NCBI RefSeq assembly: GCF_001907695.1
Contig: NZ_KV880639.1
Location: 74,103 to 138,102 of the forward strand
Reading direction: 5' to 3'
Source: Thalassospira sp. TSL5-1
Lineage (GTDB): Bacteria > Pseudomonadota > Alphaproteobacteria > Rhodospirillales > Thalassospiraceae
DNA length: 64,000 nt
Shown: positions 1 to 64,000 of the stretch, one piece after another
How the letters are laid out: each line of letters begins with the position of its first letter
Numbering within the stretch: the stretch's first letter is position 1
Notes under the pieces: model-generated
What the model saw: only the letters and a program-made list of their open reading frames with translations
The model's database searches: none
Told to the model about the DNA's origin: nothing
Made by a program: the position numbers and the translations under genes

Positions 1-4
1 TCAT
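1..4 (-). CDS. Start codon of a truncated downstream gene (sufB-like inferred)
   Basis: An ATG on the minus strand at positions 4-2 lies five bases after the stop codon of the cysteine desulfurase and is followed by the window edge. The tight spacing implies that the leftward operon continues. In many alphaproteobacteria the gene after an iscR-desulfurase pair is sufB, so that is the expectation, but only the start codon is visible and the identity is pure inference from gene order. Confidence 0.3.
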
Positions 5-8
5 TTTC

Positions 9-1139
9 TCAGGCTGCATTACGCGCAAGTTTCTTGCGCTCTGCATTGTCCCGCATCCGGCTCCAAACACGGATAAACAGATCGATCTCTTCGTTAGTTG
101 TTTCAGGCCCTAGACTGACCCGAATGGCCGAGCCCGGTTCTGCAACACCCATTTCCTTCAAGACGTGGCTTTCACGAACCTTGCCTGACGAACAGGCAGA
201 CCCCGAACTGATTGCCACACCGGCCAAATCCATTGCCATTACCTGGGTTTCACCGGGCATGCCAGGCAGGATCAGGCAAGTTGTATTGCCAAGGCGTTCG
301 GCATTTCGGCCCGCAATCACCACTTCTGGCGCATGTACCAGAATTTCGTTTTCCAAACGGTCCCGTTTGGCCTTGATCTCATCAGCAGCAGCATAACGGT
401 TTTGGACCTGCAGGGCAGCGGCACCCAGGCCCGCAATACCAGCCACATTTTCCGTCCCGCCCCGGCGGTATTTTTCCTGCCCGCCACCGCGAATTTGCGG
501 CACCAGCATCACGCCAGGCGCAATTGCCAGGGCACCAACCCCTTTGGGGCCGCCAAATTTGTGCGCGGAAACAGACACCATATCAACCAGCAACTGGCCC
601 ATATCCACCGGCATCCGGCCGATGGCCTGCACCGCATCACAATGGATTTTGGCACCATATTCGCGGGCCAACAGGGCAGCCTTTGCCACAGGCTGGATAA
701 CGCCGGTTTCATTATTCGCCAGCATCACCGACACCAGCACCTTTTCGCCAGCTTCCTGACATGCCCTTAACATGTCTTCCAAAGCGTTCAGGTCAATGAC
801 CCCGTTGCCATCCACCGGAATGCGCCGGGCATCGTGCCGCGCTTCGATCACGGCGGGATGTTCAACCGCACTGGTCAGGACCACAACATCTTCCAGGCCA
901 TTCAGCGCCAAATTGTTGGCTTCGGTGCCGCCACTGGTAAAAATGATGCGTTCGGCGTCGCCGCCAACCATGTCGGCAACACTGCGCCGCGCATGATCAA
1001 TAATCTTGCGGGCCTCCCGCCCGGCCCCATGCACGGATGACGGGTTTCCCGCAACGTCAAGGGCTGCCACCACTGCATCCTTTGCGGCGGCAATCATCGG
1101 CGCGCTTGCGTTGTAATCAAGGTAAACCTGCTTTTTCAT
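9..1139 (-). CDS. Cysteine desulfurase (NifS/IscS/SufS family)
   Basis: PLP enzyme that takes sulfur from L-cysteine, leaving alanine, and passes a persulfide to Fe-S cluster scaffolds in the cytoplasm. The protein (about 376 aa) is a complete class-V aminotransferase fold. The PLP lysine lies in SVSAHKFGG near residue 194, PLP-contacting histidine and aspartate motifs are present (VEHPAV; HCDAVQ), and the catalytic cysteine is in ISSGSACSSGK near residue 316. The long SGSACSSG loop resembles NifS/IscS (group I) more than SufS. A GTG at 1142 precedes the ATG at 1139; the ATG is preferred. It follows iscR by about 70 bases on the same strand and runs into another gene at the window edge, so it probably belongs to an iscR-led suf/isc operon. 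The family is certain; the choice among iscS, nifS and sufS names is not. Confidence 0.93.
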   Translation of the reverse strand: MKKQVYLDYNASAPMIAAAKDAVVAALDVAGNPSSVHGAGREARKIIDHARRSVADMVGGDAERIIFTSGGTEANNLALNGLEDVVVLTSAVEHPAVIEARHDARRIPVDGNGVIDLNALEDMLRACQEAGEKVLVSVMLANNETGVIQPVAKAALLAREYGAKIHCDAVQAIGRMPVDMGQLLVDMVSVSAHKFGGPKGVGALAIAPGVMLVPQIRGGGQEKYRRGGTENVAGIAGLGAAALQVQNRYAAADEIKAKRDRLENEILVHAPEVVIAGRNAERLGNTTCLILPGMPGETQVMAMDLAGVAISSGSACSSGKVRESHVLKEMGVAEPGSAIRVSLGPETTNEEIDLFIRVWSRMRDNAERKKLARNAA

Positions 1140-1210
1140 CACGTCGTATGCTGTCTTTACGTTACGGTGTTAAACCAAAATGCCATTGCCCTTAAACCGG
1201 GGCGACCACC

Positions 1211-1690
1211 TTATTGCGCGGCCACCTGCGGCTCGTGAATTTGGGTGGTCCGGCTATCGAACATCCGGCCGACACCGGCAATCTTGCGATCCACCACGTC
1301 GGCCAGGCTGACCGAGGAAAGATAAAGATAAATCTGGTTGCCCAATTCTTCCCACAATTCATGGGTCAGGCAGCGGCCCTTGTCCGCCTTGCAGCCCTTT
1401 GGCGAACCAGACTTGCACCGCGTTGCACGAATGGGTTCGTCCACCGCCAAAATAACATCGGCAATACGGGTTTCCTGCGCGGAACGCGCCAGCATGTAAC
1501 CGCCACCCGGCCCACGCACCGAACGGACCAACCCGCCCTTGCGCAGCTTGCCAAACAGTTGTTCCAGATAGGACAGCGAAATTTCCTGACGCTCGGCAAT
1601 GTCGGCAAGAGCAACGGGGCGTTCCCGGCCACTATCTGCCAGATCCACCATTGCCATCACCGCATAGCGGCCTTTCGTACTTAACTTCAC
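1211..1690 (-). CDS. iscR: Rrf2-family Fe-S regulator IscR
   Basis: Transcriptional regulator that carries a [2Fe-2S] cluster and adjusts expression of Fe-S assembly genes to demand. The 159 aa protein has the Rrf2 winged helix (KLSTKGRYAVMAMVDLA at the N terminus, wing with VRGPGGGY near residue 60) and the cluster ligands C92, C100, C107 and H110, the last two in a CLTH motif as in Escherichia coli IscR. Spacing between the first cysteines (seven and six residues) is longer than in E. coli (five and five). The start is a GTG with an AGGAGG ribosome site eight bases upstream. It lies between cysE and the cysteine desulfurase on the same strand. A match to the IscR type-1 operator upstream of cysE suggests autoregulation of the whole unit. 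Confidence 0.93.
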   Translation of the reverse strand: MKLSTKGRYAVMAMVDLADSGRERPVALADIAERQEISLSYLEQLFGKLRKGGLVRSVRGPGGGYMLARSAQETRIADVILAVDEPIRATRCKSGSPKGCKADKGRCLTHELWEELGNQIYLYLSSVSLADVVDRKIAGVGRMFDSRTTQIHEPQVAAQ

Positions 1691-1785
1691 AGCGTGTCCT
1701 CCTGCCTGTGCATCGCATTATCAAACAATGTCCAGGCTTTCGATTTCAATTTGCCGCAAAACGGCTTTCGAACAGACGATGAGCC

Positions 1786-2520
1786 CTATTCCGAAGCAGC
1801 CACAATCCGTGGCTTTTCCGGGGTTGAAGCAGGGACATAACCGTCCTCTTGCTTATGCTCGCTTTCAAGTTCCACCACGCGCTGGCGCAATCCCTGAACT
1901 TCGCGCGAAAGTTCATCAAGGGCGCGCGCCACCGGGTCCGGCAGATCGCCCACCGGTGTACCATAGGCACAAAACCGGTCATCTTTTTCACGGCGAACAA
2001 TCTTCGCCGGAATACCCACCACGGTTGCCCCTTCGGGAACCTCCGCCAGAACGACGGCATTACCACCGATCCGGGCATTCTTGCGCACCGTAAAGGGCCC
2101 CAGAATTTGCGCCCCGGAACCAACGATCACGCCATCTTCCAGTGTCGGGTGGCGTTTAAGGCCGCGCTGCCCGTCACTATCAACACTTGGCGCTGTCCCG
2201 CCCAGCGTAACACCCTGATACAGGGTCACGTCATCGCCGATTTCGGCGGTTTCACCAATCACAACACCCATGCCGTGATCGATAAAAAAGCGTTTACCAA
2301 TCGTGGCACCCGGATGAATTTCGATCCCGGTCAGCCAGCGCATAATCTGCGAAAAAAACCGTGCTGTTATCCGGAAACCGCGCTTCCACAGCCAGTTCGT
2401 GCAGCGATATCCCATGATCGCATGAAACGCCGGATAGCTTAACACGACCTCCCAGCGGGAACGTGCCGCGGGATCACGCGCGATCATCGCGTCTATTTCC
2501 TGGCGAATTATCTTGAACAT
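1786..2520 (-). CDS. cysE: Serine O-acetyltransferase
   Basis: Acetylates L-serine from acetyl-CoA to give O-acetylserine, the precursor of cysteine. About 244 aa: an alpha-helical N-terminal domain followed by a left-handed beta-helix of hexapeptide repeats (GATIGKRFFIDHGMGVVIGE, GDDVTLYQGVTLGG, LEDGVIVGSGAQILG). The catalytic Asp-His pair is in the IDHGMG segment. The start is the ATG at 2520, just after a GGGGA ribosome site; an upstream in-frame extension to 2562 has no support. The C-terminal tail is longer than usual and ends in a hydrophilic coil-like segment. It is the first gene of the leftward unit cysE-iscR-desulfurase, under a promoter with an IscR-like site, so cysteine synthesis may be tied to Fe-S demand. 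Confidence 0.93.
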   Translation of the reverse strand: MFKIIRQEIDAMIARDPAARSRWEVVLSYPAFHAIMGYRCTNWLWKRGFRITARFFSQIMRWLTGIEIHPGATIGKRFFIDHGMGVVIGETAEIGDDVTLYQGVTLGGTAPSVDSDGQRGLKRHPTLEDGVIVGSGAQILGPFTVRKNARIGGNAVVLAEVPEGATVVGIPAKIVRREKDDRFCAYGTPVGDLPDPVARALDELSREVQGLRQRVVELESEHKQEDGYVPASTPEKPRIVAASE

Positions 2521-2628
2521 GGGGCTGTCCCCTGTGTAATAAGTAGCTTCGATTCCCGGCAACCGGCCGCATCGAAACTGCGCCGCGTTTTACGCAACAC
2601 GTATCGTTTTGGCTGTCCGGTTGACCGA

Positions 2629-2661
2629 AATATAGGATAACCGAGTAACGTGGTCAAGTAT
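2629..2661 (-). promoter_or_regulatory. Sigma-70-type promoter with IscR type-1 operator upstream of cysE-iscR
   Basis: On the minus strand a -35 box TTGACC (2657-2652) and a -10 box TATATT (2634-2629) are separated by exactly 17 bases. The 25-base stretch 2637-2661 on the same strand reads ATACTTGAC, seven bases, then CTCGGTTAT at its end, and by eye matches the published E. coli IscR type-1 consensus ATASYYGAC-(T)RNWWWAGTCGGGTAT at about 21 of 25 positions. It overlaps the -35 box and spacer, as expected for repression by holo-IscR. The promoter drives cysE, iscR and the desulfurase. Boxes and match are seen directly; function is inferred. Confidence 0.75.
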
Positions 2662-2764
2662 TTGCCCCAAGCAATTTATGGCAGCAGAACAAAAAACCTC
2701 ACAAAACTACTCGGGTATATTCTTCCTACTGCACACCCACTTGCGGACAGGAGCTGTCTGATCC

Positions 2765-3403
2765 ATGCCTGAGGTCATTTTTAACGGCCCCGAAGGGCGC
2801 CTAGACGGACGTTATCATCATAACGGTGCTGACGATTCGCCCATCGCCCTTATCCTACACCCGCACCCCCAGCAGGGCGGGACAATGAACAACAAGCTGT
2901 GCTTTAACATGTTTAACATGTTTAAGGATCGCGGCTATTCGGTCATGCGGTTCAATTTCCGCGGTGTTGGCCGCTCGCAGGGCGTTTATGACCACGGCAT
3001 CGGCGAATTGTCGGATGCGGCGTCGGCGCTGGACTGGATGCAAACGTATAACACCAATTCCCGGTCAACCTGGGTTGCCGGATATTCCTTTGGTGCCTGG
3101 ATTGGCATGCAGCTTTTGATGCGCCGCCCGGAAATTGACGGTTTCATCTCGGTTGCCGCACCGGCCAGCGATTATGATTTCACCTTCCTTGCCCCCTGCC
3201 CGTCGTCGGGCATCCTGATTCACGGAAAACGCGATGAAAACATCCCAGTCAATTCCGTGACCAAGCTGGGCGACAAGCTGAATGCGCAAAAAGGTATTGA
3301 AGTTGATATGTGCCTTATCGAAGGTGCCGATCACTATTTTGCCAAACAGCAGGAAGAAGTGATCCGTCACGCGTCGGCCTATCTTGACAAACGCGGCGCC
3401 TGA
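2765..3403 (+). CDS. Alpha/beta hydrolase (COG2945-like)
   Basis: A 212 aa cytoplasmic alpha/beta hydrolase of the compact type without a lid. The nucleophile elbow is GYSFGAW near residue 103, the oxyanion-side motif LILHPHPQQGG is near residue 30, the acid lies in HGKRDENIP near residue 157 and the catalytic histidine in EGADHYF near residue 192. There is no signal peptide. Family members are annotated only as general hydrolases; the substrate cannot be told from sequence. It is monocistronic, divergent from cysE across 244 bases, and is followed by a stem-loop terminator that overlaps the 3' end of convergent anmK. Confidence 0.82.
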   Translation: MPEVIFNGPEGRLDGRYHHNGADDSPIALILHPHPQQGGTMNNKLCFNMFNMFKDRGYSVMRFNFRGVGRSQGVYDHGIGELSDAASALDWMQTYNTNSRSTWVAGYSFGAWIGMQLLMRRPEIDGFISVAAPASDYDFTFLAPCPSSGILIHGKRDENIPVNSVTKLGDKLNAQKGIEVDMCLIEGADHYFAKQQEEVIRHASAYLDKRGA

Positions 3404-3430
3404 CAGGCCCGCAAGCCAGCCCGAAAAATG

Positions 3431-3461
3431 AAAAAAGGTCGCCCCGTCAGGCGGCCTTTTT
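3431..3461 (+). terminator. Intrinsic terminator after the alpha/beta hydrolase
   Basis: An eight-base-pair stem (AGGTCGCC at 3436-3443 with GGCGGCCT at 3450-3457, one G-T pair) is followed by a T-run. It ends the rightward hydrolase transcript. The A-run on its left side means it could also serve leftward transcripts, and it includes the last codons of the convergent anmK. Confidence 0.75.
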
Positions 3462-4562
3462 CTTTGTATACAACCTGCCACCACAGCAGGGTTCGGAAAC
3501 CCCGGTCGTCCCCGGAAAACTCAGCGGCAAATTGCGCAAGTGCCGCACGGCCAGATAGCCAAAACATTCTGCCTCGACCGCATCGCCATCCCAATCCAGT
3601 TCATCGACCGATCGCACCGGCACGCCAAGGCGCGCGCCAAGTTTCGCCATCACATAATCATTGTGCCGCCCACCGCCGCAAACAAACCAGCTTTTGGGGG
3701 CGACGGGCAAATGATTCACACCGGCAACGATAGCCGCCACCGTGCAATTGGCAAGTGTTGCCGCACCATCCGCCACATTCAGCTTTGCCTCTGCCACCAG
3801 CGCATCGATATGCGCTGCCATATCCTCGCGATCCAGCGATTTTGGGGGTATCCGGTCAAAATACGGATCTTTCAGGAAATTAACCTCCACCATCGGGTCG
3901 GCCTTGCCCGATGCCGCCGTCGCCCCGTTCAAATCGACCGGATTACCGGTATGGCGCAACATCCAGTCATCAATGCGCGCATTACCCGGCCCACAATCAA
4001 AGGCCAGCAAATCGTCATCCGCACCAATCCAGGTTACGTTGGAGACGCCACCGATATTCAGCACCGCGACGGGAACCGCCACACCGGCACTTTTCATCAA
4101 TGCCGCATGATAAACCGGCGCCAAAGGTGCGCCCTCCCCGCCCGCAGCAACATCGGCCAATCGGAAATCGGCAACAACCGGGATACCGGTTTTTTCGGCC
4201 AACATGTCCGGTGTTCCGATTTGCCGCGTCAGGCGGGATGCCGGTTCATGAAACACGGTTTGCCCATGAAAACCAATCACGCCAATATCCCCGGATGACA
4301 AGCCTGCCTTGGCAAGCAACATCTCGACAGCATCAATATGTACCCGGGTCAGATCATCGGCCACGACATGTTCTGAATTGGTGGCATTGCGATTGCCAAA
4401 ACAACCCCGCATGCGTTCACGCAGTTCCGGGACATAAGGCACAAAAACCGACTGCCCGAGACGACGAACGTCAACACCATCGGTTTCGATCAGAGCCGCA
4501 TCCACACCATCCAGTGACGTCCCGCTCATCATGCCGATTGCCGTGATCCAGTCGTTTTTCAT
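3447..4562 (-). CDS. anmK: Anhydro-N-acetylmuramic acid kinase
   Basis: Phosphorylates 1,6-anhydro-N-acetylmuramic acid released by peptidoglycan turnover and opens the anhydro ring, feeding MurNAc-6-phosphate into cell-wall recycling. About 371 aa. N-terminal ATP-binding signature [15 protein letters not shown], then [11 protein letters not shown], the catalytic aspartate region [14 protein letters not shown], and the C-terminal [13 protein letters not shown] loop are all present. The start chosen is ATG 4562, seven bases after GAGGGAC; the TTG at 4574 is less likely. Divergent from tyrS and convergent with the hydrolase, so probably a single-gene transcript. Confidence 0.93.
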
Positions 4563-4819
4563 CTCGTCCCTCAAGCGTCAATAAGACCGGCAGCTTATCG
4601 TCAAATATCGAAACCGAACAAGGCAGAATCCATCTGATATTTGAGACGCAGTTCAATCGTCTTTTCAGCCAAAAGTTCGCAATAAAACGAGACAAAGTGA
4701 AGATCAGCCCCCAAACACGGTTGCATCATTGCCCCTTTTGCCATGAATGTGCTAGATCATCGCCTCCGCAGAAATTAGCGGCTCGAATTTTCAATCACAA
4801 CCAACATAGCGCAAAAACC

Positions 4820-6073
4820 ATGACTGATATCAAGTCTGACTTTCTCCGCGTCATGAACGACCGCGGTTATATCCACCAATGCACTGATATTGAAGGCCTT
4901 GATGCCTATGCATCAGAAAAGAAGGTGGTGTGCTATGTGGGTTATGATTGCACCGCAGACAGCCTGCATGTGGGCTCGCTGGTATCGATCATGATGCTGC
5001 GCTGGCTGCAGAAAACCGGCCACAAGCCGATTGTTCTGATGGGCGGCGGCACCACCCGTATCGGCGATCCAACTGGCCGTGACGATGCCCGTCCGGTACT
5101 GACCGATGAAATCATCGCCAATAACATGGCTGGCATCAAACGGGTTTTCCAGCAGTTCCTGACTTTTGGCGATGGCCCGACCGATGCGGTCATGGTCAAC
5201 AATGCCGATTGGCTCGATAAAATCAATTACATCGAATTTCTGCGTGATTTTGGCCGTCATTTCTCGGTCAACCGCATGCTCAGCTTTGATTCCGTCAAGC
5301 TGCGTCTGGACCGGGAACAGTCGCTGAGTTTTCTGGAATTCAACTATATGATTCTGCAGGCCTACGACTTCGTCGAACTGCAACGCAAATATGGTTGCGT
5401 CCTGCAAATGGGTGGTTCGGACCAGTGGGGCAATATCGTTAACGGTGTTGAACTGGGCCGTCGTGTCGATGACAGTGCGCTGTTTGGCCTGACCACGCCA
5501 CTGATCACCACCGCATCGGGTGCGAAAATGGGCAAAACCGCATCGGGTGCGGTATGGCTGAACGAAGAACGCCTGTCGGCCTATGATTACTACCAGTTCT
5601 GGCGCAACACTGAAGATGCCGACGTTATCAAATTCATGAGGCTGTTCACCGAGCTTTCGCTAGAACAGATCGACGAATATGCCAAACTTGAAGGGGCAGC
5701 GATTAATGATGCCAAAAAAGTGCTGGCATTCGAGGCGGTAAAACTTTGCCGGGGCGAAGAAGCCGCCCTTGCCGCTGCCGAAACCGCGCGCAAAACCTTT
5801 GAAGAAGGTGTTTTGGCCGACAGTCTGCCGACCGTTGAAATTGCCAAAGCCGATCTGGATGCCGGCATTCCGGCATTTGATCTGTTCCGCCGGGCCGACC
5901 TTGCCAAATCGGGCGGTGAAGCCCGCCGTCTGGTCAAGGGTGGTGGTGCCAAGATCAATGATGAAAAGGTTGACGATGAAAACCAGATCATCAGTGCCGA
6001 TGCGATTGATGCAACGGGCGTGATCAAACTTTCGGCCGGTAAAAAACGCCATGTTCTGGTGCGTCCGGTCTGA
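4820..6073 (+). CDS. tyrS: Tyrosyl-tRNA synthetase
   Basis: Charges tRNA-Tyr with tyrosine. About 417 aa, typical of TyrRS class Ic. The HIGH-like motif is HVGS (in [13 protein letters not shown]), the KMSKS-like loop is KMGKT, and the C-terminal S4-like RNA-binding domain ([21 protein letters not shown]) is intact. The reading frame stays open upstream to 4697, but homology begins at ATG 4820 (MTDIKSDFL), which is taken as the start. The gene is followed by a strong terminator shared with the convergent AsmA-like gene. Confidence 0.95.
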
Positions 6074-6107
6074 TATTTCGCACCGGCACGAACAACAAAC
6101 GAAAAAA

Positions 6108-6138
6108 CGCCCGGCTGGCATGAACCGGGCGTTTTTTT
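6108..6138 (+). terminator. Intrinsic terminator after tyrS
   Basis: Stem CGCCCGG/CCGGGCG around a ten-base loop, followed by eight Ts and preceded by six As. The flanking A- and T-runs allow it to work for tyrS and for the convergent AsmA-like gene. Confidence 0.85.
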
Positions 6139-6161
6139 TATGCTTTTGCACTGCTCAAAAT

Positions 6162-9100
6162 TTAACCGGGCTTGGCACCGGTGATCAGGTTCCGGAACAC
6201 TCCGGGTACGATGGTTGAGAGCGGGTTAACCGATATATCCGGGTTTTCAAACGGCCCGTCGACCGTATAGGTGGGCGCAAACACGCCGCCACCTTCCTCG
6301 CCAACCAGCAAATCGCCAATCAGCGGAATTTTACCCAAAACGGAATTCACGGCATAAAATGGCACAATCGACCCGGCCAGTTTGATTCTGTCCTGTGCCA
6401 AGTCAATATTCCCGTTGGCGGTAACACCAATGGCAGAACCATTCGCCGCGACCTTGGAGAGGGTCAACACATTGCTGGCATAGGTGAAATCGCCATCCAT
6501 GGCATCAAACACAACTCCCTTTCCCTGAAGGGAATCCACCAAACCAAACAAAGAAGCGGCATTTAACACACGCGCGGCAAGCGGCGCATTCACAATACGG
6601 AAATTTTCAATATGGGCAGTTCCGGTAAAGGGTTGTGAATAGGCATGATCATCCACCGTGCCCTGCACTTTCATTTTCCCGTCTCGCATATCGCCATAGA
6701 GATCAATAGCCGCCAGAAAACGGCCAGCATCTTCCGATGTCAGTTGCACCTTCCGCTTACCATCGGCAAGTGGTTCGACCTGGGCAAACACATTGGCAGT
6801 GCCATTCAGCTTGCCATTCAGAACAATCGACCGCCATTCTTCGCCTTCGACATGAATGGAACCTTTAAGTTTTTGAACAACCTGATCACGCGCAGCAAGC
6901 AACTCGCCGAAATCAAGATAGATTTCCATCTTCCCGCCCTTGCGGGTAGTTTCCTGCCCTATCCCGCCACTATCCGGGCCTTTATTGGCCGGTTTGGTAT
7001 TTTCTTTTGCGCTGGCGGGTTGGGGCGATGTTTGCGAAGACTTGGAAATCAGCCACGGACGTGCATCAAATCGCGCAGCTTTAACATCAATTTCAGAATC
7101 GTTATTTTTACGACGATAGGCAAGATGACCCTCTTCAATCACCGGGCTATCGCCCTTGGCATAAAAGCGGCTGGCTTCAAGGTTTATGTTAATCGCCGAG
7201 AATTCAGTGCTCATGCTGGTGTTATTGGCCTTACCATCTGTCGTACTGCCCGACGAATTGGCATTCGGTTCCTTTGCCACACCCTTGGGGGTCAGGAAAG
7301 GCCGTAAATCAATCTGATCACCTTGCAGATCGACCTTCAAAACACCCGCATTATTGATCACAAAGGTACCGTTCACGCCGCTATTTTCGCGGAAATGACC
7401 ATTCGTAATATCGAAATGTAATTTGTCATCCAGGGTATTCTCACCACGCCAGCGGCCACTTGCCAAAATGGCGACATCCGGCGCGGTCAAATCGACATTG
7501 CGGACCGTCCCGCCGCCATTTGCACCAAACAGAATGTCAAATGCCAGCTTTGACGGTTGCCCCGCATCTTTGTGGTAATCTGCTTCTTTCAGGTCAATCA
7601 CACTCTTGGCAAGGTCGCCTTTGGCAATAACCTCAACGCCTCCGGCACGGATCACCCTGATTTCAACATCACCACTCGCCTGCCCAGAAAGAAACGCAGA
7701 CACATCAATGCCAATATCATTCAGGGCGGCCAAATCAAATGTGCCCCCAATCTGATAATGGCTGGTCAACGGCGTTTGACCATCAAAACTTTCAACCCAG
7801 TTAATGGTATTGTGCCCGGTCCCAATTGCGGCATCGCCCGAAAGCTCCAGGCCCTTGGTATTCACCTGAAGTTCAAAATTACCGTCCTTAAGGCTGAGAT
7901 TACGAAACGCCTTTTTGACAGAAACCTTTTCAAGGCGAGATGCCGCAGCAACTTTAACATCATCAAAGGACAAATCAGATAGCAACGGAAAAGAAAGCTC
8001 TACCCGGGTTGCCTGCTGACCGGACAATTGACCGGGATCGATCTGAAGTTTTTTTGCAAAACCCAGCGGTTCATGGTCAATCAGCTTAAGGGCATCGCGC
8101 ACACCACCATGTGCGACAAACTCGATATCGGCCCATTCATTATCCGTATCGAGTTGCGAGAAAACCAGCTTGGCGCTATCAACGGTGATGCCATCGACAG
8201 CCCCTTTATCAACAAAAATACTAAAGCTGTTGGCATTAAACTCCGCTCGACCAGCGGCCTTTTGCACCTTGGGCATACCGGGCAGATACTGCACATCAAT
8301 ATCCGACATCGTCATATCACCTTTGATATGATCAATCGCCGCTGCGCCGTCATCGCCCCGGTGCATTGCCAAATCAATCGTGGCAACCTGAACCCCGCCC
8401 CCCGACAGGTTTTTGGTCACCCATTCGCGCGGATTATCGCCCAGTGTCTCGGGCCACAAATTGCTTAAATCGTCCGTCGCAACGTCAGTCGCCTCGGCCG
8501 TCAGTTTTACGGCCCAGTTGCCCAGTGGATGATCAATTTCGGAATTCACCTTAATGCCGGTTTTCCCCGTGGTCACACTGACATCCCGAAACGCCAGCTT
8601 ACCGGGCTGGTATTGAACCGTCGCCTTGCCCCCATCAATATCATAAACCGCGTTAAGGGGTGTTGGCAGTTGTATCCGGCCCGCCCCAACATCCAGATTG
8701 GCAACAATATCAAAAATGCTGCCATCCGCGCCAAGATTGGCATCAAACGTGCCCGATACCGGCAAATCAAAACGGTCCAGGCCAATAAATTCAGACGAAA
8801 TCGTCGAAAGCGAGGCCGGAATAACCTTGCCAACACGCGCTTTCAAGGCAATGCGTTCATCATGGGTAGAATAGCTGGCTGTTGCCGTTACATCTGTTGT
8901 CAAGGCACCGGCATTAATCGACAGCTTCATGTCCGCATCAATCCCGCCGGGGCGGCGTGCCAGACGAATTTGCGATTTCGGGGCCGACCAGGTCACACCC
9001 AACAGGCGATCCTCAACCCTGAGATCGGCATCATAAATACCAAAGCTTTCAAAATAGGCCGCTGCCGGAAAATCCGCCGCCTCGCCTGACAGAATAGCGA

Positions 9101-9992
9101 CAACGCGTCGCATCAACGCACTGCCTGAAACCAGTTCCTGTTCGGTTTTGTCGCCCGCATCCCCTGCATTTTTGGCGTCAGTGACAGTCCCCGCATCTGG
9201 TTTGCCGGGCGCTGCCTTTTGATCTGGTCCATTTTCAATATTGTCCTGTCCGGCTTCTGTCACAGGTGGCGTGGCTGCATCAGCACTGGTTTTGCCATCC
9301 TCCGGCGCAGCGGCGGGCGCAGGTTTTGTCTGCGCTTCTGTCGCCAGGTCATTTTCGCTATCTTTTTCCGTGCCGGTTTTCGGCACAGTTGCCGCGTGTG
9401 GCTCCAACGCGGTGTTTTTGTCGGCATCGGGAATGGGTGTTGACATTACCGGTGTATTTGCAGGTTCGGTCGGTTCCTGCATATCGGGGACCCGCGCCGT
9501 TGTCTGATCAGCACCCTGTTTATTGCCATCCGCCTCTTTATTCTGATCGGGGCTGATATCGGAGAGATCAGCCGACAATCCAAAATCAAGCTGCCCGTCA
9601 CGATGGCGGATCAGGCGCAAGCGCGGTGCAATCAGATCGACCTCGCGCAGGGCAAAAATGCCTTTAAAAAGGGCACGACTGGAAAACACGACATCCGCCG
9701 CGGGCATGCGTAATAATTCATGCCCGTCAGTCTGGCGCACCGAAATCTGGCGCATCCGAACGTCAAATTTCTCTTCCCAGCCACGCCAAACCAGCACCAT
9801 ATCCTGAACATCGAATTTCAGGTCGCCAGAGCTTTTGTTTAGTTCCTCAAGGATATAGGGCGCAATAAAGTTAAGAGATACAGGCCCTTGCGATACGCGC
9901 CAGATCAGCACGCCGGAAAATACACCCACAAACAGTGCGCAAAATGCGAACAGGGCGGCGACAATTCCGGAAAGTTTTTTAACGTGCCTCAA
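6162..9992 (-). CDS. Large AsmA/YhdP-like envelope protein
   Basis: A 1276 aa protein with one N-terminal membrane anchor (roughly residues 7-30) and a long beta-rich periplasmic body. The C-terminal part (GVVFDAMDGDFTYASNVLTLSKVAANGSAIGVTANGNIDL...GSIVPFYAVNSVLGKIPLIGDLL, in segments) is typical of AsmA-like proteins of the YhdP/DUF3971 type; YhdP of E. coli has nearly the same length. Such proteins are thought to carry phospholipids between inner and outer membrane. Residues about 145-290 are a low-complexity Ala/Pro/Asp/Glu/Thr linker not expected in YhdP. The start is a TTG after AGACAGG; the exact start is uncertain. Convergent with tyrS and divergent from glnE. Confidence 0.82.
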   Translation of the reverse strand: MRHVKKLSGIVAALFAFCALFVGVFSGVLIWRVSQGPVSLNFIAPYILEELNKSSGDLKFDVQDMVLVWRGWEEKFDVRMRQISVRQTDGHELLRMPAADVVFSSRALFKGIFALREVDLIAPRLRLIRHRDGQLDFGLSADLSDISPDQNKEADGNKQGADQTTARVPDMQEPTEPANTPVMSTPIPDADKNTALEPHAATVPKTGTEKDSENDLATEAQTKPAPAAAPEDGKTSADAATPPVTEAGQDNIENGPDQKAAPGKPDAGTVTDAKNAGDAGDKTEQELVSGSALMRRVVAILSGEAADFPAAAYFESFGIYDADLRVEDRLLGVTWSAPKSQIRLARRPGGIDADMKLSINAGALTTDVTATASYSTHDERIALKARVGKVIPASLSTISSEFIGLDRFDLPVSGTFDANLGADGSIFDIVANLDVGAGRIQLPTPLNAVYDIDGGKATVQYQPGKLAFRDVSVTTGKTGIKVNSEIDHPLGNWAVKLTAEATDVATDDLSNLWPETLGDNPREWVTKNLSGGGVQVATIDLAMHRGDDGAAAIDHIKGDMTMSDIDVQYLPGMPKVQKAAGRAEFNANSFSIFVDKGAVDGITVDSAKLVFSQLDTDNEWADIEFVAHGGVRDALKLIDHEPLGFAKKLQIDPGQLSGQQATRVELSFPLLSDLSFDDVKVAAASRLEKVSVKKAFRNLSLKDGNFELQVNTKGLELSGDAAIGTGHNTINWVESFDGQTPLTSHYQIGGTFDLAALNDIGIDVSAFLSGQASGDVEIRVIRAGGVEVIAKGDLAKSVIDLKEADYHKDAGQPSKLAFDILFGANGGGTVRNVDLTAPDVAILASGRWRGENTLDDKLHFDITNGHFRENSGVNGTFVINNAGVLKVDLQGDQIDLRPFLTPKGVAKEPNANSSGSTTDGKANNTSMSTEFSAININLEASRFYAKGDSPVIEEGHLAYRRKNNDSEIDVKAARFDARPWLISKSSQTSPQPASAKENTKPANKGPDSGGIGQETTRKGGKMEIYLDFGELLAARDQVVQKLKGSIHVEGEEWRSIVLNGKLNGTANVFAQVEPLADGKRKVQLTSEDAGRFLAAIDLYGDMRDGKMKVQGTVDDHAYSQPFTGTAHIENFRIVNAPLAARVLNAASLFGLVDSLQGKGVVFDAMDGDFTYASNVLTLSKVAANGSAIGVTANGNIDLAQDRIKLAGSIVPFYAVNSVLGKIPLIGDLLVGEEGGGVFAPTYTVDGPFENPDISVNPLSTIVPGVFRNLITGAKPG

Positions 9993-10237
9993 TGACCTGT
10001 CTTCTCCAAACCCGCATATCGGGCAATAGTTTGATCACAATAACAACGCCCCACAAGACAAAGGGTTTCCATAATTTTGTCCTGAGTTAAATTTGATATT
10101 GTTTACAGGGCCTTTTTGTCATCTCCAAGAGCGGTTATGACTAAACTGTGATTTAACTATGAAAAAGACGCTGCCAAAGTGCCTTTCGGCAACGACATTG
10201 TCGAACCACATATGCCAAAACCAAAGGAACGCCCATC

Positions 10238-13219
10238 GTGACCCTTGCCTGGACCCAAAACACCCTGCCTGCCCCCTTTGATGCAGAACGTTGCAAGACC
10301 GGGTTTGAAAGATGGGCCGAACTGGCCCGCAAACCCATGTGGGAAAGCCAGGCCGAACATTTTGCCAGGCTCGCAGAAGACCCGGCACATCATGCAGTAT
10401 TGGCAGCACTGTTTGGCAACAGCCCGTACCTGACCAGTCTGGCCCTGCGCGACCCCGACATGATCGTCGATGCGTTTGAAAATGGCCTTGATCATGCCTT
10501 TGCCACCGCCCTTGAGGATGTCAGCATATCGGCAAACGCCGCGGGAACGGACCAGGCAAATGCCATGATGAAAGTGCGCAGGGCAAAGCGCCGCGCAGCC
10601 CTCGTCATTGCACTGGCCGATATCAGCAACAGTTGGGACCTGGTGAAAATTACCGCTGCCATCAGCACAACAGCGGAAACCACCCTGAATTACGCGCTGG
10701 CGCATTGTCTGTCGGCAACAGCACGTCAGCGTAACCTTGACCTTCCCCACCCCGATGATCCGTTGCGTGATTGCGGCATATTTACCATTGGCATGGGAAA
10801 ACTTGGCGCAAACGAGCTAAATTATTCATCCGATATTGATCTGATCTTTTTATTTGATGGCAGCAAAATCAGTTGGATCGAACGGGACCGGATACAGCAA
10901 ATTCTGGTACGGATGGTGCGAGATATCACCCGCATCATGGAAGAACGCACCGGCGATGGGTATGTGTTTCGTACCGACTTGCGCCTGCGCCCTGACCCGG
11001 CATCTACCCCGCCCATTATGTCGGCCTTGGCGGCGGAAACCTATTATGAAACCGTTGGCCAGAACTGGGAACGGGCCGCCATGATCAAGGCGCGCATCGT
11101 CGCGGGCGATTACGAGGCGGGGCAGGATTTCCTCGATATTTTGCGCCCCTTTGTCTGGCGCAAACACTTGGATTTCCTTGCCATCCAGGACATTCATTCC
11201 ATCAAACGGCAAATCAATGCGCATCGCGGGGGCAGCAAGGTAACGATCCCCGGACACAATATCAAACTGGGCCGGGGCGGCATTCGCGAAATAGAATTTT
11301 TCGCCCAAACCCAGCAATTGATCTGGGGCGGGCGGGAACTGTCCCTTCGGTGTCGCAGCACCTGTGAGGCCCTGCGCGAATTATGCAAATTCAAGCAGAT
11401 TTCCGAAAAGGTGCGCGACGAATTGATCGAAGCGTACCAGTTTTTGCGTAATGTCGAACATCGCCTGCAAATGACGAACGATCAGCAAACCCAAACCCTG
11501 CCGGAAAGCGAGGAAGGCCTCGCCGCCCTGGCCTGTTTCCTGGGATATGAGGATTGCGAGACCTTTAAGAATGACCTTCTGGGCTATTTGCGCCGGGTTG
11601 AATCGCATTATGCCGAACTGTTCGAGGAGGATTCTCCCCTGGGCGGCACCGAAGGCAGCCTTGTTTTCACCGGCAGCGAAGACGACCCGGAAACCATCCG
11701 CCAGCTTCAGCAAATGGGGTTTGAAAACCCCAGTATGATCTCCAGCACCGTGCGGGGCTGGCATCATGGTCGCTATCGCGCCACCCGGTCGCGCCGGGCC
11801 CGCGAGATTTTGACCGAACTTATGCCAACACTGTTAACATCCCTTTCGGAAACCACAAATCCCGACATGGCCTTTCGTGCCTTTGACGAGTTTTTAAAGG
11901 GCTTGCCCGCCGGGGTGCAATTATTTTCGTTGCTCACCGCGAACCCGGAACTGTTGCGCCTGCTCGCCAAAATTGCCGGCACAGCCCCGCGCATGGCGAA
12001 ATATCTGGGCCGTAATGCCAGTGTGCTGGATTATGTTTTGATGTCCGGCTTTAATGATGAATTGCCCGATGCGAAAACCATGCTGGAACAACTAAACGAG
12101 CAACTGTCCCAGCCCGGTGCCGAAATGGTGGAGCAATGGCTCGATATTGCCCGACGCTGGGCCAATGACCAGAAATTCCGCATCGATGTGCAAACCATCC
12201 ATAACCGCCACACCCCGCACCAGGCCGGGCGGGCACTGGCCGATGTGGCCGACGTTTCCATTCGCGGGCTATTCCCACGCATTGCCGATGATTTTGCCCA
12301 AAAACATGGCGGATTTGACGAGGGTGGTCTGGCGGTTTTTGCCCTGGGCAAACATGGCGGGCAGGAACTTTCGCCCGGGTCGGACCTGGATATGGTGTTT
12401 GTCTATGACGTGCCGGAAGGATGCGAGGAATCCGATGGGGAAAAGCCCCTCTCACCCGGGCATTATTTTATCCGCCTAAGTCAGCGTTACATCAATGCCC
12501 TGTCCGCCCCAACCGCCGAAGGCGTTTTGTTTGAAACCGATTTGCGCCTGCGCCCCAGTGGCAGCAAAGGCCCCCTAGCCTGCCATTTCAACAGTTTTGA
12601 CGGCTATCAAACCAACGAGGCCTGGACCTGGGAACATATGGCACTGACACGTTTGCGCCCGGTGTTTGGCCCGGAAAAGCTGCAACAAAAGGTTATGGAA
12701 AGCACCCGGCGGGTTTTGTGCAAAAAACGCGATTTTCACAAACTGGTGCGCGATGTTTATGACATGCGCAACCGTATGGCTGCCAATAAGGGCAGTGACC
12801 AGGCATGGGATATCAAACTTCGCCGGGGCGGCCTTGTGGACCTGGAATTCATTGCCCAGTTCCTGCAGCTTAACCATGCGCATGACCATCCGGAAATATT
12901 ATCCTCGACCACGCGCAAGGTGTTTAAACGACTGGGAAAGGCCGGCATCCTGCCGGCGGAGGAAGCAGCATGGCTGGCAAACGCATCCTCGTTCTGGCTG
13001 GCCTTGCAGGCAATGCTGCGCCTGACGACGGAGGGCCGCTTTTCGCCGGAAAATGCCAGCGCGGATTTGCGTGAAATGCTGACCGCCGCCGGACAATGCG
13101 AGGATTTTGCCGAGCTTGAAAAGAAAATGTCCGACACCGCCGAAGGGATCAAACAGGTTTATGACCGCCTGATCACCGCCCCCGCCGAGGAACTTGGCCC
13201 TGTCCCACAGGCAAACTGA
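10238..13219 (+). CDS. glnE: Bifunctional glutamine synthetase adenylyltransferase / adenylyl-removing enzyme
   Basis: Controls glutamine synthetase activity by attaching or removing AMP in response to PII signalling. The 993 aa protein has two nucleotidyltransferase domains, each with the GSD-x-D signature: SSDIDLIFLFD near residue 202 (adenylyl removase) and GSDLDMVFVYD near residue 711 (adenylyl transferase). Each is followed by the RRGG...EFIAQ type helical motif (RGGIREIEFFAQ; RGGLVDLEFIAQ). The GTG start at 10238 follows AAGGAAC. Divergent from the AsmA-like gene and 63 bases before bcp. Confidence 0.95.
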   Translation: MTLAWTQNTLPAPFDAERCKTGFERWAELARKPMWESQAEHFARLAEDPAHHAVLAALFGNSPYLTSLALRDPDMIVDAFENGLDHAFATALEDVSISANAAGTDQANAMMKVRRAKRRAALVIALADISNSWDLVKITAAISTTAETTLNYALAHCLSATARQRNLDLPHPDDPLRDCGIFTIGMGKLGANELNYSSDIDLIFLFDGSKISWIERDRIQQILVRMVRDITRIMEERTGDGYVFRTDLRLRPDPASTPPIMSALAAETYYETVGQNWERAAMIKARIVAGDYEAGQDFLDILRPFVWRKHLDFLAIQDIHSIKRQINAHRGGSKVTIPGHNIKLGRGGIREIEFFAQTQQLIWGGRELSLRCRSTCEALRELCKFKQISEKVRDELIEAYQFLRNVEHRLQMTNDQQTQTLPESEEGLAALACFLGYEDCETFKNDLLGYLRRVESHYAELFEEDSPLGGTEGSLVFTGSEDDPETIRQLQQMGFENPSMISSTVRGWHHGRYRATRSRRAREILTELMPTLLTSLSETTNPDMAFRAFDEFLKGLPAGVQLFSLLTANPELLRLLAKIAGTAPRMAKYLGRNASVLDYVLMSGFNDELPDAKTMLEQLNEQLSQPGAEMVEQWLDIARRWANDQKFRIDVQTIHNRHTPHQAGRALADVADVSIRGLFPRIADDFAQKHGGFDEGGLAVFALGKHGGQELSPGSDLDMVFVYDVPEGCEESDGEKPLSPGHYFIRLSQRYINALSAPTAEGVLFETDLRLRPSGSKGPLACHFNSFDGYQTNEAWTWEHMALTRLRPVFGPEKLQQKVMESTRRVLCKKRDFHKLVRDVYDMRNRMAANKGSDQAWDIKLRRGGLVDLEFIAQFLQLNHAHDHPEILSSTTRKVFKRLGKAGILPAEEAAWLANASSFWLALQAMLRLTTEGRFSPENASADLREMLTAAGQCEDFAELEKKMSDTAEGIKQVYDRLITAPAEELGPVPQAN

Positions 13220-13282
13220 ACCAGACAGACAAAACCACCCTATAAAGCGATAGCGATAAACCCTGAAACAAGGATGATTAAA

Positions 13283-13747
13283 ATGAGCATTGCCGTTGGT
13301 GACAAAGCCCCGGATTTTAACCTGCCAACCGATGGCGGCGGACATGTCAAACTTTCTGATCTGCAAGGCCAGCCGGTGGTTGTTTACTTTTATCCCAAGG
13401 ACATGACACCTGGCTGCACCACGGAATCCTGCGATTTCCGGGACCAACACCCCAATTTCGCCGCCGTAAATGCCAAAATCATCGGCATTTCCAAAGACAG
13501 TGCAGCGCGCCACGACAAGTTCAAGGAAAAGCACGACCTGAACTTTACCCTGGCATCCGATGAAGAAAGCGATGTTTGTGAACGTTACGGCGTTTGGAAA
13601 GAAAAAAGCATGTATGGCAAAAAATTCATGGGGATCGAACGGACGACCGTGATTGTCGATGCTGAGGGCGTCATTCGCCATATCTGGCCGAAAGTGAAAG
13701 TCAAAGGCCATGTAGACGAGGTTCTGGCGGCGGTTCAGGCACTTTAA
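13283..13747 (+). CDS. bcp: Thioredoxin-dependent peroxiredoxin (Bcp/PrxQ)
   Basis: Reduces hydrogen peroxide and organic hydroperoxides with thioredoxin-derived electrons in the cytoplasm. About 154 aa. The peroxidatic cysteine is in MTPGCTTESCDFRD (PxxxT/S-x-x-C type), with the PrxQ-type resolving cysteine five residues further on. The ATG at 13283 is preferred over ATG 13274 because the AAGGA ribosome site ends nine bases before it and overlaps the earlier codon. It probably shares transcription with glnE (63 bases apart) and ends in a clear terminator. Confidence 0.93.
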   Translation: MSIAVGDKAPDFNLPTDGGGHVKLSDLQGQPVVVYFYPKDMTPGCTTESCDFRDQHPNFAAVNAKIIGISKDSAARHDKFKEKHDLNFTLASDEESDVCERYGVWKEKSMYGKKFMGIERTTVIVDAEGVIRHIWPKVKVKGHVDEVLAAVQAL

Positions 13748-13771
13748 CTCTACCTGCCTCTCTTCTGCCAG

Positions 13772-13806
13772 CCGGTCACGGGATCATTGCCCGTGGCCGG
13801 TTTTTA
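13772..13806 (+). terminator. Intrinsic terminator after bcp
   Basis: Stem of eleven pairs (CCGGTCACGGG at 13772-13782 with CCCGTGGCCGG at 13790-13800, one T-G pair), then TTTTTATTT. Confidence 0.88.
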
Positions 13807-13970
13807 TTTGCGCCTAACTCTTTGACTGATTTTAGAATTTTTATCCTCACGTATGTATCCATCTTGCAAGGACGCATCATAAATATGATATTCTGAAATT
13901 GGGAGCCTGGAGCCTGCCAATTGGGCGACGGGGACAGGGAATTTGAACGCATCTATGGCGGAACCAGTAA

Positions 13971-14744
13971 ATGAACAAGAATGTCGTTGATCTTGACGAT
14001 CAAATGTTAGCCGACTTCAAGGATGAAGCCCGCGACATCATCAGCAGCCTGGATGTGCATTTGCAAAACGCGCATTCACAGGCCAACCGCGACACATTGC
14101 TGACCGCAATCCAGCGCGAGGTTTTTAACCTGCGATACAAGGGAAAATCGGTCAATGCCCCGCTGATCAACCTGACCAGCCACCGCCTGGCCGATTATGT
14201 CACCAGTTGCCGCGAACTCAATGCCGATTCCATTGCCGACATTCAGGCCTTCGTCGATAAAATCGAAGGCATTCTGGATGGTGACTTTTCAGGAACCAGC
14301 ACCGATTCCGCCGAATTTGTTCGTGAGCTGCCCTCCAAACGCGCGCCTGACATTGACCCGGCCTGGCTAAGCAAAGCCAATGTCGAAGCCCTGCTGGTTA
14401 TTCCGCAGCGGTCGATGGCGGCCATTGTCGAACGTGAACTGGCCGCCTGCGGCTATCGCAGTTCGGCAACGCATTCATCGTTTGAGGCCCTTGAACTTGC
14501 TGTGCGCACCCGACCGGATTTTATCATTGTTGCCAAAACCATTGATGACCTTGACGGGGTCGATGTGGTGAACGCGCTTCAGGCCATGCCCAAAACACGC
14601 GATATTCCGACCGCTGTTTTAACTTCGGATGCCCCCAACCACCCATCATTGCGCGATTTGCCGTTTCGTACTGCCATCATTCGCAAAGGCGGTGCCTTTG
14701 GCGATGACCTCGCCGAAGCCCTGGCACGATTTAACATCACCTAA
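13971..14744 (+). CDS. HPt-like plus receiver-like protein lacking both phospho-acceptor residues
   Basis: A 257 aa soluble protein in two parts. Residues about 10-105 look like a helical HPt domain (DQMLADFKDEARDIISSLD; FNLRYKGKS), but the phospho-histidine position of the H-x-x-KG motif is leucine or arginine. Residues about 137-257 follow the receiver fold: the acidic pair is gone (LLVIPQRS), the phospho-acceptor aspartate after PDFIIV is alanine 188, yet threonine 218 and lysine 239 (IIRKGG) remain. It therefore looks like a pseudo-phosphorelay protein that may bind partners rather than accept phosphate. It stands alone between two terminators. Family name unknown; domain assignment by eye. 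Confidence 0.6.
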   Translation: MNKNVVDLDDQMLADFKDEARDIISSLDVHLQNAHSQANRDTLLTAIQREVFNLRYKGKSVNAPLINLTSHRLADYVTSCRELNADSIADIQAFVDKIEGILDGDFSGTSTDSAEFVRELPSKRAPDIDPAWLSKANVEALLVIPQRSMAAIVERELAACGYRSSATHSSFEALELAVRTRPDFIIVAKTIDDLDGVDVVNALQAMPKTRDIPTAVLTSDAPNHPSLRDLPFRTAIIRKGGAFGDDLAEALARFNIT

Positions 14745-14785
14745 AAAACGCCCGGCATTGCTTGCCGCATCACAAAATTAACCGT

Positions 14786-14825
14786 AAAAACGGACCGTGT
14801 AAGACAAACCGGTCCGTTTTTATTT
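14786..14825 (+). terminator. Intrinsic terminator after the HPt/receiver-like gene
   Basis: Stem AAAAACGGACC (14786-14796) with GGTCCGTTTTT (14811-14821), then TATTTT. The T-run ends ten bases before the first possible start of the next gene. Confidence 0.8.
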
Positions 14826-14846
14826 TCCAACCGTGTGAACCAAGCA

Positions 14847-15668
14847 ATGCCCCAAACCCTTGCCGACGCCGCCAAACAGGCCCTGCTGACTGTTGACCCA
14901 ACAGAAAAAGCCCACCTGACCATCGATCTGGCCCGGCAATGGCGGGAGGGTGCGATAACGGAAGTTGGCGAAACCAACCTGCCGGACCGCCCCGCGCGCC
15001 CGTCAAAACCTGAAACCCTGCCGCCCAATAAAATGCCCAAACGCAGCAAAGGCGGCCTGAAGGGGCGCATCGGCCTGTTACACGCGCTGGCTCATATTGA
15101 GCTAAATGCCATTGATCTGGCGTGGGATATTGCCGTGCGCTTTCCCAACGAAAACATGCCGCGCGATTTCCACGATGCCTGGGTGCAGGTGGCCGCCGAT
15201 GAAGCCAAACATTTCCTGATGCTGAATAAACGGCTGGGCGAATTGGGCGCCACCTATGGCGATTTGCCCGCCCATGACGGCCTGTGGCAAAGCAGCATGG
15301 AAACCGCCTATGACCTGCTGGCCCGCCTGGCCGTGGTACCAATGGTGTTTGAAGCCCGCGGGCTGGATGCCACCCCGCCCACGGTTGAGCGCCTGATTGC
15401 CAATGGCGACGTTGAAAGTGCGGAAATTCTTAAAATCATTGCGGCCGAAGAAGTGGCGCATGTCAGTGCCGGGCGCAAATATTATGAAATGATGTGTGAT
15501 AAACGCGGCCTGCCCTATTACACCACATGGCATGCGCTGCTGCGCAAACATCTGCGCGGCCCGCTTAAGCCGCCCTTCAATGACGAAGCGCGCTATGATG
15601 CCGGCATGCCGCCCGATTATTATCAGGATTATGTCCTGGAATTACCAGGTGAGGGTGACGATGATTAA
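14847..15668 (+). CDS. DUF455 ferritin-like family protein
   Basis: About 273 aa soluble protein of the DUF455 family, a ferritin-like four-helix fold related to MiaE-type diiron proteins. Metal-ligand patterns are visible: HIELNAIDLAWD, ADEAKHF (ExxH) and AAEEVAHVSAG (ExxH). The reaction is not known for the family. GTG 14835 and ATG 14847 are both possible starts; neither has a good ribosome site. The gene begins ten to twenty-two bases after the preceding terminator, leaving little room for its own promoter, so it may depend on read-through or a promoter inside the upstream gene. Confidence 0.8.
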   Translation: MPQTLADAAKQALLTVDPTEKAHLTIDLARQWREGAITEVGETNLPDRPARPSKPETLPPNKMPKRSKGGLKGRIGLLHALAHIELNAIDLAWDIAVRFPNENMPRDFHDAWVQVAADEAKHFLMLNKRLGELGATYGDLPAHDGLWQSSMETAYDLLARLAVVPMVFEARGLDATPPTVERLIANGDVESAEILKIIAAEEVAHVSAGRKYYEMMCDKRGLPYYTTWHALLRKHLRGPLKPPFNDEARYDAGMPPDYYQDYVLELPGEGDDD

Positions 15669-15744
15669 AATCTGTCAGCAGGATACCAACTGCACAAACA
15701 GCCATTAATCCAGGCAGGAGAACTCAAGACAGCAAGAGGTAAAA

Positions 15745-15996
15745 ATGCCGTTTTTCTATCTTGGCCTGACATTGGTGGTCAGCTTGTTCTTGGCCGCAAC
15801 AATCTTTGACTGGATTTGGCGGACCACCTTCTTACACGGCACACATGAGACCGCTTCGACACAGTTGTGGGTCGTAGAAGGGTTTTTGACAATCTTTCTG
15901 GTCACTGCCATCGCAAGCTTTCTCGCCATCATTATTAAAATTGTGCGGGCCATTTCCAAACGAGGTCATCGCCCGCCGCAAGATGGCGAAAGCTGA
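15745..15996 (+). CDS. Small two-helix membrane protein
   Basis: An 83 aa protein with two hydrophobic segments (about residues 3-21 and 39-64) and a basic, Pro-containing C-terminal tail. The ATG follows an AAGAGGT ribosome site at good spacing, which supports a real gene. No known family recognised. It lies 76 bases after the DUF455 gene and may share its transcript. Confidence 0.65.
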   Translation: MPFFYLGLTLVVSLFLAATIFDWIWRTTFLHGTHETASTQLWVVEGFLTIFLVTAIASFLAIIIKIVRAISKRGHRPPQDGES

Positions 15997-16024
15997 TCAT
16001 GGCGCGGTTCCGAAGCACTGAAAA

Positions 16025-16951
16025 TTACTTTATCAATGCTCTATTACCCCGGTTTCCTCGGTGAAAAACGGCAATATACAACCCAAAGCCAATTAATACC
16101 GCGCCAAACACCTGCACCAGTGACACATCGCTGCCCAAAATCACCGCCGATAAAACCAAACCCGAAAGCGGATTGATCAAATGGGCCGCTGCGGCCTTGC
16201 TGGCCCCAAATCGACCAATCAGATAAAGCCATAAGAACATCGCGCCCAGCGTGATGACGACAGCAAGATAAAGAATTGACAACAAAACCGGCCCGTCAAA
16301 CGTGACGGCCCACTGCCCGACATCCGGCACGCGAAACAGGGCCAGTGGCAGCAAAACCAGCCCCCCGACCAAAGACTGCCAGAAATTGACATCCACCGGT
16401 GATGCCCCCATCACCCGCGACTTTAAAAACACCGTGCCAAACGCAAAGGCCACCGTACCGCCAATTGCCATTGCATAGCCTGGCAGGGCGCCAGAAGAAA
16501 ACATCGCGGCATGGTCAAGGCCCGTTCCGGCCGCAGGTTGCCATGCGGCAACACAGGCCACTCCGGCAATACAAATGGTAAAACCAACAAAGCGTGCGGC
16601 GTTTAAAGGTTCCTGTCCGCTGGCTACGGCAAAGGCGCTGGTCAGCAGGGGCGCGCAGCTAATGATCACCACCAGTAGTGACGCTGGCACGGTTTGCAGG
16701 GCCAAAAAGCTCAAACCCAAATAAAGGGCGTTGTTCAACACACCGGCAATCGCCCCAAAACGAATAGTCGGCCATTGCCAGAATTTCCTGCCCTGCCATA
16801 GAACAAAAGGCAGCAAACAGACACTGCCCAGCAAAAAACGCACTGCCAGCAATACAAGCGGGTCAAGATGGGCAATCGCAACCTTGCCGACGATAAATGC
16901 CGACGACCAGATCAAGCTGAAACCGACAAACAATAGGAGGACACACACCAT
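16025..16951 (-). CDS. EamA-family (DMT) inner-membrane permease
   Basis: A 308 aa protein with about ten transmembrane helices arranged as two EamA repeats (GFSLIWSSAFIVGKVAI in the first; GTVAFAFGTVFLKSR in the second). These transporters export metabolites such as amino acids; the substrate is not visible. It is divergent from a LysR regulator across 135 bases containing an inverted repeat, which suggests that the LysR protein controls it. Confidence 0.85.
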   Translation of the reverse strand: MVCVLLLFVGFSLIWSSAFIVGKVAIAHLDPLVLLAVRFLLGSVCLLPFVLWQGRKFWQWPTIRFGAIAGVLNNALYLGLSFLALQTVPASLLVVIISCAPLLTSAFAVASGQEPLNAARFVGFTICIAGVACVAAWQPAAGTGLDHAAMFSSGALPGYAMAIGGTVAFAFGTVFLKSRVMGASPVDVNFWQSLVGGLVLLPLALFRVPDVGQWAVTFDGPVLLSILYLAVVITLGAMFLWLYLIGRFGASKAAAAHLINPLSGLVLSAVILGSDVSLVQVFGAVLIGFGLYIAVFHRGNRGNRALIK

Positions 16952-17032
16952 CCTGAAACAATCCTGAAGACGGTAAATAATTGGAATGCAGCCTGCCTGA
17001 TTTTGTCTGTGATGAGAAATTAATTATAAGAA

Positions 17033-17061
17033 GCATCAAATAAGATATACTAATTTGGTGC
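17033..17061. promoter_or_regulatory. Inverted repeat, likely LysR operator
   Basis: Arms GCATCAAAT (17033-17041) and ATTTGGTGC (17053-17061) match at eight of nine positions across an 11-base spacer, between the divergent DMT permease and LysR genes. Its centre lies about 40 bases upstream of the LysR start codon. LysR-type regulators usually bind such interrupted dyads. Function is inferred. Confidence 0.5.
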
Positions 17062-17086
17062 ATAAATTTCACGCAGATATCGCACA

Positions 17087-18094
17087 ATGACAAAACCGCA
17101 ACCTGGCAATCAGCCACCGAATATCCCGACCTTTGACGCAGCACCCGACATACACACGCTCCGTGGCCCACAGCTTGATGACCGTCGCATTACACTGGAA
17201 CAGCTTCGGGCCTTTGTCGCCGTTGCTGGGGAACTGGATTTTCAGCGTGCAAGCAGCCAGTTACGGCGCAGTCAATCGGCCCTTACGCAAAGCCTGCAAA
17301 AACTGGAAGATATTTTGGAATGTCGCCTGATTGCCCGGCGCCGGGGCCAGGTTGAGGATTTGACCGAAAATGGCAAACGCCTGTTGCCACTGGCCGAAGA
17401 AATTCTGTCCCGGCTATCCGCCGCCGTAGAAAGTTTTCGCCAACCGGCCTTGCAGGGACGCATCCGGTTGGGCGTGCCAGACGATTTTCCCTTGGGAAAC
17501 ATTGCTGGCGCGGTGCGTCGCTGTATGGAAGCCAATCCCGCCTTGCGTGTCGAGGTCACATCGGCCCTATCATCCGTACTACAGGACCTGTATCGCAACC
17601 GGAATATCGACATGATCATTTACAAACGTATTGGTGATGAAAACACAGGCGTGCCCCGGCCAGACGCTAATAGCGAATGGCAAAATGACATGGATACTTC
17701 ACTGTTACACCGTCAGCCTTTGCACTGGGCCTGTGCGGCGTCATTTGCATCGCCGATCAAAGGCGAAATACCACTTATCACCTTTCCCGAGGGGTGTGCG
17801 TATCGTGCAGCGGCGATCCAGGCCTTGAAACAGCAGAGTATCGGCTATTTTAATGCCTATCGCAGTGCATCCTACCAAAATATCCGTGCCGCAATTTCAA
17901 ACGGCCTCGGGGTCGGTATCCTGCCGCAAAGTGCGCTTGCCGATGATCATGCATCACTTAACGGGAAACCCGTGCTTCCTGCCCTGCCCGACATCGAACT
18001 TGTCACGACTTATAACCGGCAAAATCCCCTGCTGGGTCAATTCAGCCAGCAGCTTTTGCGCAATGTCGATTTTGGCGCCTTAAAAGCCGCCTGA
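17087..18094 (+). CDS. LysR-family transcriptional regulator
   Basis: A 335 aa LysR-type regulator: winged helix at about residues 35-95 (TLEQLRAFVAVAGELDFQRASSQLRRSQSALTQSLQKLE, in part) and a periplasmic-binding-like effector domain (GRIRLGVPDDFPLGNIAGAVRR). The N-terminal 35 residues before the HTH are unusually long and Pro-rich, so a later start is possible, although no better start codon is obvious. Divergent from the DMT permease. The effector is unknown. Confidence 0.88.
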   Translation: MTKPQPGNQPPNIPTFDAAPDIHTLRGPQLDDRRITLEQLRAFVAVAGELDFQRASSQLRRSQSALTQSLQKLEDILECRLIARRRGQVEDLTENGKRLLPLAEEILSRLSAAVESFRQPALQGRIRLGVPDDFPLGNIAGAVRRCMEANPALRVEVTSALSSVLQDLYRNRNIDMIIYKRIGDENTGVPRPDANSEWQNDMDTSLLHRQPLHWACAASFASPIKGEIPLITFPEGCAYRAAAIQALKQQSIGYFNAYRSASYQNIRAAISNGLGVGILPQSALADDHASLNGKPVLPALPDIELVTTYNRQNPLLGQFSQQLLRNVDFGALKAA

Positions 18095-18272
18095 CGACAA
18101 ACGCTTATGATCGTTGGTAAATGCTGCCCGCCCCCAACACAGGAGCAATACTGATATCACCTAATTTAGTCATGTTTGATATAACGCAATGCTGCATATT
18201 TGCGAACCGCTATCATTTCGACCTGTAATGAAACACTTATCGCCTGAACAAAATCATATCAGGAGGGACGAA

Positions 18273-19295
18273 ATGCCAGCGACGATGAAAGCAGCCGTTG
18301 CGCGCGAGTTTGGCAAGCCGCTATCGATTGAAGAAGTGACAATCCCCAAAGTAACCCCCGGCAAAATTCTGGTTAAAATCGAAGCATCCGGCGTTTGCCA
18401 CACGGATTTGCATGCCGTCGAAGGCGACTGGCCGGTTAAGCCGAACCCGCCCTTTATTCCTGGTCATGAAGGCGTTGGCGTTGTTACCGAAGTGGGTGAA
18501 GGTGTCAAATCAGTCAAGGAAGGCGACCGTGTGGGCGTGCCGTGGCTGCATTCCGCCTGCGGGCATTGCCATCACTGCATTACCGGCTGGGAAACCCTGT
18601 GTGGGGAACAGCTTAATACCGGCTATTCCGTGAATGGCGGCTTTGCTGAATATGTGCTGGCCGACCCCAATTATGTTGGCCACCTGCCCGATGCCCTTGA
18701 ATATGGCAATGCCGCGCCGGTTTTGTGTGCCGGTGTGACGGTTTACAAGGGCCTGAAGGAAACCGAATGCAAGCCGGGTGAAACGGTTGTTATTTCCGGG
18801 GTTGGCGGGCTGGGCCATATGGCCGTGCAATATGCCAAGGCGATGGGCATGAAAGTTATCGCCGTTGACATTACCAATGAAAAATTGAAACTCGCCAAAG
18901 ATTTGGGTGCAGACTGGACGTTGAATGCCGCCGAAAACGATGTGGTGGCCGAGGTCCAAAAGCAAATGGGTGGTGCCAATGGTGTTTTGATCACCGCCGT
19001 TTCCAATGCTGCCTTCAAACAGGGGGTTGGCATGCTGGGGCGTCATGGCACAATGGCGTTGTGTGGCCTGCCACCGGGAACGTTCGAGCTCGATATTTTT
19101 GATACCGTCCTGTCTCGCAAAACCATTCGCGGTTCCATCGTTGGCACCCGTGCCGACCTTCAGGAAGCCCTTGAATTTGCGGGCGACGGCAAGGTGCATT
19201 CGCATTTCACCACCGAACCGCTGGAAAACATCAATTCCATCTTTGATCGCATGCGTGGCGGCAAAATTGATGGCCGTATCGTGATGTCGATCTGA
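18273..19295 (+). CDS. adhP: Zinc-dependent alcohol dehydrogenase (AdhP type)
   Basis: Oxidises short-chain alcohols to aldehydes with NAD(+), or the reverse. About 340 aa, medium-chain dehydrogenase fold. Catalytic zinc ligands in GVCHTDLHAVEGDW and PGHEGVG; structural zinc cysteines in CGHCHHCITGWETLCG; Rossmann motif ISGVGGLGHMAVQYAKAMGM. The start is ATG 18273, five bases after a perfect AGGAGGG; the frame is open back to 18189 without support. Own terminator at 19323. Sequence is close to E. coli AdhP and the 1-propanol-preferring group. Confidence 0.92.
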   Translation: MPATMKAAVAREFGKPLSIEEVTIPKVTPGKILVKIEASGVCHTDLHAVEGDWPVKPNPPFIPGHEGVGVVTEVGEGVKSVKEGDRVGVPWLHSACGHCHHCITGWETLCGEQLNTGYSVNGGFAEYVLADPNYVGHLPDALEYGNAAPVLCAGVTVYKGLKETECKPGETVVISGVGGLGHMAVQYAKAMGMKVIAVDITNEKLKLAKDLGADWTLNAAENDVVAEVQKQMGGANGVLITAVSNAAFKQGVGMLGRHGTMALCGLPPGTFELDIFDTVLSRKTIRGSIVGTRADLQEALEFAGDGKVHSHFTTEPLENINSIFDRMRGGKIDGRIVMSI

Positions 19296-19322
19296 CCGGT
19301 TGGCTATATATATCCAATCATA

Positions 19323-19364
19323 AAACATGCCGTGCCCACAACAGTTGGCACGGCATGTTTGTTT
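19323..19364 (+). terminator. Intrinsic terminator after adhP
   Basis: Perfect 14-pair stem (AAACATGCCGTGCC at 19323-19336, GGCACGGCATGTTT at 19347-19360) with a 10-base loop and a T-rich tail. Also usable by the convergent GST gene. Confidence 0.88.
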
Positions 19365-19389
19365 AACCCGACAAGATAAACCGTGCCCG

Positions 19390-20022
19390 TTACAAATCCC
19401 GCCCGGAAAAGGGATCTTCGCTGTAATACCGGACCGGAACAGCCGTGCCGACAATCTTGGAAACCCGCTCAATCCAGCCAAGTAACGCTTTATAATCCGC
19501 CATTTCCAGGCCTGCCTCATGCGCCAGATGGACATAGGCATAAACCGCAATATCGGCGATGGAATAACACTCATTAGCGAGAAAATGCTGTCCCTGCAAA
19601 TGACGATCCAGCAGTTCCAGCACATGACTTGCACTGGCACGCCGGCGGGGAAGTTGTGCGGCATTCCGTTCATTCTTGCCCGTCAGGTTCCAATGACGCA
19701 ATGTCGCGACGGTGGATTGCACATAATCGGTCTCGAAAAACAGCCACTGGCAAACCCTGGCCCTTTGCCAGGCATCATCCGGCAAATAGGGACTGCCCTG
19801 CGCCAGATAGAGCAATATCGCATGTGATTCCGCCAGACACCGGCCATCGTCAAGCTCCAGAACAGGCACGGCACCGGCGGGATTTTTGCGCAGGAAATCG
19901 GGTGTATGACTTTCACCCTCAAAAATAGACACCCAAACCGTTTCATACTCCAAATGCAAATGGTGGCAAAGCTGGCGCACCTTCCAGGCATTTTGCGAAC
20001 CGGCATAATCATATAACTTCAT
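19390..20022 (-). CDS. Glutathione S-transferase family protein
   Basis: About 210 aa. N-terminal thioredoxin-like GST domain (MKLYDYAGSQNAWKVRQLCHH, in part; the cis-proline/glutathione motif NPAGAVPVLELDDG and the ES of LAESHAIL) and an all-helical C-terminal domain. The start is ATG 20022, eight bases after GAGG. Members detoxify electrophiles or act as lyases/isomerases; the substrate is not visible. Convergent with adhP. Confidence 0.88.
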   Translation of the reverse strand: MKLYDYAGSQNAWKVRQLCHHLHLEYETVWVSIFEGESHTPDFLRKNPAGAVPVLELDDGRCLAESHAILLYLAQGSPYLPDDAWQRARVCQWLFFETDYVQSTVATLRHWNLTGKNERNAAQLPRRRASASHVLELLDRHLQGQHFLANECYSIADIAVYAYVHLAHEAGLEMADYKALLGWIERVSKIVGTAVPVRYYSEDPFSGRDL

Positions 20023-20108
20023 GGCAAACCTCGTTTCAGGCACAAAAAAAGCGTTCCGGCATTGGGTAATGCAGGTGGCGGAATTGAAGAATTTTGTGGT
20101 TTTAAGAT

Positions 20109-20630
20109 TTAGGCGAACACAGGCATCATTTGGGCTTCATGGTCCAAAAGCCATCTTTTGCGCACCAGCCCACCGGCATAGCCCGTCAGTGTGCCGTCGG
20201 AGCCAATCACCCGATGGCAGGGTACAATAATAGACACCGGGTTTAGGGCATTGGCGCGGGCCACGGCACGCACAGCCTTCGGATTATTCAGTTTTTCGGC
20301 CAGCCCGGCATAGGAAATATGGGTACCCAATGGAATGTCGATTAAGGCCTGCCAGACGGACTTTTGAAAATCCGTGCCACGCATATCAATATCCTCCATC
20401 GGCAAAGGGATATTTCTGCCCGCAAAATAGGCATCCAGCCATGCCAGAACCGATGCCGGGGCCATCCCGTTTTCCAGCCAATCGATATTTTTAAAACGAC
20501 GCGACTGGATAAGAACCATGCGGTCGTCATTATCTTCAAAATCAAGATGCACCAGCCGCCCCTGAACCGAAGCCAGACCTAGCCTGCCAATCGGGCTGTC
20601 ATAGCGCATAATATTAATGATCGTGCTCAT
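20109..20630 (-). CDS. ogt: Methylated-DNA--protein-cysteine methyltransferase
   Basis: Suicide repair protein that transfers alkyl groups from O6-alkylguanine or O4-alkylthymine in DNA to its own cysteine. 173 aa. The acceptor cysteine is in IIVPCHRVIGSDG, preceded by the recognition helix (YAGLAEKLNNPKAVRAVARANALNP, in part). It lacks the Ada N-terminal domain, which instead sits in the upstream gene. The ATG follows AAGGACC and lies 17 bases inside the end of the Ada-AlkA gene, so the two are translationally coupled. Confidence 0.93.
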   Translation of the reverse strand: MSTIINIMRYDSPIGRLGLASVQGRLVHLDFEDNDDRMVLIQSRRFKNIDWLENGMAPASVLAWLDAYFAGRNIPLPMEDIDMRGTDFQKSVWQALIDIPLGTHISYAGLAEKLNNPKAVRAVARANALNPVSIIVPCHRVIGSDGTLTGYAGGLVRKRWLLDHEAQMMPVFA

Positions 20631-22158
20631 GGTCCTTTTCCTTTGTTATCACATCATTCCCATCCCGATCCGGGATCAGGGCCGACCACAAATATTGCGC
20701 GGCATACGCCCGCCAGGGCCGCCAAGCGACAGAATGCTTTTCAAGTTCTTTAGCGGTTGCCGGGCCGCCGCCCATTTGCGAACCCTTTAAAATCCCAAGG
20801 TCTGCTGCCGGGAAGGCATCCGGGTCACCCAGCCCGCGCAGGGCAAAATAATTGAGTGTCCAGGGGCCAATACCCTTGATCTTTGCCATTTGTGCCAAAA
20901 TCTCGCTGCCGGTTTGATCCTTGAAATCGTTTGTGGCGAACAAGTCGATGACATTCGAAAGCGTCTGTGCCCGGCGGCGTGTCAGACCAATCGGGATCAA
21001 ATCATGGCCTTGCAGGGTGCCGGGTGCGGGGCACAAGTGGGTAATGCCGGTTCCCGCAACCAGCGTATCGGGCAAAGGCTGCCCATAGCGCGCAACAATG
21101 CGCCAGGCCAGTGTGCGCGCGGCTGCCACCGAAACCTGCTGGCCCAAAACGGCCCGCATAGCGAGTTCAAACCGGTCCCAACAGCCCGGAACACGCAAGC
21201 CGGGCCGTTTTTGCACCAGTGGCGCCAATAAGGGATCATTGGCAAAAACCGCCGTAATCGCCACCATATCGGCATCAAGATCAAACAAACGTCGCACCCT
21301 TGCGCCAATTTCGAGCAAACTGCCCCGGTCCTCGCCGCGCAGGCAAATTTCAATGCTGCCTTTTTTGGTGAAACGGCAAATCATCAGGCCCGGCGCATCG
21401 GCAATCAAAAAGCCCCGGGCGTAATAATCCGGTCCGACCGCCTCAAGCCCCGGAATGGCCCGATCACGAAAGAAGCCCAAAATAAAATCGCGATCAAAAG
21501 GTTGCCGGGGTTTAAGCCGCAGGATCATGTCGTCCCTTTTAAAGACAAAGGCCAATTCGGCCTGACCAGGTTTTACCAATGCCCCTTCTGCCGCCCGAAC
21601 CCCACGCCGGAATGCTGTCGGCGCATGACCATAGGCCTCTTTCATCGCATCATTAAAACGGCGCAAACTGCCAAACCCGGCAATATCAGCGATTTCCGTC
21701 ATGGTCAGGTTACTATCCACAATAAGCTGGCGGGCGCGCAGCAAACGCCGGGCCCGGGCATGTTCCTGCGGGGCAACCCCGGTATGATCCTTGAATATGC
21801 GTCGTAAATGCCGCGCCCCGACACCCAGCCGGTCAGCCAGATCCTCGACTGAACCTTCGGTTAAGGCTCCCTCCTCTATCAGGCGAACAGCGCGACGCAC
21901 GGTTGCATGAACACCGGCGGCAGCGGCACTGCCCGGTGCGGCTTCGGGGCGGCACCGCAGGCACGGGCGATAGCCATGTGCCATTGCCGCCTCGGCCGTA
22001 GGATAAAATTCCACATTCTGCCGCTTGGGCGTTATCGCCGGGCAGATAGGCCGACAAAAAATGCCGGTGGTTTTAACGGCCGTATAAAACCGCCCGTCAA
22101 ACCGGTTATCACGCGCCAAAAGGGCGGTATAACAAATGTCATCATTGATCTGTTCCAT
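20614..22158 (-). CDS. Ada-AlkA fusion: AraC regulator with DNA-3-methyladenine glycosylase
   Basis: A 514 aa fusion. Residues 1-75 are the Ada zinc domain with cysteines C35, C39, C66 and C69 (C35 matches the methyl-phosphotriester acceptor of E. coli Ada); about 90-190 an AraC-type helix-turn-helix pair; about 200-320 an AlkA N-terminal domain; and about 330-500 the HhH-GPD glycosylase with the helix-hairpin-helix MAKIKGIGPWTLNYFALRG and the catalytic aspartate in FPAADLGIL. It should sense methylated DNA backbone, activate its own operon and excise 3-methyladenine-type lesions. Downstream ogt overlaps it by 17 bases, completing the adaptive response. Such fusions are known in actinobacteria and some proteobacteria. 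Confidence 0.92.
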   Translation of the reverse strand: MEQINDDICYTALLARDNRFDGRFYTAVKTTGIFCRPICPAITPKRQNVEFYPTAEAAMAHGYRPCLRCRPEAAPGSAAAAGVHATVRRAVRLIEEGALTEGSVEDLADRLGVGARHLRRIFKDHTGVAPQEHARARRLLRARQLIVDSNLTMTEIADIAGFGSLRRFNDAMKEAYGHAPTAFRRGVRAAEGALVKPGQAELAFVFKRDDMILRLKPRQPFDRDFILGFFRDRAIPGLEAVGPDYYARGFLIADAPGLMICRFTKKGSIEICLRGEDRGSLLEIGARVRRLFDLDADMVAITAVFANDPLLAPLVQKRPGLRVPGCWDRFELAMRAVLGQQVSVAAARTLAWRIVARYGQPLPDTLVAGTGITHLCPAPGTLQGHDLIPIGLTRRRAQTLSNVIDLFATNDFKDQTGSEILAQMAKIKGIGPWTLNYFALRGLGDPDAFPAADLGILKGSQMGGGPATAKELEKHSVAWRPWRAYAAQYLWSALIPDRDGNDVITKEKDHEHDH

Positions 22159-22239
22159 GCGCCCATTCTAACAGAGCACAGATGAAATACTCGCCAGTTT
22201 CGGACTCTGACATTGGCAAAAATACCGCCCACAAAACAA

Positions 22240-22268
22240 GAACCGCGCCAATATTATTGGCGCGGTTC
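22240..22268 (-). terminator. Stem-loop after the 75 aa hypothetical gene
   Basis: Perfect 13-pair stem (GAACCGCGCCAAT at 22240-22252, ATTGGCGCGGTTC at 22256-22268) with a three-base loop, on the minus strand followed by TTGTTTTG. It lies 44 bases after the stop of the 75 aa gene and about 80 bases before the Ada-AlkA start. Confidence 0.72.
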
Positions 22269-22311
22269 ACAGCGATTGATTTTTACTGGCCCGTCAGGCC
22301 CCTGCCAAATG

Positions 22312-22539
22312 TCAGAACCGGGGTGGTTCGGCATCGTAAACCCGCTGAAAGAAATTGGGGTTTAGCAGGGTGGATACAGCAATCAGGGACGGCGACCGCC
22401 TTTCACTGACCTTGACGATCAGGGCATGCGGTGCTGGTGTGATGTCGCGGATTTCAAGAACCTCAAAAACCGAACTTTGGGCGTTTGTCACCCGGAACTG
22501 GTCGCCAACGGCAATATTCTGGTCCGCTTTCCGCGCCAT
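22312..22539 (-). CDS. Conserved-looking 75 aa hypothetical protein
   Basis: Small soluble protein with alternating hydrophobic residues that suggests a compact beta-barrel (VGDQFRVTN, SVFEVLEIRDI, HALIVKVSERR). No signal peptide, no membrane segment and no cysteine. A strong GGAGG ribosome site lies ten bases before the ATG and a perfect stem-loop follows, so the gene is likely real. I do not recognise the family; no function is proposed. Confidence 0.65.
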   Translation of the reverse strand: MARKADQNIAVGDQFRVTNAQSSVFEVLEIRDITPAPHALIVKVSERRSPSLIAVSTLLNPNFFQRVYDAEPPRF

Positions 22540-22855
22540 TCTTTTGGACCTCCGTTATCTTAAGGAAACAAAAACCAGCCCGGCACGACATGTCCACGGT
22601 CACTGGCTATGATAACGGGTTTATTATGCTTCAAAGTCACGGCAAAACTATGACAGCGTTATGACTGAAAATGGCAAATAACGAGAATTCTTCCGGAAAT
22701 CCGGTGATATTCTGAAATTATTTCGAAAAAAATTTCAGATAATTAAAAATATCCCTCCAATCATAGAAAAAGCAGGCGTTTTTCCTTTTCCACGATGCGG
22801 ACATAGACAGTTTTCCCCAACCATTCATTCGCTATGTCATCCGGGCTTAAAGCGA
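22540..22855. other. Non-coding stretch between the 75 aa gene and the efflux operon
   Basis: Low-GC sequence without a supportable ORF. It contains a short hairpin with perfect eight-base arms (TCTGAAAT at 22711-22718, ATTTCAGA at 22732-22739) and A/T-rich tracts around 22720-22760. It probably includes the promoter of the leftward 75 aa gene; I cannot assign the boxes with confidence. Confidence 0.4.
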
Positions 22856-22887
22856 AATGGCGGCACGACCAAGGTCGTGCCGCCATT
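22856..22887 (-). terminator. 32-base near-continuous palindrome, probable terminator of the efflux operon
   Basis: Perfect 15-pair inverted repeat (AATGGCGGCACGACC at 22856-22870, GGTCGTGCCGCCATT at 22873-22887) with only AA between the arms. It lies 90 bases beyond the emrB stop. On the minus strand it is followed by TCGCTTT, a poor U-tract. The same GACC-AA-GGTC centre occurs in the phasin terminator at 61486. Confidence 0.6.
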
Positions 22888-22976
22888 CGTTCCGTCATCC
22901 ATGCGGGGAAAAGGGGGGGAAGAACATGGACAACGAAAATCGCTATTTTAAAATAACCGGGACCTTTGCAAGCTTG

Positions 22977-24533
22977 CTAATCCATAACTTCCATATGCTG
23001 TTCCTCACCCGATTTTGGTTTTTTCGGCCCCTGCATCACCAGCAAAAGTGGAATAACAGCCAGCACAATCCACATCATCGCCTTAAAATCATCTAGATAA
23101 GCGATGGTCTGCGCCTGCAGCGTGATCATCCGATTGAGTCCAACCGCACCAGCAGTTGTGGTCCAATCCCAGGCATCGGGCAACCACGGGGCCTGCATGG
23201 CGTGACGGAACGGCGTCAACATCGCTGCAAAGCTTGAATGAATGATCTGGGTATTTTGCGTCAGCATGGTTGTCATCACCGAAATACCGATACTTGAGCC
23301 GATATTCCGCATCAGACTGAACATGGCCGTGCCCTCGGTGCGATATTTGGGGTTCAGCGTGGCAAAGGTAATCGTGCTCAGGGGAACAAAGATAAAACCA
23401 AGCCCGACCCCTTGGGTAATACCGGTTGTGATCAGAGTCATCGAACTGACTTCGGCAGTAAAACACGACATTTCATAAAGAGACAATGCCGTCATCCCCA
23501 AGCCAAACAGGATCAGGAACCGAATGTCGAACTTACCAACCAGTCGCCCGACCAGCATCATCGCAATCATCGATCCGACACCGCGCGGAGCGAGCAAAAC
23601 GCCCGCCGTCACCACGGGATAACCCATCAGGTTCTGCAAAAAGGGCGGCAACAGCGCCAAGGTTGCCAACAAAACCACCCCGACAATAAAGATAAAGATC
23701 AAACCGATAGCAAAGTTGCGATCCTTGAACAAACCCGGTTCCAGGAACGGGTTTCTGGCGGTGAACATGTGAACGAGAAACATGTAAAAACACAGAATAC
23801 ACAACACCGTTTCGATCAGGATTTCATAGGATGAAAACCAGTTTTGCGATTCCCCCCGGTCCAGCATCATTTGCAGCGCACCGATCGAAAGGCTTAACAA
23901 CGCAAATCCAAACCAGTCAAAGGGAAGCCCCGACCTTTTTTCCGTTTCTGGCACAAAGGCCATAATGCCAAGCAGCGCCATAATCCCGATAGGGAGATTG
24001 ATGTAAAACACCCAGCGCCAGTTATAATATTCCGTCAGATAGCCGCCCAGCGTTGGCCCCAAAATGGGTCCCAACATCACGCCCATCCCCCACATGGCCA
24101 TTGCAGAACCATGTTTTTCCTTAGGATAGGTATCAAGCAAAACCGCCTGGGACAACGGCACCAGCCCGGCGCCAAACGCCCCTTGCAACAAACGAAAAAT
24201 CACAATTTCGGGCAAGGAAGTCGCAGCACCACACAACATGGAAGCAATGGTAAAACCGGCAACCGAGCAGATGAACAACTTGCGCCGACCAAAACGGGAC
24301 GCCAAAAAACCTGTAGGCGGGGTCATGATGGCTGCAGCAACGATATAAGACGTCAGCACCCAGGAAATCTGATCCTGGGTGGCAGACATGCTACCCTGCA
24401 TATGTGGCAGGGCCACATTGGCAATGGTTGTATCCAGCGCCTGCATGATCGTCGCCAGCATGATGGAACCGGTAATCAGTCCCCGTTCCAGTGGCGTGGT
24501 TTCCATGCCGGATGTTGCTGCGGCAGAGCTCAT
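22977..24533 (-). CDS. DHA2-family MFS drug efflux permease (EmrB-like)
   Basis: A 518 aa inner-membrane antiporter with 14 predicted helices. Signatures: motif D1 LDTTIANVALPHM in helix 1, motif A GFLASRFGRRKLF, and the antiporter motif C GVMLGPILGPTLGGYL in helix 5. With the membrane-fusion protein encoded upstream and an outer-membrane channel elsewhere it should export drugs across both membranes. The start overlaps the emrA stop by four bases (ATGA type). Repression by the MarR protein of the same operon is likely. Confidence 0.92.
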   Translation of the reverse strand: MSSAAATSGMETTPLERGLITGSIMLATIMQALDTTIANVALPHMQGSMSATQDQISWVLTSYIVAAAIMTPPTGFLASRFGRRKLFICSVAGFTIASMLCGAATSLPEIVIFRLLQGAFGAGLVPLSQAVLLDTYPKEKHGSAMAMWGMGVMLGPILGPTLGGYLTEYYNWRWVFYINLPIGIMALLGIMAFVPETEKRSGLPFDWFGFALLSLSIGALQMMLDRGESQNWFSSYEILIETVLCILCFYMFLVHMFTARNPFLEPGLFKDRNFAIGLIFIFIVGVVLLATLALLPPFLQNLMGYPVVTAGVLLAPRGVGSMIAMMLVGRLVGKFDIRFLILFGLGMTALSLYEMSCFTAEVSSMTLITTGITQGVGLGFIFVPLSTITFATLNPKYRTEGTAMFSLMRNIGSSIGISVMTTMLTQNTQIIHSSFAAMLTPFRHAMQAPWLPDAWDWTTTAGAVGLNRMITLQAQTIAYLDDFKAMMWIVLAVIPLLLVMQGPKKPKSGEEQHMEVMD

Positions 24534-25687
24534 TGTCCGTTTTCTCCGCCCTTTGTACCTGCTTCGGCCTCGTTAACGCCAATCCAGGACAAAGCTGTTC
24601 TTGCAAAAACCGGCATTTCGCGTTTGTGATGGGTATCGACTTCGACAACCGTGCTCATACCGGCACGCAAAACGGGCTGACCATTGGTCATTTCCAGGGC
24701 AATACGAACGGGAATACGCTGCACAACCTTCACCCAGTTACCCGTGGCATTCTGTGCTGGCAACACCGAAAATTCTGCCCCGGTGGCCGGCGACACACTT
24801 TGCACCACACCTTTCCATTCATGGTCGGGATAGGCATCCACCGTGACATCAACCGATTGTCCCGGCTGCAAATATGTCAGGTCAACTTCCTTGAAATTGG
24901 CATCCACCCACATCGACTTGGTGGAAACAAGGCTGGCAACGGCCCTGCCCGGCGTAATATAGGCACCCGGTTCGGGCTTGTTGGCAACAATACCGTCAAA
25001 CGGGGCCTTGATAACCGTATGTGCCAGGTCCAGTTCGGCCTGGTCCAACGCCGCCTTGGCCTGCTGAAATTGCGGTAACTGTTCTACCGGTGTGTCAAGC
25101 GCCCCGCCAAGTTTGGCAAGAGTTGTCTTCATAGCCTGACGATCCAGGGCAATTTCCTGCTTTGCGCTGGCAACCGCATTTTGGGCATCGTCAAAGGCCG
25201 CCTTAGACACAACATTGCGCTTGCTCAGTTGCGACTGGCGAGCATAGGTTTTTTCCGCATATTCCAGTTTGATTTTTGCCAGTTCCAGGTTGCCCTGTTG
25301 CTCGGCATAGCTTTGTTTCAGGGCATTCATGTCCTGGCGAACAGAACCCAGATTTGCCTGGGCCTGTTCGACGGCAATTTTGAACGGGTCCTGATCAAGG
25401 CGCAAGATAACGTCGCCCTTCTTCACCGGCTGGTTTTCTTGCACCAGCACTTCGGCTATCTGGCCGCTGACCTGCGGGCTGATGGCAACCATATCAGCAT
25501 GGACATAGGCATTTTCCGTTTCGATATACCGTCCACCCGAATAATACCAATAGGCACCACCAACAATCACGGCAACCGGCCCCAATACAAGCAAGACCGG
25601 GCGCAGCCAGCGCCGTTTGCGTTTTGGTGCGGCCCCGCTTCGTTGGCCCTGTTCTGCATTATCCTCTTTTTCAACAGGTTCGCTCAT
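24530..25687 (-). CDS. HlyD/EmrA-type membrane fusion protein
   Basis: A 385 aa periplasmic adaptor. One membrane anchor at about residues 28-50, a biotinyl-lipoyl-like domain split around a coiled-coil hairpin (residues about 95-215, with NLGSVRQDMNALKQSYAEQQ and similar), then a beta-barrel (SMWVDANFKEVDLTYLQPGQ). It links EmrB to an outer-membrane channel. It overlaps the marR gene and emrB by four bases on each side, so the three proteins are translationally coupled. Confidence 0.92.
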   Translation of the reverse strand: MSEPVEKEDNAEQGQRSGAAPKRKRRWLRPVLLVLGPVAVIVGGAYWYYSGGRYIETENAYVHADMVAISPQVSGQIAEVLVQENQPVKKGDVILRLDQDPFKIAVEQAQANLGSVRQDMNALKQSYAEQQGNLELAKIKLEYAEKTYARQSQLSKRNVVSKAAFDDAQNAVASAKQEIALDRQAMKTTLAKLGGALDTPVEQLPQFQQAKAALDQAELDLAHTVIKAPFDGIVANKPEPGAYITPGRAVASLVSTKSMWVDANFKEVDLTYLQPGQSVDVTVDAYPDHEWKGVVQSVSPATGAEFSVLPAQNATGNWVKVVQRIPVRIALEMTNGQPVLRAGMSTVVEVDTHHKREMPVFARTALSWIGVNEAEAGTKGGENGQ

Positions 25688-26184
25688 TCTTCGTCGCCTT
25701 TTAAATCTTGTTTGGGGACCTGCGGGGCTTTGTCCGAAAGTTCCTGCTCGCAGGAAATCAGGTTCATACGCATATGTTGCAAATGCTCGATCACGACGTC
25801 CTGGTCCGCTTCCGATAAACCCGCCAGGGCATCGCGCCGGGTTTCAGCAGCAAATTCCCACATTTTGTCAATCAACGGAGAGGCATTCTTGCCAATATAA
25901 AGGTTCACCGCCCGCCGGTCTGCCGGGTCAGGCCGGCGCTCAACCAGGCCGGCTTCTTCCAACCGGTCAATCAAACGGGCCAGGGTAATGGGCTGGATGT
26001 CCATCAAATCGGCCAAAGCGGCCTGATTGATCCCTTCGCGTGGCACCAGAAACGCAAGTGCCTGCAATTGCGACTGTGTCAGCCCCAAATCGCGAGCACG
26101 GCGGTTAAACCGACGCATCATCAACCGTGATACGTCTTTCAGCAAAAAACCAATGCTTCTTTGTGGGTCACGCGAGGACGTCAA
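25684..26184 (-). CDS. MarR-family repressor of the efflux operon
   Basis: About 166 aa winged-helix regulator (NQAALADLMDIQPITLARLIDRLEEAGLVERRPDPADRRAVNLYI, in part) of the EmrR/MprA type. Such proteins repress efflux operons until a hydrophobic ligand binds. The start chosen is a TTG at 26184: the GGAG ribosome site ends seven bases before it, whereas the TTG at 26190 is only one base after the site. First gene of an operon with EmrA- and EmrB-like proteins. Confidence 0.88.
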   Translation of the reverse strand: MTSSRDPQRSIGFLLKDVSRLMMRRFNRRARDLGLTQSQLQALAFLVPREGINQAALADLMDIQPITLARLIDRLEEAGLVERRPDPADRRAVNLYIGKNASPLIDKMWEFAAETRRDALAGLSEADQDVVIEHLQHMRMNLISCEQELSDKAPQVPKQDLKGDEE

Positions 26185-26198
26185 GAACAAACTCCTAC

Positions 26199-26231
26199 TT
26201 ATTATACGCAGTGCATATTGTAAGCAATGTA
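26199..26231 (-). promoter_or_regulatory. Promoter of the efflux operon with imperfect MarR-like dyad
   Basis: On the minus strand TTGCTT (26227-26222) and TAATAA (26204-26199) are 17 bases apart, and a TATAAT overlaps the latter. Between and around the boxes is an imperfect dyad, CATATACATTG-CTTA-CAATATG. Transcription would begin about ten bases before the ribosome site, so the leader is very short. Binding by the MarR protein is inferred. Confidence 0.5.
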
Positions 26232-26394
26232 TATGAAATTTCTGCGGAGATTTTCAAGTGTGATTTCATTCACACCTTTGTGTATTAAGGAGATTTCATT
26301 CAACTATCTGTTTTAAAAAGATTTAATCACCAGATAGCCCCCATGCACAAAACGCAAATCTTTTAAATAAAGGCCTCAATCGCCCTCAAACTCA

Positions 26395-26434
26395 TAAAAA
26401 AACGACCCTGCAGCAGTTACCGCAGGGCCGTTTT
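26395..26434 (-). terminator. Intrinsic terminator after the YjiH-family gene
   Basis: Stem AAAACGACCCTGC (26399-26411) with GCAGGGCCGTTTT (26422-26434), one mismatch, followed on the minus strand by a run of Ts. It lies 35 bases after the stop at 26469. Confidence 0.8.
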
Positions 26435-26468
26435 ACCGGAGTCACTCTATCAATTCGGCGGGTTATCC

Positions 26469-27782
26469 CTAGCTGCCAATAAGCATCGCTGCCGGAATTG
26501 CCAGAAGCAGACTAAGCGCAACCCGCAAGAACCAGACAATGACCAGCCGCCCCACGCCAATCGGAATTTCCGTTGACAAAATACAGGGGATGGAAGCCGA
26601 GAAAAACAGAACACCCGAGACACTGACCACACCGGCAGCAAAGCGCACAACAAAGCTGGCATCCCCCAGGATCAAAGCAGGCAGGAACATTTCGGCAAGC
26701 CCGGTGGCAGATGCTTTGGCAAGTTCGGCGGCTCCATCGATGCCAAAAATGGCCGTAAACGGATAAAAGACATAACCCAGCCAATCAAACACCGGCGTGT
26801 ATTTCGCCAGCAGCAAGCCAATCAACCCAACCGACATAATCGATGGCAGGATCGAAATGGTCATCAGCAGACCTTCACGCAGGTTCAGTTTGATGTTTTC
26901 CAAAAGGCCCGGTGCATTATGCGCAACCTCAAGGCCGCTTTGCCACGCCGTGCGCACCCGTTCGCCAGAGGGAACATCGGGTTCCGGGTCACGGGCATGG
27001 TCATCCATGCCAACCAGCGGCGGAATACGGACCGTAATGGCGGTGACAACAAAGGTAATCACCAGTGTCAGCCAAAAATACTGGTTCCAGATATCCATCA
27101 GGTTCAAAGTTTTGGCAACGATGATCATGAAGGTTGCCGAAACCGTGGAAAAACCGGTGGCAATAACGGCTGCCTCGCGGGCCGAATACTGCCCGGCCTT
27201 ATAAACGCGGTTGGTAATCAGAAGACCAATGCTGTAACTGCCAACAAAGGACGCAACCGCATCAATCGCCGACCGGCCGGGTGTTTTCCAGATCGGGCGC
27301 ATAACGGGCTGTAAAAACACGCCGATAAATTCCAGCAGACCATAACTGACCAAAAGCGCCAAAAACACCGCCCCGATTGGCACGATCAACCCAACCGAAA
27401 TCACCAGTTTGTTAAACAGAAACGGCAACATATCCTTGCTTTGCAAGGCTTCTGGCCCCCAACCGGTCAATGCCAAAACAGCCGTCACCGCCCCCAAAAG
27501 CTTCAATACCGAAAAAACCTTGTCGGTGGTGGTGTTTTTCCAGGTGCCCTTCACAAAAGGATAGGCCGCCCCAACCCAAATCATGGCAAGCGCATAATAG
27601 CCAGCTGCTGGCCCCATAATGCCCCGCAAAAAACCGACCATATGGTCCAGCGGGATCGAGCTTTTGCCGTCAATTGTGATCGGAATAAAGAAAATGAAAA
27701 TGCCAATGGCACTTAGGCCCAACAGTCGCCCCATATTGGCCGCACTGGGCCCCGCCACAGCAGAATTATCGTTCGATGACAT
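26469..27782 (-). CDS. YjiH-family nucleoside-recognition (Gate) domain transporter
   Basis: About 437 aa integral membrane protein with roughly ten to eleven helices and duplicated Gate/nucleoside-recognition regions (SAIDAVASFVGSYSIGLLITNRVYKAGQYSAREAAVIATGFS, in part). YjiH relatives are putative permeases, often near amino-acid, hydantoin or nucleoside catabolism genes; no such neighbour is present, so the substrate is open. The start is ATG 27782, eight bases after AGGGAAG. A dyad upstream suggests control by a regulator not encoded in this window. Monocistronic with its own terminator. Confidence 0.82.
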   Translation of the reverse strand: MSSNDNSAVAGPSAANMGRLLGLSAIGIFIFFIPITIDGKSSIPLDHMVGFLRGIMGPAAGYYALAMIWVGAAYPFVKGTWKNTTTDKVFSVLKLLGAVTAVLALTGWGPEALQSKDMLPFLFNKLVISVGLIVPIGAVFLALLVSYGLLEFIGVFLQPVMRPIWKTPGRSAIDAVASFVGSYSIGLLITNRVYKAGQYSAREAAVIATGFSTVSATFMIIVAKTLNLMDIWNQYFWLTLVITFVVTAITVRIPPLVGMDDHARDPEPDVPSGERVRTAWQSGLEVAHNAPGLLENIKLNLREGLLMTISILPSIMSVGLIGLLLAKYTPVFDWLGYVFYPFTAIFGIDGAAELAKASATGLAEMFLPALILGDASFVVRFAAGVVSVSGVLFFSASIPCILSTEIPIGVGRLVIVWFLRVALSLLLAIPAAMLIGS

Positions 27783-27820
27783 GATTGCTTCCCTGAAAGT
27801 CATGTTCGTGGACATCTATT

Positions 27821-27850
27821 ATGTATAGACATTTTATTATGACTATACAT
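27821..27850. promoter_or_regulatory. Inverted repeat upstream of the YjiH-family gene
   Basis: Arms ATGTATAGAC (27821-27830) and GACTATACAT (27841-27850) match at nine of ten positions around the A/T-only spacer ATTTTATTAT. The centre is about 53 bases upstream of the start codon, where an operator overlapping a promoter would sit. TGTATA...TATACA half-sites recall GntR/HutC-type operators, but no regulator is adjacent. Confidence 0.5.
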
Positions 27851-28017
27851 TTGAGCCCATTCTGCAACAAAGAAATTTCGACAACTTCGCCAGGGAAGAG
27901 GCTAAAGGCAAAATGTCTGCGCCATTTTTTGGCGGAAAACATTACAGTCCAGCCCTGTTGATTAAAAATTGCACAGAGATACAAAAGTCAAAACATTCTG
28001 GGCACAATGCAACCCAA

Positions 28018-28054
28018 AATAAAAAAGCCCCCGCCACAATGCAGCGGGAGCTTT
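28018..28054 (-). terminator. Intrinsic terminator after prfB
   Basis: Stem AAAGCCCCCGC (28024-28034) with GCGGGAGCTTT (28044-28054), one mismatch, followed on the minus strand by a T-run. Confidence 0.82.
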
Positions 28055-28076
28055 GAAACCGGTATCAGGACTCCGG

Positions 28077-29205
28077 TTAATTGATGTCTTCAATCTCGCC
28101 AGCGGAACCCGTCACACGGGCTGCCAGGGCGGCAGCCATGAACTGGTCCAGATCACCGTTCAAAACACCCTGGGTATCGGATGTTTCCACCCCGGTGCGC
28201 AAATCCTTGATCATCTGATAAGGCTGCAGAACATAAGACCGGATCTGATGGCCCCAGCCAATATCGGACTTGGTGTCTTCAACGGCCTGGGCTTCGGCTT
28301 CGCGACGCTGCAATTCGGCTTCGTATAAACGGGCCTTCAGCATCTTCATCGCCGTATCACGGTTTTTATGCTGTGATCTGTCATTTTGGCACTGGGCAAC
28401 GATCCCGGTCGGAATATGGGTGATACGCACCGCAGAATCCGTCCGGTTAACGTGCTGCCCACCGGCACCCGACGCACGATAGGTATCAACCCGCAAATCC
28501 TTGTCGAGGATTTCGATATTGATGTCGTCATCGACCACCGGATACACCCAGCAGGATGAAAAACTGGTATGGCGGCGTGCCGCACTGTCATAGGGCGAAA
28601 TACGCACCAGACGATGCACACCCACCTCGTTTTTCAGCCAGCCATAGGCATTGTGCCCCGATACCTTATAGGTCACAGACTTGATACCGGCTTCTTCGCC
28701 GTCGCTTTCTTCAAGCATTTCAAGTTTGTACCCCTTGGATTCGCACCAGCGCACATACATGCGGGCCAACATGCTTGCCCAATCCTGGGCCTCGGTCCCG
28801 CCGGCACCGGCATGAATTTCCAAATAGGCATCATTGGCGTCCGCCTCACCCGAAAGCAGGCTTTCAAGCTCCCGCTTGGCGGCAATGTCGCGAATGGCAC
28901 GCAGGCCATCTTCGGCTTCCTTGACGGTATCGTCATCGCCCTCGGCTTCGCCAAGTTCGATCAGTTCGATATTGTCATCAAGTTCCTGGGCCAGGGCCTT
29001 GTAGCCATTGATGGAGTCATCAAGCTGGGTGCGTTCCCGCATGATTTTCTGCGCGTTTTCCGGCTTATCCCACAAGGTCGGGTCTTCGGCCAGGGCGTTT
29101 AATTCGTCGAGACGTCTAAGGGCATTATCCCAGTCAAAGATGCCTCCTCAGCAGTGCCATTGACTGCTTGATCTCATCTACCAATGCCTGTGCTTCAGCG
29201 CGCAT
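28077..29205 (-). CDS. prfB: Peptide chain release factor 2 (programmed +1 frameshift)
   Basis: Recognises UGA and UAA and releases the peptide from the ribosome. The gene is read as 29205-29137 joined to 29135-28077, giving about 375 aa. A 23-codon leader starts with ATG after GGAG and ends CTT TGA C; a +1 shift skips the T at 29136 and continues in the main frame ([19 protein letters not shown]). The catalytic GGQ is in [16 protein letters not shown], and an SPF-like tripeptide is expected in the anticodon-mimic region (here the segment [14 protein letters not shown]). Without the shift only the internal TTG near 29075 would start the long frame. Downstream neighbours mrcA and amiC follow the usual alphaproteobacterial order, here interrupted by phoD. 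Confidence 0.95.
29133..29148 (-). other. RF2 autoregulatory frameshift site
   Basis: On the minus strand AGGAGG (29148-29143), a three-base spacer CAT, then CTT TGA C (29139-29133). This is the bacterial RF2 arrangement: an internal Shine-Dalgarno sequence three bases before the slippery CTT, with an in-frame TGA that RF2 itself must read. When RF2 is scarce the ribosome slips forward by one base and makes more RF2. Confidence 0.95.
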
Positions 29206-29318
29206 TGATGTCTCCGTTACATTCGTGAATTTTGTCGGGCAACGTCATGATAACGTTATTGCCAATCGTGGCGCGGGTTATATCAGCTTTTGCCCGTCTT
29301 GAAACCCCCGCAGCCACA

Positions 29319-29350
29319 TAAAAACCCCGGCACCAATCTGGCACCGGGGT
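29319..29350 (-). terminator. Intrinsic terminator after phoD
   Basis: Stem ACCCCGGCACC (29324-29334) with GGCACCGGGGT (29340-29350), two wobble pairs in the RNA, followed on the minus strand by TTTTTATG. It separates phoD from prfB transcription. Confidence 0.85.
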
Positions 29351-29381
29351 CCTGTCAGTCCAAAAACAGGTTAAACCGTGT

Positions 29382-30953
29382 TTAACTATACACTGGGTCC
29401 AGCGTGACAGTGTAAAGCTCGGTATCGGCGACATCGCGCAATGAAACGCGCAACTGTTCGCTATCGCCATCAATATCGATCAGGCCAAAAAACTGCATCC
29501 CGGCCGATGGCGGCAGGTTAACGCCCTGCTCCTTGCTGGGATATTTGGCAAATTTGACCTCCGGCCCAAAGGTGTTGTCCATATCATTGGGACCAAATGT
29601 TCCGGCATGCAGGGGACCGGAAACAAACTCCCAAAACGGATCAAAATCGGTAAATTGTGCCTTTGCCGGATCATAATAATGCGCGGCAGTATAGTGCACA
29701 TCGGCGGTCAGCCATACCGTGTTGCGAATTTTGGCTGATTTGATGAAACGCAGCAAATCGACAATTTCCAGTTCACGCCCCGCCGGAGCCCCATCGCCAT
29801 TGGCGAGGTTTTCAAAGGTGCTTTTGTTTTTCCAGTCATCGTAAACAATCATGCCAATCGGCATGTCGGCAGCAATGACTTTCCAGGTTGCCTTTGAATT
29901 CAGCAGGGCACGTTTAAGCCACTCAATTTGCTGTTTGCCCATAAAGGCGGTTTTGTCAGTCTCGACCGGGCTGTTATTGCTGTCATTGGGGCCGCGATAG
30001 GACCGCATATCCAGCACAAAAATTTCCAGCGACGGACCATAGGAAATGGTGCGGTAAACCCGGCCTGGCTCCTGTGCCTGTTCGCGCACCGGCAGCATTT
30101 CGCGAAACGCGCGATTGGCACGCGCGGCCAGCAAAGATACCGATTTTTCCGTATAGCGATCATCATGCGTCAGCATCTCGCCTGGATACCAGTTATTCAA
30201 AACCTCATGATCATCCCATTGATAATAAACAGGGATCATGCGGTTGAACTCGCGCACATGTTTATCGAGCATATTGTATTTATAGTTCGCCCGAAATTCA
30301 TCCAGCGTCTCGGCAACCTTGCCGGTGCCCTCAGTGGTCAGGTTCTTCCAAATCTGGCCATCTGGCATCTTTTGCTCGGCCATAAAGGGGCCATCGGCAT
30401 AAATCGTATCACCGGAATGAATAAAAAAATCCGGCTGATGGGCCGTGATGGTGGCATAGGTTTTCATCCCGCCACGATCTTCATCAATGCCCCAGCCCTG
30501 CCCGGCAGTATCACCGGACCAGCCAAAGCGGATATTGCGCCGCTTCATCGGATTGGTGCGGAAATGACCGATAATCGGTTCCGATGTGGCGCGAACGTTA
30601 TCAAGATTCTCGAAATGGATTTTATAAAAAATGTCCTGCCCGGCAGGTAAGTCGGTCAAGGCAAGCTTGCCTGCCAAATCACCTTCGCTCAAAACATCGA
30701 CATAGGGCACCTTGATGGATTTGGAAAAACCCTCGATCGTGGCGATTTCGGCAATCATGCGCGACGGGCGGTCTGCCCGCGCCCAGATGCGGGCCGAATT
30801 TGCCGTTACATCACCACTTTGCACACCGTGCGTTATCACAGGGCGATCCGCGGCACGCGAAATGGATGGCATAAAGAAACCACCCAAAACAGAGGCGGCA
30901 CCCGCCGTCCCTGTTGATTTCAAAAAATTGCGTCGGGTAAGTCGAATGGACAT
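29382..30953 (-). CDS. phoD: Alkaline phosphatase D / phosphodiesterase, Tat-exported
   Basis: About 523 aa PhoD-type metallophosphatase that releases phosphate from phosphomono- or diesters outside the inner membrane. The N terminus SIRLTRRNFLKSTG followed by a hydrophobic stretch and AVA-like site (SISRAAD) is a twin-arginine signal. Metal-site motifs FGWSGDTAG, FFIHSGDTIYADG, WDDHEVLNNW and TADVHYTAAHYYD are all present. ATG 30953 is the start consistent with the Tat signal; the frame extends upstream to 31049. It has its own terminator and lies between mrcA and prfB, which are adjacent in many relatives. Confidence 0.92.
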   Translation of the reverse strand: MSIRLTRRNFLKSTGTAGAASVLGGFFMPSISRAADRPVITHGVQSGDVTANSARIWARADRPSRMIAEIATIEGFSKSIKVPYVDVLSEGDLAGKLALTDLPAGQDIFYKIHFENLDNVRATSEPIIGHFRTNPMKRRNIRFGWSGDTAGQGWGIDEDRGGMKTYATITAHQPDFFIHSGDTIYADGPFMAEQKMPDGQIWKNLTTEGTGKVAETLDEFRANYKYNMLDKHVREFNRMIPVYYQWDDHEVLNNWYPGEMLTHDDRYTEKSVSLLAARANRAFREMLPVREQAQEPGRVYRTISYGPSLEIFVLDMRSYRGPNDSNNSPVETDKTAFMGKQQIEWLKRALLNSKATWKVIAADMPIGMIVYDDWKNKSTFENLANGDGAPAGRELEIVDLLRFIKSAKIRNTVWLTADVHYTAAHYYDPAKAQFTDFDPFWEFVSGPLHAGTFGPNDMDNTFGPEVKFAKYPSKEQGVNLPPSAGMQFFGLIDIDGDSEQLRVSLRDVADTELYTVTLDPVYS

Positions 30954-31107
30954 TTTCCAATTCCCAGCAAAAGCCAAAGCAAAACTGCGGGGATCATAAC
31001 CCGATGATGTAACAGACATGTTTCCAAGTCTTGACGGTTTTATCAACACCCGATCATGACCAGCCTTTCCATGAGGGCTGGTATAAAACCGCTTCTATCG
31101 TGCGCAT

Positions 31108-31140
31108 AAAAAAGGGCCGGAGAACATTTCTCCAGCCCTT
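31108..31140 (-). terminator. Intrinsic terminator after mrcA
   Basis: Stem AAGGGCCGGAGA (31112-31123) with TCTCCAGCCCTT (31129-31140), one mismatch or wobble, then a T-run on the minus strand. It lies 40 bases after the mrcA stop. Confidence 0.85.
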
Positions 31141-31180
31141 AACGGATCATTCACAGGTTCATTATAGCGAGCTTGCAGAC

Positions 31181-33616
31181 TTAATAAATACCGCTGGGGC
31201 TGGAAACTCCGCCATCGCTGCTGCCTCCCATGCTGCCAGCAATACCGCCATTCGATGAACTGCCATCAATCACCCGATCATTCCGTTCGGGAATGGTACC
31301 GGGCTTGAAAGCCTCCCAAATAACATTGCCATCACCTGCCTGTGCGGGAAGGCCGCTACGCGCATCGATACGCACCATGCGGATACCCGGCGGGGTCCGG
31401 AACGGTACCGGTGTAACGCCCTCCATCGCCTTGCCCATAAATTCGTGGAAAATCGGCGCTGCCGCCGAGGCCCCCTGTTCACGATCCCCAAGTGAGCGGT
31501 TATCGTCAAAGCCAACATAAACGCCAAGGGCCAGGTCAGGCGTAAAGCCAACAAACCACGCATCGCGGGAATCGTTAGTGGTGCCGGTTTTACCCGCCAG
31601 CGGGAACGGCAAATTACGCATGCGACGTCCGGTACCGCGCTGAATAACACCTTCAAGCATTGAAACAATCTGGAAGGCACTGGCCGGATCGGTCAGCTGT
31701 TCGCGGTTATCGGGCAGTTCGGGCGGCAATTGGCCATTATAAACCACATCCTGACAATCCAGGCACTGACGGTCATCACGGCGGTAAATCACCTTGCCTC
31801 GACGGTCCTGAATACGGTCAATCAGGGTCGGAGTTACCTTTTTGCCGCCATTCACCAGTTCGGAATAGGCGTTGGTCAACCGCAGAACGGTTGTTTCTGC
31901 GGCCCCCAACGACATGGAAAGGACCGCCGGCATGCTATCTACCACACCAAATTTTTCAGCATAATTTACGACCTTTTCCATCCCGATGGTTTGCGCCAGG
32001 CGCACGGTCATCAGGTTTCGAGAAAGCTCGATCCCCAAACGCAGGGTCGAGGGGCCGTAAAACTTGCCACTATAGTTACCCGGCTTCCATTTGCCCTGCC
32101 CCGGCCCCTGATCGATCACAAAGGGCGCATCAAGAACCAGCGAGGACGGCGTAAAACCGGAATCCATTGCCGCCAGATAAACAAACGGCTTAAAGGCAGA
32201 ACCGGGCTGACGGTGGGCCTGGGTAGCACGGTTGAATTTTGACATATCGTGGGAAAAGCCGCCCGACATTGCCAAAACACGCCCGGTATGCGGGTCCATC
32301 GCCACAAGGCCACCATTCACATCGGGAATCTGCTGCAGCGAATAGGTGCCATCAACAACATTGCCATTATCATCTTTCAGGCTAGCAACCATCACAACAT
32401 CGCCGGGATTAACCACGTCCGATGCCTTGCTTACGGCACCACCAACCCTTTGGCCCTTCAGCCAGGGGCGTGCCCATTTCATTTCCGCAAACGGAATTTT
32501 GCCCTGCTTGCCATTTTCCACGCCAATAATGGCGTCATTACCATCCAGACGCAAAACAACCGCCTTCAACCACGGAACATCATGCGGTGCCTTAACCTGT
32601 TCCAGCGGTTTTTGCCAATCGCCCGAAATATCAATTTTTTCAAGCGGGCCGCGCCAGCCATGCCGGCGATCATAATCTACCAGACCATCAAACATGACCT
32701 TGTTGGCAATGGTCTGCAATTTCGGATCAACCGACGTGCGCACAGAAAGGCCACCATTATAAAGGGCATTTTCACCATAACGATCAACCAGTTCGCGGCG
32801 GACTTCCTCGGCAAAATAATCGGCATGGGCATAATAATCGACCGATTCACGATCCTTGCCAATCAAGGGCGCGGCCAGGGCCTCATTTGCTTGGTCTGCT
32901 GTGATGTAACCCTCATCAAGCATACGCCCGATCACCCAGTCGCGACGGCCTTTTGCCGCGTCATGGTCTCGAACCGGGTCGTAATTTGACGGTGCCTTGG
33001 GCAAGGCCCCCAAATAGGCAGCCTCGGCAACTGTCAGTTCATCAAGAGATTTGTCAAAATAGCGCAACGCGGCTGCGGCAACACCATAGCTGCCCCGTCC
33101 CAGATAAATTTCATTCAGATACAATTCCAGAATATGCTTTTTGGAAAAGGCCTGTTCGATCCGGAAAGACAGGATGGCTTCCTTGATTTTACGGTCATAG
33201 GAAACCTCGTTGGTCAGCAAAAAGTTTTTCGCCACCTGCTGGGTGATGGTCGATGCCCCAACAGGGCGGCGCCCGGAACCGATATTGGCGATATTGGTAA
33301 TCGCGGCACGAAACACACTGGGAAAATCAATCCCCGGATGGGTCCAGAAATTCTGGTCCTCGGCAGCGACAAAGGCATTAATCACCTTGCGCGGGATCTG
33401 TTCGATCGGCACAAAAACACGTTTTTCCTTGGCATATTCCGCGATCAGGGCACCGTCACCGGCGTGAACACGGGTCATGACCTCCGGCTCATAATCGGCC
33501 AGTTGAGTATAATCAGGCAGGTCCCGGCCAAAATGCCAGAAAACACCAAGAACGCACGCTCCACCTGCTACTGCCAGCAGGAAAAGCACACCGGTAATTG
33601 TCAGAAAAATACGCAT
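31181..33616 (-). CDS. mrcA: Penicillin-binding protein 1A (bifunctional)
   Basis: Polymerises and cross-links peptidoglycan at the periplasmic face of the inner membrane. About 811 aa: one N-terminal helix (residues about 3-28), a GT51 glycosyltransferase domain (AAEDQNFWTHPGIDF; GASTITQQVAKN; RKIKEAILSFRIEQ; EIYLGRGSYGVAAA) and a transpeptidase domain with SAFKPF (SxxK serine), SRN-type motif and KTGTTNDSRDAW. The C-terminal 25 residues are Ser/Gly-rich. ATG 33616 is the likely start. Downstream of amiC on the same strand with a 286-base gap, so it probably has its own promoter. Confidence 0.95.
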   Translation of the reverse strand: MRIFLTITGVLFLLAVAGGACVLGVFWHFGRDLPDYTQLADYEPEVMTRVHAGDGALIAEYAKEKRVFVPIEQIPRKVINAFVAAEDQNFWTHPGIDFPSVFRAAITNIANIGSGRRPVGASTITQQVAKNFLLTNEVSYDRKIKEAILSFRIEQAFSKKHILELYLNEIYLGRGSYGVAAAALRYFDKSLDELTVAEAAYLGALPKAPSNYDPVRDHDAAKGRRDWVIGRMLDEGYITADQANEALAAPLIGKDRESVDYYAHADYFAEEVRRELVDRYGENALYNGGLSVRTSVDPKLQTIANKVMFDGLVDYDRRHGWRGPLEKIDISGDWQKPLEQVKAPHDVPWLKAVVLRLDGNDAIIGVENGKQGKIPFAEMKWARPWLKGQRVGGAVSKASDVVNPGDVVMVASLKDDNGNVVDGTYSLQQIPDVNGGLVAMDPHTGRVLAMSGGFSHDMSKFNRATQAHRQPGSAFKPFVYLAAMDSGFTPSSLVLDAPFVIDQGPGQGKWKPGNYSGKFYGPSTLRLGIELSRNLMTVRLAQTIGMEKVVNYAEKFGVVDSMPAVLSMSLGAAETTVLRLTNAYSELVNGGKKVTPTLIDRIQDRRGKVIYRRDDRQCLDCQDVVYNGQLPPELPDNREQLTDPASAFQIVSMLEGVIQRGTGRRMRNLPFPLAGKTGTTNDSRDAWFVGFTPDLALGVYVGFDDNRSLGDREQGASAAAPIFHEFMGKAMEGVTPVPFRTPPGIRMVRIDARSGLPAQAGDGNVIWEAFKPGTIPERNDRVIDGSSSNGGIAGSMGGSSDGGVSSPSGIY

Positions 33617-33902
33617 TAAACGGATCTTTATCGTTTCGCTGTTGTTGCCGCCTGGGCGGATGTATGCTCGGACGAATATCACAAAGCCCTATCATCGCGG
33701 CAAAAAAGTGGCCCCGTTGCACTAGAACGCGCATCCCGGCTTACTGATCCCCGAATTTAAGACGATTTAAATTACAATCTACGCCCGCACAGAAGCACCC
33801 TATACTTTTGTCAGAGACAACTGTAGGGACAAAACCGGGCAAAACAACGGCAAAATTTAATGACATCTTAAAATCAGGTGCTTCTTGCCAATCCCGAAGC
33901 TG

Positions 33903-35117
33903 TCAAAATTTATGGGTTTTAAAATAGTCATCCAGGGCACGTAAAATTGCCTTGGCCATTTTTTCCCGATGTGCCGGTGATTGCAGCAATTTCGCATCGG
34001 TCGGGTTGGACAAATATCCCATTTCAAACAACGCAGAGGGAATATCGGGTGCCTTCAAAACGGCAAACCCGGCAAAACGGTGGGTTCGCTGCTGCAATTT
34101 CACATCGCTTGCCAGTTCACGCACCATATCGGTGGCAAAATTGGACGACAGATTCATGGTTTCACGCTGGGCCAAATCGATCAGAATGCTTTGTACCAGC
34201 GAATTTTCCTCGGAAAGGTCGATCCCCGCAATAACGTCGGCCTTGTTTTCCTTGCTTGCCAGGGCCGATGCTTCCTTGTCCGATGCGTTTTCAGACAAAG
34301 TATAAACCGACGCCCCGCGATGATTGCGGTCCGAAATAGAATCGGCATGAAGGGACAAAAACAGGTCCGCGTGGTTTTTACGCGCAATCTCGGTACGCTG
34401 ACGCAGCTTCAGGAACACATCCTTGTCACGGGTCAACAGGGCGCGATAACGCCCCGAATCCGTTAGCACCTTTGCCAGTTCCCGCGCCGCTGCCAGAGTA
34501 ACATCTTTTTCATAAACACCCCCAACACCGATGGTTCCGGGGTCCACCCCGCCATGCCCGGCATCAATGGCGATCAGCGGCTTGCGCGGCCCGGTGGTTT
34601 TGCCGGTTTCAACCGCGACATCCTCGCTTTTTTCCGTGACCGAGGTATCGTTACGCTGGCGCGCCGAATAGGCCGCCATGCTTTCGCGCGATGCCGCCAT
34701 AAAGGTATCGCGCGATGTGGGGGCAATATCGATCACCAACCGGTTTGGCTTAGCCCCGCTGGCTGGCAGGGTAAAAATTTTGGAAATCAGGGCGGGCTGG
34801 CTTACATCAAGCACGACACGGAACGTGCCCGGTTTAAACAGGCCATAGCGCAAACCCGAAATAATCCCGCCGCCCGATGTTACCTTGCCCGGGGGGGCGC
34901 TCCAGTCAATTTCAGGCATATCAATGATAATGCGGAACGGATCAGGCAACAGGAAATAGGTGTAGTCAACCTCGCGGTCCAGATCGATCACAAAGCGTGT
35001 TTTATCGGGATAAACGCCTAGGCGTGCGCCCAGAACCTTTGCCGTTTTGGCCTCGGCCACGGTGCTTAGGGACAATGCAAAAAAGCAGTATAAAAAGACC
35101 AGAACAAGCGCGCGCAT
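33903..35117 (-). CDS. amiC: N-acetylmuramoyl-L-alanine amidase (AmiC type)
   Basis: Zinc amidase that removes peptides from glycan strands to split daughter cells. About 404 aa: signal peptide (MRALVLVFLYCFFALSLSTVAEA region), AMIN domain (residues about 25-135, FVIDLDREVDYTYFLL) which targets septal wall, and an Amidase_3 domain with zinc ligands in IDAGHGGVDPG, the glutamate following in YEKDVTLAAA, and LSLHADS. ATG 35117 fits the signal peptide; an open frame continues upstream to 35219. Divergent from rne across more than 800 bases, as in other alphaproteobacteria. Confidence 0.92.
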   Translation of the reverse strand: MRALVLVFLYCFFALSLSTVAEAKTAKVLGARLGVYPDKTRFVIDLDREVDYTYFLLPDPFRIIIDMPEIDWSAPPGKVTSGGGIISGLRYGLFKPGTFRVVLDVSQPALISKIFTLPASGAKPNRLVIDIAPTSRDTFMAASRESMAAYSARQRNDTSVTEKSEDVAVETGKTTGPRKPLIAIDAGHGGVDPGTIGVGGVYEKDVTLAAARELAKVLTDSGRYRALLTRDKDVFLKLRQRTEIARKNHADLFLSLHADSISDRNHRGASVYTLSENASDKEASALASKENKADVIAGIDLSEENSLVQSILIDLAQRETMNLSSNFATDMVRELASDVKLQQRTHRFAGFAVLKAPDIPSALFEMGYLSNPTDAKLLQSPAHREKMAKAILRALDDYFKTHKF

Positions 35118-35562
35118 GCCCTGACCACCCAATAATCCGCCTTGCGTGATTTTTTGCCTGCCTTGCAAAAGCACCACCGACCCCATTTTGCTTTGCCATT
35201 TTTCCGGATATGTCGACACACCATATGCCGTTTGTGCTTATAGCAACCAGAAAGTTAACGGGTAATTGACCCGCCCTGCCTATCCGCGACTTGCCGCATC
35301 CTTTTACAGGCGCGCCAGATACACCATCCCATAATACTGAACAAGGCACACAGCCATTTTACCCCGGCGATTCCCTATTCATATGGGTCTGAACTGTGCA
35401 GCGCAAAGGCACTGCAATTTGCAAATCACGCCAATAATTGAAAAATCGTTATGATCGCAATTATTTGCGGCAAATTTTCTTTTCCACCTATTGAAAGCCG
35501 GAAAAAGCAGGGTTTTTGATGCGCAAGCCGAACAAACCTTGATCTGAACGCAACAAAATTGT

Positions 35563-35591
35563 TTGTGGCCTGAGAATAAAAGAGATATGTT
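35563..35591 (+). promoter_or_regulatory. rne: Candidate rne promoter
   Basis: TTGTGG (35563-35568) and TATGTT (35586-35591) are 17 bases apart. Transcription starting near 35598 would give an rne leader of about 340 bases. Box quality is moderate and other positions cannot be excluded. Confidence 0.4.
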
Positions 35592-35597
35592 GTCGCC

Positions 35598-35941
35598 GAG
35601 ATTCCTATGCTTTACGGGACAAAATATTCTCCGTCAGGCTGAGGACGCGACGTGGCAGTTCCTCGGGTCGGTGTCTCGGTGACGCGGCAATCCCCGCTCC
35701 CGATAGAGCCCTCCCATATCAGGCTGTCGTGGCGCGCTCGATACAGACATAAGCAATTCTTATTTTTAACACCAAAACCAGGTCCATACCGAAAGAGCAG
35801 CCGAAACGCGATGAACCAAACATATCACGGACATATCGCGACCTTTGTGGGCGGCGCCTTCGGTAACGCCGGTTTGTTTGCATATCAGCACACTTTAGCG
35901 AGACGCATTAAACTGGCGGGACCTTTAGGAACAGGTTCCGA
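35598..35941 (+). other. Long probable 5' untranslated leader of rne
   Basis: No convincing gene lies between 35118 and 35941. The last 340 bases before rne are GC-richer and contain several inverted segments around 35650-35720. Long structured leaders are known in rne of gammaproteobacteria, where RNase E cuts its own leader to limit expression; the same may hold here. An ORF at 35652 (121 codons) has no ribosome site and no recognisable domains, and is not called. Confidence 0.45.
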
Positions 35942-38900
35942 ATGGTCAAACGTATGCTCATCGACGCAACGCACGCGGAAGAAAGCCGTGTCGTTGTTAT
36001 TAACGGAAATCGCCTAGAAGAATACGACGTCGAAACATCGACCAAGAAACAGATTAAAGGTAATATATACCTTGCCAAGGTAACGCGGGTTGAACCCTCG
36101 TTGCAGGCGGCCTTTGTCGACTATGGTGGAAACCGTCACGGGTTTCTGGCGTTTAGCGAAATCCATTCTGACTATTACCAAATCCCCGTTGCCGACCGCG
36201 AAGCAATTACACGGGCCCAGACCAGCGCTCAATCCGTTCGTGATGCCGAAATTGTCGAAGACAATATCGGTGGCAATGACGATGACACCCCGAAAAAAGA
36301 GAAAAAGCCGACCCGGTCGCGTTCTCGGCGCAAGCCGCGCAAGGATGATGTCAACACAGATACCGGCGACTCATCCGACAAAACCGAAGAAGCAACCGAT
36401 GCCGCAGATAATGCAGCGGCACCGGAAAACAATGATACCGTCAGCTCCGACAACAACGACGACGATGCCAAACCGCGCCGTCGCCGGGTGCGTAACCGTC
36501 GCAAAAACGTCGACGAAAATGATACCAGCGACAGCAACGACGCATCATTAGACGCATCCTCACAGGGCGATGATGATAACGGTGACGATGGCAATAATGG
36601 TGGCTCAAACACCGTTGCCACGATGGCTGCCGAAATTGCCGAAATTTCTGTCGATATTGACGAAAACGACACTGAAACCGTCAATGACGAAGAAAATATC
36701 GAAGACATGGGTGGCGACGACACCGATGATTTCTCCGATAATGTGCGCCCGCAGCTGCAAAAACGTTACAAGATTCAGGAAGTTATCAAACGCCGCCAGA
36801 TTCTGCTGGTGCAGGTCGTCAAGGAAGAACGTGGCAACAAGGGTGCGGCCCTGTCCACTTTCCTGTCGCTGGCAGGCCGTTATTGCGTTCTGATGCCCAA
36901 CACCCCGCGTGGGGGTGGCATTTCGCGTAAAATTACCAATGCCCAGGACCGCAAGCGTCTGAAATCCATTTTGGCAGAGCTGGAAATTCCGGGCGGCATG
37001 GCGGTTATTGTCCGGACGGCCGGTGCCGAACGGACCAAAGCCGAAATCAAACGCGACTTTGATTACCTGATGCGCCTGTGGGACCGCATTCGCGAAACCA
37101 CCCTGCAGAGCCAGGCCCCCTGCCTGATTTATGAAGAAGCCGACCTGATCAAACGGTCCATCCGTGACCTTTATGCACGCGATGTTGATGAAGTTCTGGT
37201 CGAAGGCGACGATGGCTACCGCGTTGCCAAAGACTTCATGAAGATGCTGATGCCATCGCATGCCAAGCGTGTTCAGCCCTACAAAGACCAGGGCGTGCCG
37301 CTGTTCCACCGTTTCCAGGTGGAAAGCCAGCTTGATGCCATGCTCAATCCGGTTGTTCAGCTTAAATCGGGCGGTTACATCGTGATTAACCCGACCGAAG
37401 CCCTGGTTGCGATTGACGTCAACTCTGGCCGGTCAACCCGTGAACGCAATATTGAAGAAACGGCATACAAGACCAACCTTGAAGCCGCCGAAGAACTGGC
37501 CCGCCAGCTTCGCCTGCGTGACCTTGCCGGTCTGATCGTTGTCGACTTTATCGACATGGAAGACCACCGCAACCAGAGTGCGGTTGAACGCAAGCTCAAA
37601 GAAGCCATGCGCAATGACCGGGCACGCCTACAAATTGGCCGCATCAGCCCGTTTGGTCTGCTTGAAATGTCGCGTCAGCGCCTGCGCCCGTCGCTGGTGG
37701 AAAGCGCGTTCGAGGTCTGCACCCATTGCCGTGGCGTTGGCCTGGTTCGGTCAATCGAAAGCTCGGCCCTGCACCTGCTACGCGTGATCGAGGAAGAAGG
37801 CATGCGCCGCCGTGCGGGTGCCCTGACCGTTCACGTCGCCAGCGAAGTCGCCCTGTATATCCTGAACCGCAAGCGCGATTCCCTGGCCGAAATTGAACAG
37901 CGTTATGGCTTCACCGTCATGATTTTCGGCGACGACAGCCTGATTTCCCCGGATCACCGGATAGAGCGCACCCGTGCGCCGAAAGCCGGTGATGAGGACC
38001 ATCAGCATAGTATGGTTCTCAATACCGACAGTGTCTCGCTGACTGCCATCGAAGCCCCGATCGAAAAGGTCGAGGAAGAGCTGGTTGAAAATACCAGCCG
38101 CGATGACGATAACGAGCAGACCAGCGACAATGACGACCAGAACAAACGTCGCCGCCGCCGTCGCCGCCGTCGGGGTCGTCAGGATGACCGCGATGATAAC
38201 GCAGCATCCGACACTGACGACAGTGATGCCGCGAATGACAGCAACCAGGATGCCGCTTCGGCATCGGATAATGGCGATGACAATGACGATGATGACGAAT
38301 CATCACGCAAACGCCGCCGTCGTGGCAAACGGGGGGGACGCCGTCGCTCGCGCCGTCAGGATTTTGAAACGACACCGCGCGTCGTTTCCCCTGCCGATGA
38401 TGCAGAGGCCACCGAAAAGCGCCGTTCACGTAGCCATACCGCCCCGGATGGCAGCGAGACCGACCTTGTGATTGACGGAGATAGCGAAGGCCAGGACGCC
38501 GACAGCTTTGCACCGGAAGATGGCGAAGAAGGCGGCATTCGTGCAGCACGCGAACGCAGCACAACGGCCCCTGCCCCGGCACGTCAGCGTCGTGACCGTC
38601 GCGACCGTAACAAGGATAACCGCCGCAACCGCGATAACCGTGACCGTAATGATCGTGGCGAAGTGCGCAATATCCCGATCCAGAACGGTCCGGCGCCGGA
38701 AGCCGCCAGCGAAGATGTCGCAACCGAAACGGCATCCGCTGTTTCTGCACCTGCGACACCGGCTGCACCAGCACCGGCAGCATCCGCCCCTGAGACAACC
38801 TTTGAACCTGCGGCAACGCCGAAACCGGAACCCACAGTCTCAAAGCCGGAAGCCAGCAGCAAACCAGTTGAACTGGAAGCAGACAAACCCGGCGCAGACA

Positions 38901-39058
38901 AACCGGCAGCGGAAACGGTAACTGCCCCCACAAGCAGTGAACCAGAACCGACCGAAGCAGCGGCCACCGAAAAACCGGCCGAGGTAGAAAAAACCGAAAC
39001 CGCGCCCGCAGCCCCGGCGAAACCAAAACCCAAGCGCAAAGGCTGGTGGAGCAACTAA
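35942..39058 (+). CDS. rne: Ribonuclease E
   Basis: Essential endonuclease for mRNA decay and rRNA/tRNA processing, and scaffold of the degradosome. The 1038 aa protein starts with KRMLIDATHAEE and the first half of an S1 domain; residues about 97-267 are a very acidic, Arg/Asp/Asn-rich insertion; the S1 domain then resumes (QEVIKRRQILLVQVVKEERGNKGAALS, in part). Catalytic aspartates lie in LVAIDVNSG (near 490) and IVVDFIDM (near 535), and the zinc-link is CTHCRGVG (near 594). The C-terminal 330 residues are disordered: blocks of Arg, Asp/Asn and Ala/Pro/Glu, ending KRKGWWSN. ATG 35942 follows AGGAACAGG. Confidence 0.95.
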   Translation: MVKRMLIDATHAEESRVVVINGNRLEEYDVETSTKKQIKGNIYLAKVTRVEPSLQAAFVDYGGNRHGFLAFSEIHSDYYQIPVADREAITRAQTSAQSVRDAEIVEDNIGGNDDDTPKKEKKPTRSRSRRKPRKDDVNTDTGDSSDKTEEATDAADNAAAPENNDTVSSDNNDDDAKPRRRRVRNRRKNVDENDTSDSNDASLDASSQGDDDNGDDGNNGGSNTVATMAAEIAEISVDIDENDTETVNDEENIEDMGGDDTDDFSDNVRPQLQKRYKIQEVIKRRQILLVQVVKEERGNKGAALSTFLSLAGRYCVLMPNTPRGGGISRKITNAQDRKRLKSILAELEIPGGMAVIVRTAGAERTKAEIKRDFDYLMRLWDRIRETTLQSQAPCLIYEEADLIKRSIRDLYARDVDEVLVEGDDGYRVAKDFMKMLMPSHAKRVQPYKDQGVPLFHRFQVESQLDAMLNPVVQLKSGGYIVINPTEALVAIDVNSGRSTRERNIEETAYKTNLEAAEELARQLRLRDLAGLIVVDFIDMEDHRNQSAVERKLKEAMRNDRARLQIGRISPFGLLEMSRQRLRPSLVESAFEVCTHCRGVGLVRSIESSALHLLRVIEEEGMRRRAGALTVHVASEVALYILNRKRDSLAEIEQRYGFTVMIFGDDSLISPDHRIERTRAPKAGDEDHQHSMVLNTDSVSLTAIEAPIEKVEEELVENTSRDDDNEQTSDNDDQNKRRRRRRRRRGRQDDRDDNAASDTDDSDAANDSNQDAASASDNGDDNDDDDESSRKRRRRGKRGGRRRSRRQDFETTPRVVSPADDAEATEKRRSRSHTAPDGSETDLVIDGDSEGQDADSFAPEDGEEGGIRAARERSTTAPAPARQRRDRRDRNKDNRRNRDNRDRNDRGEVRNIPIQNGPAPEAASEDVATETASAVSAPATPAAPAPAASAPETTFEPAATPKPEPTVSKPEASSKPVELEADKPGADKPAAETVTAPTSSEPEPTEAAATEKPAEVEKTETAPAAPAKPKPKRKGWWSN

Positions 39059-39084
39059 CCCGCCAATTACCGCTTGAAACACAC

Positions 39085-39115
39085 AAACCCCGCCATATTC
39101 TGGCGGGGTTTGTTG
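39085..39115 (+). terminator. Intrinsic terminator after rne
   Basis: Perfect 11-pair stem AAACCCCGCCA (39085-39095) with TGGCGGGGTTT (39101-39111), five-base loop, then GTTGT. Confidence 0.85.
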
Positions 39116-39217
39116 TATCTGCATACACCACTGGCCTTCTTGGGGCGCCTTGTTGGGGCATCGTGCGCCAATAGGGTTACCCTGCCGAGCAATCCGGCCT
39201 GTTGCACATTCAAACGG

Positions 39218-39787
39218 TTAGTCTTTACGGACAACAATCACGGCATATGTGCAGGATTGTGAACTTTCATTTTTAAAAACACAGTCGCACGGCGGCCCCA
39301 GTTCCAGGCAGTCACCCGGTTTCATTTCGTGGCGCACCCCACCTTCGATGAAAACAAGCTCGCCCTCCTGCAGCCATATCAGTTGCCGTAAAAATGAATA
39401 GGCAGCAGCGGGCATCGGAATTGCAGCCCCCGCAGGCAAATCAACACACACAAGATCAAGCGGGAAGTCCGATGTCGGAGAGACATGGCGACGCACATAT
39501 CCACTCTGCGGGTCCACCCACACCGGCTGATCCGCCGCCCGCACGAGGCGCTCGTCGTGCTTTTCCGCCAGCAACAACAAGGCTGACATACTTAGGTTAA
39601 ACGCCCCGGAAAGCTTCGCCAAAAGCGTCGCCGTCGGGCTGCTTTCACCACGTTCAACCTTATAAACCATTGCCCGCGACACCCCGGATTTCTCGGCAAG
39701 GTCGGTTAGGGACCACCCGCGTTTTTCCCGTTCCGTGCGGATGCGCGCGCCAATTCGTTGATCAATATTGTTTAATATAGTAGACAT
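39218..39787 (-). CDS. XRE-family regulator with cupin domain
   Basis: About 189 aa. N-terminal helix-turn-helix (SLTDLAEKSGVSRAMVYKVERGESSPTATLLAKL, in part) and a C-terminal cupin sensor (VFIEGGVRHEMKPGDCLELGPPCD). The start taken is ATG 39787; a TTG at 39808 is less likely. It begins only 35 bases from the divergent acetyltransferase gene, so the protein probably controls both directions from one operator. The ligand is unknown. Confidence 0.87.
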   Translation of the reverse strand: MSTILNNIDQRIGARIRTEREKRGWSLTDLAEKSGVSRAMVYKVERGESSPTATLLAKLSGAFNLSMSALLLLAEKHDERLVRAADQPVWVDPQSGYVRRHVSPTSDFPLDLVCVDLPAGAAIPMPAAAYSFLRQLIWLQEGELVFIEGGVRHEMKPGDCLELGPPCDCVFKNESSQSCTYAVIVVRKD

Positions 39788-39822
39788 ATGTATTCTTATA
39801 ATGAACAAACAGCGAGAACAAC

Positions 39823-40353
39823 ATGAAAATCCGCAACGCCACCCAGGATGACGCCGAGGCGATCATGACAATTTACAATGATGCCGTAACGAATACGACA
39901 GCCATCTGGAACGATACCACCGTTGATGTCGTCAATCGCCAACATTGGATGACAGAGCGGCAAAAAGCGGGCTACCCGGTGCATGTTGCTGTTGATGATG
40001 CCGAAACCGTGTTGGGTTATGCCACGTTTGGTGACTGGCGCGCCTGGGATGGCTATCGTCATACTGTCGAACATTCGGTTTATGTTCAGGCGGACCGCCG
40101 TGGGGGTGGTATTGGCAAGGCCCTGCTGCAAAGCCTGATCAAAAGCGCCAGCGACATGGGAAAACATGTCATGGTCGCCGGGATTGAGGCCCAAAACACC
40201 GGGTCAATCCGCCTTCATGAAAAGCTGGGGTTTACCCCTGCCGGCCATCTCAGGGAAGTGGGGTGCAAATTTGGACGCTGGCTTGATCTCGTCTTTTTGC
40301 AGCTTGTGCTTGACACCCGTCTTACCCCCCAGGATCACCTCAAGGATCACTAA
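39823..40353 (+). CDS. GNAT N-acetyltransferase (phosphinothricin/methionine sulfoximine type)
   Basis: A 176 aa acetyltransferase close to the Pat/Bar/MddA group: MKIRNATQDDAEAIMTIYNDAV at the N terminus (in part), the WR-x-W-x-GYRHTVEHSVYV core, and acetyl-CoA binding in RRGGGIGKALLQSLI. Members acetylate methionine sulfoximine, methionine sulfone or phosphinothricin. Divergent from an XRE-cupin regulator and four bases upstream of a small permease, which suggests a resistance or detoxification unit. Confidence 0.88.
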   Translation: MKIRNATQDDAEAIMTIYNDAVTNTTAIWNDTTVDVVNRQHWMTERQKAGYPVHVAVDDAETVLGYATFGDWRAWDGYRHTVEHSVYVQADRRGGGIGKALLQSLIKSASDMGKHVMVAGIEAQNTGSIRLHEKLGFTPAGHLREVGCKFGRWLDLVFLQLVLDTRLTPQDHLKDH

Positions 40354-40357
40354 GAGC

Positions 40358-40804
40358 ATGACGTTTCTGCCAATCTTGGGGCTCTTGGTTGCTGCCGGGG
40401 CAGCACTTGTCATTCAGAACAGCCTGATGGTCCGCATGAGCGAAACCGTCTCGACCACCCTGATCATTCTGGTGACAAATTCCGCCGTCGGGCTGGTGGC
40501 CCTGATGCTGATGCTGGTCAGCCGAAATGGCTTCTCGGGCTTTGTCGAAGTCATTACCCAGTTCCGGGCCTGGAGTGTTCTTCCCGGTCTTCTTGGCTCG
40601 TTCTTTGTCTTTGCCAGCATTGTCGGCTATCAGCGGTTAGGCGCGGCCTCGACAATTGCCATTCTTATTACCAGCCAGCTTGTTTTCGGGCTGGCGGCAG
40701 ACATGATCAAGGCAAACAGCCCGCCACAAAACTCGGCCTTCGCCATTGCAGGGGCTGTTTTATTGATCATCGGGGCTGTTCTGGTCGTCTTTCGACGGAT
40801 ATGA
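40358..40804 (+). CDS. YdcZ-type (DUF606) small DMT-superfamily permease
   Basis: A 148 aa protein with about five transmembrane helices (ILGLLVAAGAALVIQNSLMV; LIILVTNSAVGLVALML, each in part), matching the half-size DMT family once called DUF606. The ATG at 40358 lies five bases after the acetyltransferase stop codon; an open frame continues back into that gene but is not used. Coupled with the acetyltransferase; may move the same class of compound. Substrate unknown. Confidence 0.82.
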   Translation: MTFLPILGLLVAAGAALVIQNSLMVRMSETVSTTLIILVTNSAVGLVALMLMLVSRNGFSGFVEVITQFRAWSVLPGLLGSFFVFASIVGYQRLGAASTIAILITSQLVFGLAADMIKANSPPQNSAFAIAGAVLLIIGAVLVVFRRI

Positions 40805-40851
40805 ACTTAACAGCCCATTTATGCCAGAATGCACCTACATGCAGTGGCAGA

Positions 40852-42003
40852 TCATTTTTGCCAGTCACGCAGGGCCTTTACTGCCCCCAGCATGGTTTGT
40901 TCGCTGTGCGCAAAGGAAAACCGCACATAGGATTTGCCGCGAAACGGATCAAAATCGGTGCCCGGTGTTACGGCAACACCTGTTTCATCCAACATGCGTT
41001 TGCAGAAAGCCTCGCTATCATCTGTATGACGCGAGACGTCGGCATATAAATAAAACGCCCCATCCGCCGGGGCGAACTGGTCAAACCCGGCCTTGGGCAA
41101 TTCATTGAGTAAAATCTCGCGATTCCGGGCGTAAGCAGCAATATTGCCCTGCAATTCCTCTTCGCAGTCAAAGGCGGCAACGGCGGCCAATTGCGACAGG
41201 GTTGGGGCCGAAATAAACAGGTTTTGCTGCAAACATTCCACCTGGCGCACCAGATCAGGCGGCACCACCGCCCAACCCAAACGCCAGCCGGTCATGGAAA
41301 AATATTTGGAAAAGCTGTTTACGATAAAGGCATCGTCGCCAAATTCGACAGCCGTAGAATCGGCCACATCACCAAATGAAATGCCCTGATAAATCTCGTC
41401 AGAAATCAGGCGAATGCCCTTGGCCTTGCAGTAGGCCACCAATTCGGCAAATTTCTCGCGTGAGACCATGCTGCCCGCAGGATTGGACGGGCTTGCCAGA
41501 ATAAGGCCATCTACCGGCTTATCCAACGCCTCCAACATCGCAACAGTTGGCTGATAATGGCTTTCGGGCCCGGCCATAAGGGTGACGGTTTCAATCCCCA
41601 GTGCGCCTAGAATATTGCGATAAGCAGGATAGCCTGGGGCCGCCATAGCAACACGGTCGCCTGCATCAAAAGCGGCCAAAAATGCCAATACAAAAATCGA
41701 GGATGACCCGCTGGCCACACAAATGCGCGACGGGTCCAGCGACACGCCGAATTTACGCTGATAATGCCCGCAAATGGCATTGCGCAAGGGGGCAACACCT
41801 AACGCATCGGTATAACCAATCAAATCGTCCTCAAGGGCACGGGCGGCAGCTTCACGCACCTTGCGCGGGGCCGGTGTGCCCGGTTGTCCGACCTCAAGGT
41901 GATACACCGCCTTGCCGCTTTGCTGGCGCATATTGGCCGCGCGCAAAACATCCATCACGATAAAGGGCGAAATGGCCCCGCGTTCCGATTTTTTCAGCGT
42001 CAT
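40852..42003 (-). CDS. Class I/II pyridoxal-phosphate aminotransferase
   Basis: A 383 aa fold-type-I aminotransferase. The PLP-binding lysine lies in NSFSKYFSMTGWRLGWAV, the aspartate/tyrosine motif in LISDEIYQGISFG, the substrate-carboxylate arginine in YVRFSFAHS near the C terminus, and ASPSNPAGSM is the conserved Asn-Pro segment. Related to AspC/PatA-type enzymes; the exact amino acid is not visible. It starts 82 bases after the GGT-like gene on the same strand, with a stem-loop between. Confidence 0.88.
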   Translation of the reverse strand: MTLKKSERGAISPFIVMDVLRAANMRQQSGKAVYHLEVGQPGTPAPRKVREAAARALEDDLIGYTDALGVAPLRNAICGHYQRKFGVSLDPSRICVASGSSSIFVLAFLAAFDAGDRVAMAAPGYPAYRNILGALGIETVTLMAGPESHYQPTVAMLEALDKPVDGLILASPSNPAGSMVSREKFAELVAYCKAKGIRLISDEIYQGISFGDVADSTAVEFGDDAFIVNSFSKYFSMTGWRLGWAVVPPDLVRQVECLQQNLFISAPTLSQLAAVAAFDCEEELQGNIAAYARNREILLNELPKAGFDQFAPADGAFYLYADVSRHTDDSEAFCKRMLDETGVAVTPGTDFDPFRGKSYVRFSFAHSEQTMLGAVKALRDWQK

Positions 42004-42029
42004 CTTCCATCCAGTCCGTCAAAACGAAA

Positions 42030-42058
42030 CCTGCCTGTATGAAAACCACACAGGCAGG
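42030..42058 (-). terminator. Stem-loop after the GGT-like gene
   Basis: Perfect nine-pair stem CCTGCCTGT (42030-42038) with ACAGGCAGG (42050-42058) and, on the minus strand, a following TTTCGTTTTG. It may attenuate read-through into the aminotransferase. Confidence 0.62.
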
Positions 42059-42084
42059 AAATGGGCATCACGAGTCAGGCCCAG

Positions 42085-43476
42085 TTAGCGGCCCATTGCC
42101 ATCCCGGCCCCGGCCGGATCGGCCACAAACTGGCAACTTTCAGGATGCGGCGGAATACCCTGCGGGCAGAACACCCGGTTCACCAGTGACACACCGTCAT
42201 TATTCAGCGGGACATTAGCCGCACTGCCAGCCCCTTCCAGATCTTCGGCCATTTGCGCAATCTGTTTGGTGGCACCAGCGGGCGTATCGCTCCCCGCGAT
42301 ACCATAATAGAATTCCCAAACATTGGGATTCACCTTCAGAACCGGACCAACCAGAGGCGGCGACACATCCCCGCTGGCAAGATCAAGACCAAAGGCATCT
42401 GCGCCGATTCCCACGCCAAACGGTTCGGTCATGGTGGTTTCGCAGGCAACGGCATTTGCCGCGACATCCACAACAACAAACCCGCTGCGCCCGCCTTTGG
42501 CGGCATTGGCCGGTGCGTTATCAATATCGGCGAGATACCGGTTCAAAACCCCGACCAGATCATCGGTTCCTGCAATAACATCCTTCCCGGTTGTCGATTT
42601 GGGAGCCTGCGTGAAATAAATATTTTCATTGCCAGACTTCACCGCCGTCGCTTCACGCCAGACGGGTTTGTAATTGTTGAGATCAGCAAGGGTTAATGTG
42701 CCCCCCGCAGCAGTCACTGCTTTGACTATCTGGCTGGCCAGTACGCCATTATAAAAATCACCCGGTCCTTTAACCCGAAGCGAGGTTAACAACGCCCCCA
42801 GGCCCATTTGCTGTACCCGGTCGCCCACTTTCAGAAGCTGACCATCCCGGCTGTAGATATTTGCCAACGACGGCGTAGAGAGGATTTTATCGCGTGATGC
42901 GTCAATATCGGTTTTAAGAGATCGCGACAACGGCACGCCAAAACGCGCATCCTGCTCGGCACTGGCAAGCAATTGCCCCCAGTTCAAACGGCCGTAACGC
43001 GCGCTAAGGGCATAAAGGCCACGCGGTACGCCCGGCACTGCCGTATGAATTTGCCCATCCGCTGTTTGCGTTCCCGAACGGGGCCAAAAATCCAGAACCT
43101 CGACCTTTTTCGCCGCACGATCATGCACAATACACACGCCGCCGCCGCCAATCCCGGCGACCGAGGGTTTGGTCACTGTCATGGTGGCATACAGGGCCAC
43201 GGCGGCATCAGCAGCAGTGCCCCCTGCCGAAAGAACATCACGCGCGGTTTGCACGGCAAGAGGTTCATCAGCGGTCACACCGCCCAGAACGCCCTTCACT
43301 GCCCCGATCTGGCCAAGATTTTGTGGTGTGCTACTACATGCGCCAAGCATGGCAGTCATTGCGCAAACAGCGGCGATCCGCCATGATGGCTGACCAAATG
43401 ACTTTTCGCCTGGCCCGGATGAACGAACATACGGAACGCATATTTTGCTTAGACGCATTTTAACACTCACTGCCAT
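42085..43476 (-). CDS. Gamma-glutamyltranspeptidase-like lipoprotein without the canonical nucleophile
   Basis: About 463 aa (457 from ATG 43458). Hydrophobic stretch ending in lipobox LGAC at about residue 47, then the GGT large-subunit pattern (AVQTARDVLSAGGTAADAAVALYATMTVTKPSVAGIGGGG, in part) and a short small-subunit-like end. Where GGT has TTHxSVVD, whose first threonine is both autoprocessing site and nucleophile, this protein has GRSGFVVVD; the DFRE arginine motif reads DFWP. It is also about 100 residues shorter than typical GGT. It may be catalytically inactive or use another residue. Its 5' end overlaps the divergent BepA-like gene. Confidence 0.78.
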   Translation of the reverse strand: MAVSVKMRLSKICVPYVRSSGPGEKSFGQPSWRIAAVCAMTAMLGACSSTPQNLGQIGAVKGVLGGVTADEPLAVQTARDVLSAGGTAADAAVALYATMTVTKPSVAGIGGGGVCIVHDRAAKKVEVLDFWPRSGTQTADGQIHTAVPGVPRGLYALSARYGRLNWGQLLASAEQDARFGVPLSRSLKTDIDASRDKILSTPSLANIYSRDGQLLKVGDRVQQMGLGALLTSLRVKGPGDFYNGVLASQIVKAVTAAGGTLTLADLNNYKPVWREATAVKSGNENIYFTQAPKSTTGKDVIAGTDDLVGVLNRYLADIDNAPANAAKGGRSGFVVVDVAANAVACETTMTEPFGVGIGADAFGLDLASGDVSPPLVGPVLKVNPNVWEFYYGIAGSDTPAGATKQIAQMAEDLEGAGSAANVPLNNDGVSLVNRVFCPQGIPPHPESCQFVADPAGAGMAMGR

Positions 43477-44782
43477 TTTCCTTGTTGCCTTGCCCAGCGC
43501 AGTTTTCGCTCAAGGCCGTTCATTTATCCGTGACACGGAAATCGAAGAAACCCTTCGTCTCTATGCCACGCCCATCTTCAAGGCCGCTGGCCTCGATCCA
43601 CAGGCTGTATCGGTTTACATCGTTTCCGATAACAGTCTCAATGCGTTCGTTGCCGGCGGGCAAAAACTTTTTATCAATACCGGGCTTCTGTTGAAAGCAG
43701 ATACTCCCGAACAGGTGATAGGCGTGATCGCCCACGAAACCGGCCACATTGCCGGTGGTCACCTTTCACGCGTCCAGGACCAATTGCGTAACGCATCAGC
43801 AATTTCCATTCTTTCCACCGTGTTAGGTGTCGCTGCCGGTGTTGCTGCCGGCCGGGCCGATGTAGGAACAGCCGCCGTTATTGGCGGGCAAAATATTGCC
43901 CAGCGTAACTTTCTGGCCTATTCACGCACCCAGGAAAGCAGTGCGGACCAGGCCGGCGTCAAATTCCTGACGGCGGCGGGCATTTCCGCCCGCGGCATGC
44001 GCGATTTCATGGAAAAGCTGGAAGGACAGGAACTGTTGAGTGCCGCCAACCAGGACCCGTATCTGCGCAGCCACCCGCTGACCACCGAACGTGTCGAGTT
44101 TCTTGAAAACTATGTTGCCAACTCGCCGCTTAAGGATGCCAAGGTTTCCCCGGCCCTGTACGAACGCCATGCCAGGATGCGGGCCAAATTGTATGCCTTT
44201 ACCAACGGCCTGCAAATGACGCTGCGCCAGTACCCCGATTCTGATACCAGCGTGGCCGCACGTTATGCCCGCGCCATTGCCTATTATCGCGACTCGCAGT
44301 TGCAACCGGCACTGGACCGCATTAATGCCCTGATTGCCGATGAACCGGAAAACCCCTATTTCGCCGAGCTTAAAGGCCAGGTATTACTGGAATTTGGCAA
44401 GGCCAACGAGGCAATCGCCCCTTTGCAAAAGGCCATTCAGCAGTCCGATGGTGCGCCGCTCATTCGTATTTTGCTGGCCCATGCCGAACTGGAAACCAAC
44501 AATCCAGACATGCTGCCCGATGCGAAAGAAAACCTTCTCGCAGCCCTGTCAAAGGAACGGGACAACGCATCGGCCTGGCGTTTCCGCGCCATTACCGAAT
44601 CCCGGCTTAATAACCAAGGTGAGGCCTCGCTTTCCCAGTCGGAATACAGCCTTCTGACCGGGGATCGCAGTGCGGCGCGCTATCATGCTGTTCAGGCGGA
44701 TCGCGAACTTAAAAGCGGCACCGCCCCCTGGCAACGTGCACAGGATATTTTGCGCGCGACGGAACCCGACAAACAAAACTAA
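43445..44782 (+). CDS. Periplasmic M48 metalloprotease with TPR repeats (BepA-like)
   Basis: A 445 aa secreted protease/chaperone involved in outer-membrane protein quality control. Signal peptide LTAIFLVALPSAVFA, then the M48 domain with HEXXH in IAHETGHIAGGHLSR (near residue 102) and the third ligand glutamate in TQESSADQAG. Residues about 240-430 form TPR-like helical repeats. This is the BepA/YfgC architecture. The start is a TTG at 43445, because the signal peptide leaves no later choice; it overlaps the divergent GGT-like gene by 14-32 bases. Confidence 0.88.
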   Translation: MLRRILTLTAIFLVALPSAVFAQGRSFIRDTEIEETLRLYATPIFKAAGLDPQAVSVYIVSDNSLNAFVAGGQKLFINTGLLLKADTPEQVIGVIAHETGHIAGGHLSRVQDQLRNASAISILSTVLGVAAGVAAGRADVGTAAVIGGQNIAQRNFLAYSRTQESSADQAGVKFLTAAGISARGMRDFMEKLEGQELLSAANQDPYLRSHPLTTERVEFLENYVANSPLKDAKVSPALYERHARMRAKLYAFTNGLQMTLRQYPDSDTSVAARYARAIAYYRDSQLQPALDRINALIADEPENPYFAELKGQVLLEFGKANEAIAPLQKAIQQSDGAPLIRILLAHAELETNNPDMLPDAKENLLAALSKERDNASAWRFRAITESRLNNQGEASLSQSEYSLLTGDRSAARYHAVQADRELKSGTAPWQRAQDILRATEPDKQN

Positions 44783-44950
44783 CCCCTGCTAGCCAATCTC
44801 CTGCAAACCGGCGTGCATGTGGCAGCAAATGCTTCATCGCGCCGGTTGGCCGTTACAGGCGACAAAACAGCTTTCAGCAACAGGATTGGTACTCTAACGC
44901 GATCTGTCTTTATTTCTGTAATATGCGCCTGCTGGCGAAAGAAACGTCCT

Positions 44951-45715
44951 ATGCCGAAATACCCGTTTTTACAGTCTATCAGGCCCGTGCAATGGGGTAC
45001 CAAGCCAGCTTTGGCTCTGGTTTTGTGTTTTTTAGCCGCTGCCTGCACCTTGCCAGGGGCCGGGGTAAATGCCGATGGCGGGCTAAAACTGCTTTATGCG
45101 CCTTTCTCGCTACGCCCCGATAAACTGCCTGAATACTGGCTTTATGCAATATCACCGCTTGATGGCACATCATCGGCTAAGCAAACAAAAACACCTGAAC
45201 ATGCTGCCCGGAACGATGCGCTGTTCTGGGATGATATTGACGGACGCATCGCGCTCGGCATTTCTTCACATCCATCGCAAAACCAGCCGATACAGTTGGG
45301 ACGACGCACCAATGTCGCCATTCTTGGCAGTCCCTTCCTGTCGTTTGACTGGCAATTGCGGGGCGGGGCCAAAGCGGGCGATACCACCCTCATTCTCGGG
45401 TTCAAAAACCAAAAGGCCACCCGCTGGACGGAGAGCGATCTGGGCATTGGCCTGCCCGGTGCGGATTATATTTTACAAATTCCAGTTGGCGGCAGCCCGG
45501 TGGGGCAAACGCCCCTGCTCAATCATCCTGCCCCGGATGAAACCGGCTATTGGCAAACCGATTATCTGGACCTTGCCACATTACACCGCCATTACTGGCC
45601 CGCGGCAAATACCCGCGATGTCAAACTTGTCTGGATCGGCATTGCCGCCGCCCCGCACCCAGGCCGCCCAACCAATGCTGTGACCTATCTCTCGCATATT
45701 TTACTTTCCCGTTAG
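44951..45715 (+). CDS. Lipoprotein with DUF3047-like domain
   Basis: About 254 aa. Hydrophobic segment ending in lipobox LAAAC near residue 31, so it is probably lipid-anchored. The body resembles DUF3047 proteins: SPFLSFDWQL, DTTLILGF, a central DLATLHRHYWP segment and the terminal VKLVWIGIAAAP...NAVTYLSHILLSR. No function is established for this family. ATG 44951 fits the signal peptide; an open frame runs back to 44813. It lies between the BepA-like protease and the DsbA-like gene on the same strand. Confidence 0.65.
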   Translation: MPKYPFLQSIRPVQWGTKPALALVLCFLAAACTLPGAGVNADGGLKLLYAPFSLRPDKLPEYWLYAISPLDGTSSAKQTKTPEHAARNDALFWDDIDGRIALGISSHPSQNQPIQLGRRTNVAILGSPFLSFDWQLRGGAKAGDTTLILGFKNQKATRWTESDLGIGLPGADYILQIPVGGSPVGQTPLLNHPAPDETGYWQTDYLDLATLHRHYWPAANTRDVKLVWIGIAAAPHPGRPTNAVTYLSHILLSR

Positions 45716-45796
45716 GGAACCGTCCCGTATCAAGGGAAAAGACAATTTACAATAGTGCTGCCATCAATGGCACCTGACAGGTGAACAGGAATTTCA

Positions 45797-46567
45797 ATGC
45801 CTTTGCATATTTTCAAAAAAGCCGCCGGATTTGCCGCCATCGCCCTGCCCTTGTCGATCATGGCAATGTCCCCGGCCCATGCTGCAGATGACAGCCTGTC
45901 TGACGCGCAGCAAAAGCAGGTTGAAACCATGATTGAAAGCTACCTCATGGACCATCCTGATGTGCTGCTCAAGGCGCTGCAAAATGTGCAAACCTGGCAA
46001 ATGGCCGAAAAAACCCGCCTGCAGGACGAAGCCATTGCCCCGGTCTGGCAGGCACTGACCAGCAAAGACTCCAGCGCCCCATCGGTTGGCGCGGCAAACG
46101 CCCCGGTCACAGTTGTTGAGTTTTTTGACTATCAGTGTGGTTATTGCAAGCGCGCCTTTGATGATGTGATGGCAATGGCCGATGACGACACACAAAAAAT
46201 CCGCACCGTATTTCTGGAATTACCCATCCTGACACCGGAATCACTGGTGGCAGCAAAGGCCGCCCTGGCCGCGCAAAAGCAGGGCAAATATCTTGAGCTG
46301 CACCGCGCCATGATGGGCAGCCGTGGCAAACTGACCGATGATCGCATTGACGAACTGGCCGCTGGTGCCGGTATTGATGTGGCAAAGATGCGCAAGGATA
46401 TGAATGGCGATGACATTCGCCAGGAACTGTCGCGCAATGCCGCAATGGCAAAATCGATTGGCGTGAATGGCACCCCGGCCTTTTTGATCAATGGCACCCT
46501 GGTCGCCGGTGCCGATATGGAACGGGTCAAGTCGCTGGTGGATGCCGGACTGGAAAAAGAGTCCTGA
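45797..46567 (+). CDS. DsbA-family thiol-disulfide oxidoreductase (Com1-like)
   Basis: A 256 aa exported protein with signal peptide cleaved near AHAADD. A helical N-terminal extension (QKQVETMIESYLMDHPDVLLKAL, in part) as in Com1/ScsC-type proteins is followed by a thioredoxin domain with inserted helices and active site FDYQCGYCKRAF (CGYC). The cis-proline is in NGTPAFLING. It should form or rearrange disulfides in periplasmic proteins. The ATG follows AGGAA. It ends at a strong shared terminator. Confidence 0.92.
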   Translation: MPLHIFKKAAGFAAIALPLSIMAMSPAHAADDSLSDAQQKQVETMIESYLMDHPDVLLKALQNVQTWQMAEKTRLQDEAIAPVWQALTSKDSSAPSVGAANAPVTVVEFFDYQCGYCKRAFDDVMAMADDDTQKIRTVFLELPILTPESLVAAKAALAAQKQGKYLELHRAMMGSRGKLTDDRIDELAAGAGIDVAKMRKDMNGDDIRQELSRNAAMAKSIGVNGTPAFLINGTLVAGADMERVKSLVDAGLEKES

Positions 46568-46619
46568 CCTGAACGCGCCAACATTGGCAGTTTTTCAGTT
46601 TCGTTAGCAAAATAAACAA

Positions 46620-46653
46620 AAAGGCTCCGTTTCCATATCGAAACGGAGCCTTT
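46620..46653. terminator. Bidirectional terminator between dsbA-like gene and thiSG
   Basis: Perfect 14-pair stem AAAGGCTCCGTTTC-type (46620-46633 with 46640-46653), with flanking A- and T-rich sequence on both sides, between two convergent genes. Confidence 0.87.
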
Positions 46654-46677
46654 ATTCTTAAACGGGTTAACGACCGA

Positions 46678-47673
46678 TCAAATGATCCCGGCTAACGGCG
46701 AGGATGGATCAGCATAACGTTTACGCGGCATACGCCCGGCCAAAAAGGCCTCGCGCCCGGCAATCACCGCATGTTTCATCGCGCGTGCCATACGAATGGG
46801 GTCTTTGGCACCGGCAATGGCCGTGTTCATCAAAACACCATCACAGCCCAGCTCCATCGCATAGGATGCCTCGGATGCCGTGCCAACACCGGCATCAACC
46901 AGCACCGGCACCTTGGCGTTTTCCTTGATCAGGGCAATATTGACCGGGTTGATGATCCCCATGCCCGACCCGATTAGCGAGCCCAGCGGCATGATGGCAA
47001 CACAGCCCATATCCTCCAGCATTTTTGCCTGGATGGGGTCATCGCTGCAATACACCATCACATCGAAACCTTCCTTGATCAGGATTTCGGCAGCTTTCAG
47101 GGTTTCAGGCATATTGGGATACAGGGTTTTCTGATCGCCCAAGACCTCCAGCTTTACCAAATTCCAGCCCCCGGCTTCGCGGGCCAGGCGCAGGGTGCGC
47201 ATGGCATCGTCGGCGGTAAAGCAGCCAGCGGTATTTGGCAAATAGGTGTATTTTTTCGGATCCACATAATCAACCAGCATCGGCTGGCTGGGGTCGGTCA
47301 CATTCACCCGGCGCACGGCAACGGTAACAATTTCCGCACCCGATTCTTCAATTGCCAGGCGGGTTTCCTCAAAATCGCGATATTTGCCGGTGCCAACCAA
47401 CAGGCGGGATTTAAAACTGTGCCCGGCCACGACAAAGCTGTCATCCGCCGCAGCGGCCAGTTCCGGTTCTCCCGAACCACCGCCAATAAAATGAACGATC
47501 TCCAGCCGGTCGCCCTCGCCCAGCTCAGTCGCACCATAGGCCGTTTTAGGCACAATCTCCAGATTACGCTCCACGGCGACCTTGGTTGCGGCAATATTCA
47601 ATTGCGCAAGCAGGTCGGCGACGGTGGGGGCATTTTCGATGATACGGTCTTCACCATTGATCGTAAGGCGCAT
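46678..47673 (-). CDS. thiSG: ThiS-ThiG fusion: sulfur carrier and thiazole synthase
   Basis: About 331 aa. Residues 1-67 are the ubiquitin-like sulfur carrier ThiS ([22 protein letters not shown], in part), ending in the di-glycine of [11 protein letters not shown]; residues about 80-331 are ThiG, a TIM barrel with the Schiff-base lysine in LVKLEVLGD and the phosphate-binding ADAGVGT loop (here [11 protein letters not shown]). Together they make the thiazole phosphate of thiamine. In the fusion the di-glycine is followed by a linker and is not a free C terminus, so sulfur transfer needs explaining. ATG 47673 is the start from homology. No TPP riboswitch was recognised upstream. Confidence 0.93.
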
Positions 47674-47917
47674 TGTTCTGCTGACTTTCCTAATCCTTGA
47701 ATGCTGCCGGGCAGTATGGTCAGCACCGGGAACGAAGGCAAGACGTGATCCATCCCCCCGCCGCAATACCACGACACACCCCGACAAATGCGTGCCTTAA
47801 CGGTGCCTTCACATCAAAGCTGGCATATTGCGTGATCTGGATGTAAGGAATGCGGCGTTGCGTCAGACTTTCGTCGTGGTATAAACGCACCACAAACTGT
47901 TGGATATGTGAGACCGG

Positions 47918-48364
47918 ATGACAAAACCCGTCTACATCTTAAATGGCCCTAACCTTAATCTTCTGGGACAGCGTCAGCCCGAAATTTACGGTGCGACCAC
48001 GCTCGAGGATATAAAGTCACTGTGCGAGAACCATGCCGCGACACAGGGCCTGGAAATTGCCTTTCATCAAAGCAATCACGAAGGTGTTCTGGTTGACCAG
48101 ATACAGGAAGCCCGTGTAAAGGGATGCGGCATCATTTTGAATGCTGCGGCCTATACTCATACATCGGTCGCTATTCTTGATGCCTTGCTGGCATCTGACC
48201 TGCCGATCATCGAGGTACATCTGTCGAATATTCATCAGCGCGACACATTCCGGCACCATTCCTTTGTTTCAAAGGCAGCAAAAGGCATGATTTGCGGCTT
48301 TGGTGCCCAAGGGTATGTTCTTGCCCTCGACGCGTTGAAACCCCTTATCGCTCCATCATCATAA
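47918..48364 (+). CDS. aroQ: Type II 3-dehydroquinate dehydratase
   Basis: Removes water from 3-dehydroquinate to form 3-dehydroshikimate in aromatic amino-acid synthesis. 148 aa, typical length. Signature [19 protein letters not shown], lid arginine/tyrosine region, [16 protein letters not shown], and the catalytic histidine in [14 protein letters not shown]. It lies twelve bases upstream of accB; the order aroQ-accB-accC is common in proteobacteria. Confidence 0.95.
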
Positions 48365-48376
48365 AAGATAGTCGAA

Positions 48377-48826
48377 ATGAGCAAGTTCAACATCGATAAC
48401 GACGCCATTCGCCAGCTTGCAGAATTGCTGGACGAAACCAATCTCACGGAAATTGAAGTTGCCGATGGCGACAACAAAATCCGCGTTGCCCGCCAGGGCA
48501 CCACCTATGCTGCCGCACCGGCCCCGGTTGCCGCTGCTCCGGTTGCTGCTGCAGCACCGACTGCTGCCAGCAGCGGTGATCTTTCATCGCATCCGGGTTG
48601 CGTTAAATCGCCGATGGTGGGTGTTGTCTATTTCGCACCGGAACCCGGTGCCGCACCGTTTATCACCGCAGGCAGCACCGTTGCCGAAGGTCAGACCCTG
48701 ATGCTGATTGAAGCCATGAAAACCTTCAATCCGATCCGCGCACCGAAGGCTGGTAAAATCAGCCAGATCATTGCGACCGACGGCAACCCCGTCGAATATG
48801 ACGAGCCGCTGGTCATCATTGAATAA
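48377..48826 (+). CDS. accB: Biotin carboxyl carrier protein of acetyl-CoA carboxylase
   Basis: Carries carboxybiotin between AccC and the carboxyltransferase. 149 aa: N-terminal helical part ([18 protein letters not shown]), Ala/Pro-rich linker at about residues 50-75, and the biotinyl domain with biotinylated lysine in [10 protein letters not shown]. Followed 17 bases later by accC. Confidence 0.95.
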
Positions 48827-48843
48827 TCCGGGGTTATACCGCA

Positions 48844-50187
48844 ATGTTTGAAAAAATCCTGATTGCCAACCGGGGCGAGATCGCGCTGCGTATCCAGCGC
48901 GCCTGCCGCGAAATGGGCATCAAAACCGTTGCGGTGCATTCCACCGCCGATGCCAATGCCATGCATGTTCGCCTGGCCGATGAAGCCGTGTGTATTGGTC
49001 CGGCAGCATCGCGTGACAGCTATCTGAATATTCCGGCCATCCTGTCGGCGGCCGAAATTACCGGGGCCGAAGCCATCCATCCCGGTTATGGCTTTCTCTC
49101 GGAAAGTGCCGATTTCGCTGCAATGGTCGAAGAACACGGTTTTGCCTTTATCGGCCCCAGCCCGGAACATATCCGGACGATGGGCGACAAGATTATGGCA
49201 AAACAGACGGCCGAAAAACTTGGCATTCCTGTTGTGCCGGGATCCGATGGTGAAATTACCACCGTTGAACAGGCCAAAAAATGTGCCGCCGACATCGGCT
49301 ATCCGGTCCTGATCAAGGCATCCGGCGGCGGTGGTGGCCGTGGCATGAAGGTTGTGGAACGCGATGAAGACCTGGCCGAAGCCTTTTCCATGACCCGCAA
49401 GGAAGCCTTGCAGAACTTCGGTAATGCCGCTGTTTACATGGAAAAATATCTGGGCAAGCCACGCCATATCGAATTGCAGGTGATTGGCGATTCACACGGC
49501 AATGCCGTGCATCTGTTCGAGCGTGACTGCTCCCTTCAGCGCCGCCACCAGAAAGTTCTGGAAGAAGCCCCGGCACCCATGCTCTCGCCCGAGGAACGGG
49601 CGCGCATTGGTGGCATCGTTGCCAATGCCATGCGCGGCATGGGCTATCGCAATGCCGGGACCATCGAGTTTCTTTATGAAAATGGCGAGTTCTATTTCAT
49701 TGAAATGAACACCCGTTTGCAGGTGGAACACCCGGTGACAGAGGCCATTTCAGGCGTTGATCTGGTGCGTGAACAGATCCGCGTTGCCGCCGGCATGGAA
49801 CTGTCCTTTATCCAGGATGACATTGAAATCAATGGTCATGCCATTGAATGCCGCATCAATGCCGAGGACCCGCAAACCTTTGTGCCCTCGCCTGGTAAAA
49901 TTCAGGAATATCATGCGCCAGGCGGTCTGGGTGTGCGTGTTGATAGCGGCATTTACACCGGCTATTCCATCCCGCCCTATTACGACAGCATGATTGCAAA
50001 GCTGATCGTGCATGGTCGTGACCGCGAAGAATGTATGATGCGCCTGCGTCGTGCGCTGGCCGAATATGCGATTGGCGGCATCAAAACCACCATTCCACTG
50101 CATCAGCGCCTGTTGGCCAATCCTGATATTCAGGCCGGGAATTACGATATTCACTGGCTTGAAAAATTCATGGACATGAAGAAGTAA
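48844..50187 (+). CDS. accC: Biotin carboxylase subunit of acetyl-CoA carboxylase
   Basis: ATP-grasp enzyme that carboxylates biotin on AccB, the first step of fatty acid synthesis. 447 aa with the complete domain set: N-terminal biotin carboxylase fold ([16 protein letters not shown]), the glycine-rich ATP lid [12 protein letters not shown], metal ligands and catalytic residues in [14 protein letters not shown], and the C-terminal domain (ECRINAEDP). Last gene of aroQ-accBC, before a strong terminator. Confidence 0.96.
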
Positions 50188-50190
50188 AAC

Positions 50191-50225
50191 AAAAACCGGG
50201 GATCAAACGATCCCCGGTTTTTGTT
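50191..50225 (+). terminator. Intrinsic terminator after accC
   Basis: Perfect 14-pair stem AAAAACCGGGGATC (50191-50204) with GATCCCCGGTTTTT (50209-50222), four-base loop. Usable in both directions between convergent genes. Confidence 0.92.
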
Positions 50226-50235
50226 TATTACCACA

Positions 50236-51039
50236 TCATGATGGTCGGATCGGCGAAGCGTTATTGACAGCCTCAGACTCCGGCGAAGGGGGCTCTATTG
50301 GATCGCCAACAGGGTCCTGTGGTTGTTGCACCACTGTTTGTGTCTGCTGTTGCTGTTGCTGCTGTTGCGGTTGCGGTTGCTGCTGCGCCAATATTGAGTT
50401 CATTTGCGAGGCATTACTAGAGTTGCTACCATTTAAACTCTGGTTGGCACTTGCCTGACTAATAACCGCACTCACTTGCTGCAATGCAGTTGGGTCGGCA
50501 GCTACAACCGTCGGATTATTGACCGCTGCATGTGTATTGGCAGCAACCTGCACACTTGCTGTCGGGTTCGCCTGATATACGACCGGTGATGTTGCAACCC
50601 GAACCGCCTGGGTCGCAACCTGCGCAACCTGGGCTGGCGCGGCCTGAATCACATTCGGGTTAACAATAATACGGGCCGCAATTGCGGCCACATTATTGGC
50701 AGAAGCTGGCGCGGAAGTCTGAACCGAACCGTTGCTGACAACATTAACAGCCACCTGCGCCGCCGCAAGGGCCGCCTTCGGATTAGACTGAACAAGCTGT
50801 TCTGCCGCTGCGACAACCTGCTGGGCAAGCTCCGCTTGCCGCGCCGGATTACCGGCACTCAAGACCTGTATCGCCTGCTGAATAGCACCTGCATTACCAG
50901 ACAAAAGAGCCGCCCGCAAAGCAGGCGGCAACTGGTTTTGCACCCCCGACTGCTGGGCAAAAGCCGTTGTCGTTCCGTATGCGCCGACAAAAGCCGTCGA
51001 AACAAGGAAGGCAACACCAACGGACCGTAAAAGTTTCAT
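50236..51039 (-). CDS. Secreted Ala/Val/Gln-rich low-complexity protein
   Basis: A 267 aa protein with a clear signal peptide (VGVAFLVSTAFVGAYGTTTAFA, cut before QQSG). The mature part is helical-looking and rich in Ala, Val, Gln and Asn: first part with QAIQVLSAGNPARQAELAQQV, middle with repeated AQVA/VVAA segments, then a Gln/Pro tract (about residues 218-240, CAG/CAA codons mixed) and an acidic Pro-rich tail. There is one good ribosome site, GAGGGGG, before the ATG. No known domain recognised; a structural, aggregation-prone or cell-surface role is possible but unsupported. Convergent with accC. Confidence 0.7.
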   Translation of the reverse strand: MKLLRSVGVAFLVSTAFVGAYGTTTAFAQQSGVQNQLPPALRAALLSGNAGAIQQAIQVLSAGNPARQAELAQQVVAAAEQLVQSNPKAALAAAQVAVNVVSNGSVQTSAPASANNVAAIAARIIVNPNVIQAAPAQVAQVATQAVRVATSPVVYQANPTASVQVAANTHAAVNNPTVVAADPTALQQVSAVISQASANQSLNGSNSSNASQMNSILAQQQPQPQQQQQQQQTQTVVQQPQDPVGDPIEPPSPESEAVNNASPIRPS

Positions 51040-51355
51040 AATACCCCCTCAGAAAACATACGGTAAAATTTGCGGATCATGCGCTGAACACGGCAGAAAT
51101 CAAAACTGGAAGTCACATTTCAAAAACACGGCACCCGCAGCCTGTATTTCCCATTGCCGTTTTCCGTTATTCATCAATATGATAACATTACGGAACAAAT
51201 TCCCCGTTACGTATAGGATTTATTATACCTAATCGTAATAAAGCAGAATAGAGGAATTTTCATCTTGTTGCGGCAGAGCCAATGCACATATGAAATACAG
51301 ACACGGACAGAAAAAACCGTCCGCACAACCAGGACATGCAACCATTTCAGCAATT
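51040..51355. promoter_or_regulatory. Divergent regulatory region with TTACG dyad
   Basis: A/T-rich region between the leftward Gln-rich protein gene and aat. It holds an imperfect inverted repeat, TTACGTATAGG (51207-51217) with CCTAATCGTAA (51228-51238), nine of eleven matching, and another TTACG at about 51188. It may be an operator for either gene. No small gene is visible. Confidence 0.42.
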
Positions 51356-52006
51356 ATGTCTAACCAACTGACACCGGAACTTTTGATTCGCGCCTATTCC
51401 GTGGGACTTTTTCCCATGGCCGAAAGCCATGATGATCCGACGCTGTACTGGATTGACCCGGAATGGCGTGGCGTGATCCCGCTGGATGGTTTTCATGTGC
51501 CGCGAAGCCTGCGCAAGGTTGTGCGGCGGAAGGATTTTGACATCAAGGTTGACAGCAGTTTTGCTGCCACGATCGCCGCTTGTGCCGCCACCACAGAAAC
51601 ACGCGAGGAAACCTGGATCAATAAAAGCATCCGCGAGGCCTATTGCCATTTGCACGAAATGGGATGTGCCCATTCGATTGAAGCGTGGCAGGATGGAAAA
51701 CTTGTGGGCGGCTTATATGGCGTTAGCCTCGGCCAGGCCTTTTTTGGCGAAAGCATGTTTTCGCGCGCCACCAACGCCTCAAAGGTTGCCTTGGTTCACC
51801 TTGTCGCCCTGATGCGGCAGGGCGGGTATCGCCTGCTGGATACGCAGTTTGTCAACGACCACCTTAAACAGTTTGGCGTTGTCGAAATTTCACGTCAAAA
51901 ATATCGCAGCCAGCTAGCCAACGCCCTGACCGGCCGCGCCTCCCTGCCCTTTGAAGCCGATGACGCTGCAATCGAAGCCGTTTTAAGCGAAAAACCCTAT
52001 CCGTAA
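51356..52006 (+). CDS. aat: Leucyl/phenylalanyl-tRNA--protein transferase
   Basis: Adds Leu or Phe from tRNA to proteins with N-terminal Lys or Arg, marking them for ClpS-ClpAP. About 216 aa. Family motifs: LIRAYSVGLFPMAES, YWIDPEWRGVIPL, TWINKSIREAYCHLHEMG, SIEAWQDGKLVGGLYG, GQAFFGESMFSR and LLDTQFVNDHLKQFG. ATG 51356 is set by homology (MSNQLTPELLIRAYS); the ribosome site is weak. ClpS and ClpA, the downstream partners, are also in this window at 58.6-61.3 kb. Confidence 0.94.
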   Translation: MSNQLTPELLIRAYSVGLFPMAESHDDPTLYWIDPEWRGVIPLDGFHVPRSLRKVVRRKDFDIKVDSSFAATIAACAATTETREETWINKSIREAYCHLHEMGCAHSIEAWQDGKLVGGLYGVSLGQAFFGESMFSRATNASKVALVHLVALMRQGGYRLLDTQFVNDHLKQFGVVEISRQKYRSQLANALTGRASLPFEADDAAIEAVLSEKPYP

Positions 52007-52069
52007 TCCAGCCACATGTCTTACCAAGGCTTTCCGGCAAAACAAAATACAGCCTGAATCCCCACAAAC

Positions 52070-52100
52070 AAAGGGCGATGCCATCCGGCACCGCCCCTTT
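52070..52100 (-). terminator. Intrinsic terminator after serA
   Basis: Imperfect stem AAAGGGCGATGCC / GGCACCGCCCCTTT around the loop ATCC, followed on the minus strand by TTTGTTTG. Lies 26 bases after the serA stop. Confidence 0.68.
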
Positions 52101-52125
52101 CAGATCAATTCAGCAAACCTGAGTC

Positions 52126-53367
52126 TTAAAACAGGAAACGAACACGCAGGGTGCCGTTAATCGCTTCAAGTTCCTTGCGAATGCCCAGGCCAGGCTTGAT
52201 TTCGTCATCGACTTCCACGACGACATAACCAATACCGCCTTCGGAACGCAAATACTGCCCGGAAATATTCATACCACGCGATGCAAACACATCGTTGATC
52301 TTGGAAATAACGCCCGGAACGTTGCGATGGATGTGCATAAACCGCGTATGATTGCGGTTTTTGACCGGCAACGACACTTCGGGGAAGTTGACCGCACCCA
52401 GCGTTGAACCATTATCGGAATAGGTGATCAGCTTTTCAGCCACTTCGATCCCGATATTTTCCTGGGCTTCCTGGGTGGAACCCCCAATATGCGGTGTCAA
52501 AATCACGTTGCTCATGCCGCGCAGCGGGCTGACAAATTCCTCGTCCTTGCCTGCGGGCTCAACCGGGAACACGTCAATCGCGGCACCAGCCAGATGCCCG
52601 CTTTCCAGGGCGGCTGCCAGATCTTCAATCACAACCACATTGCCACGCGCCGCATTAATGAAATGCGCACCCGGCTTCATTTTGGCAAGCTCTGCCGAGG
52701 TGATCATGTTCCTGGTCTGGTCATTGGCCGGAACATGCAGCGACACCACATCGGCACGCGCCAACAGGTCATCCATGCTGGCACAGGAAGTTGCATTGCC
52801 CATCGCAAGTTTGTTGATGACATCATAATAAATGACATTCATGCCAAGCGACTCGGCAAGCACCGAAAGCTGCGAACCAATATGGCCGTAACCGATAATC
52901 CCGAGCGTCTTGCCACGGGCTTCAAACGATCCTTTGGCATTTTTAAGCCAGCCCCCCGCATGGGCCGCCGTGTTGCGCTGCGGAATACCGCGCAACAACA
53001 TGATGATCTGGCCCAAAACCAGTTCGGCGACCGAACGGGTATTGGAATAGGGCGCATTAAAAACCGGAATGGCGCGCATGGCCGCAGCACTCAGGTCAAC
53101 CTGGTTGGTGCCAATACAGAAACAGCCAATCGATGTCAGCTTAGGCGCAGCCTCGATAATTTCTTCGGTCAGTTTGGTACGGGATCGAATGCCCAGAAAA
53201 TGCGCTTCGGAAACGACAGACTTCAGTTCGTCTGCGTCAAGCGCTGCAGGATACAGGTCAACGTTGGAATAACCCGCCTCCCGAAACATTTTAACAGCAT
53301 TTTCATGGATACCTTCGAGCAGAACAATCTTGATTTTGTCCTTCTCCAACGAAAGTTTGCTGATCAC
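52126..53367 (-). CDS. serA: D-3-phosphoglycerate dehydrogenase
   Basis: First enzyme of serine synthesis, oxidising 3-phosphoglycerate with NAD(+). About 413 aa, the E. coli-like length: substrate domain, NAD-binding Rossmann (IIGYGHIGSQLSVLAESLGM), catalytic Arg-Glu-His set (INAARGNVV; ILTPHIGGST) and a C-terminal ACT domain (VPGVISKINDVFASRGMNI) that allows serine feedback. The start chosen is a GTG at 53367, ten bases after AAGGA; the frame extends to 53406. Monocistronic, divergent from a FemAB-like gene. Confidence 0.94.
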   Translation of the reverse strand: MISKLSLEKDKIKIVLLEGIHENAVKMFREAGYSNVDLYPAALDADELKSVVSEAHFLGIRSRTKLTEEIIEAAPKLTSIGCFCIGTNQVDLSAAAMRAIPVFNAPYSNTRSVAELVLGQIIMLLRGIPQRNTAAHAGGWLKNAKGSFEARGKTLGIIGYGHIGSQLSVLAESLGMNVIYYDVINKLAMGNATSCASMDDLLARADVVSLHVPANDQTRNMITSAELAKMKPGAHFINAARGNVVVIEDLAAALESGHLAGAAIDVFPVEPAGKDEEFVSPLRGMSNVILTPHIGGSTQEAQENIGIEVAEKLITYSDNGSTLGAVNFPEVSLPVKNRNHTRFMHIHRNVPGVISKINDVFASRGMNISGQYLRSEGGIGYVVVEVDDEIKPGLGIRKELEAINGTLRVRFLF

Positions 53368-53561
53368 GACGTACCATCCTTTTTTTCGAAGAATTAGCCG
53401 GGGCACTCCCCAAGCCGTTCATGAAATAGGACCAACAGGCCCCTACGTCAAAGGCTTTCCCTTGCACATATACGCATTGCGCCTATCTTTTGAACGCATA
53501 TACCGGGTTATGCGTAGAATTTTAAAGCCTCAACGCACCCATTTGCCAACGGGGAAAACCT

Positions 53562-54728
53562 TTGCCAGTCGAACTGAAAACAGCCACCGATATCCATCAG
53601 ATCGGGGCCGACGCATGGGATGCCTGTGCCGGCTCTGCCAACCCTTTTGTCAGCTTTGCCTTTTTATCGGCGATGGAAGACAGCCAGTCCGCCCACCCGG
53701 ACACCGGATGGCAACCTTTTCATATTATCTGCCAGGATGAGGATGGCACGATTGCGGGTGTCGCACCGCTTTATGTCAAAGGCCATTCTTATGGTGAATA
53801 TGTATTTGACTGGGCCTGGGCCGATGCCTTTCAACGCGCCGGGGGCCAATATTACCCCAAACTGCAATCCGCCGTGCCCTTTTCCCCGGTTCCGGGGCCC
53901 CGCCTGCTGGTACGGGCTGATCATCCTGCCCCGGGCGGCATCAAAACTGCCCTGGCCCAGGGCCTTGCCGCCCTGCCAGACCAACTTGGCCTTTCCGGTA
54001 TCCATGTGAGCTTTTGTCAGGAAGACGAAAGCCAGACTCTGGCGCAAAATGGCTTTCTGACACGCGCAGGCATCCAGTATCACTGGAAAAATCGCGGATA
54101 TGGCAGCTTTGACGATTTTCTGAGCGCATTAAATTCGCGCAAACGCAAAAATATCCGCAAGGAGCGCCGCCAGGTCATCGATGCTGGATACAGTTTTGCC
54201 GCCTTGTCCGGGGATGATTTGAAAACACGGCACTGGGACCAGTTCTTTCGGTTTTACCACGATACAACCGACCGCAAATGGGGCGAGGCCTATTTGACCC
54301 GCGAATTCTTTGACCTGCTACATGACCGGCTACGCGACAATGTTGTTCTGGTTACAGCCTTGCGCGATGGCGATATTGTTGCAGGCGCGTTGAACCTTTT
54401 GGGCCAAGATACGCTATATGGTCGCAACTGGGGCAGCATTGACCGGACCCCGATGCTGCATTTTGAAACCTGCTATTATCAGGCCATCGACATTGCCATT
54501 GAACGCGGCCTTAAAACCGTCGAGGCCGGGGCGCAGGGCGAACATAAAATTCAACGTGGCTACGAACCGGTACTGACCCATTCGGCCCATTTCTTACGCC
54601 ATCCTGGCCTGCGCGATGCGGTTGCCCGTTTTCTGGAACAGGAACGTGCAGGTATCGAGGAAAACAGCCTGTTCATTCGCGAAGAACACAGCCCCTATCG
54701 CAAGGACAATACAAACCCGCAAAAGTAA
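53562..54728 (+). CDS. FemAB/GNAT-like acyltransferase (DUF482/COG3146)
   Basis: A 388 aa cytoplasmic protein of the family once called peptidogalycan biosynthesis or DUF482, a tandem GNAT fold related to FemAB-type aminoacyl transferases. Motifs: NPFVSFAFLSAMEDSQSAHPDTGWQP (in part), GYVFDWAWADAF-type segment (GEYVFDWAWADAF), LNSRKRKNIRKERRQV, FYHDTTDRKWGEAYLTREFF and GAQGEHKIQRGYEPVLTHSAH, each in part. The donor and acceptor are unknown. The start is a TTG in an AT-poor context with weak ribosome site. Confidence 0.85.
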   Translation: MPVELKTATDIHQIGADAWDACAGSANPFVSFAFLSAMEDSQSAHPDTGWQPFHIICQDEDGTIAGVAPLYVKGHSYGEYVFDWAWADAFQRAGGQYYPKLQSAVPFSPVPGPRLLVRADHPAPGGIKTALAQGLAALPDQLGLSGIHVSFCQEDESQTLAQNGFLTRAGIQYHWKNRGYGSFDDFLSALNSRKRKNIRKERRQVIDAGYSFAALSGDDLKTRHWDQFFRFYHDTTDRKWGEAYLTREFFDLLHDRLRDNVVLVTALRDGDIVAGALNLLGQDTLYGRNWGSIDRTPMLHFETCYYQAIDIAIERGLKTVEAGAQGEHKIQRGYEPVLTHSAHFLRHPGLRDAVARFLEQERAGIEENSLFIREEHSPYRKDNTNPQK

Positions 54729-54752
54729 TTTGCCCCAAACCACCCAAAAATA

Positions 54753-54785
54753 AACCGGGCCGAAGCACCATGCCTCGACCCGGTT
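54753..54785 (-). terminator. Terminator between FemAB-like gene and MCP gene
   Basis: Stem AACCGGGCCGA (54753-54763) with TCGACCCGGTT (54775-54785), one mismatch, with TTTATTTTT on the minus-strand side; best fitted to the leftward MCP transcript. Confidence 0.75.
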
Positions 54786-54807
54786 CAACATCTTTTAGGA
54801 AAGAAGG

Positions 54808-56490
54808 CTAAATCTTGCGCACCTCATCAAGGAAGCCATGCACATGTGCCAGCAACTGGTCGTTTGCAGCAGTCAGACGGCCAACACAGCCCAACTGACC
54901 ATTCGACAGCTCGCCGCTTTCAGTGGCAGCACGGGCAACATTTCCAACCGCATGGTTGATTTCCTGATTACCAGAAGCAACACCATCCACACTGCGCGAA
55001 ATTTCCCGGGTGGCAGCGCCCTGCTCTTCTATTGCGCTGGCGACAACGGCCATCAGTTCTTCGATGCGCAAAATGGTCTCGGCAAAGTCACGCACTGCTG
55101 ACGCGGCTGCACCGGTTTCGGACTGCATTTCGGTAATTTTGCTCGTAATCTGCTCGGTCGCACGGGCGGTTTGCGACGCCAGATTTTTGACCTCGCCGGC
55201 AACCACAGCAAACCCTTTGCCAGCCTCGCCCGCCCGGGCAGATTCTATTGTCGCATTCAGGGCCAGAAGATTGGTCTGATCGGCAATATCACTGATCAGA
55301 TTAACAACCTCGCCAACGCTTTCGGCGGCCTCGTTAAGCTGCAAAACGCGGGCATTGGTTTTTGCCGTATCCTGTGCGGCCTTTTTGGCAATATCGGCAA
55401 CCTGTGAAATCTGGTGCGAGATTTCGTTAATCGACGACGAAAGCTGCGATGTCGCCGTTGCCACGGTTTCGATATTAACCGAGGATTCGTCAGCCTGGCT
55501 GGCTACCCGCTGGGCATAATCATTGGCACGCGCAGAATGATCTGAAAGTTGCTCGGACGCACCACGCACTTCACCCAATGCAACCGACACTGTTGAAAGA
55601 ACATCCTTGATCTGCTGGTCAAAGCGCGCCGACAGTTCGTGCATATGTCGTCCACGCTCCAATTGCCGCTCGGCTTCGGCTTTTTCCTGTTCTGCCATGC
55701 GCATCCGGTCTTCGGCATTTTCACGAAACACCCGCAAAGCCCGCGACATTGCACCAACCTCATCGGCCCGTTTCATTTCCTTAAAACGCACATTCACATC
55801 GCCATTGGCCAGTTTGCTCATCGCACTTGTCATGTCGCGAATGGGAAATGCAATCATACGTGTCAGGACTGTCGCAAACAGGATTGCAAAGACAATCAAC
55901 CCGGCCACACCAACCGCAAGTGTGACTTTGAAAAACAACGCGGCGGCATGTTGCTCTCCCGAAAGGTCCTTGCGCGATGTGACAATATAGCTTTCGAGTT
56001 TTTGCGCGGCTTCATTAACCTTTACAGCCAGCGCCCGTGGCTCGCCCGAAGCTTCAATCGCGCGCGCATGATTAACCGTCAGATATTGCCGCATTAATTG
56101 CGCCTGCTGGTTGGCAATATCCTGCCAGGCATCAATCGCGGTTTCCATTTCCTGCGCAAGGCCCATAATTTCCGGGTCCGCGAAGGCTTTTTCCTTAAGA
56201 TGCGTCACAGTTTGATCCGTGCGTGCCACAGCCGCATGATAGGCATCAAGCCCGCTGCGATCACCTGTGGTCAGAAAATAGGTCATTTCCTGACGCGCCG
56301 TGCGATAGGCGTTATCGATATCGTTAAAGCTTTCCTCAATATCGATCAGACGCTCACTGCGCGCATCTGCAATCTCCACCTGGTTCATCGCATAAAAAGC
56401 CGCCCCGCCAACCAACAGAATGATAACGATCATGACTGCAAAGCTGGCTGCCAGTTTGACAGGAATGAGCATATTTTTAAAAAACATCAT
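54808..56490 (-). CDS. Methyl-accepting chemotaxis protein
   Basis: About 560 aa transmembrane chemoreceptor. Helix 1 at about residues 8-30, a periplasmic helical domain to about 190 (four-helix-bundle type, [20 protein letters not shown] in part), helix 2 at about 191-212, HAMP to about 265, then a long coiled-coil signalling domain with the conserved tip [23 protein letters not shown] (in part). No Cache domain is present in this protein, but the preceding gene encodes one. ATG 56490 follows AAGGAAAC. It lies 13 bases after that gene. Confidence 0.93.
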
Positions 56491-56503
56491 GACTCTTGTT
56501 TCC

Positions 56504-57121
56504 TTAAAGGCCCTTGCGGCGGGCAAGTTCAGTCAGGTTGATTTCAACCGTGACAGCTCCAATCGGCTCTCCGGTGCTGTCTGACACCGTCATGTTCAGT
56601 TGTGCGCGCCAGTTATCCGCCTGTTCGTTGTATTCCGCCTCGTCGATAAAGACAGCCGAGGCACCTTGCGGGTAGGTTTTCTGAAATTTGGCTTCGTCAC
56701 CCTGCCAGAAATCCGAGGTAATGGAACTCTGACCAACATTGAGCCCTTGGGCATCGGTGACAAATATCTCGCTATATAGCCCGCCGGAACGGGCCTGGAT
56801 TTGCGTTAAATATCCTGACAGCGGGTTATTGAGTACGGCGGCAATGGTCGGCTGATCGTCAGATTCACGCTCTGCGCGCCATTCCTTGTCTGCGGCATCG
56901 ATTTGCGCCTGAGACAAGTTGGCATTGCGCACATTCTGCCCCTTTACCGATATCTCAACGACCGGGTTAACAAGCCAGTTGCGCACTTCCGCAATCACGC
57001 CCGCATCAATCAGCTCTTTCGGACCTGCGGGAAGCTGCTGTTGTGCCCATGCACCTGCGGTGAACGACAAAGCCGCCACACCAACAACAAACGCCGCAAA
57101 GCGTGAACCAGACCGTTTCAT
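56504..57121 (-). CDS. Periplasmic PDC/Cache-type sensor domain protein
   Basis: A 205 aa exported protein: signal peptide ([19 protein letters not shown], cut before QQQ) and a single Cache-like domain ([39 protein letters not shown] pattern, seen here as [15 protein letters not shown], in part; closing strand [10 protein letters not shown]). It has no membrane helix beyond the signal and no output domain. It is first in a two-gene unit with an MCP 13 bases downstream, so it may be a soluble ligand-binding subunit for that receptor. Confidence 0.78.
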
Positions 57122-57213
57122 GACAAATCCCTCTCAATTCCCCGAGGCCCCTTTGCAGTAAAGCGGGCACAACCATCCGATTAAAGCACGTCACACACTA
57201 AACCTAGCCATTA

Positions 57214-57234
57214 GGTATGATATTAACATATACC
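57214..57234. promoter_or_regulatory. 21-base palindrome upstream of the Cache-MCP unit
   Basis: Arms GGTAT (57214-57218) and ATACC (57230-57234) around an A/T-rich centre with TTAA. It is about 100 bases upstream of the Cache gene start. GGTAT/ATACC sequences recur at 57651-57665. Role as an operator is a guess. Confidence 0.35.
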
Positions 57235-57460
57235 AAAGGATATACTTCCAACCATCCTAATTTAAGGAGTATCGTTTTGCTGCACTCTGGATTTCTGAAC
57301 TGGCGACATACAGGGTCGCTACCAGCGGTAAACAGCACCTTGTCATGCCTTTGCAGAACAATCAGGTATGGGCAATGACGCAACCTGCGGATGGATGGCA
57401 CAGAAATGCAGAGACAATGAATGCGGGATAAGAAGAGTTTTCTGCCAGATTACAGGCAAG

Positions 57461-57487
57461 AAAAAAGCGGCGATAAAAATCGCCGCT
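57461..57487 (-). terminator. Strong orphan minus-strand terminator
   Basis: Perfect nine-pair stem AGCGGCGAT (57466-57474) with ATCGCCGCT (57479-57487), loop AAAA, and six Ts on the minus strand. It follows no recognisable gene; the nearest upstream minus-strand gene ends 440 bases away, which argues for a separate transcript in between. Confidence 0.82.
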
Positions 57488-57654
57488 ATAAGTTTTGGTT
57501 GGGACACGAGCAAACTGCAGAAGATTACGTTGTTCCAGGCGCACCGTAGTGCGCCCCTGCACAGAACAACTGTCCGCCCTTATATATGCAGTTACCGTGC
57601 CAGTTTTTTAAATTTAAAAATTTCGCGGGTTTGCACGGTATAGAGTGGCAATAC
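57461..57654 (-). ncRNA. Candidate structured small RNA (about 190 nt)
   Basis: A predicted transcript from about 57654 (promoter below) to the terminator at 57461. On the minus strand it contains three perfect inverted repeats in order: TACCGTGC/GCACGGTA (57640-57633 with 57600-57593), GGCGCAC/GTGCGCC (57555-57538) around TACG, and the terminator stem. It has no ATG-started ORF and no convincing GTG/TTG ORF with a ribosome site. I do not recognise tmRNA, 6S, SRP or RNase P signatures. Support is structural only; expression is unknown. Confidence 0.45.
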
Positions 57655-57660
57655 CTTAGG

Positions 57661-57714
57661 GGTATATCCATCGATTGTGCAAAATGCAAAAATGATTTTG
57701 CAAAATGCAAAAAT
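57661..57714 (-). promoter_or_regulatory. Promoter with two phased 16-base repeats
   Basis: Minus-strand boxes TTGCAT (57689-57684) and TATACC (57666-57661) are 17 bases apart. The 16-mer TGCAAAATGCAAAAAT occurs twice on the plus strand (57678-57693 and 57699-57714), 21 bases apart, two helical turns. Each carries the dyad TGCA-AAA-TGCA. One copy overlaps the -35 box and the other lies just upstream. A third partial copy, inverted, is at 57815-57825. Confidence 0.5.
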
Positions 57715-57927
57715 AAGTATCCCATATTGCAACATACACGCGTTTATCGGCATCAGATTCACACAGGATACGCATAAACCACTGCAATCCGGGCAATACC
57801 AAGCCACACCAAAATTTGCATTTTGAGGAATCACGGAGATCAGAAATAAGGGAAGCATGTAATTTAGAACATTCAAACCGGATAGGGGTTACCCAAACGG
57901 ATTGGAATTATTCAAAATTACAACAGC
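57715..57927. other. A/T-rich non-coding region
   Basis: No gene can be supported here. A 94-codon minus-strand frame (57592-57876) lacks a ribosome site and family features. It contains the third TTTGCATTTTG copy and is the 3' flank of the leftward hypothetical gene at 57928. Together with 57122-57660 it is the longest gene-free part of the right half of the window. Confidence 0.5.
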
Positions 57928-58479
57928 CTAGCGGAATCTCTTCCGTTTATTGGCTGCGGGTCTATTGCTGAAATTCAGCAACGCAGGAGCATGCTGGATA
58001 ATTTCCTCAAGGATATCGCGTGCCATATCCAAATCGTCCTGCGCACTGTCATCCAAATCGCTTTTAAATCTAGGATCAGACAACATTTTTTCTGCCTCAT
58101 AAAGCGTTCGCAATTCGCTTTGAAACAACTCACGAGAGCCCAATGGCAGAAAGGGCTTGGCACTCATGACAAAAAAGAATTTAAGACTGGTTTTAATCAC
58201 GAGCCGCAGCATCAGCACTTGAAGCTTATGGAACTGTTTCTCCAACTCATCCTTACGCGGATGATTATCCAGCGCCGACAGCCTTTCTGAAAGGATCAGG
58301 GAAAGAGCCTTGAAGTTGTCGACCTGTTCCCGGAAAGGACGATAACGGGTAACATCTGTCGTATCTGCCAGGGCTTCAAGCTCCGCAGCAATCGAAACCA
58401 GAATACGCCCGCGCTTTTCCAACTGCGACAGGAAATGCTCGACTTCTTTTACTTTTTGTCTTTGGCCTGATGAATTCAT
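57928..58479 (-). CDS. Hypothetical protein, helical and charged
   Basis: About 183 aa from ATG 58479 (a TTG at 58500 is an alternative). Predicted to be almost all helix, with heptad-like spacing (VEHFLSQLEKRGRILVSIAAELEALA, in part) and a strongly basic C terminus (NKRKRFR). One moderately hydrophobic stretch (LKFFFVMSAKPFLPL) may be buried or membrane-touching. No family recognised. It lies downstream of clpA on the same strand, 130 bases away, without a clear terminator between, so it may be on the same transcript. Confidence 0.55.
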   Translation of the reverse strand: MNSSGQRQKVKEVEHFLSQLEKRGRILVSIAAELEALADTTDVTRYRPFREQVDNFKALSLILSERLSALDNHPRKDELEKQFHKLQVLMLRLVIKTSLKFFFVMSAKPFLPLGSRELFQSELRTLYEAEKMLSDPRFKSDLDDSAQDDLDMARDILEEIIQHAPALLNFSNRPAANKRKRFR

Positions 58480-58609
58480 AAAAAGTCGAAATAACCTCAA
58501 TTAGAAAAGTATCCAGCCCCGAAACCGAGCTGGATACATTTCAGAATACTATGGCCCACCACGATAGCAAGCAGAACCATGATAAAGGTTCAAATCAGCC
58601 GTAGCTGAT

Positions 58610-60928
58610 TTACTCAACCATTTCAGGGTCACGGCTCTCGCTTTTATCATCCTGCTGATCGGGAAAACGGAAAACAACCCCGTCATTCTCGATATCAACC
58701 AGCACCGAACCACCCTTCTCGAGCTTGCCAAACAGCAACTCTTCGGCAAGTGGCTTTTTAACATGCTCCTGAATGACACGCCCCAACGGACGCGCGCCGA
58801 AAGCCGGATCATATCCGCGATCGGCCAGCCATGTACGGGCAGCTTCTGTCAGTTCAATGGATACATTGCGATCCGCAAGCTGCACTTCAAGCTGCAGAAT
58901 GAATTTATCCACCACCATCTTGACCACATCCGCCTGAAGATGGGTAAACGGAATAACCGCATCAAGACGGTTGCGGAATTCAGGGCTGAAGGTGCGTTTA
59001 ATTGCCTCTTCATCCTCACCAATGCGCCGATCACGCATAAAGCCGATGGCAGGTTTTGCCATGTCCGACGCGCCAGCATTGGTGGTCATCACCAGCACGA
59101 TATTGCGGAAATCAACGGTCTTGCCGTTATTATCCGTCAGCTTGCCGTGATCCATAACCTGCAACAGGATGTTAAACAGGTCCGGATGGGCTTTCTCGAT
59201 TTCATCAAGCAGCACAACCGCATGCGGATGCTGATCAACCGCATCGGTCAAAAGACCGCCCTGGTCAAACCCGACATAGCCCGGCGGCGCACCAATCAGG
59301 CGTGACACGCTGTGGCGTTCCATATATTCGGACATGTCAAAGCGGACGAACTCGATGCCCATAACATTGGCAAGCTGTTTGGTGACTTCGGTTTTACCAA
59401 CCCCGGTCGGGCCAGAAAACAGATAGGACCCAATCGGTTTTTCCGGTTCACGCAGGCCCGCGCGCGCCAGCTTGATCGCACTCGAGAGGGCCTCAATGGC
59501 TTTGTCCTGCCCAAACACAACCGTTTTCAGGTCACGTTCGATATTTTGCAGTGCCTTGCGGTCATCACTCGAAACCGATTTGGCCGGAATACGCGCGATC
59601 TTGGCAACAATCTCTTCAACGTCCCGCTTGCTGATCGTGCGTTTACGCTTGCTTGGCGCAACCAGCATTCGCGACGCCCCCACCTCGTCAATCACATCAA
59701 TCGCGCTGTCGGGGCGTTTACGGTCATTAATGTAACGCGATGCCAGTTCAACCGCAGAACGAATGGCTTCGTTGGTGTACTTAACGTGATGATGTTCTTC
59801 GTAATAGGGCTTCAGACCCTTGAGAATTTTGATGGTGTCTTCCAGCGACGGCTCATCAACATCGATTTTCTGGAAACGACGCACAAGGGCACGATCTTTT
59901 TCAAAGTGCCCCCGAAATTCCTTATAGGTCGTGGAACCGATGCAGCGCAGTGCACCACTCGCCAGGGCAGGCTTCAACAGGTTCGAGGCATCCATCGCCC
60001 CACCCGACGTTGCACCAGCCCCAATCACGGTATGGATTTCATCAATAAACAGCACGGCATTGTCATGCTCGTCCAGTTCTTTGACCACAGCTTTCAGGCG
60101 CTCTTCAAAATCACCACGATACCGCGTTCCCGCCAGAAGCGAGCCCATATCAAGGGCAAAGATGGTCGCGCCCTGCAGAACCTCCGGCACATCGCCGTCA
60201 ACAATGCGTTTGGCAAGGCCTTCGGCAATGGCGGTTTTGCCCACACCCGGGTCCCCGACATAAAGCGGGTTATTTTTGGTACGACGGCACAGCACCTGAA
60301 TGGTGCGGTCAATTTCGCTTTGGCGGCCAATCAGCGGATCAATCTTGCCCTTTTGCGCCTTGGCATTCAAATTCACGCAATAGGCCTTAAGGGCCTCGCC
60401 TTCCTTGGCGGCTCCGGCCTCGTCGGCCTCGCCAGCGCCCGACGCATTCAATTCGTCATCGGCACCACGCGGCACCCGCCGTTCGTTAAGTTCCGGCGCC
60501 TTGGCTATACCGTGTGAAATATAGTTAACGGCATCCAGGCGCGTCATATCCTGCAGTTGCAGGTAATACACCGCGTGCGATTCCCGTTCGGAAAACAGCG
60601 CAACCAGCACATTGGCACCGGTCACTTCTTCGCGCCCCGAAGACTGAACATGAATGGCAGCACGCTGAATAACCCGCTGAAACCCGGCCGTTGGCTTGGG
60701 ATCAATCAAACGCGCACTGACCAGACCGGACAGTTCACTATCAGCAAATTCAAGAAGCTCGCCACGTAACCGGTCTACATCAACGCGGCAGGCCTTTAAA
60801 ACCGCAACCGCATCCTGATCCTCGGTCAAAGACAGCAGCAAATGTTCCAGTGTTGCGTATTCGTGACGCCGTTCGGATGCGTATGCAAGCGCACGGTGCA
60901 GGCTTTCTTCCAGATTACGCGAGAGCAT
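58610..60928 (-). CDS. clpA: ATP-dependent Clp protease ATP-binding subunit ClpA
   Basis: AAA+ unfoldase that feeds substrates to ClpP, including N-end-rule substrates delivered by ClpS. 772 aa: N domain with Clp repeats (residues about 1-145), D1 with Walker [14 protein letters not shown] and Walker [10 protein letters not shown], and D2 with [13 protein letters not shown] and [12 protein letters not shown]. The IGL/IGF-type ClpP-binding loop is in [10 protein letters not shown]. The ATG follows AAGGAG, six bases after the clpS stop. The acidic C-terminal tail ([13 protein letters not shown]) is longer than in E. coli. Confidence 0.96.
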
Positions 60929-60934
60929 GTATGA

Positions 60935-61261
60935 CTACTCCTTCTCTATCGTGCACTGCAACGGGTGCTGGTTTTGACGCGCCAGATCCATGACCTGGTT
61001 TACCTTTGTCTCGGCGATCTCGTATGTAAACACACCACAAACACCTACACCCTTACGGTGTACCTGCAGCATGATCGCCGTCGCCTCTTCCCGTCCCTTG
61101 GCAAAAAACTGCTCCAGGACGAGCACGACAAATTCCATTGGTGTGTAGTCATCATTGAGCAACAACACCTTGTACATTGCCGGCTTTTTGGTTTTCGGCC
61201 GCGTTTTGGTTACAACGCCTGTGGTAGGGAGGCCGTCACCCTGATTGCCCTGATCACTCAT
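60935..61261 (-). CDS. clpS: ATP-dependent Clp protease adaptor ClpS
   Basis: Recognises N-degron residues and docks substrates on ClpA. 108 aa: a disordered N-terminal extension, then the ClpS core with [24 protein letters not shown] (in part), where the Asn-Asp-Asp and Met residues line the N-degron pocket, and [21 protein letters not shown]. First gene of clpS-clpA. A possible promoter (TTGACC at 61314-61309, weak -10 ACAACT at 61291-61286) lies upstream on the minus strand. Confidence 0.95.
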
Positions 61262-61475
61262 AACCTGCTAACCGGAATCCTTGTTAGTTGTGCTTTAAAA
61301 ACATGATAGGTCAACATGACCGCGTTTCAAAGCCCCGTAAATCAATCCACGAAATGATTGCCTAGTTACATGTCATGTAAGGTGCGTTTGCAAGCACGCA
61401 AGATGCCGTGAAAAAACTAGGATGCACGGCACAACACAAAACCGCACAATACGTGACACTACACCCGCAAGAAAA
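61262..61475. promoter_or_regulatory. clpS upstream region with a perfect 15-base palindrome
   Basis: No gene. TTACATG-T-CATGTAA at 61366-61380 is a perfect seven-base inverted repeat around one base, about 52 bases upstream of the candidate clpS -35 box. It is suited to an activator site for clpS; the binding protein is unknown. Confidence 0.42.
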
Positions 61476-61505
61476 AAACGGACGTGACCAAGGTCACGCC
61501 CGTTT
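61472..61505 (-). terminator. Intrinsic terminator after the phasin gene
   Basis: Stem of 14 pairs with one mismatch (61476-61489 with 61492-61505), loop AA, followed on the minus strand by seven Ts. It shares the GACC-AA-GGTC centre with the palindrome at 22856. It lies 80 bases after the phasin stop. Confidence 0.85.
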
Positions 61506-61585
61506 ACGCAGATAAAACCCTATCTTGGCAAAGCCCGACGGCCGTGAACCAAATCATATAGATGGTCTTGCCAGCAACCTGCCCT

Positions 61586-62665
61586 CTAGCGACCTGCCTT
61601 CGCAGACCAGCTCTTTTCCATCAGGGCAACACTGTCATTCCACATGCCAAACCATATTTCCTGAAAGCGGGAATGTTCTGCCATCCCGTCATCAACGAAA
61701 CGCTTTACCATGCGGGCATTGATTTCCTGAATGTCGCCAATCGATTCCACCTTGGAAAGGGCATCGATATCCCCCTGAAGCGCATCCATTTCACGCTGCA
61801 TCCAGGACATCCACTCCTTACCAAAACGCCCGCCCTGATCTGCCATTTTGGAAGAAGCCTGCATCATTCCATCCCAGTTCGACAGGTGCGACTGGATCAA
61901 GTCTTCATACTGGCTGGCAAAATGCGCCCCTGCATCAGAAACCATGTCAGTATGGTCAGACACGGCATCAAGCAGACCAGACAAGGCCTCATTTGCTGCT
62001 TCCTGGGCAGATGAAACCATATCAACCATTTCGCCCGAATTCCAAAATTCAAACAGCTGCGAAACAGGCATTGTCGGCATAGGAAGATCCGCTTCAATCT
62101 TTTGCGAGACCGCCAAACCCTTAGGCTTTGCGCCGTCATCCAGGCTCACCTTGGCACTTGCAACCGGTGTCGTCACTTCGGCTGCGACAGGCGCCTCAAT
62201 CTTGGGCGCCTTCGGTGCCTTTTCGGCGGCACTGGCAACAGCACCGGATGCCGTCTCGGTTACTTTCCGCGCTGTTTCCTTGGTGGCCTCAACCTGCTTT
62301 TCGGTTGCGGCCTTAACCGCATCAGCGGTCTTGTTCGCAGCTGTGGCCGCCTTTGGGGTTGCTTCACGCACAATCGCGGCCGATTTCTCGGCAGGCTTGC
62401 TGGCCCCTGCTGCCGCAGCCCGTGTTGGCGTAGCAGCTTTGGCCGGAGTAGCTGCAGAAGCAGCTGAACCAGCAGCTTTATTTGAACCAGAAGGCGTTTT
62501 TGATACGGATGACGTGGAAGCAGAAGCAGTTTTATTCGCAGATGCAGCACCGGCTTTCGCTGTTTCCACAGAAGAAGCAGAGGCCCCCGACGAAGCAGTC
62601 GTTTTAGCCTTCGATGCTGATGCGTTTCGGGATTTTTCAGGCACCTTTTTCGGGGTCGTCACCAT
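61586..62665 (-). CDS. Phasin (polyhydroxyalkanoate granule protein)
   Basis: Coats PHA granules in the cytoplasm. About 359 aa. The first 170 residues are an Ala/Lys/Thr/Ser-rich disordered region (PAKAATPTRAAAAG; VKAATEKQVEATKE) resembling a PhaF/histone-like tail; residues about 190-350 form the amphipathic phasin helices (SQLFEFWNSGEMVDMVSSAQ; SHLSNWDGMMQASSKMADQ; RFQEIWFGMWNDSVALMEKSW, each in part). ATG 62665 is chosen for its GGAGGAC ribosome site. Its promoter carries a PhaR-like TGC repeat. PHA genes are not otherwise present in the window. Confidence 0.87.
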   Translation of the reverse strand: MVTTPKKVPEKSRNASASKAKTTASSGASASSVETAKAGAASANKTASASTSSVSKTPSGSNKAAGSAASAATPAKAATPTRAAAAGASKPAEKSAAIVREATPKAATAANKTADAVKAATEKQVEATKETARKVTETASGAVASAAEKAPKAPKIEAPVAAEVTTPVASAKVSLDDGAKPKGLAVSQKIEADLPMPTMPVSQLFEFWNSGEMVDMVSSAQEAANEALSGLLDAVSDHTDMVSDAGAHFASQYEDLIQSHLSNWDGMMQASSKMADQGGRFGKEWMSWMQREMDALQGDIDALSKVESIGDIQEINARMVKRFVDDGMAEHSRFQEIWFGMWNDSVALMEKSWSAKAGR

Positions 62666-62709
62666 TGTGCCGTCCTCCATGTACGAGTTTCAGGATCGCC
62701 GTTGACATG

Positions 62710-62753
62710 TTGCAATGCAGCAAAACTCTAGATGGAAACAGGGCCTTCGTCAA
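62710..62753 (-). promoter_or_regulatory. Phasin promoter with PhaR-like operator
   Basis: Minus-strand boxes TTGACG (62753-62748) and TAGAGT (62730-62725) are 17 bases apart. Just downstream, where transcription starts, is TTGCTGCATTGCAA (62723-62710), containing CTGC-ATT-GCA, close to the CTGC-N3-GCAG-type site bound by PhaR repressors of PHA genes in other alphaproteobacteria. Repression when granules are scarce is the inferred role. Confidence 0.6.
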
Positions 62754-62806
62754 GGCTCCTTTCATGACATTCTCTTGATATATCCTGCCAGACTGCCCTT
62801 TTTCAA

Positions 62807-62836
62807 AGAAAACGGGCTGACACTGCCAGCCCGTTT
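62807..62836 (-). terminator. Terminator after the lipoprotein gene
   Basis: Perfect ten-pair stem AAACGGGCTG (62810-62819) with CAGCCCGTTT (62827-62836), followed on the minus strand by TCTTTG. Lies ten bases after the stop codon. Confidence 0.75.
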
Positions 62837-62845
62837 AAAACCAAT

Positions 62846-63592
62846 TTACTGCAAACTATTGCCGCGTACCGTTCTGTAAAAATTACGATCCCGCAAATCC
62901 TTGTCATTACCATAGACCGGATCGGGGTTTTTCACAGCATCAGGATCTGGTGCCGCTGGAAGCGGCGTTGACTGGCCCGATATTTTTTCCAGCACAACCG
63001 GAAAATGAAGATCGCGCAGATCATCCTTTGCCGATGTCCAGGCGGCCAGCGTCATATGCTGCCCCGAGCATCCAAGGGCGACCCAATAATAATTTTCTGA
63101 GTTAAGCCGCAGACCATCACGATCCTGCGTGCCAAATCCATCCTGCTGGAGGGCGTCTGTCAGAGTCAGATATTGCTGACGGGTAATCTGGTTCCGGACG
63201 GGATCACCGCTAAAGGCCCCAAGCGGAGAGCGCACCGAAACATTGAGATCACTGACATCAATCGGACCGAACACATGAGACTCGACGACAAAACCATCAT
63301 GCCCCGGTTGCGGCAATACATCAAAGGAGCGAACTTCCTTATAGTAGTCAGCATTATAAACGATTCTGATTTGCCCTTCCGCCTGACCGGCAGAACAGGC
63401 CGTACGGATATCCTCCGCGTTAAGATACGAGAACCAGCTCGCCTTGCGCACAACCGGATTCGCAATATCGCTGTTTTCCGTGTAGGCACAGCCGCCCAGC
63501 ATCGCAATTGTCGCCAATGCTGTGGCAAACTTAATGATTCCAAGCCGCTTCGGCGCTAGATCCTTGTGCGGTCTATGTAATTTAATGGGCAT
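62846..63592 (-). CDS. Lipoprotein of unknown function
   Basis: About 248 aa with signal peptide and lipobox MLGGC (near residue 35, C followed by AYTENSD), so probably lipid-anchored in the envelope. The mature part is soluble and beta-rich (GQIRIVYNADYYKEVRSFDVLPQPG, in part; YYWVALGCSGQHMTLAAWTS) with one further cysteine pair possible. No family recognised. ATG 63592 has AGAGG five bases upstream; the open frame continues to 63658. Divergent from a D-Ala-D-Ala carboxypeptidase gene. Confidence 0.65.
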   Translation of the reverse strand: MPIKLHRPHKDLAPKRLGIIKFATALATIAMLGGCAYTENSDIANPVVRKASWFSYLNAEDIRTACSAGQAEGQIRIVYNADYYKEVRSFDVLPQPGHDGFVVESHVFGPIDVSDLNVSVRSPLGAFSGDPVRNQITRQQYLTLTDALQQDGFGTQDRDGLRLNSENYYWVALGCSGQHMTLAAWTSAKDDLRDLHFPVVLEKISGQSTPLPAAPDPDAVKNPDPVYGNDKDLRDRNFYRTVRGNSLQ

Positions 63593-63717
63593 TAATACCT
63601 CTGTTTTGACAGACTCGGTCACAACGCATACACTCTCGCTTAATTGGGGCATCGGCAAGGCATTAAGTCCTGTCAGGAAAATTCATTCCGTTAAGATTTT
63701 TTTTAGTCGGAACTGAC

Positions 63718-64000
63718 ATGCTGGCCCTAACCGTCTTGGGGATACTCGTTAACCGGACATTGTTTATGATTTCCATGTTCCGCGTCGGCTTTGCCAGACC
63801 GACCAGACAACCTGATACCAATGACTTTTTGCCATCACGCATGACGGCACGAAGGCTGTTGTGCGTGATAGGGATTGTGCTGCTATCGCTAATTGCAGTT
63901 TCGGCCAACAGCCACACGGCGTTTGCCCGCACCTATACAGCCCTGATTGTCGATGGTGATACGGGGCAAGTGCTGCACGAATATCGCGCTGATCAAAAGG
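63718..64000 (+). CDS. D-alanyl-D-alanine carboxypeptidase, 5' part only
   Basis: The frame ends at the window edge. The visible part includes a signal peptide (RRLLCVIGIVLLSLIAVSANSHTAFA) followed by RTYTALIVDGDTGQVLHEYRADQ, the start of a serine carboxypeptidase of the DacA/S11 family, which trims the terminal D-Ala of peptidoglycan stems. In-frame ATGs lie at 63718, 63766, 63775 and 63841; the signal peptide fits 63841 best, while 63718 has a weak GGA ribosome site. The catalytic SxxK lies beyond the window, so the call rests on the N-terminal strand only. Confidence 0.6.
   Translation, partial: MLALTVLGILVNRTLFMISMFRVGFARPTRQPDTNDFLPSRMTARRLLCVIGIVLLSLIAVSANSHTAFARTYTALIVDGDTGQVLHEYRADQK

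Follow-up and report, generated by a model that had tools for sequence, protein, structure and literature searches.

The window analysed here, a stretch of 64,000 nucleotides of the Thalassospira sp. TSL5-1 genome, contains a gene-free interval between a 190-aa gene and a 205-aa gene. Reading along the minus strand from 57732 to 57461, this interval carries a weak enhancer-like site, an exact site, a one-mismatch site, a gap, a sigma-54 promoter and a 115-nt structured stretch. A first-pass annotation of the same DNA had proposed that the minus strand encodes a structured small RNA as a gene of its own, complete with promoter, paired control sites and terminator, and this proposal is now well supported. 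Its connection to LuxO/Qrr-type control had been missed, because the class of the promoter, the role of the paired sites and the length of the transcript were misread. The 190-aa gene (57928-58500, minus strand) lies directly after clpA, is retained at all 25 genus loci and has no match in Pfam or NCBIfam.

A conserved structured RNA gene

The predicted small RNA spans about 115 nt (57461-57576, minus strand), with its start placed 12 nt after the GC of the -12 element and the sequence GGACAG beginning at 57575. Two landmarks within it had already been recognized and are present: the perfect hairpin GGCGCAC-TACG-GTGCGCC, which forms helix 3 (57538-57555, minus strand), and a strong intrinsic terminator composed of an 8-9 bp GC-rich stem followed by T6 (57461-57488, minus strand). 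The T6 is invariant in all 25 rows of an alignment of genus copies. The stretch likewise has no credible open reading frame, as had been noted; the longest frame usually starts with TTG and runs for 13-14 codons, and an ATG is found in one of the 25 copies. Folding of a 126-nt stretch gave -49.5 kcal/mol, with z = -4.49; none of 200 shuffled sequences reached so low an energy.

We examined the distribution of the RNA in three ways. A 260-bp query searched against 41 genomes gave matches in 25, namely the TSL5-1 genome and all 24 congeners, and none in the 16 other genera of the order. In these 25 genomes the gene order is the same: clpA, the 190-aa gene, the RNA, the 205-aa gene and a methyl-accepting chemotaxis gene (MCP). 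A covariance model (R1) built from the 25 aligned copies found the RNA in all 29 genus genomes, each with one strong match (E from 4e-26 to 4e-19); three further matches in the genus were weak (E 0.008-0.06), and one of these lay at this locus on the opposite strand. In a scan of 385 class genomes, R1 matched the two members of the genus and nothing else. Finally, searching named genome contigs for an exact 22-base sequence returned 23 records, of which 22 were from Thalassospira and one was from an unclassified Rhodospirillales MAG.

In the 25-copy alignment, 85 of 115 positions of the RNA are invariant compared to 10 of 115 in the upstream spacer. The stems, on whose conservation in relatives the first-pass annotation had staked its proposal, are retained: the 34 model pairs are paired in 99.5% of cells, sliding the partners lowers this value to 38-50%, and three pairs have changed on both sides (10 cells versus a shuffle mean of 2.9), all figures that are favoured by scoring a structure derived from the same alignment. 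Variation is almost absent from the two long 5' helices, which are accordingly uninformative on pairing. Small-RNA sequencing of nine Thalassospira species (PMC6413936; public reads of the type strains under PRJNA505357) had selected stationary-cell reads of 18-35 nt. Inspection by eye of the tables in the accessible part of that paper, which places most candidates in supplements, revealed no match. A literature search, with most subscription journals and preprints outside its reach, gave no report, among the papers listed, of a LuxO- or sigma-54-controlled small RNA in Thalassospira.

We could not assign the RNA to an Rfam family, nor had the first-pass annotation been able to match it to a known class. 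No Rfam family reached its gathering score anywhere in the window, and the Rfam Qrr model gave no covariance match up to E 10 in 57400-57900. One sub-threshold similarity concerns the promoter. The rpfG RNA motif (RF03023) aligned to 57563-57601 with 20.8 bits against a gathering score of 75.9; the first 30 consensus positions of this family resemble the promoter and start region here and look like a sigma-54 -24/-12 promoter. Since the common part is promoter-like sequence and not RNA, we rejected this family as a match. The RF03023 family may itself include promoter sequence.

A sigma-54 promoter with LuxO-type upstream sites

The sigma-54 consensus is TGGCACG-N4-TTGCA. The sequence TGGCACGGTAACTGCA at 57587-57602 (minus strand) is one base off this consensus and keeps the GG-N10-GC spacing that such promoters require. 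All 25 aligned copies have the corresponding element, [CT]TGGCA[CT][AG]N4[CA]TGC[AT]T, at the same distance, 28 nt upstream of GGACAG. With the promoter at this position, transcription would start near 57576 and yield an RNA of about 115 nt, not the 180-200 nt previously proposed.

The two phased repeats that had been described upstream are present at 57710-57698 and 57689-57677, 21 bp apart on the minus strand. The first, TTGCATTTTGCAA, is an exact match to TTGCAWWWTGCAA, the LuxO upstream activating sequence (UAS) given in the consulted part of PMC10162802, and the second, TTGCATTTTGCAC, has one mismatch. A weaker third site, TTGCAATATGGGA, lies at 57732-57720 (minus strand) and has two mismatches to TTGCA-N3-TGCAA. 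The exact TTGCAWWWTGCAA sequence occurs a single time in the 4.97 Mb genome, at 57710-57698. We counted TTGCA-N3-TGCAA sites within 330 bp upstream of a GTGTCCC landmark in all 25 copies. Each had one or more sites with no more than one mismatch, an exact site being present in 17 of the 25, and two or more with no more than two mismatches. Because the repeats lie 75-96 bp upstream of the sigma-54 promoter, the usual place of activator sites, we interpret them as enhancers and not as the repressor operators of a sigma-70 promoter that they had been taken for.

The locus thus combines the features of a sigma-54-dependent stand-alone sRNA: a promoter, an enhancer, a terminator, a conserved RNA and no open reading frame. 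On this sequence evidence, we consider it very probable that the locus is a stand-alone Thalassospira small RNA gene that is transcribed by sigma-54 RNA polymerase and activated by a LuxO/SypG-type regulator via the TTGCA-N3-TGCAA sites. Both the existence of the gene and its predicted sigma-54/LuxO-type control are well supported.

Three other readings of the locus were weighed against this one. The model originally put forward, in which sigma-70 RNA polymerase makes a 180-200 nt sRNA, constitutively or under repression, from a promoter with an operator pair, drew on TTGCAT-17-TATACC, which can indeed be read in this one genome. However, its -35 hexamer is half of the second repeat, the sequence is present in only 1 of 25 aligned copies, and conservation is poor from there to the sigma-54 element; 13 of 25 copies contain looser sigma-70-like matches, which resemble chance. 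We rejected this promoter on the ground of conservation, and the model as a whole is exceedingly improbable. It is also quite improbable that the stretch is a leader or attenuator of the 205-aa gene (57121-56504): the gene lies on the same strand and the order is kept in 25 of 25 loci, but the invariant T6 of the terminator and the roughly 200-440 nt that separate the terminator from the gene argue for a free RNA, and we saw no competing conserved fold. Membership in the alpha-r8/suhB (MmgR) family, whose members are alphaproteobacterial sRNAs that likewise have a C-rich stretch before the terminator, would account for an Rfam suhB match of 29.3 bits (E 4e-4) at 57452-57519. This score is under the gathering threshold of 41, the match is confined to the 3' end and consists mostly of terminator and C-rich stretch, and the CUCCCU loop of the family is not retained. 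We rejected this candidate on account of its 3'-end-only similarity and regard membership as highly improbable.

A LuxO/SypG-type activator and the class-wide pattern

The TSL5-1 genome encodes 14 proteins in which the sigma-54 interaction domain is full-length; four weaker matches to this domain were other AAA proteins, the ClpA of the window among them. With 14 enhancer-binding proteins to choose from, the activator is assigned by motif and not by binding. The candidate is a LuxO-like protein (G000:C1:788693-790294) with receiver, AAA and Fis-type HTH domains. It scored 636.8 bits against the NCBIfam LuxO model, under the curated cut-off of 800, and 374.7 bits against the next family, NtrC. 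Its best match among solved structures was LuxO (5ep0, E 7e-140). Of 22 HTH positions, 17 are identical to V. cholerae LuxO, compared to 12 for the closest other activator of the genome. Eleven HTH residues of LuxO are needed for binding according to the portion of PMC11407668 available. The LuxO-like protein keeps nine of these eleven; the second activator keeps nine as well, and this test alone does not discriminate between them. A LuxO/SypG-type gene is present in one copy in each of 29 genus genomes, and an hfq gene was found in the TSL5-1 genome.

In the surrounding region (L046 5926-10298; G000:C1:785925-790297), the luxO-like gene has SypA/SypE-like partner-switching genes as neighbours. 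In all 14 congeners fetched, out of 28, genes for a STAS protein and a kinase-REC-SpoIIE phosphatase protein are divergent from luxO. A HisKA-REC-Hpt hybrid kinase was matched downstream of luxO in 10 of the 14 loci, eight over more than 600 residues and two over 101. The order kinase, receiver, SpoIIE phosphatase is that of SypE in the excerpt of PMC3610818 that we consulted. Given a SypA-like STAS protein, a SypE-like domain order and a SypF-like Hpt kinase beside luxO, the input may be a biofilm-type phosphorelay and not an autoinducer. A paper on the spread of LuxO (PMC8895600) makes no mention of Qrr in the part available.

To extend the analysis beyond the genus, we scanned 385 class genomes for a UAS followed, after 75-105 bp, by TGGCA-N7-TGC. 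The 75-105 gap was chosen before the class survey to admit the TSL5-1 site; a 60-90 gap gave no match in that genome. The pattern occurs once in the TSL5-1 genome and in 10 of the 385 genomes, and a reversed control pattern was found in none of the 385. All 10 pattern-bearing genomes fall within a set of 76 that encode a LuxO-type protein (p = 5e-8), defined by a best score of at least 440 bits, a cut picked after seeing a natural gap at 412-448 bits. When all 174 genomes with E <= 1e-100 were counted instead, the association had p = 3e-4. A relaxed version of the pattern matched 7 of 16 Thalassospira genomes, each time at the RNA locus only. In nine other genomes of the order, it gave one match (G029), ahead of a short open reading frame.

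At most class loci with the pattern, the predicted promoter drives a protein gene. Judged by eye from product names, seven loci in other alphaproteobacteria (L062-L065, L068, L070 and L071) have LuxO-type UAS and sigma-54 promoters before genes for polysaccharide enzymes, a PilZ protein or secreted proteins, which hints at a matrix regulon of the LuxO/SypG type in this class. At two further loci, in LuxO-bearing genomes of other alphaproteobacterial families, the UAS and promoter precede a strongly folded, ORF-free stretch. One (L066; G041:C2:132664-132905, minus strand) has a 9-bp perfect outer stem (GUGUCCCUC/GAGGGACAC), folds at -64.8 kcal/mol per 140 nt and lies some 350 nt ahead of a response-regulator gene; a search of 41 genomes, no two of the same genus, found its putative RNA in its own genome only, a sampling that makes this conservation search uninformative. 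The other (L067; G156:C14:18515-18624 and downstream) has two hairpins of 9 and 15 bp and no open reading frame for more than 350 nt, and precedes what appears by eye to be a flagellar-like gene.

These observations bear on the signal to which the RNA would respond. A reading that we regard as evenly balanced places the activator in a syp-like biofilm module, as a SypG-type protein with SypA/SypE/SypF-like partners, so that the RNA would be a biofilm or surface output and not one of cell density; the promoter mechanism would be the same. The genes beside luxO, in 14 of 14 and 10 of 14 loci, and the nature of the genes that follow the other class matches are consistent with this idea. Furthermore, SypG, which is related to LuxO, activates V. 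fischeri qrr1 through the LuxO sites, according to the available text of PMC10162802. Against it, the best family of the activator is LuxO, in a comparison made without a SypG model, and the UAS is the exact LuxO motif and fits the SypG motif (TTCTCANNNTGMDWN) less well. The module also differs from that of V. fischeri in that we identified no syp polysaccharide cluster here and matched the kinase in 10 of 14 loci only.

A proposed Qrr-like circuit in Thalassospira

From its sequence, the RNA is best described as a putative sigma-54-dependent trans-acting RNA that would work like a Qrr and is not a Qrr. It resembles the Qrr RNAs of Vibrionaceae in its sigma-54 promoter, upstream TTGCAWWWTGCAA sites (PMC10162802, in the part seen) and LuxO-type activator, and in being a stand-alone structured RNA of about 100 nt with a terminator in a genome that has hfq. 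By contrast, it lacks a match to the Rfam Qrr model, belongs to a different bacterial class and is present in one copy.

In the circuit that we propose, a hybrid sensor kinase would phosphorylate the LuxO/SypG-type response regulator via an Hpt domain. The phosphorylated activator would bind the TTGCA-N3-TGCAA sites about 75-130 bp upstream, loop the DNA and open the -24/-12 promoter, and the structured RNA so made would end at its own terminator. We infer that the RNA, which is probably Hfq-dependent, would then pair in trans with target mRNAs through the invariant stretch CUUCUGCAGUUUGCUCGUGUCCCAACC. A negative feedback on luxO mRNA can be added to this scheme as a speculative step.

Qrr RNAs are expressed at low cell density and pair, with the help of Hfq, with luxR/hapR, aphA and luxO mRNAs; in Vibrio, Qrr thereby feeds back on luxO mRNA. 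We investigated pairing of the Thalassospira RNA with a single candidate target, the start of the luxO mRNA. In 22 of the 29 genus genomes, the sequence UCGUGUCCC (57501-57509, minus strand), invariant in the 25 copies, is complementary to the luxO ribosome-binding region and can form nine contiguous pairs (G-U allowed) with GGGA[CT][AG][CT]GA at -17. This site has six sequence variants and pairing is kept in all of them; by comparison, 3 of 69 gene starts of the TSL5-1 genome reach a run of at least nine pairs. The luxO 5'-region of some species contains a GGGACACGA site. However, the pairing site is absent from the TSL5-1 genome and its nearest relatives (G000, G023, G425, G011 and G426) and from G020 and G024. 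Moreover, duplex energies are near shuffle level (z 0 to -3, mostly above -2), and the 22 pairing genomes are related and therefore represent few independent events. Feedback on luxO is rather unlikely on this evidence, and we treat the suggestive pairing as a lead and not as a result.

Small-RNA regulation has a textbook example in the LuxO-Qrr circuit. In the cited literature, as far as the portions available go, it is described for Vibrionaceae only. That the same enhancer code and activator type appear to drive an unrelated, genus-wide RNA in an alphaproteobacterium suggests that a LuxO-type activator plus a small RNA is a reusable circuit. More tentatively, alphaproteobacteria may run LuxO/SypG-to-small-RNA circuits of their own, with Thalassospira and the loci in G041 (L066) and G156 (L067) as cases, in which the activator type and enhancer code would be common with Vibrio and the RNAs of separate origin. 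Having a single gene for the activator and a single gene for the RNA in each genome, Thalassospira would offer a simple system in which to test such a circuit.
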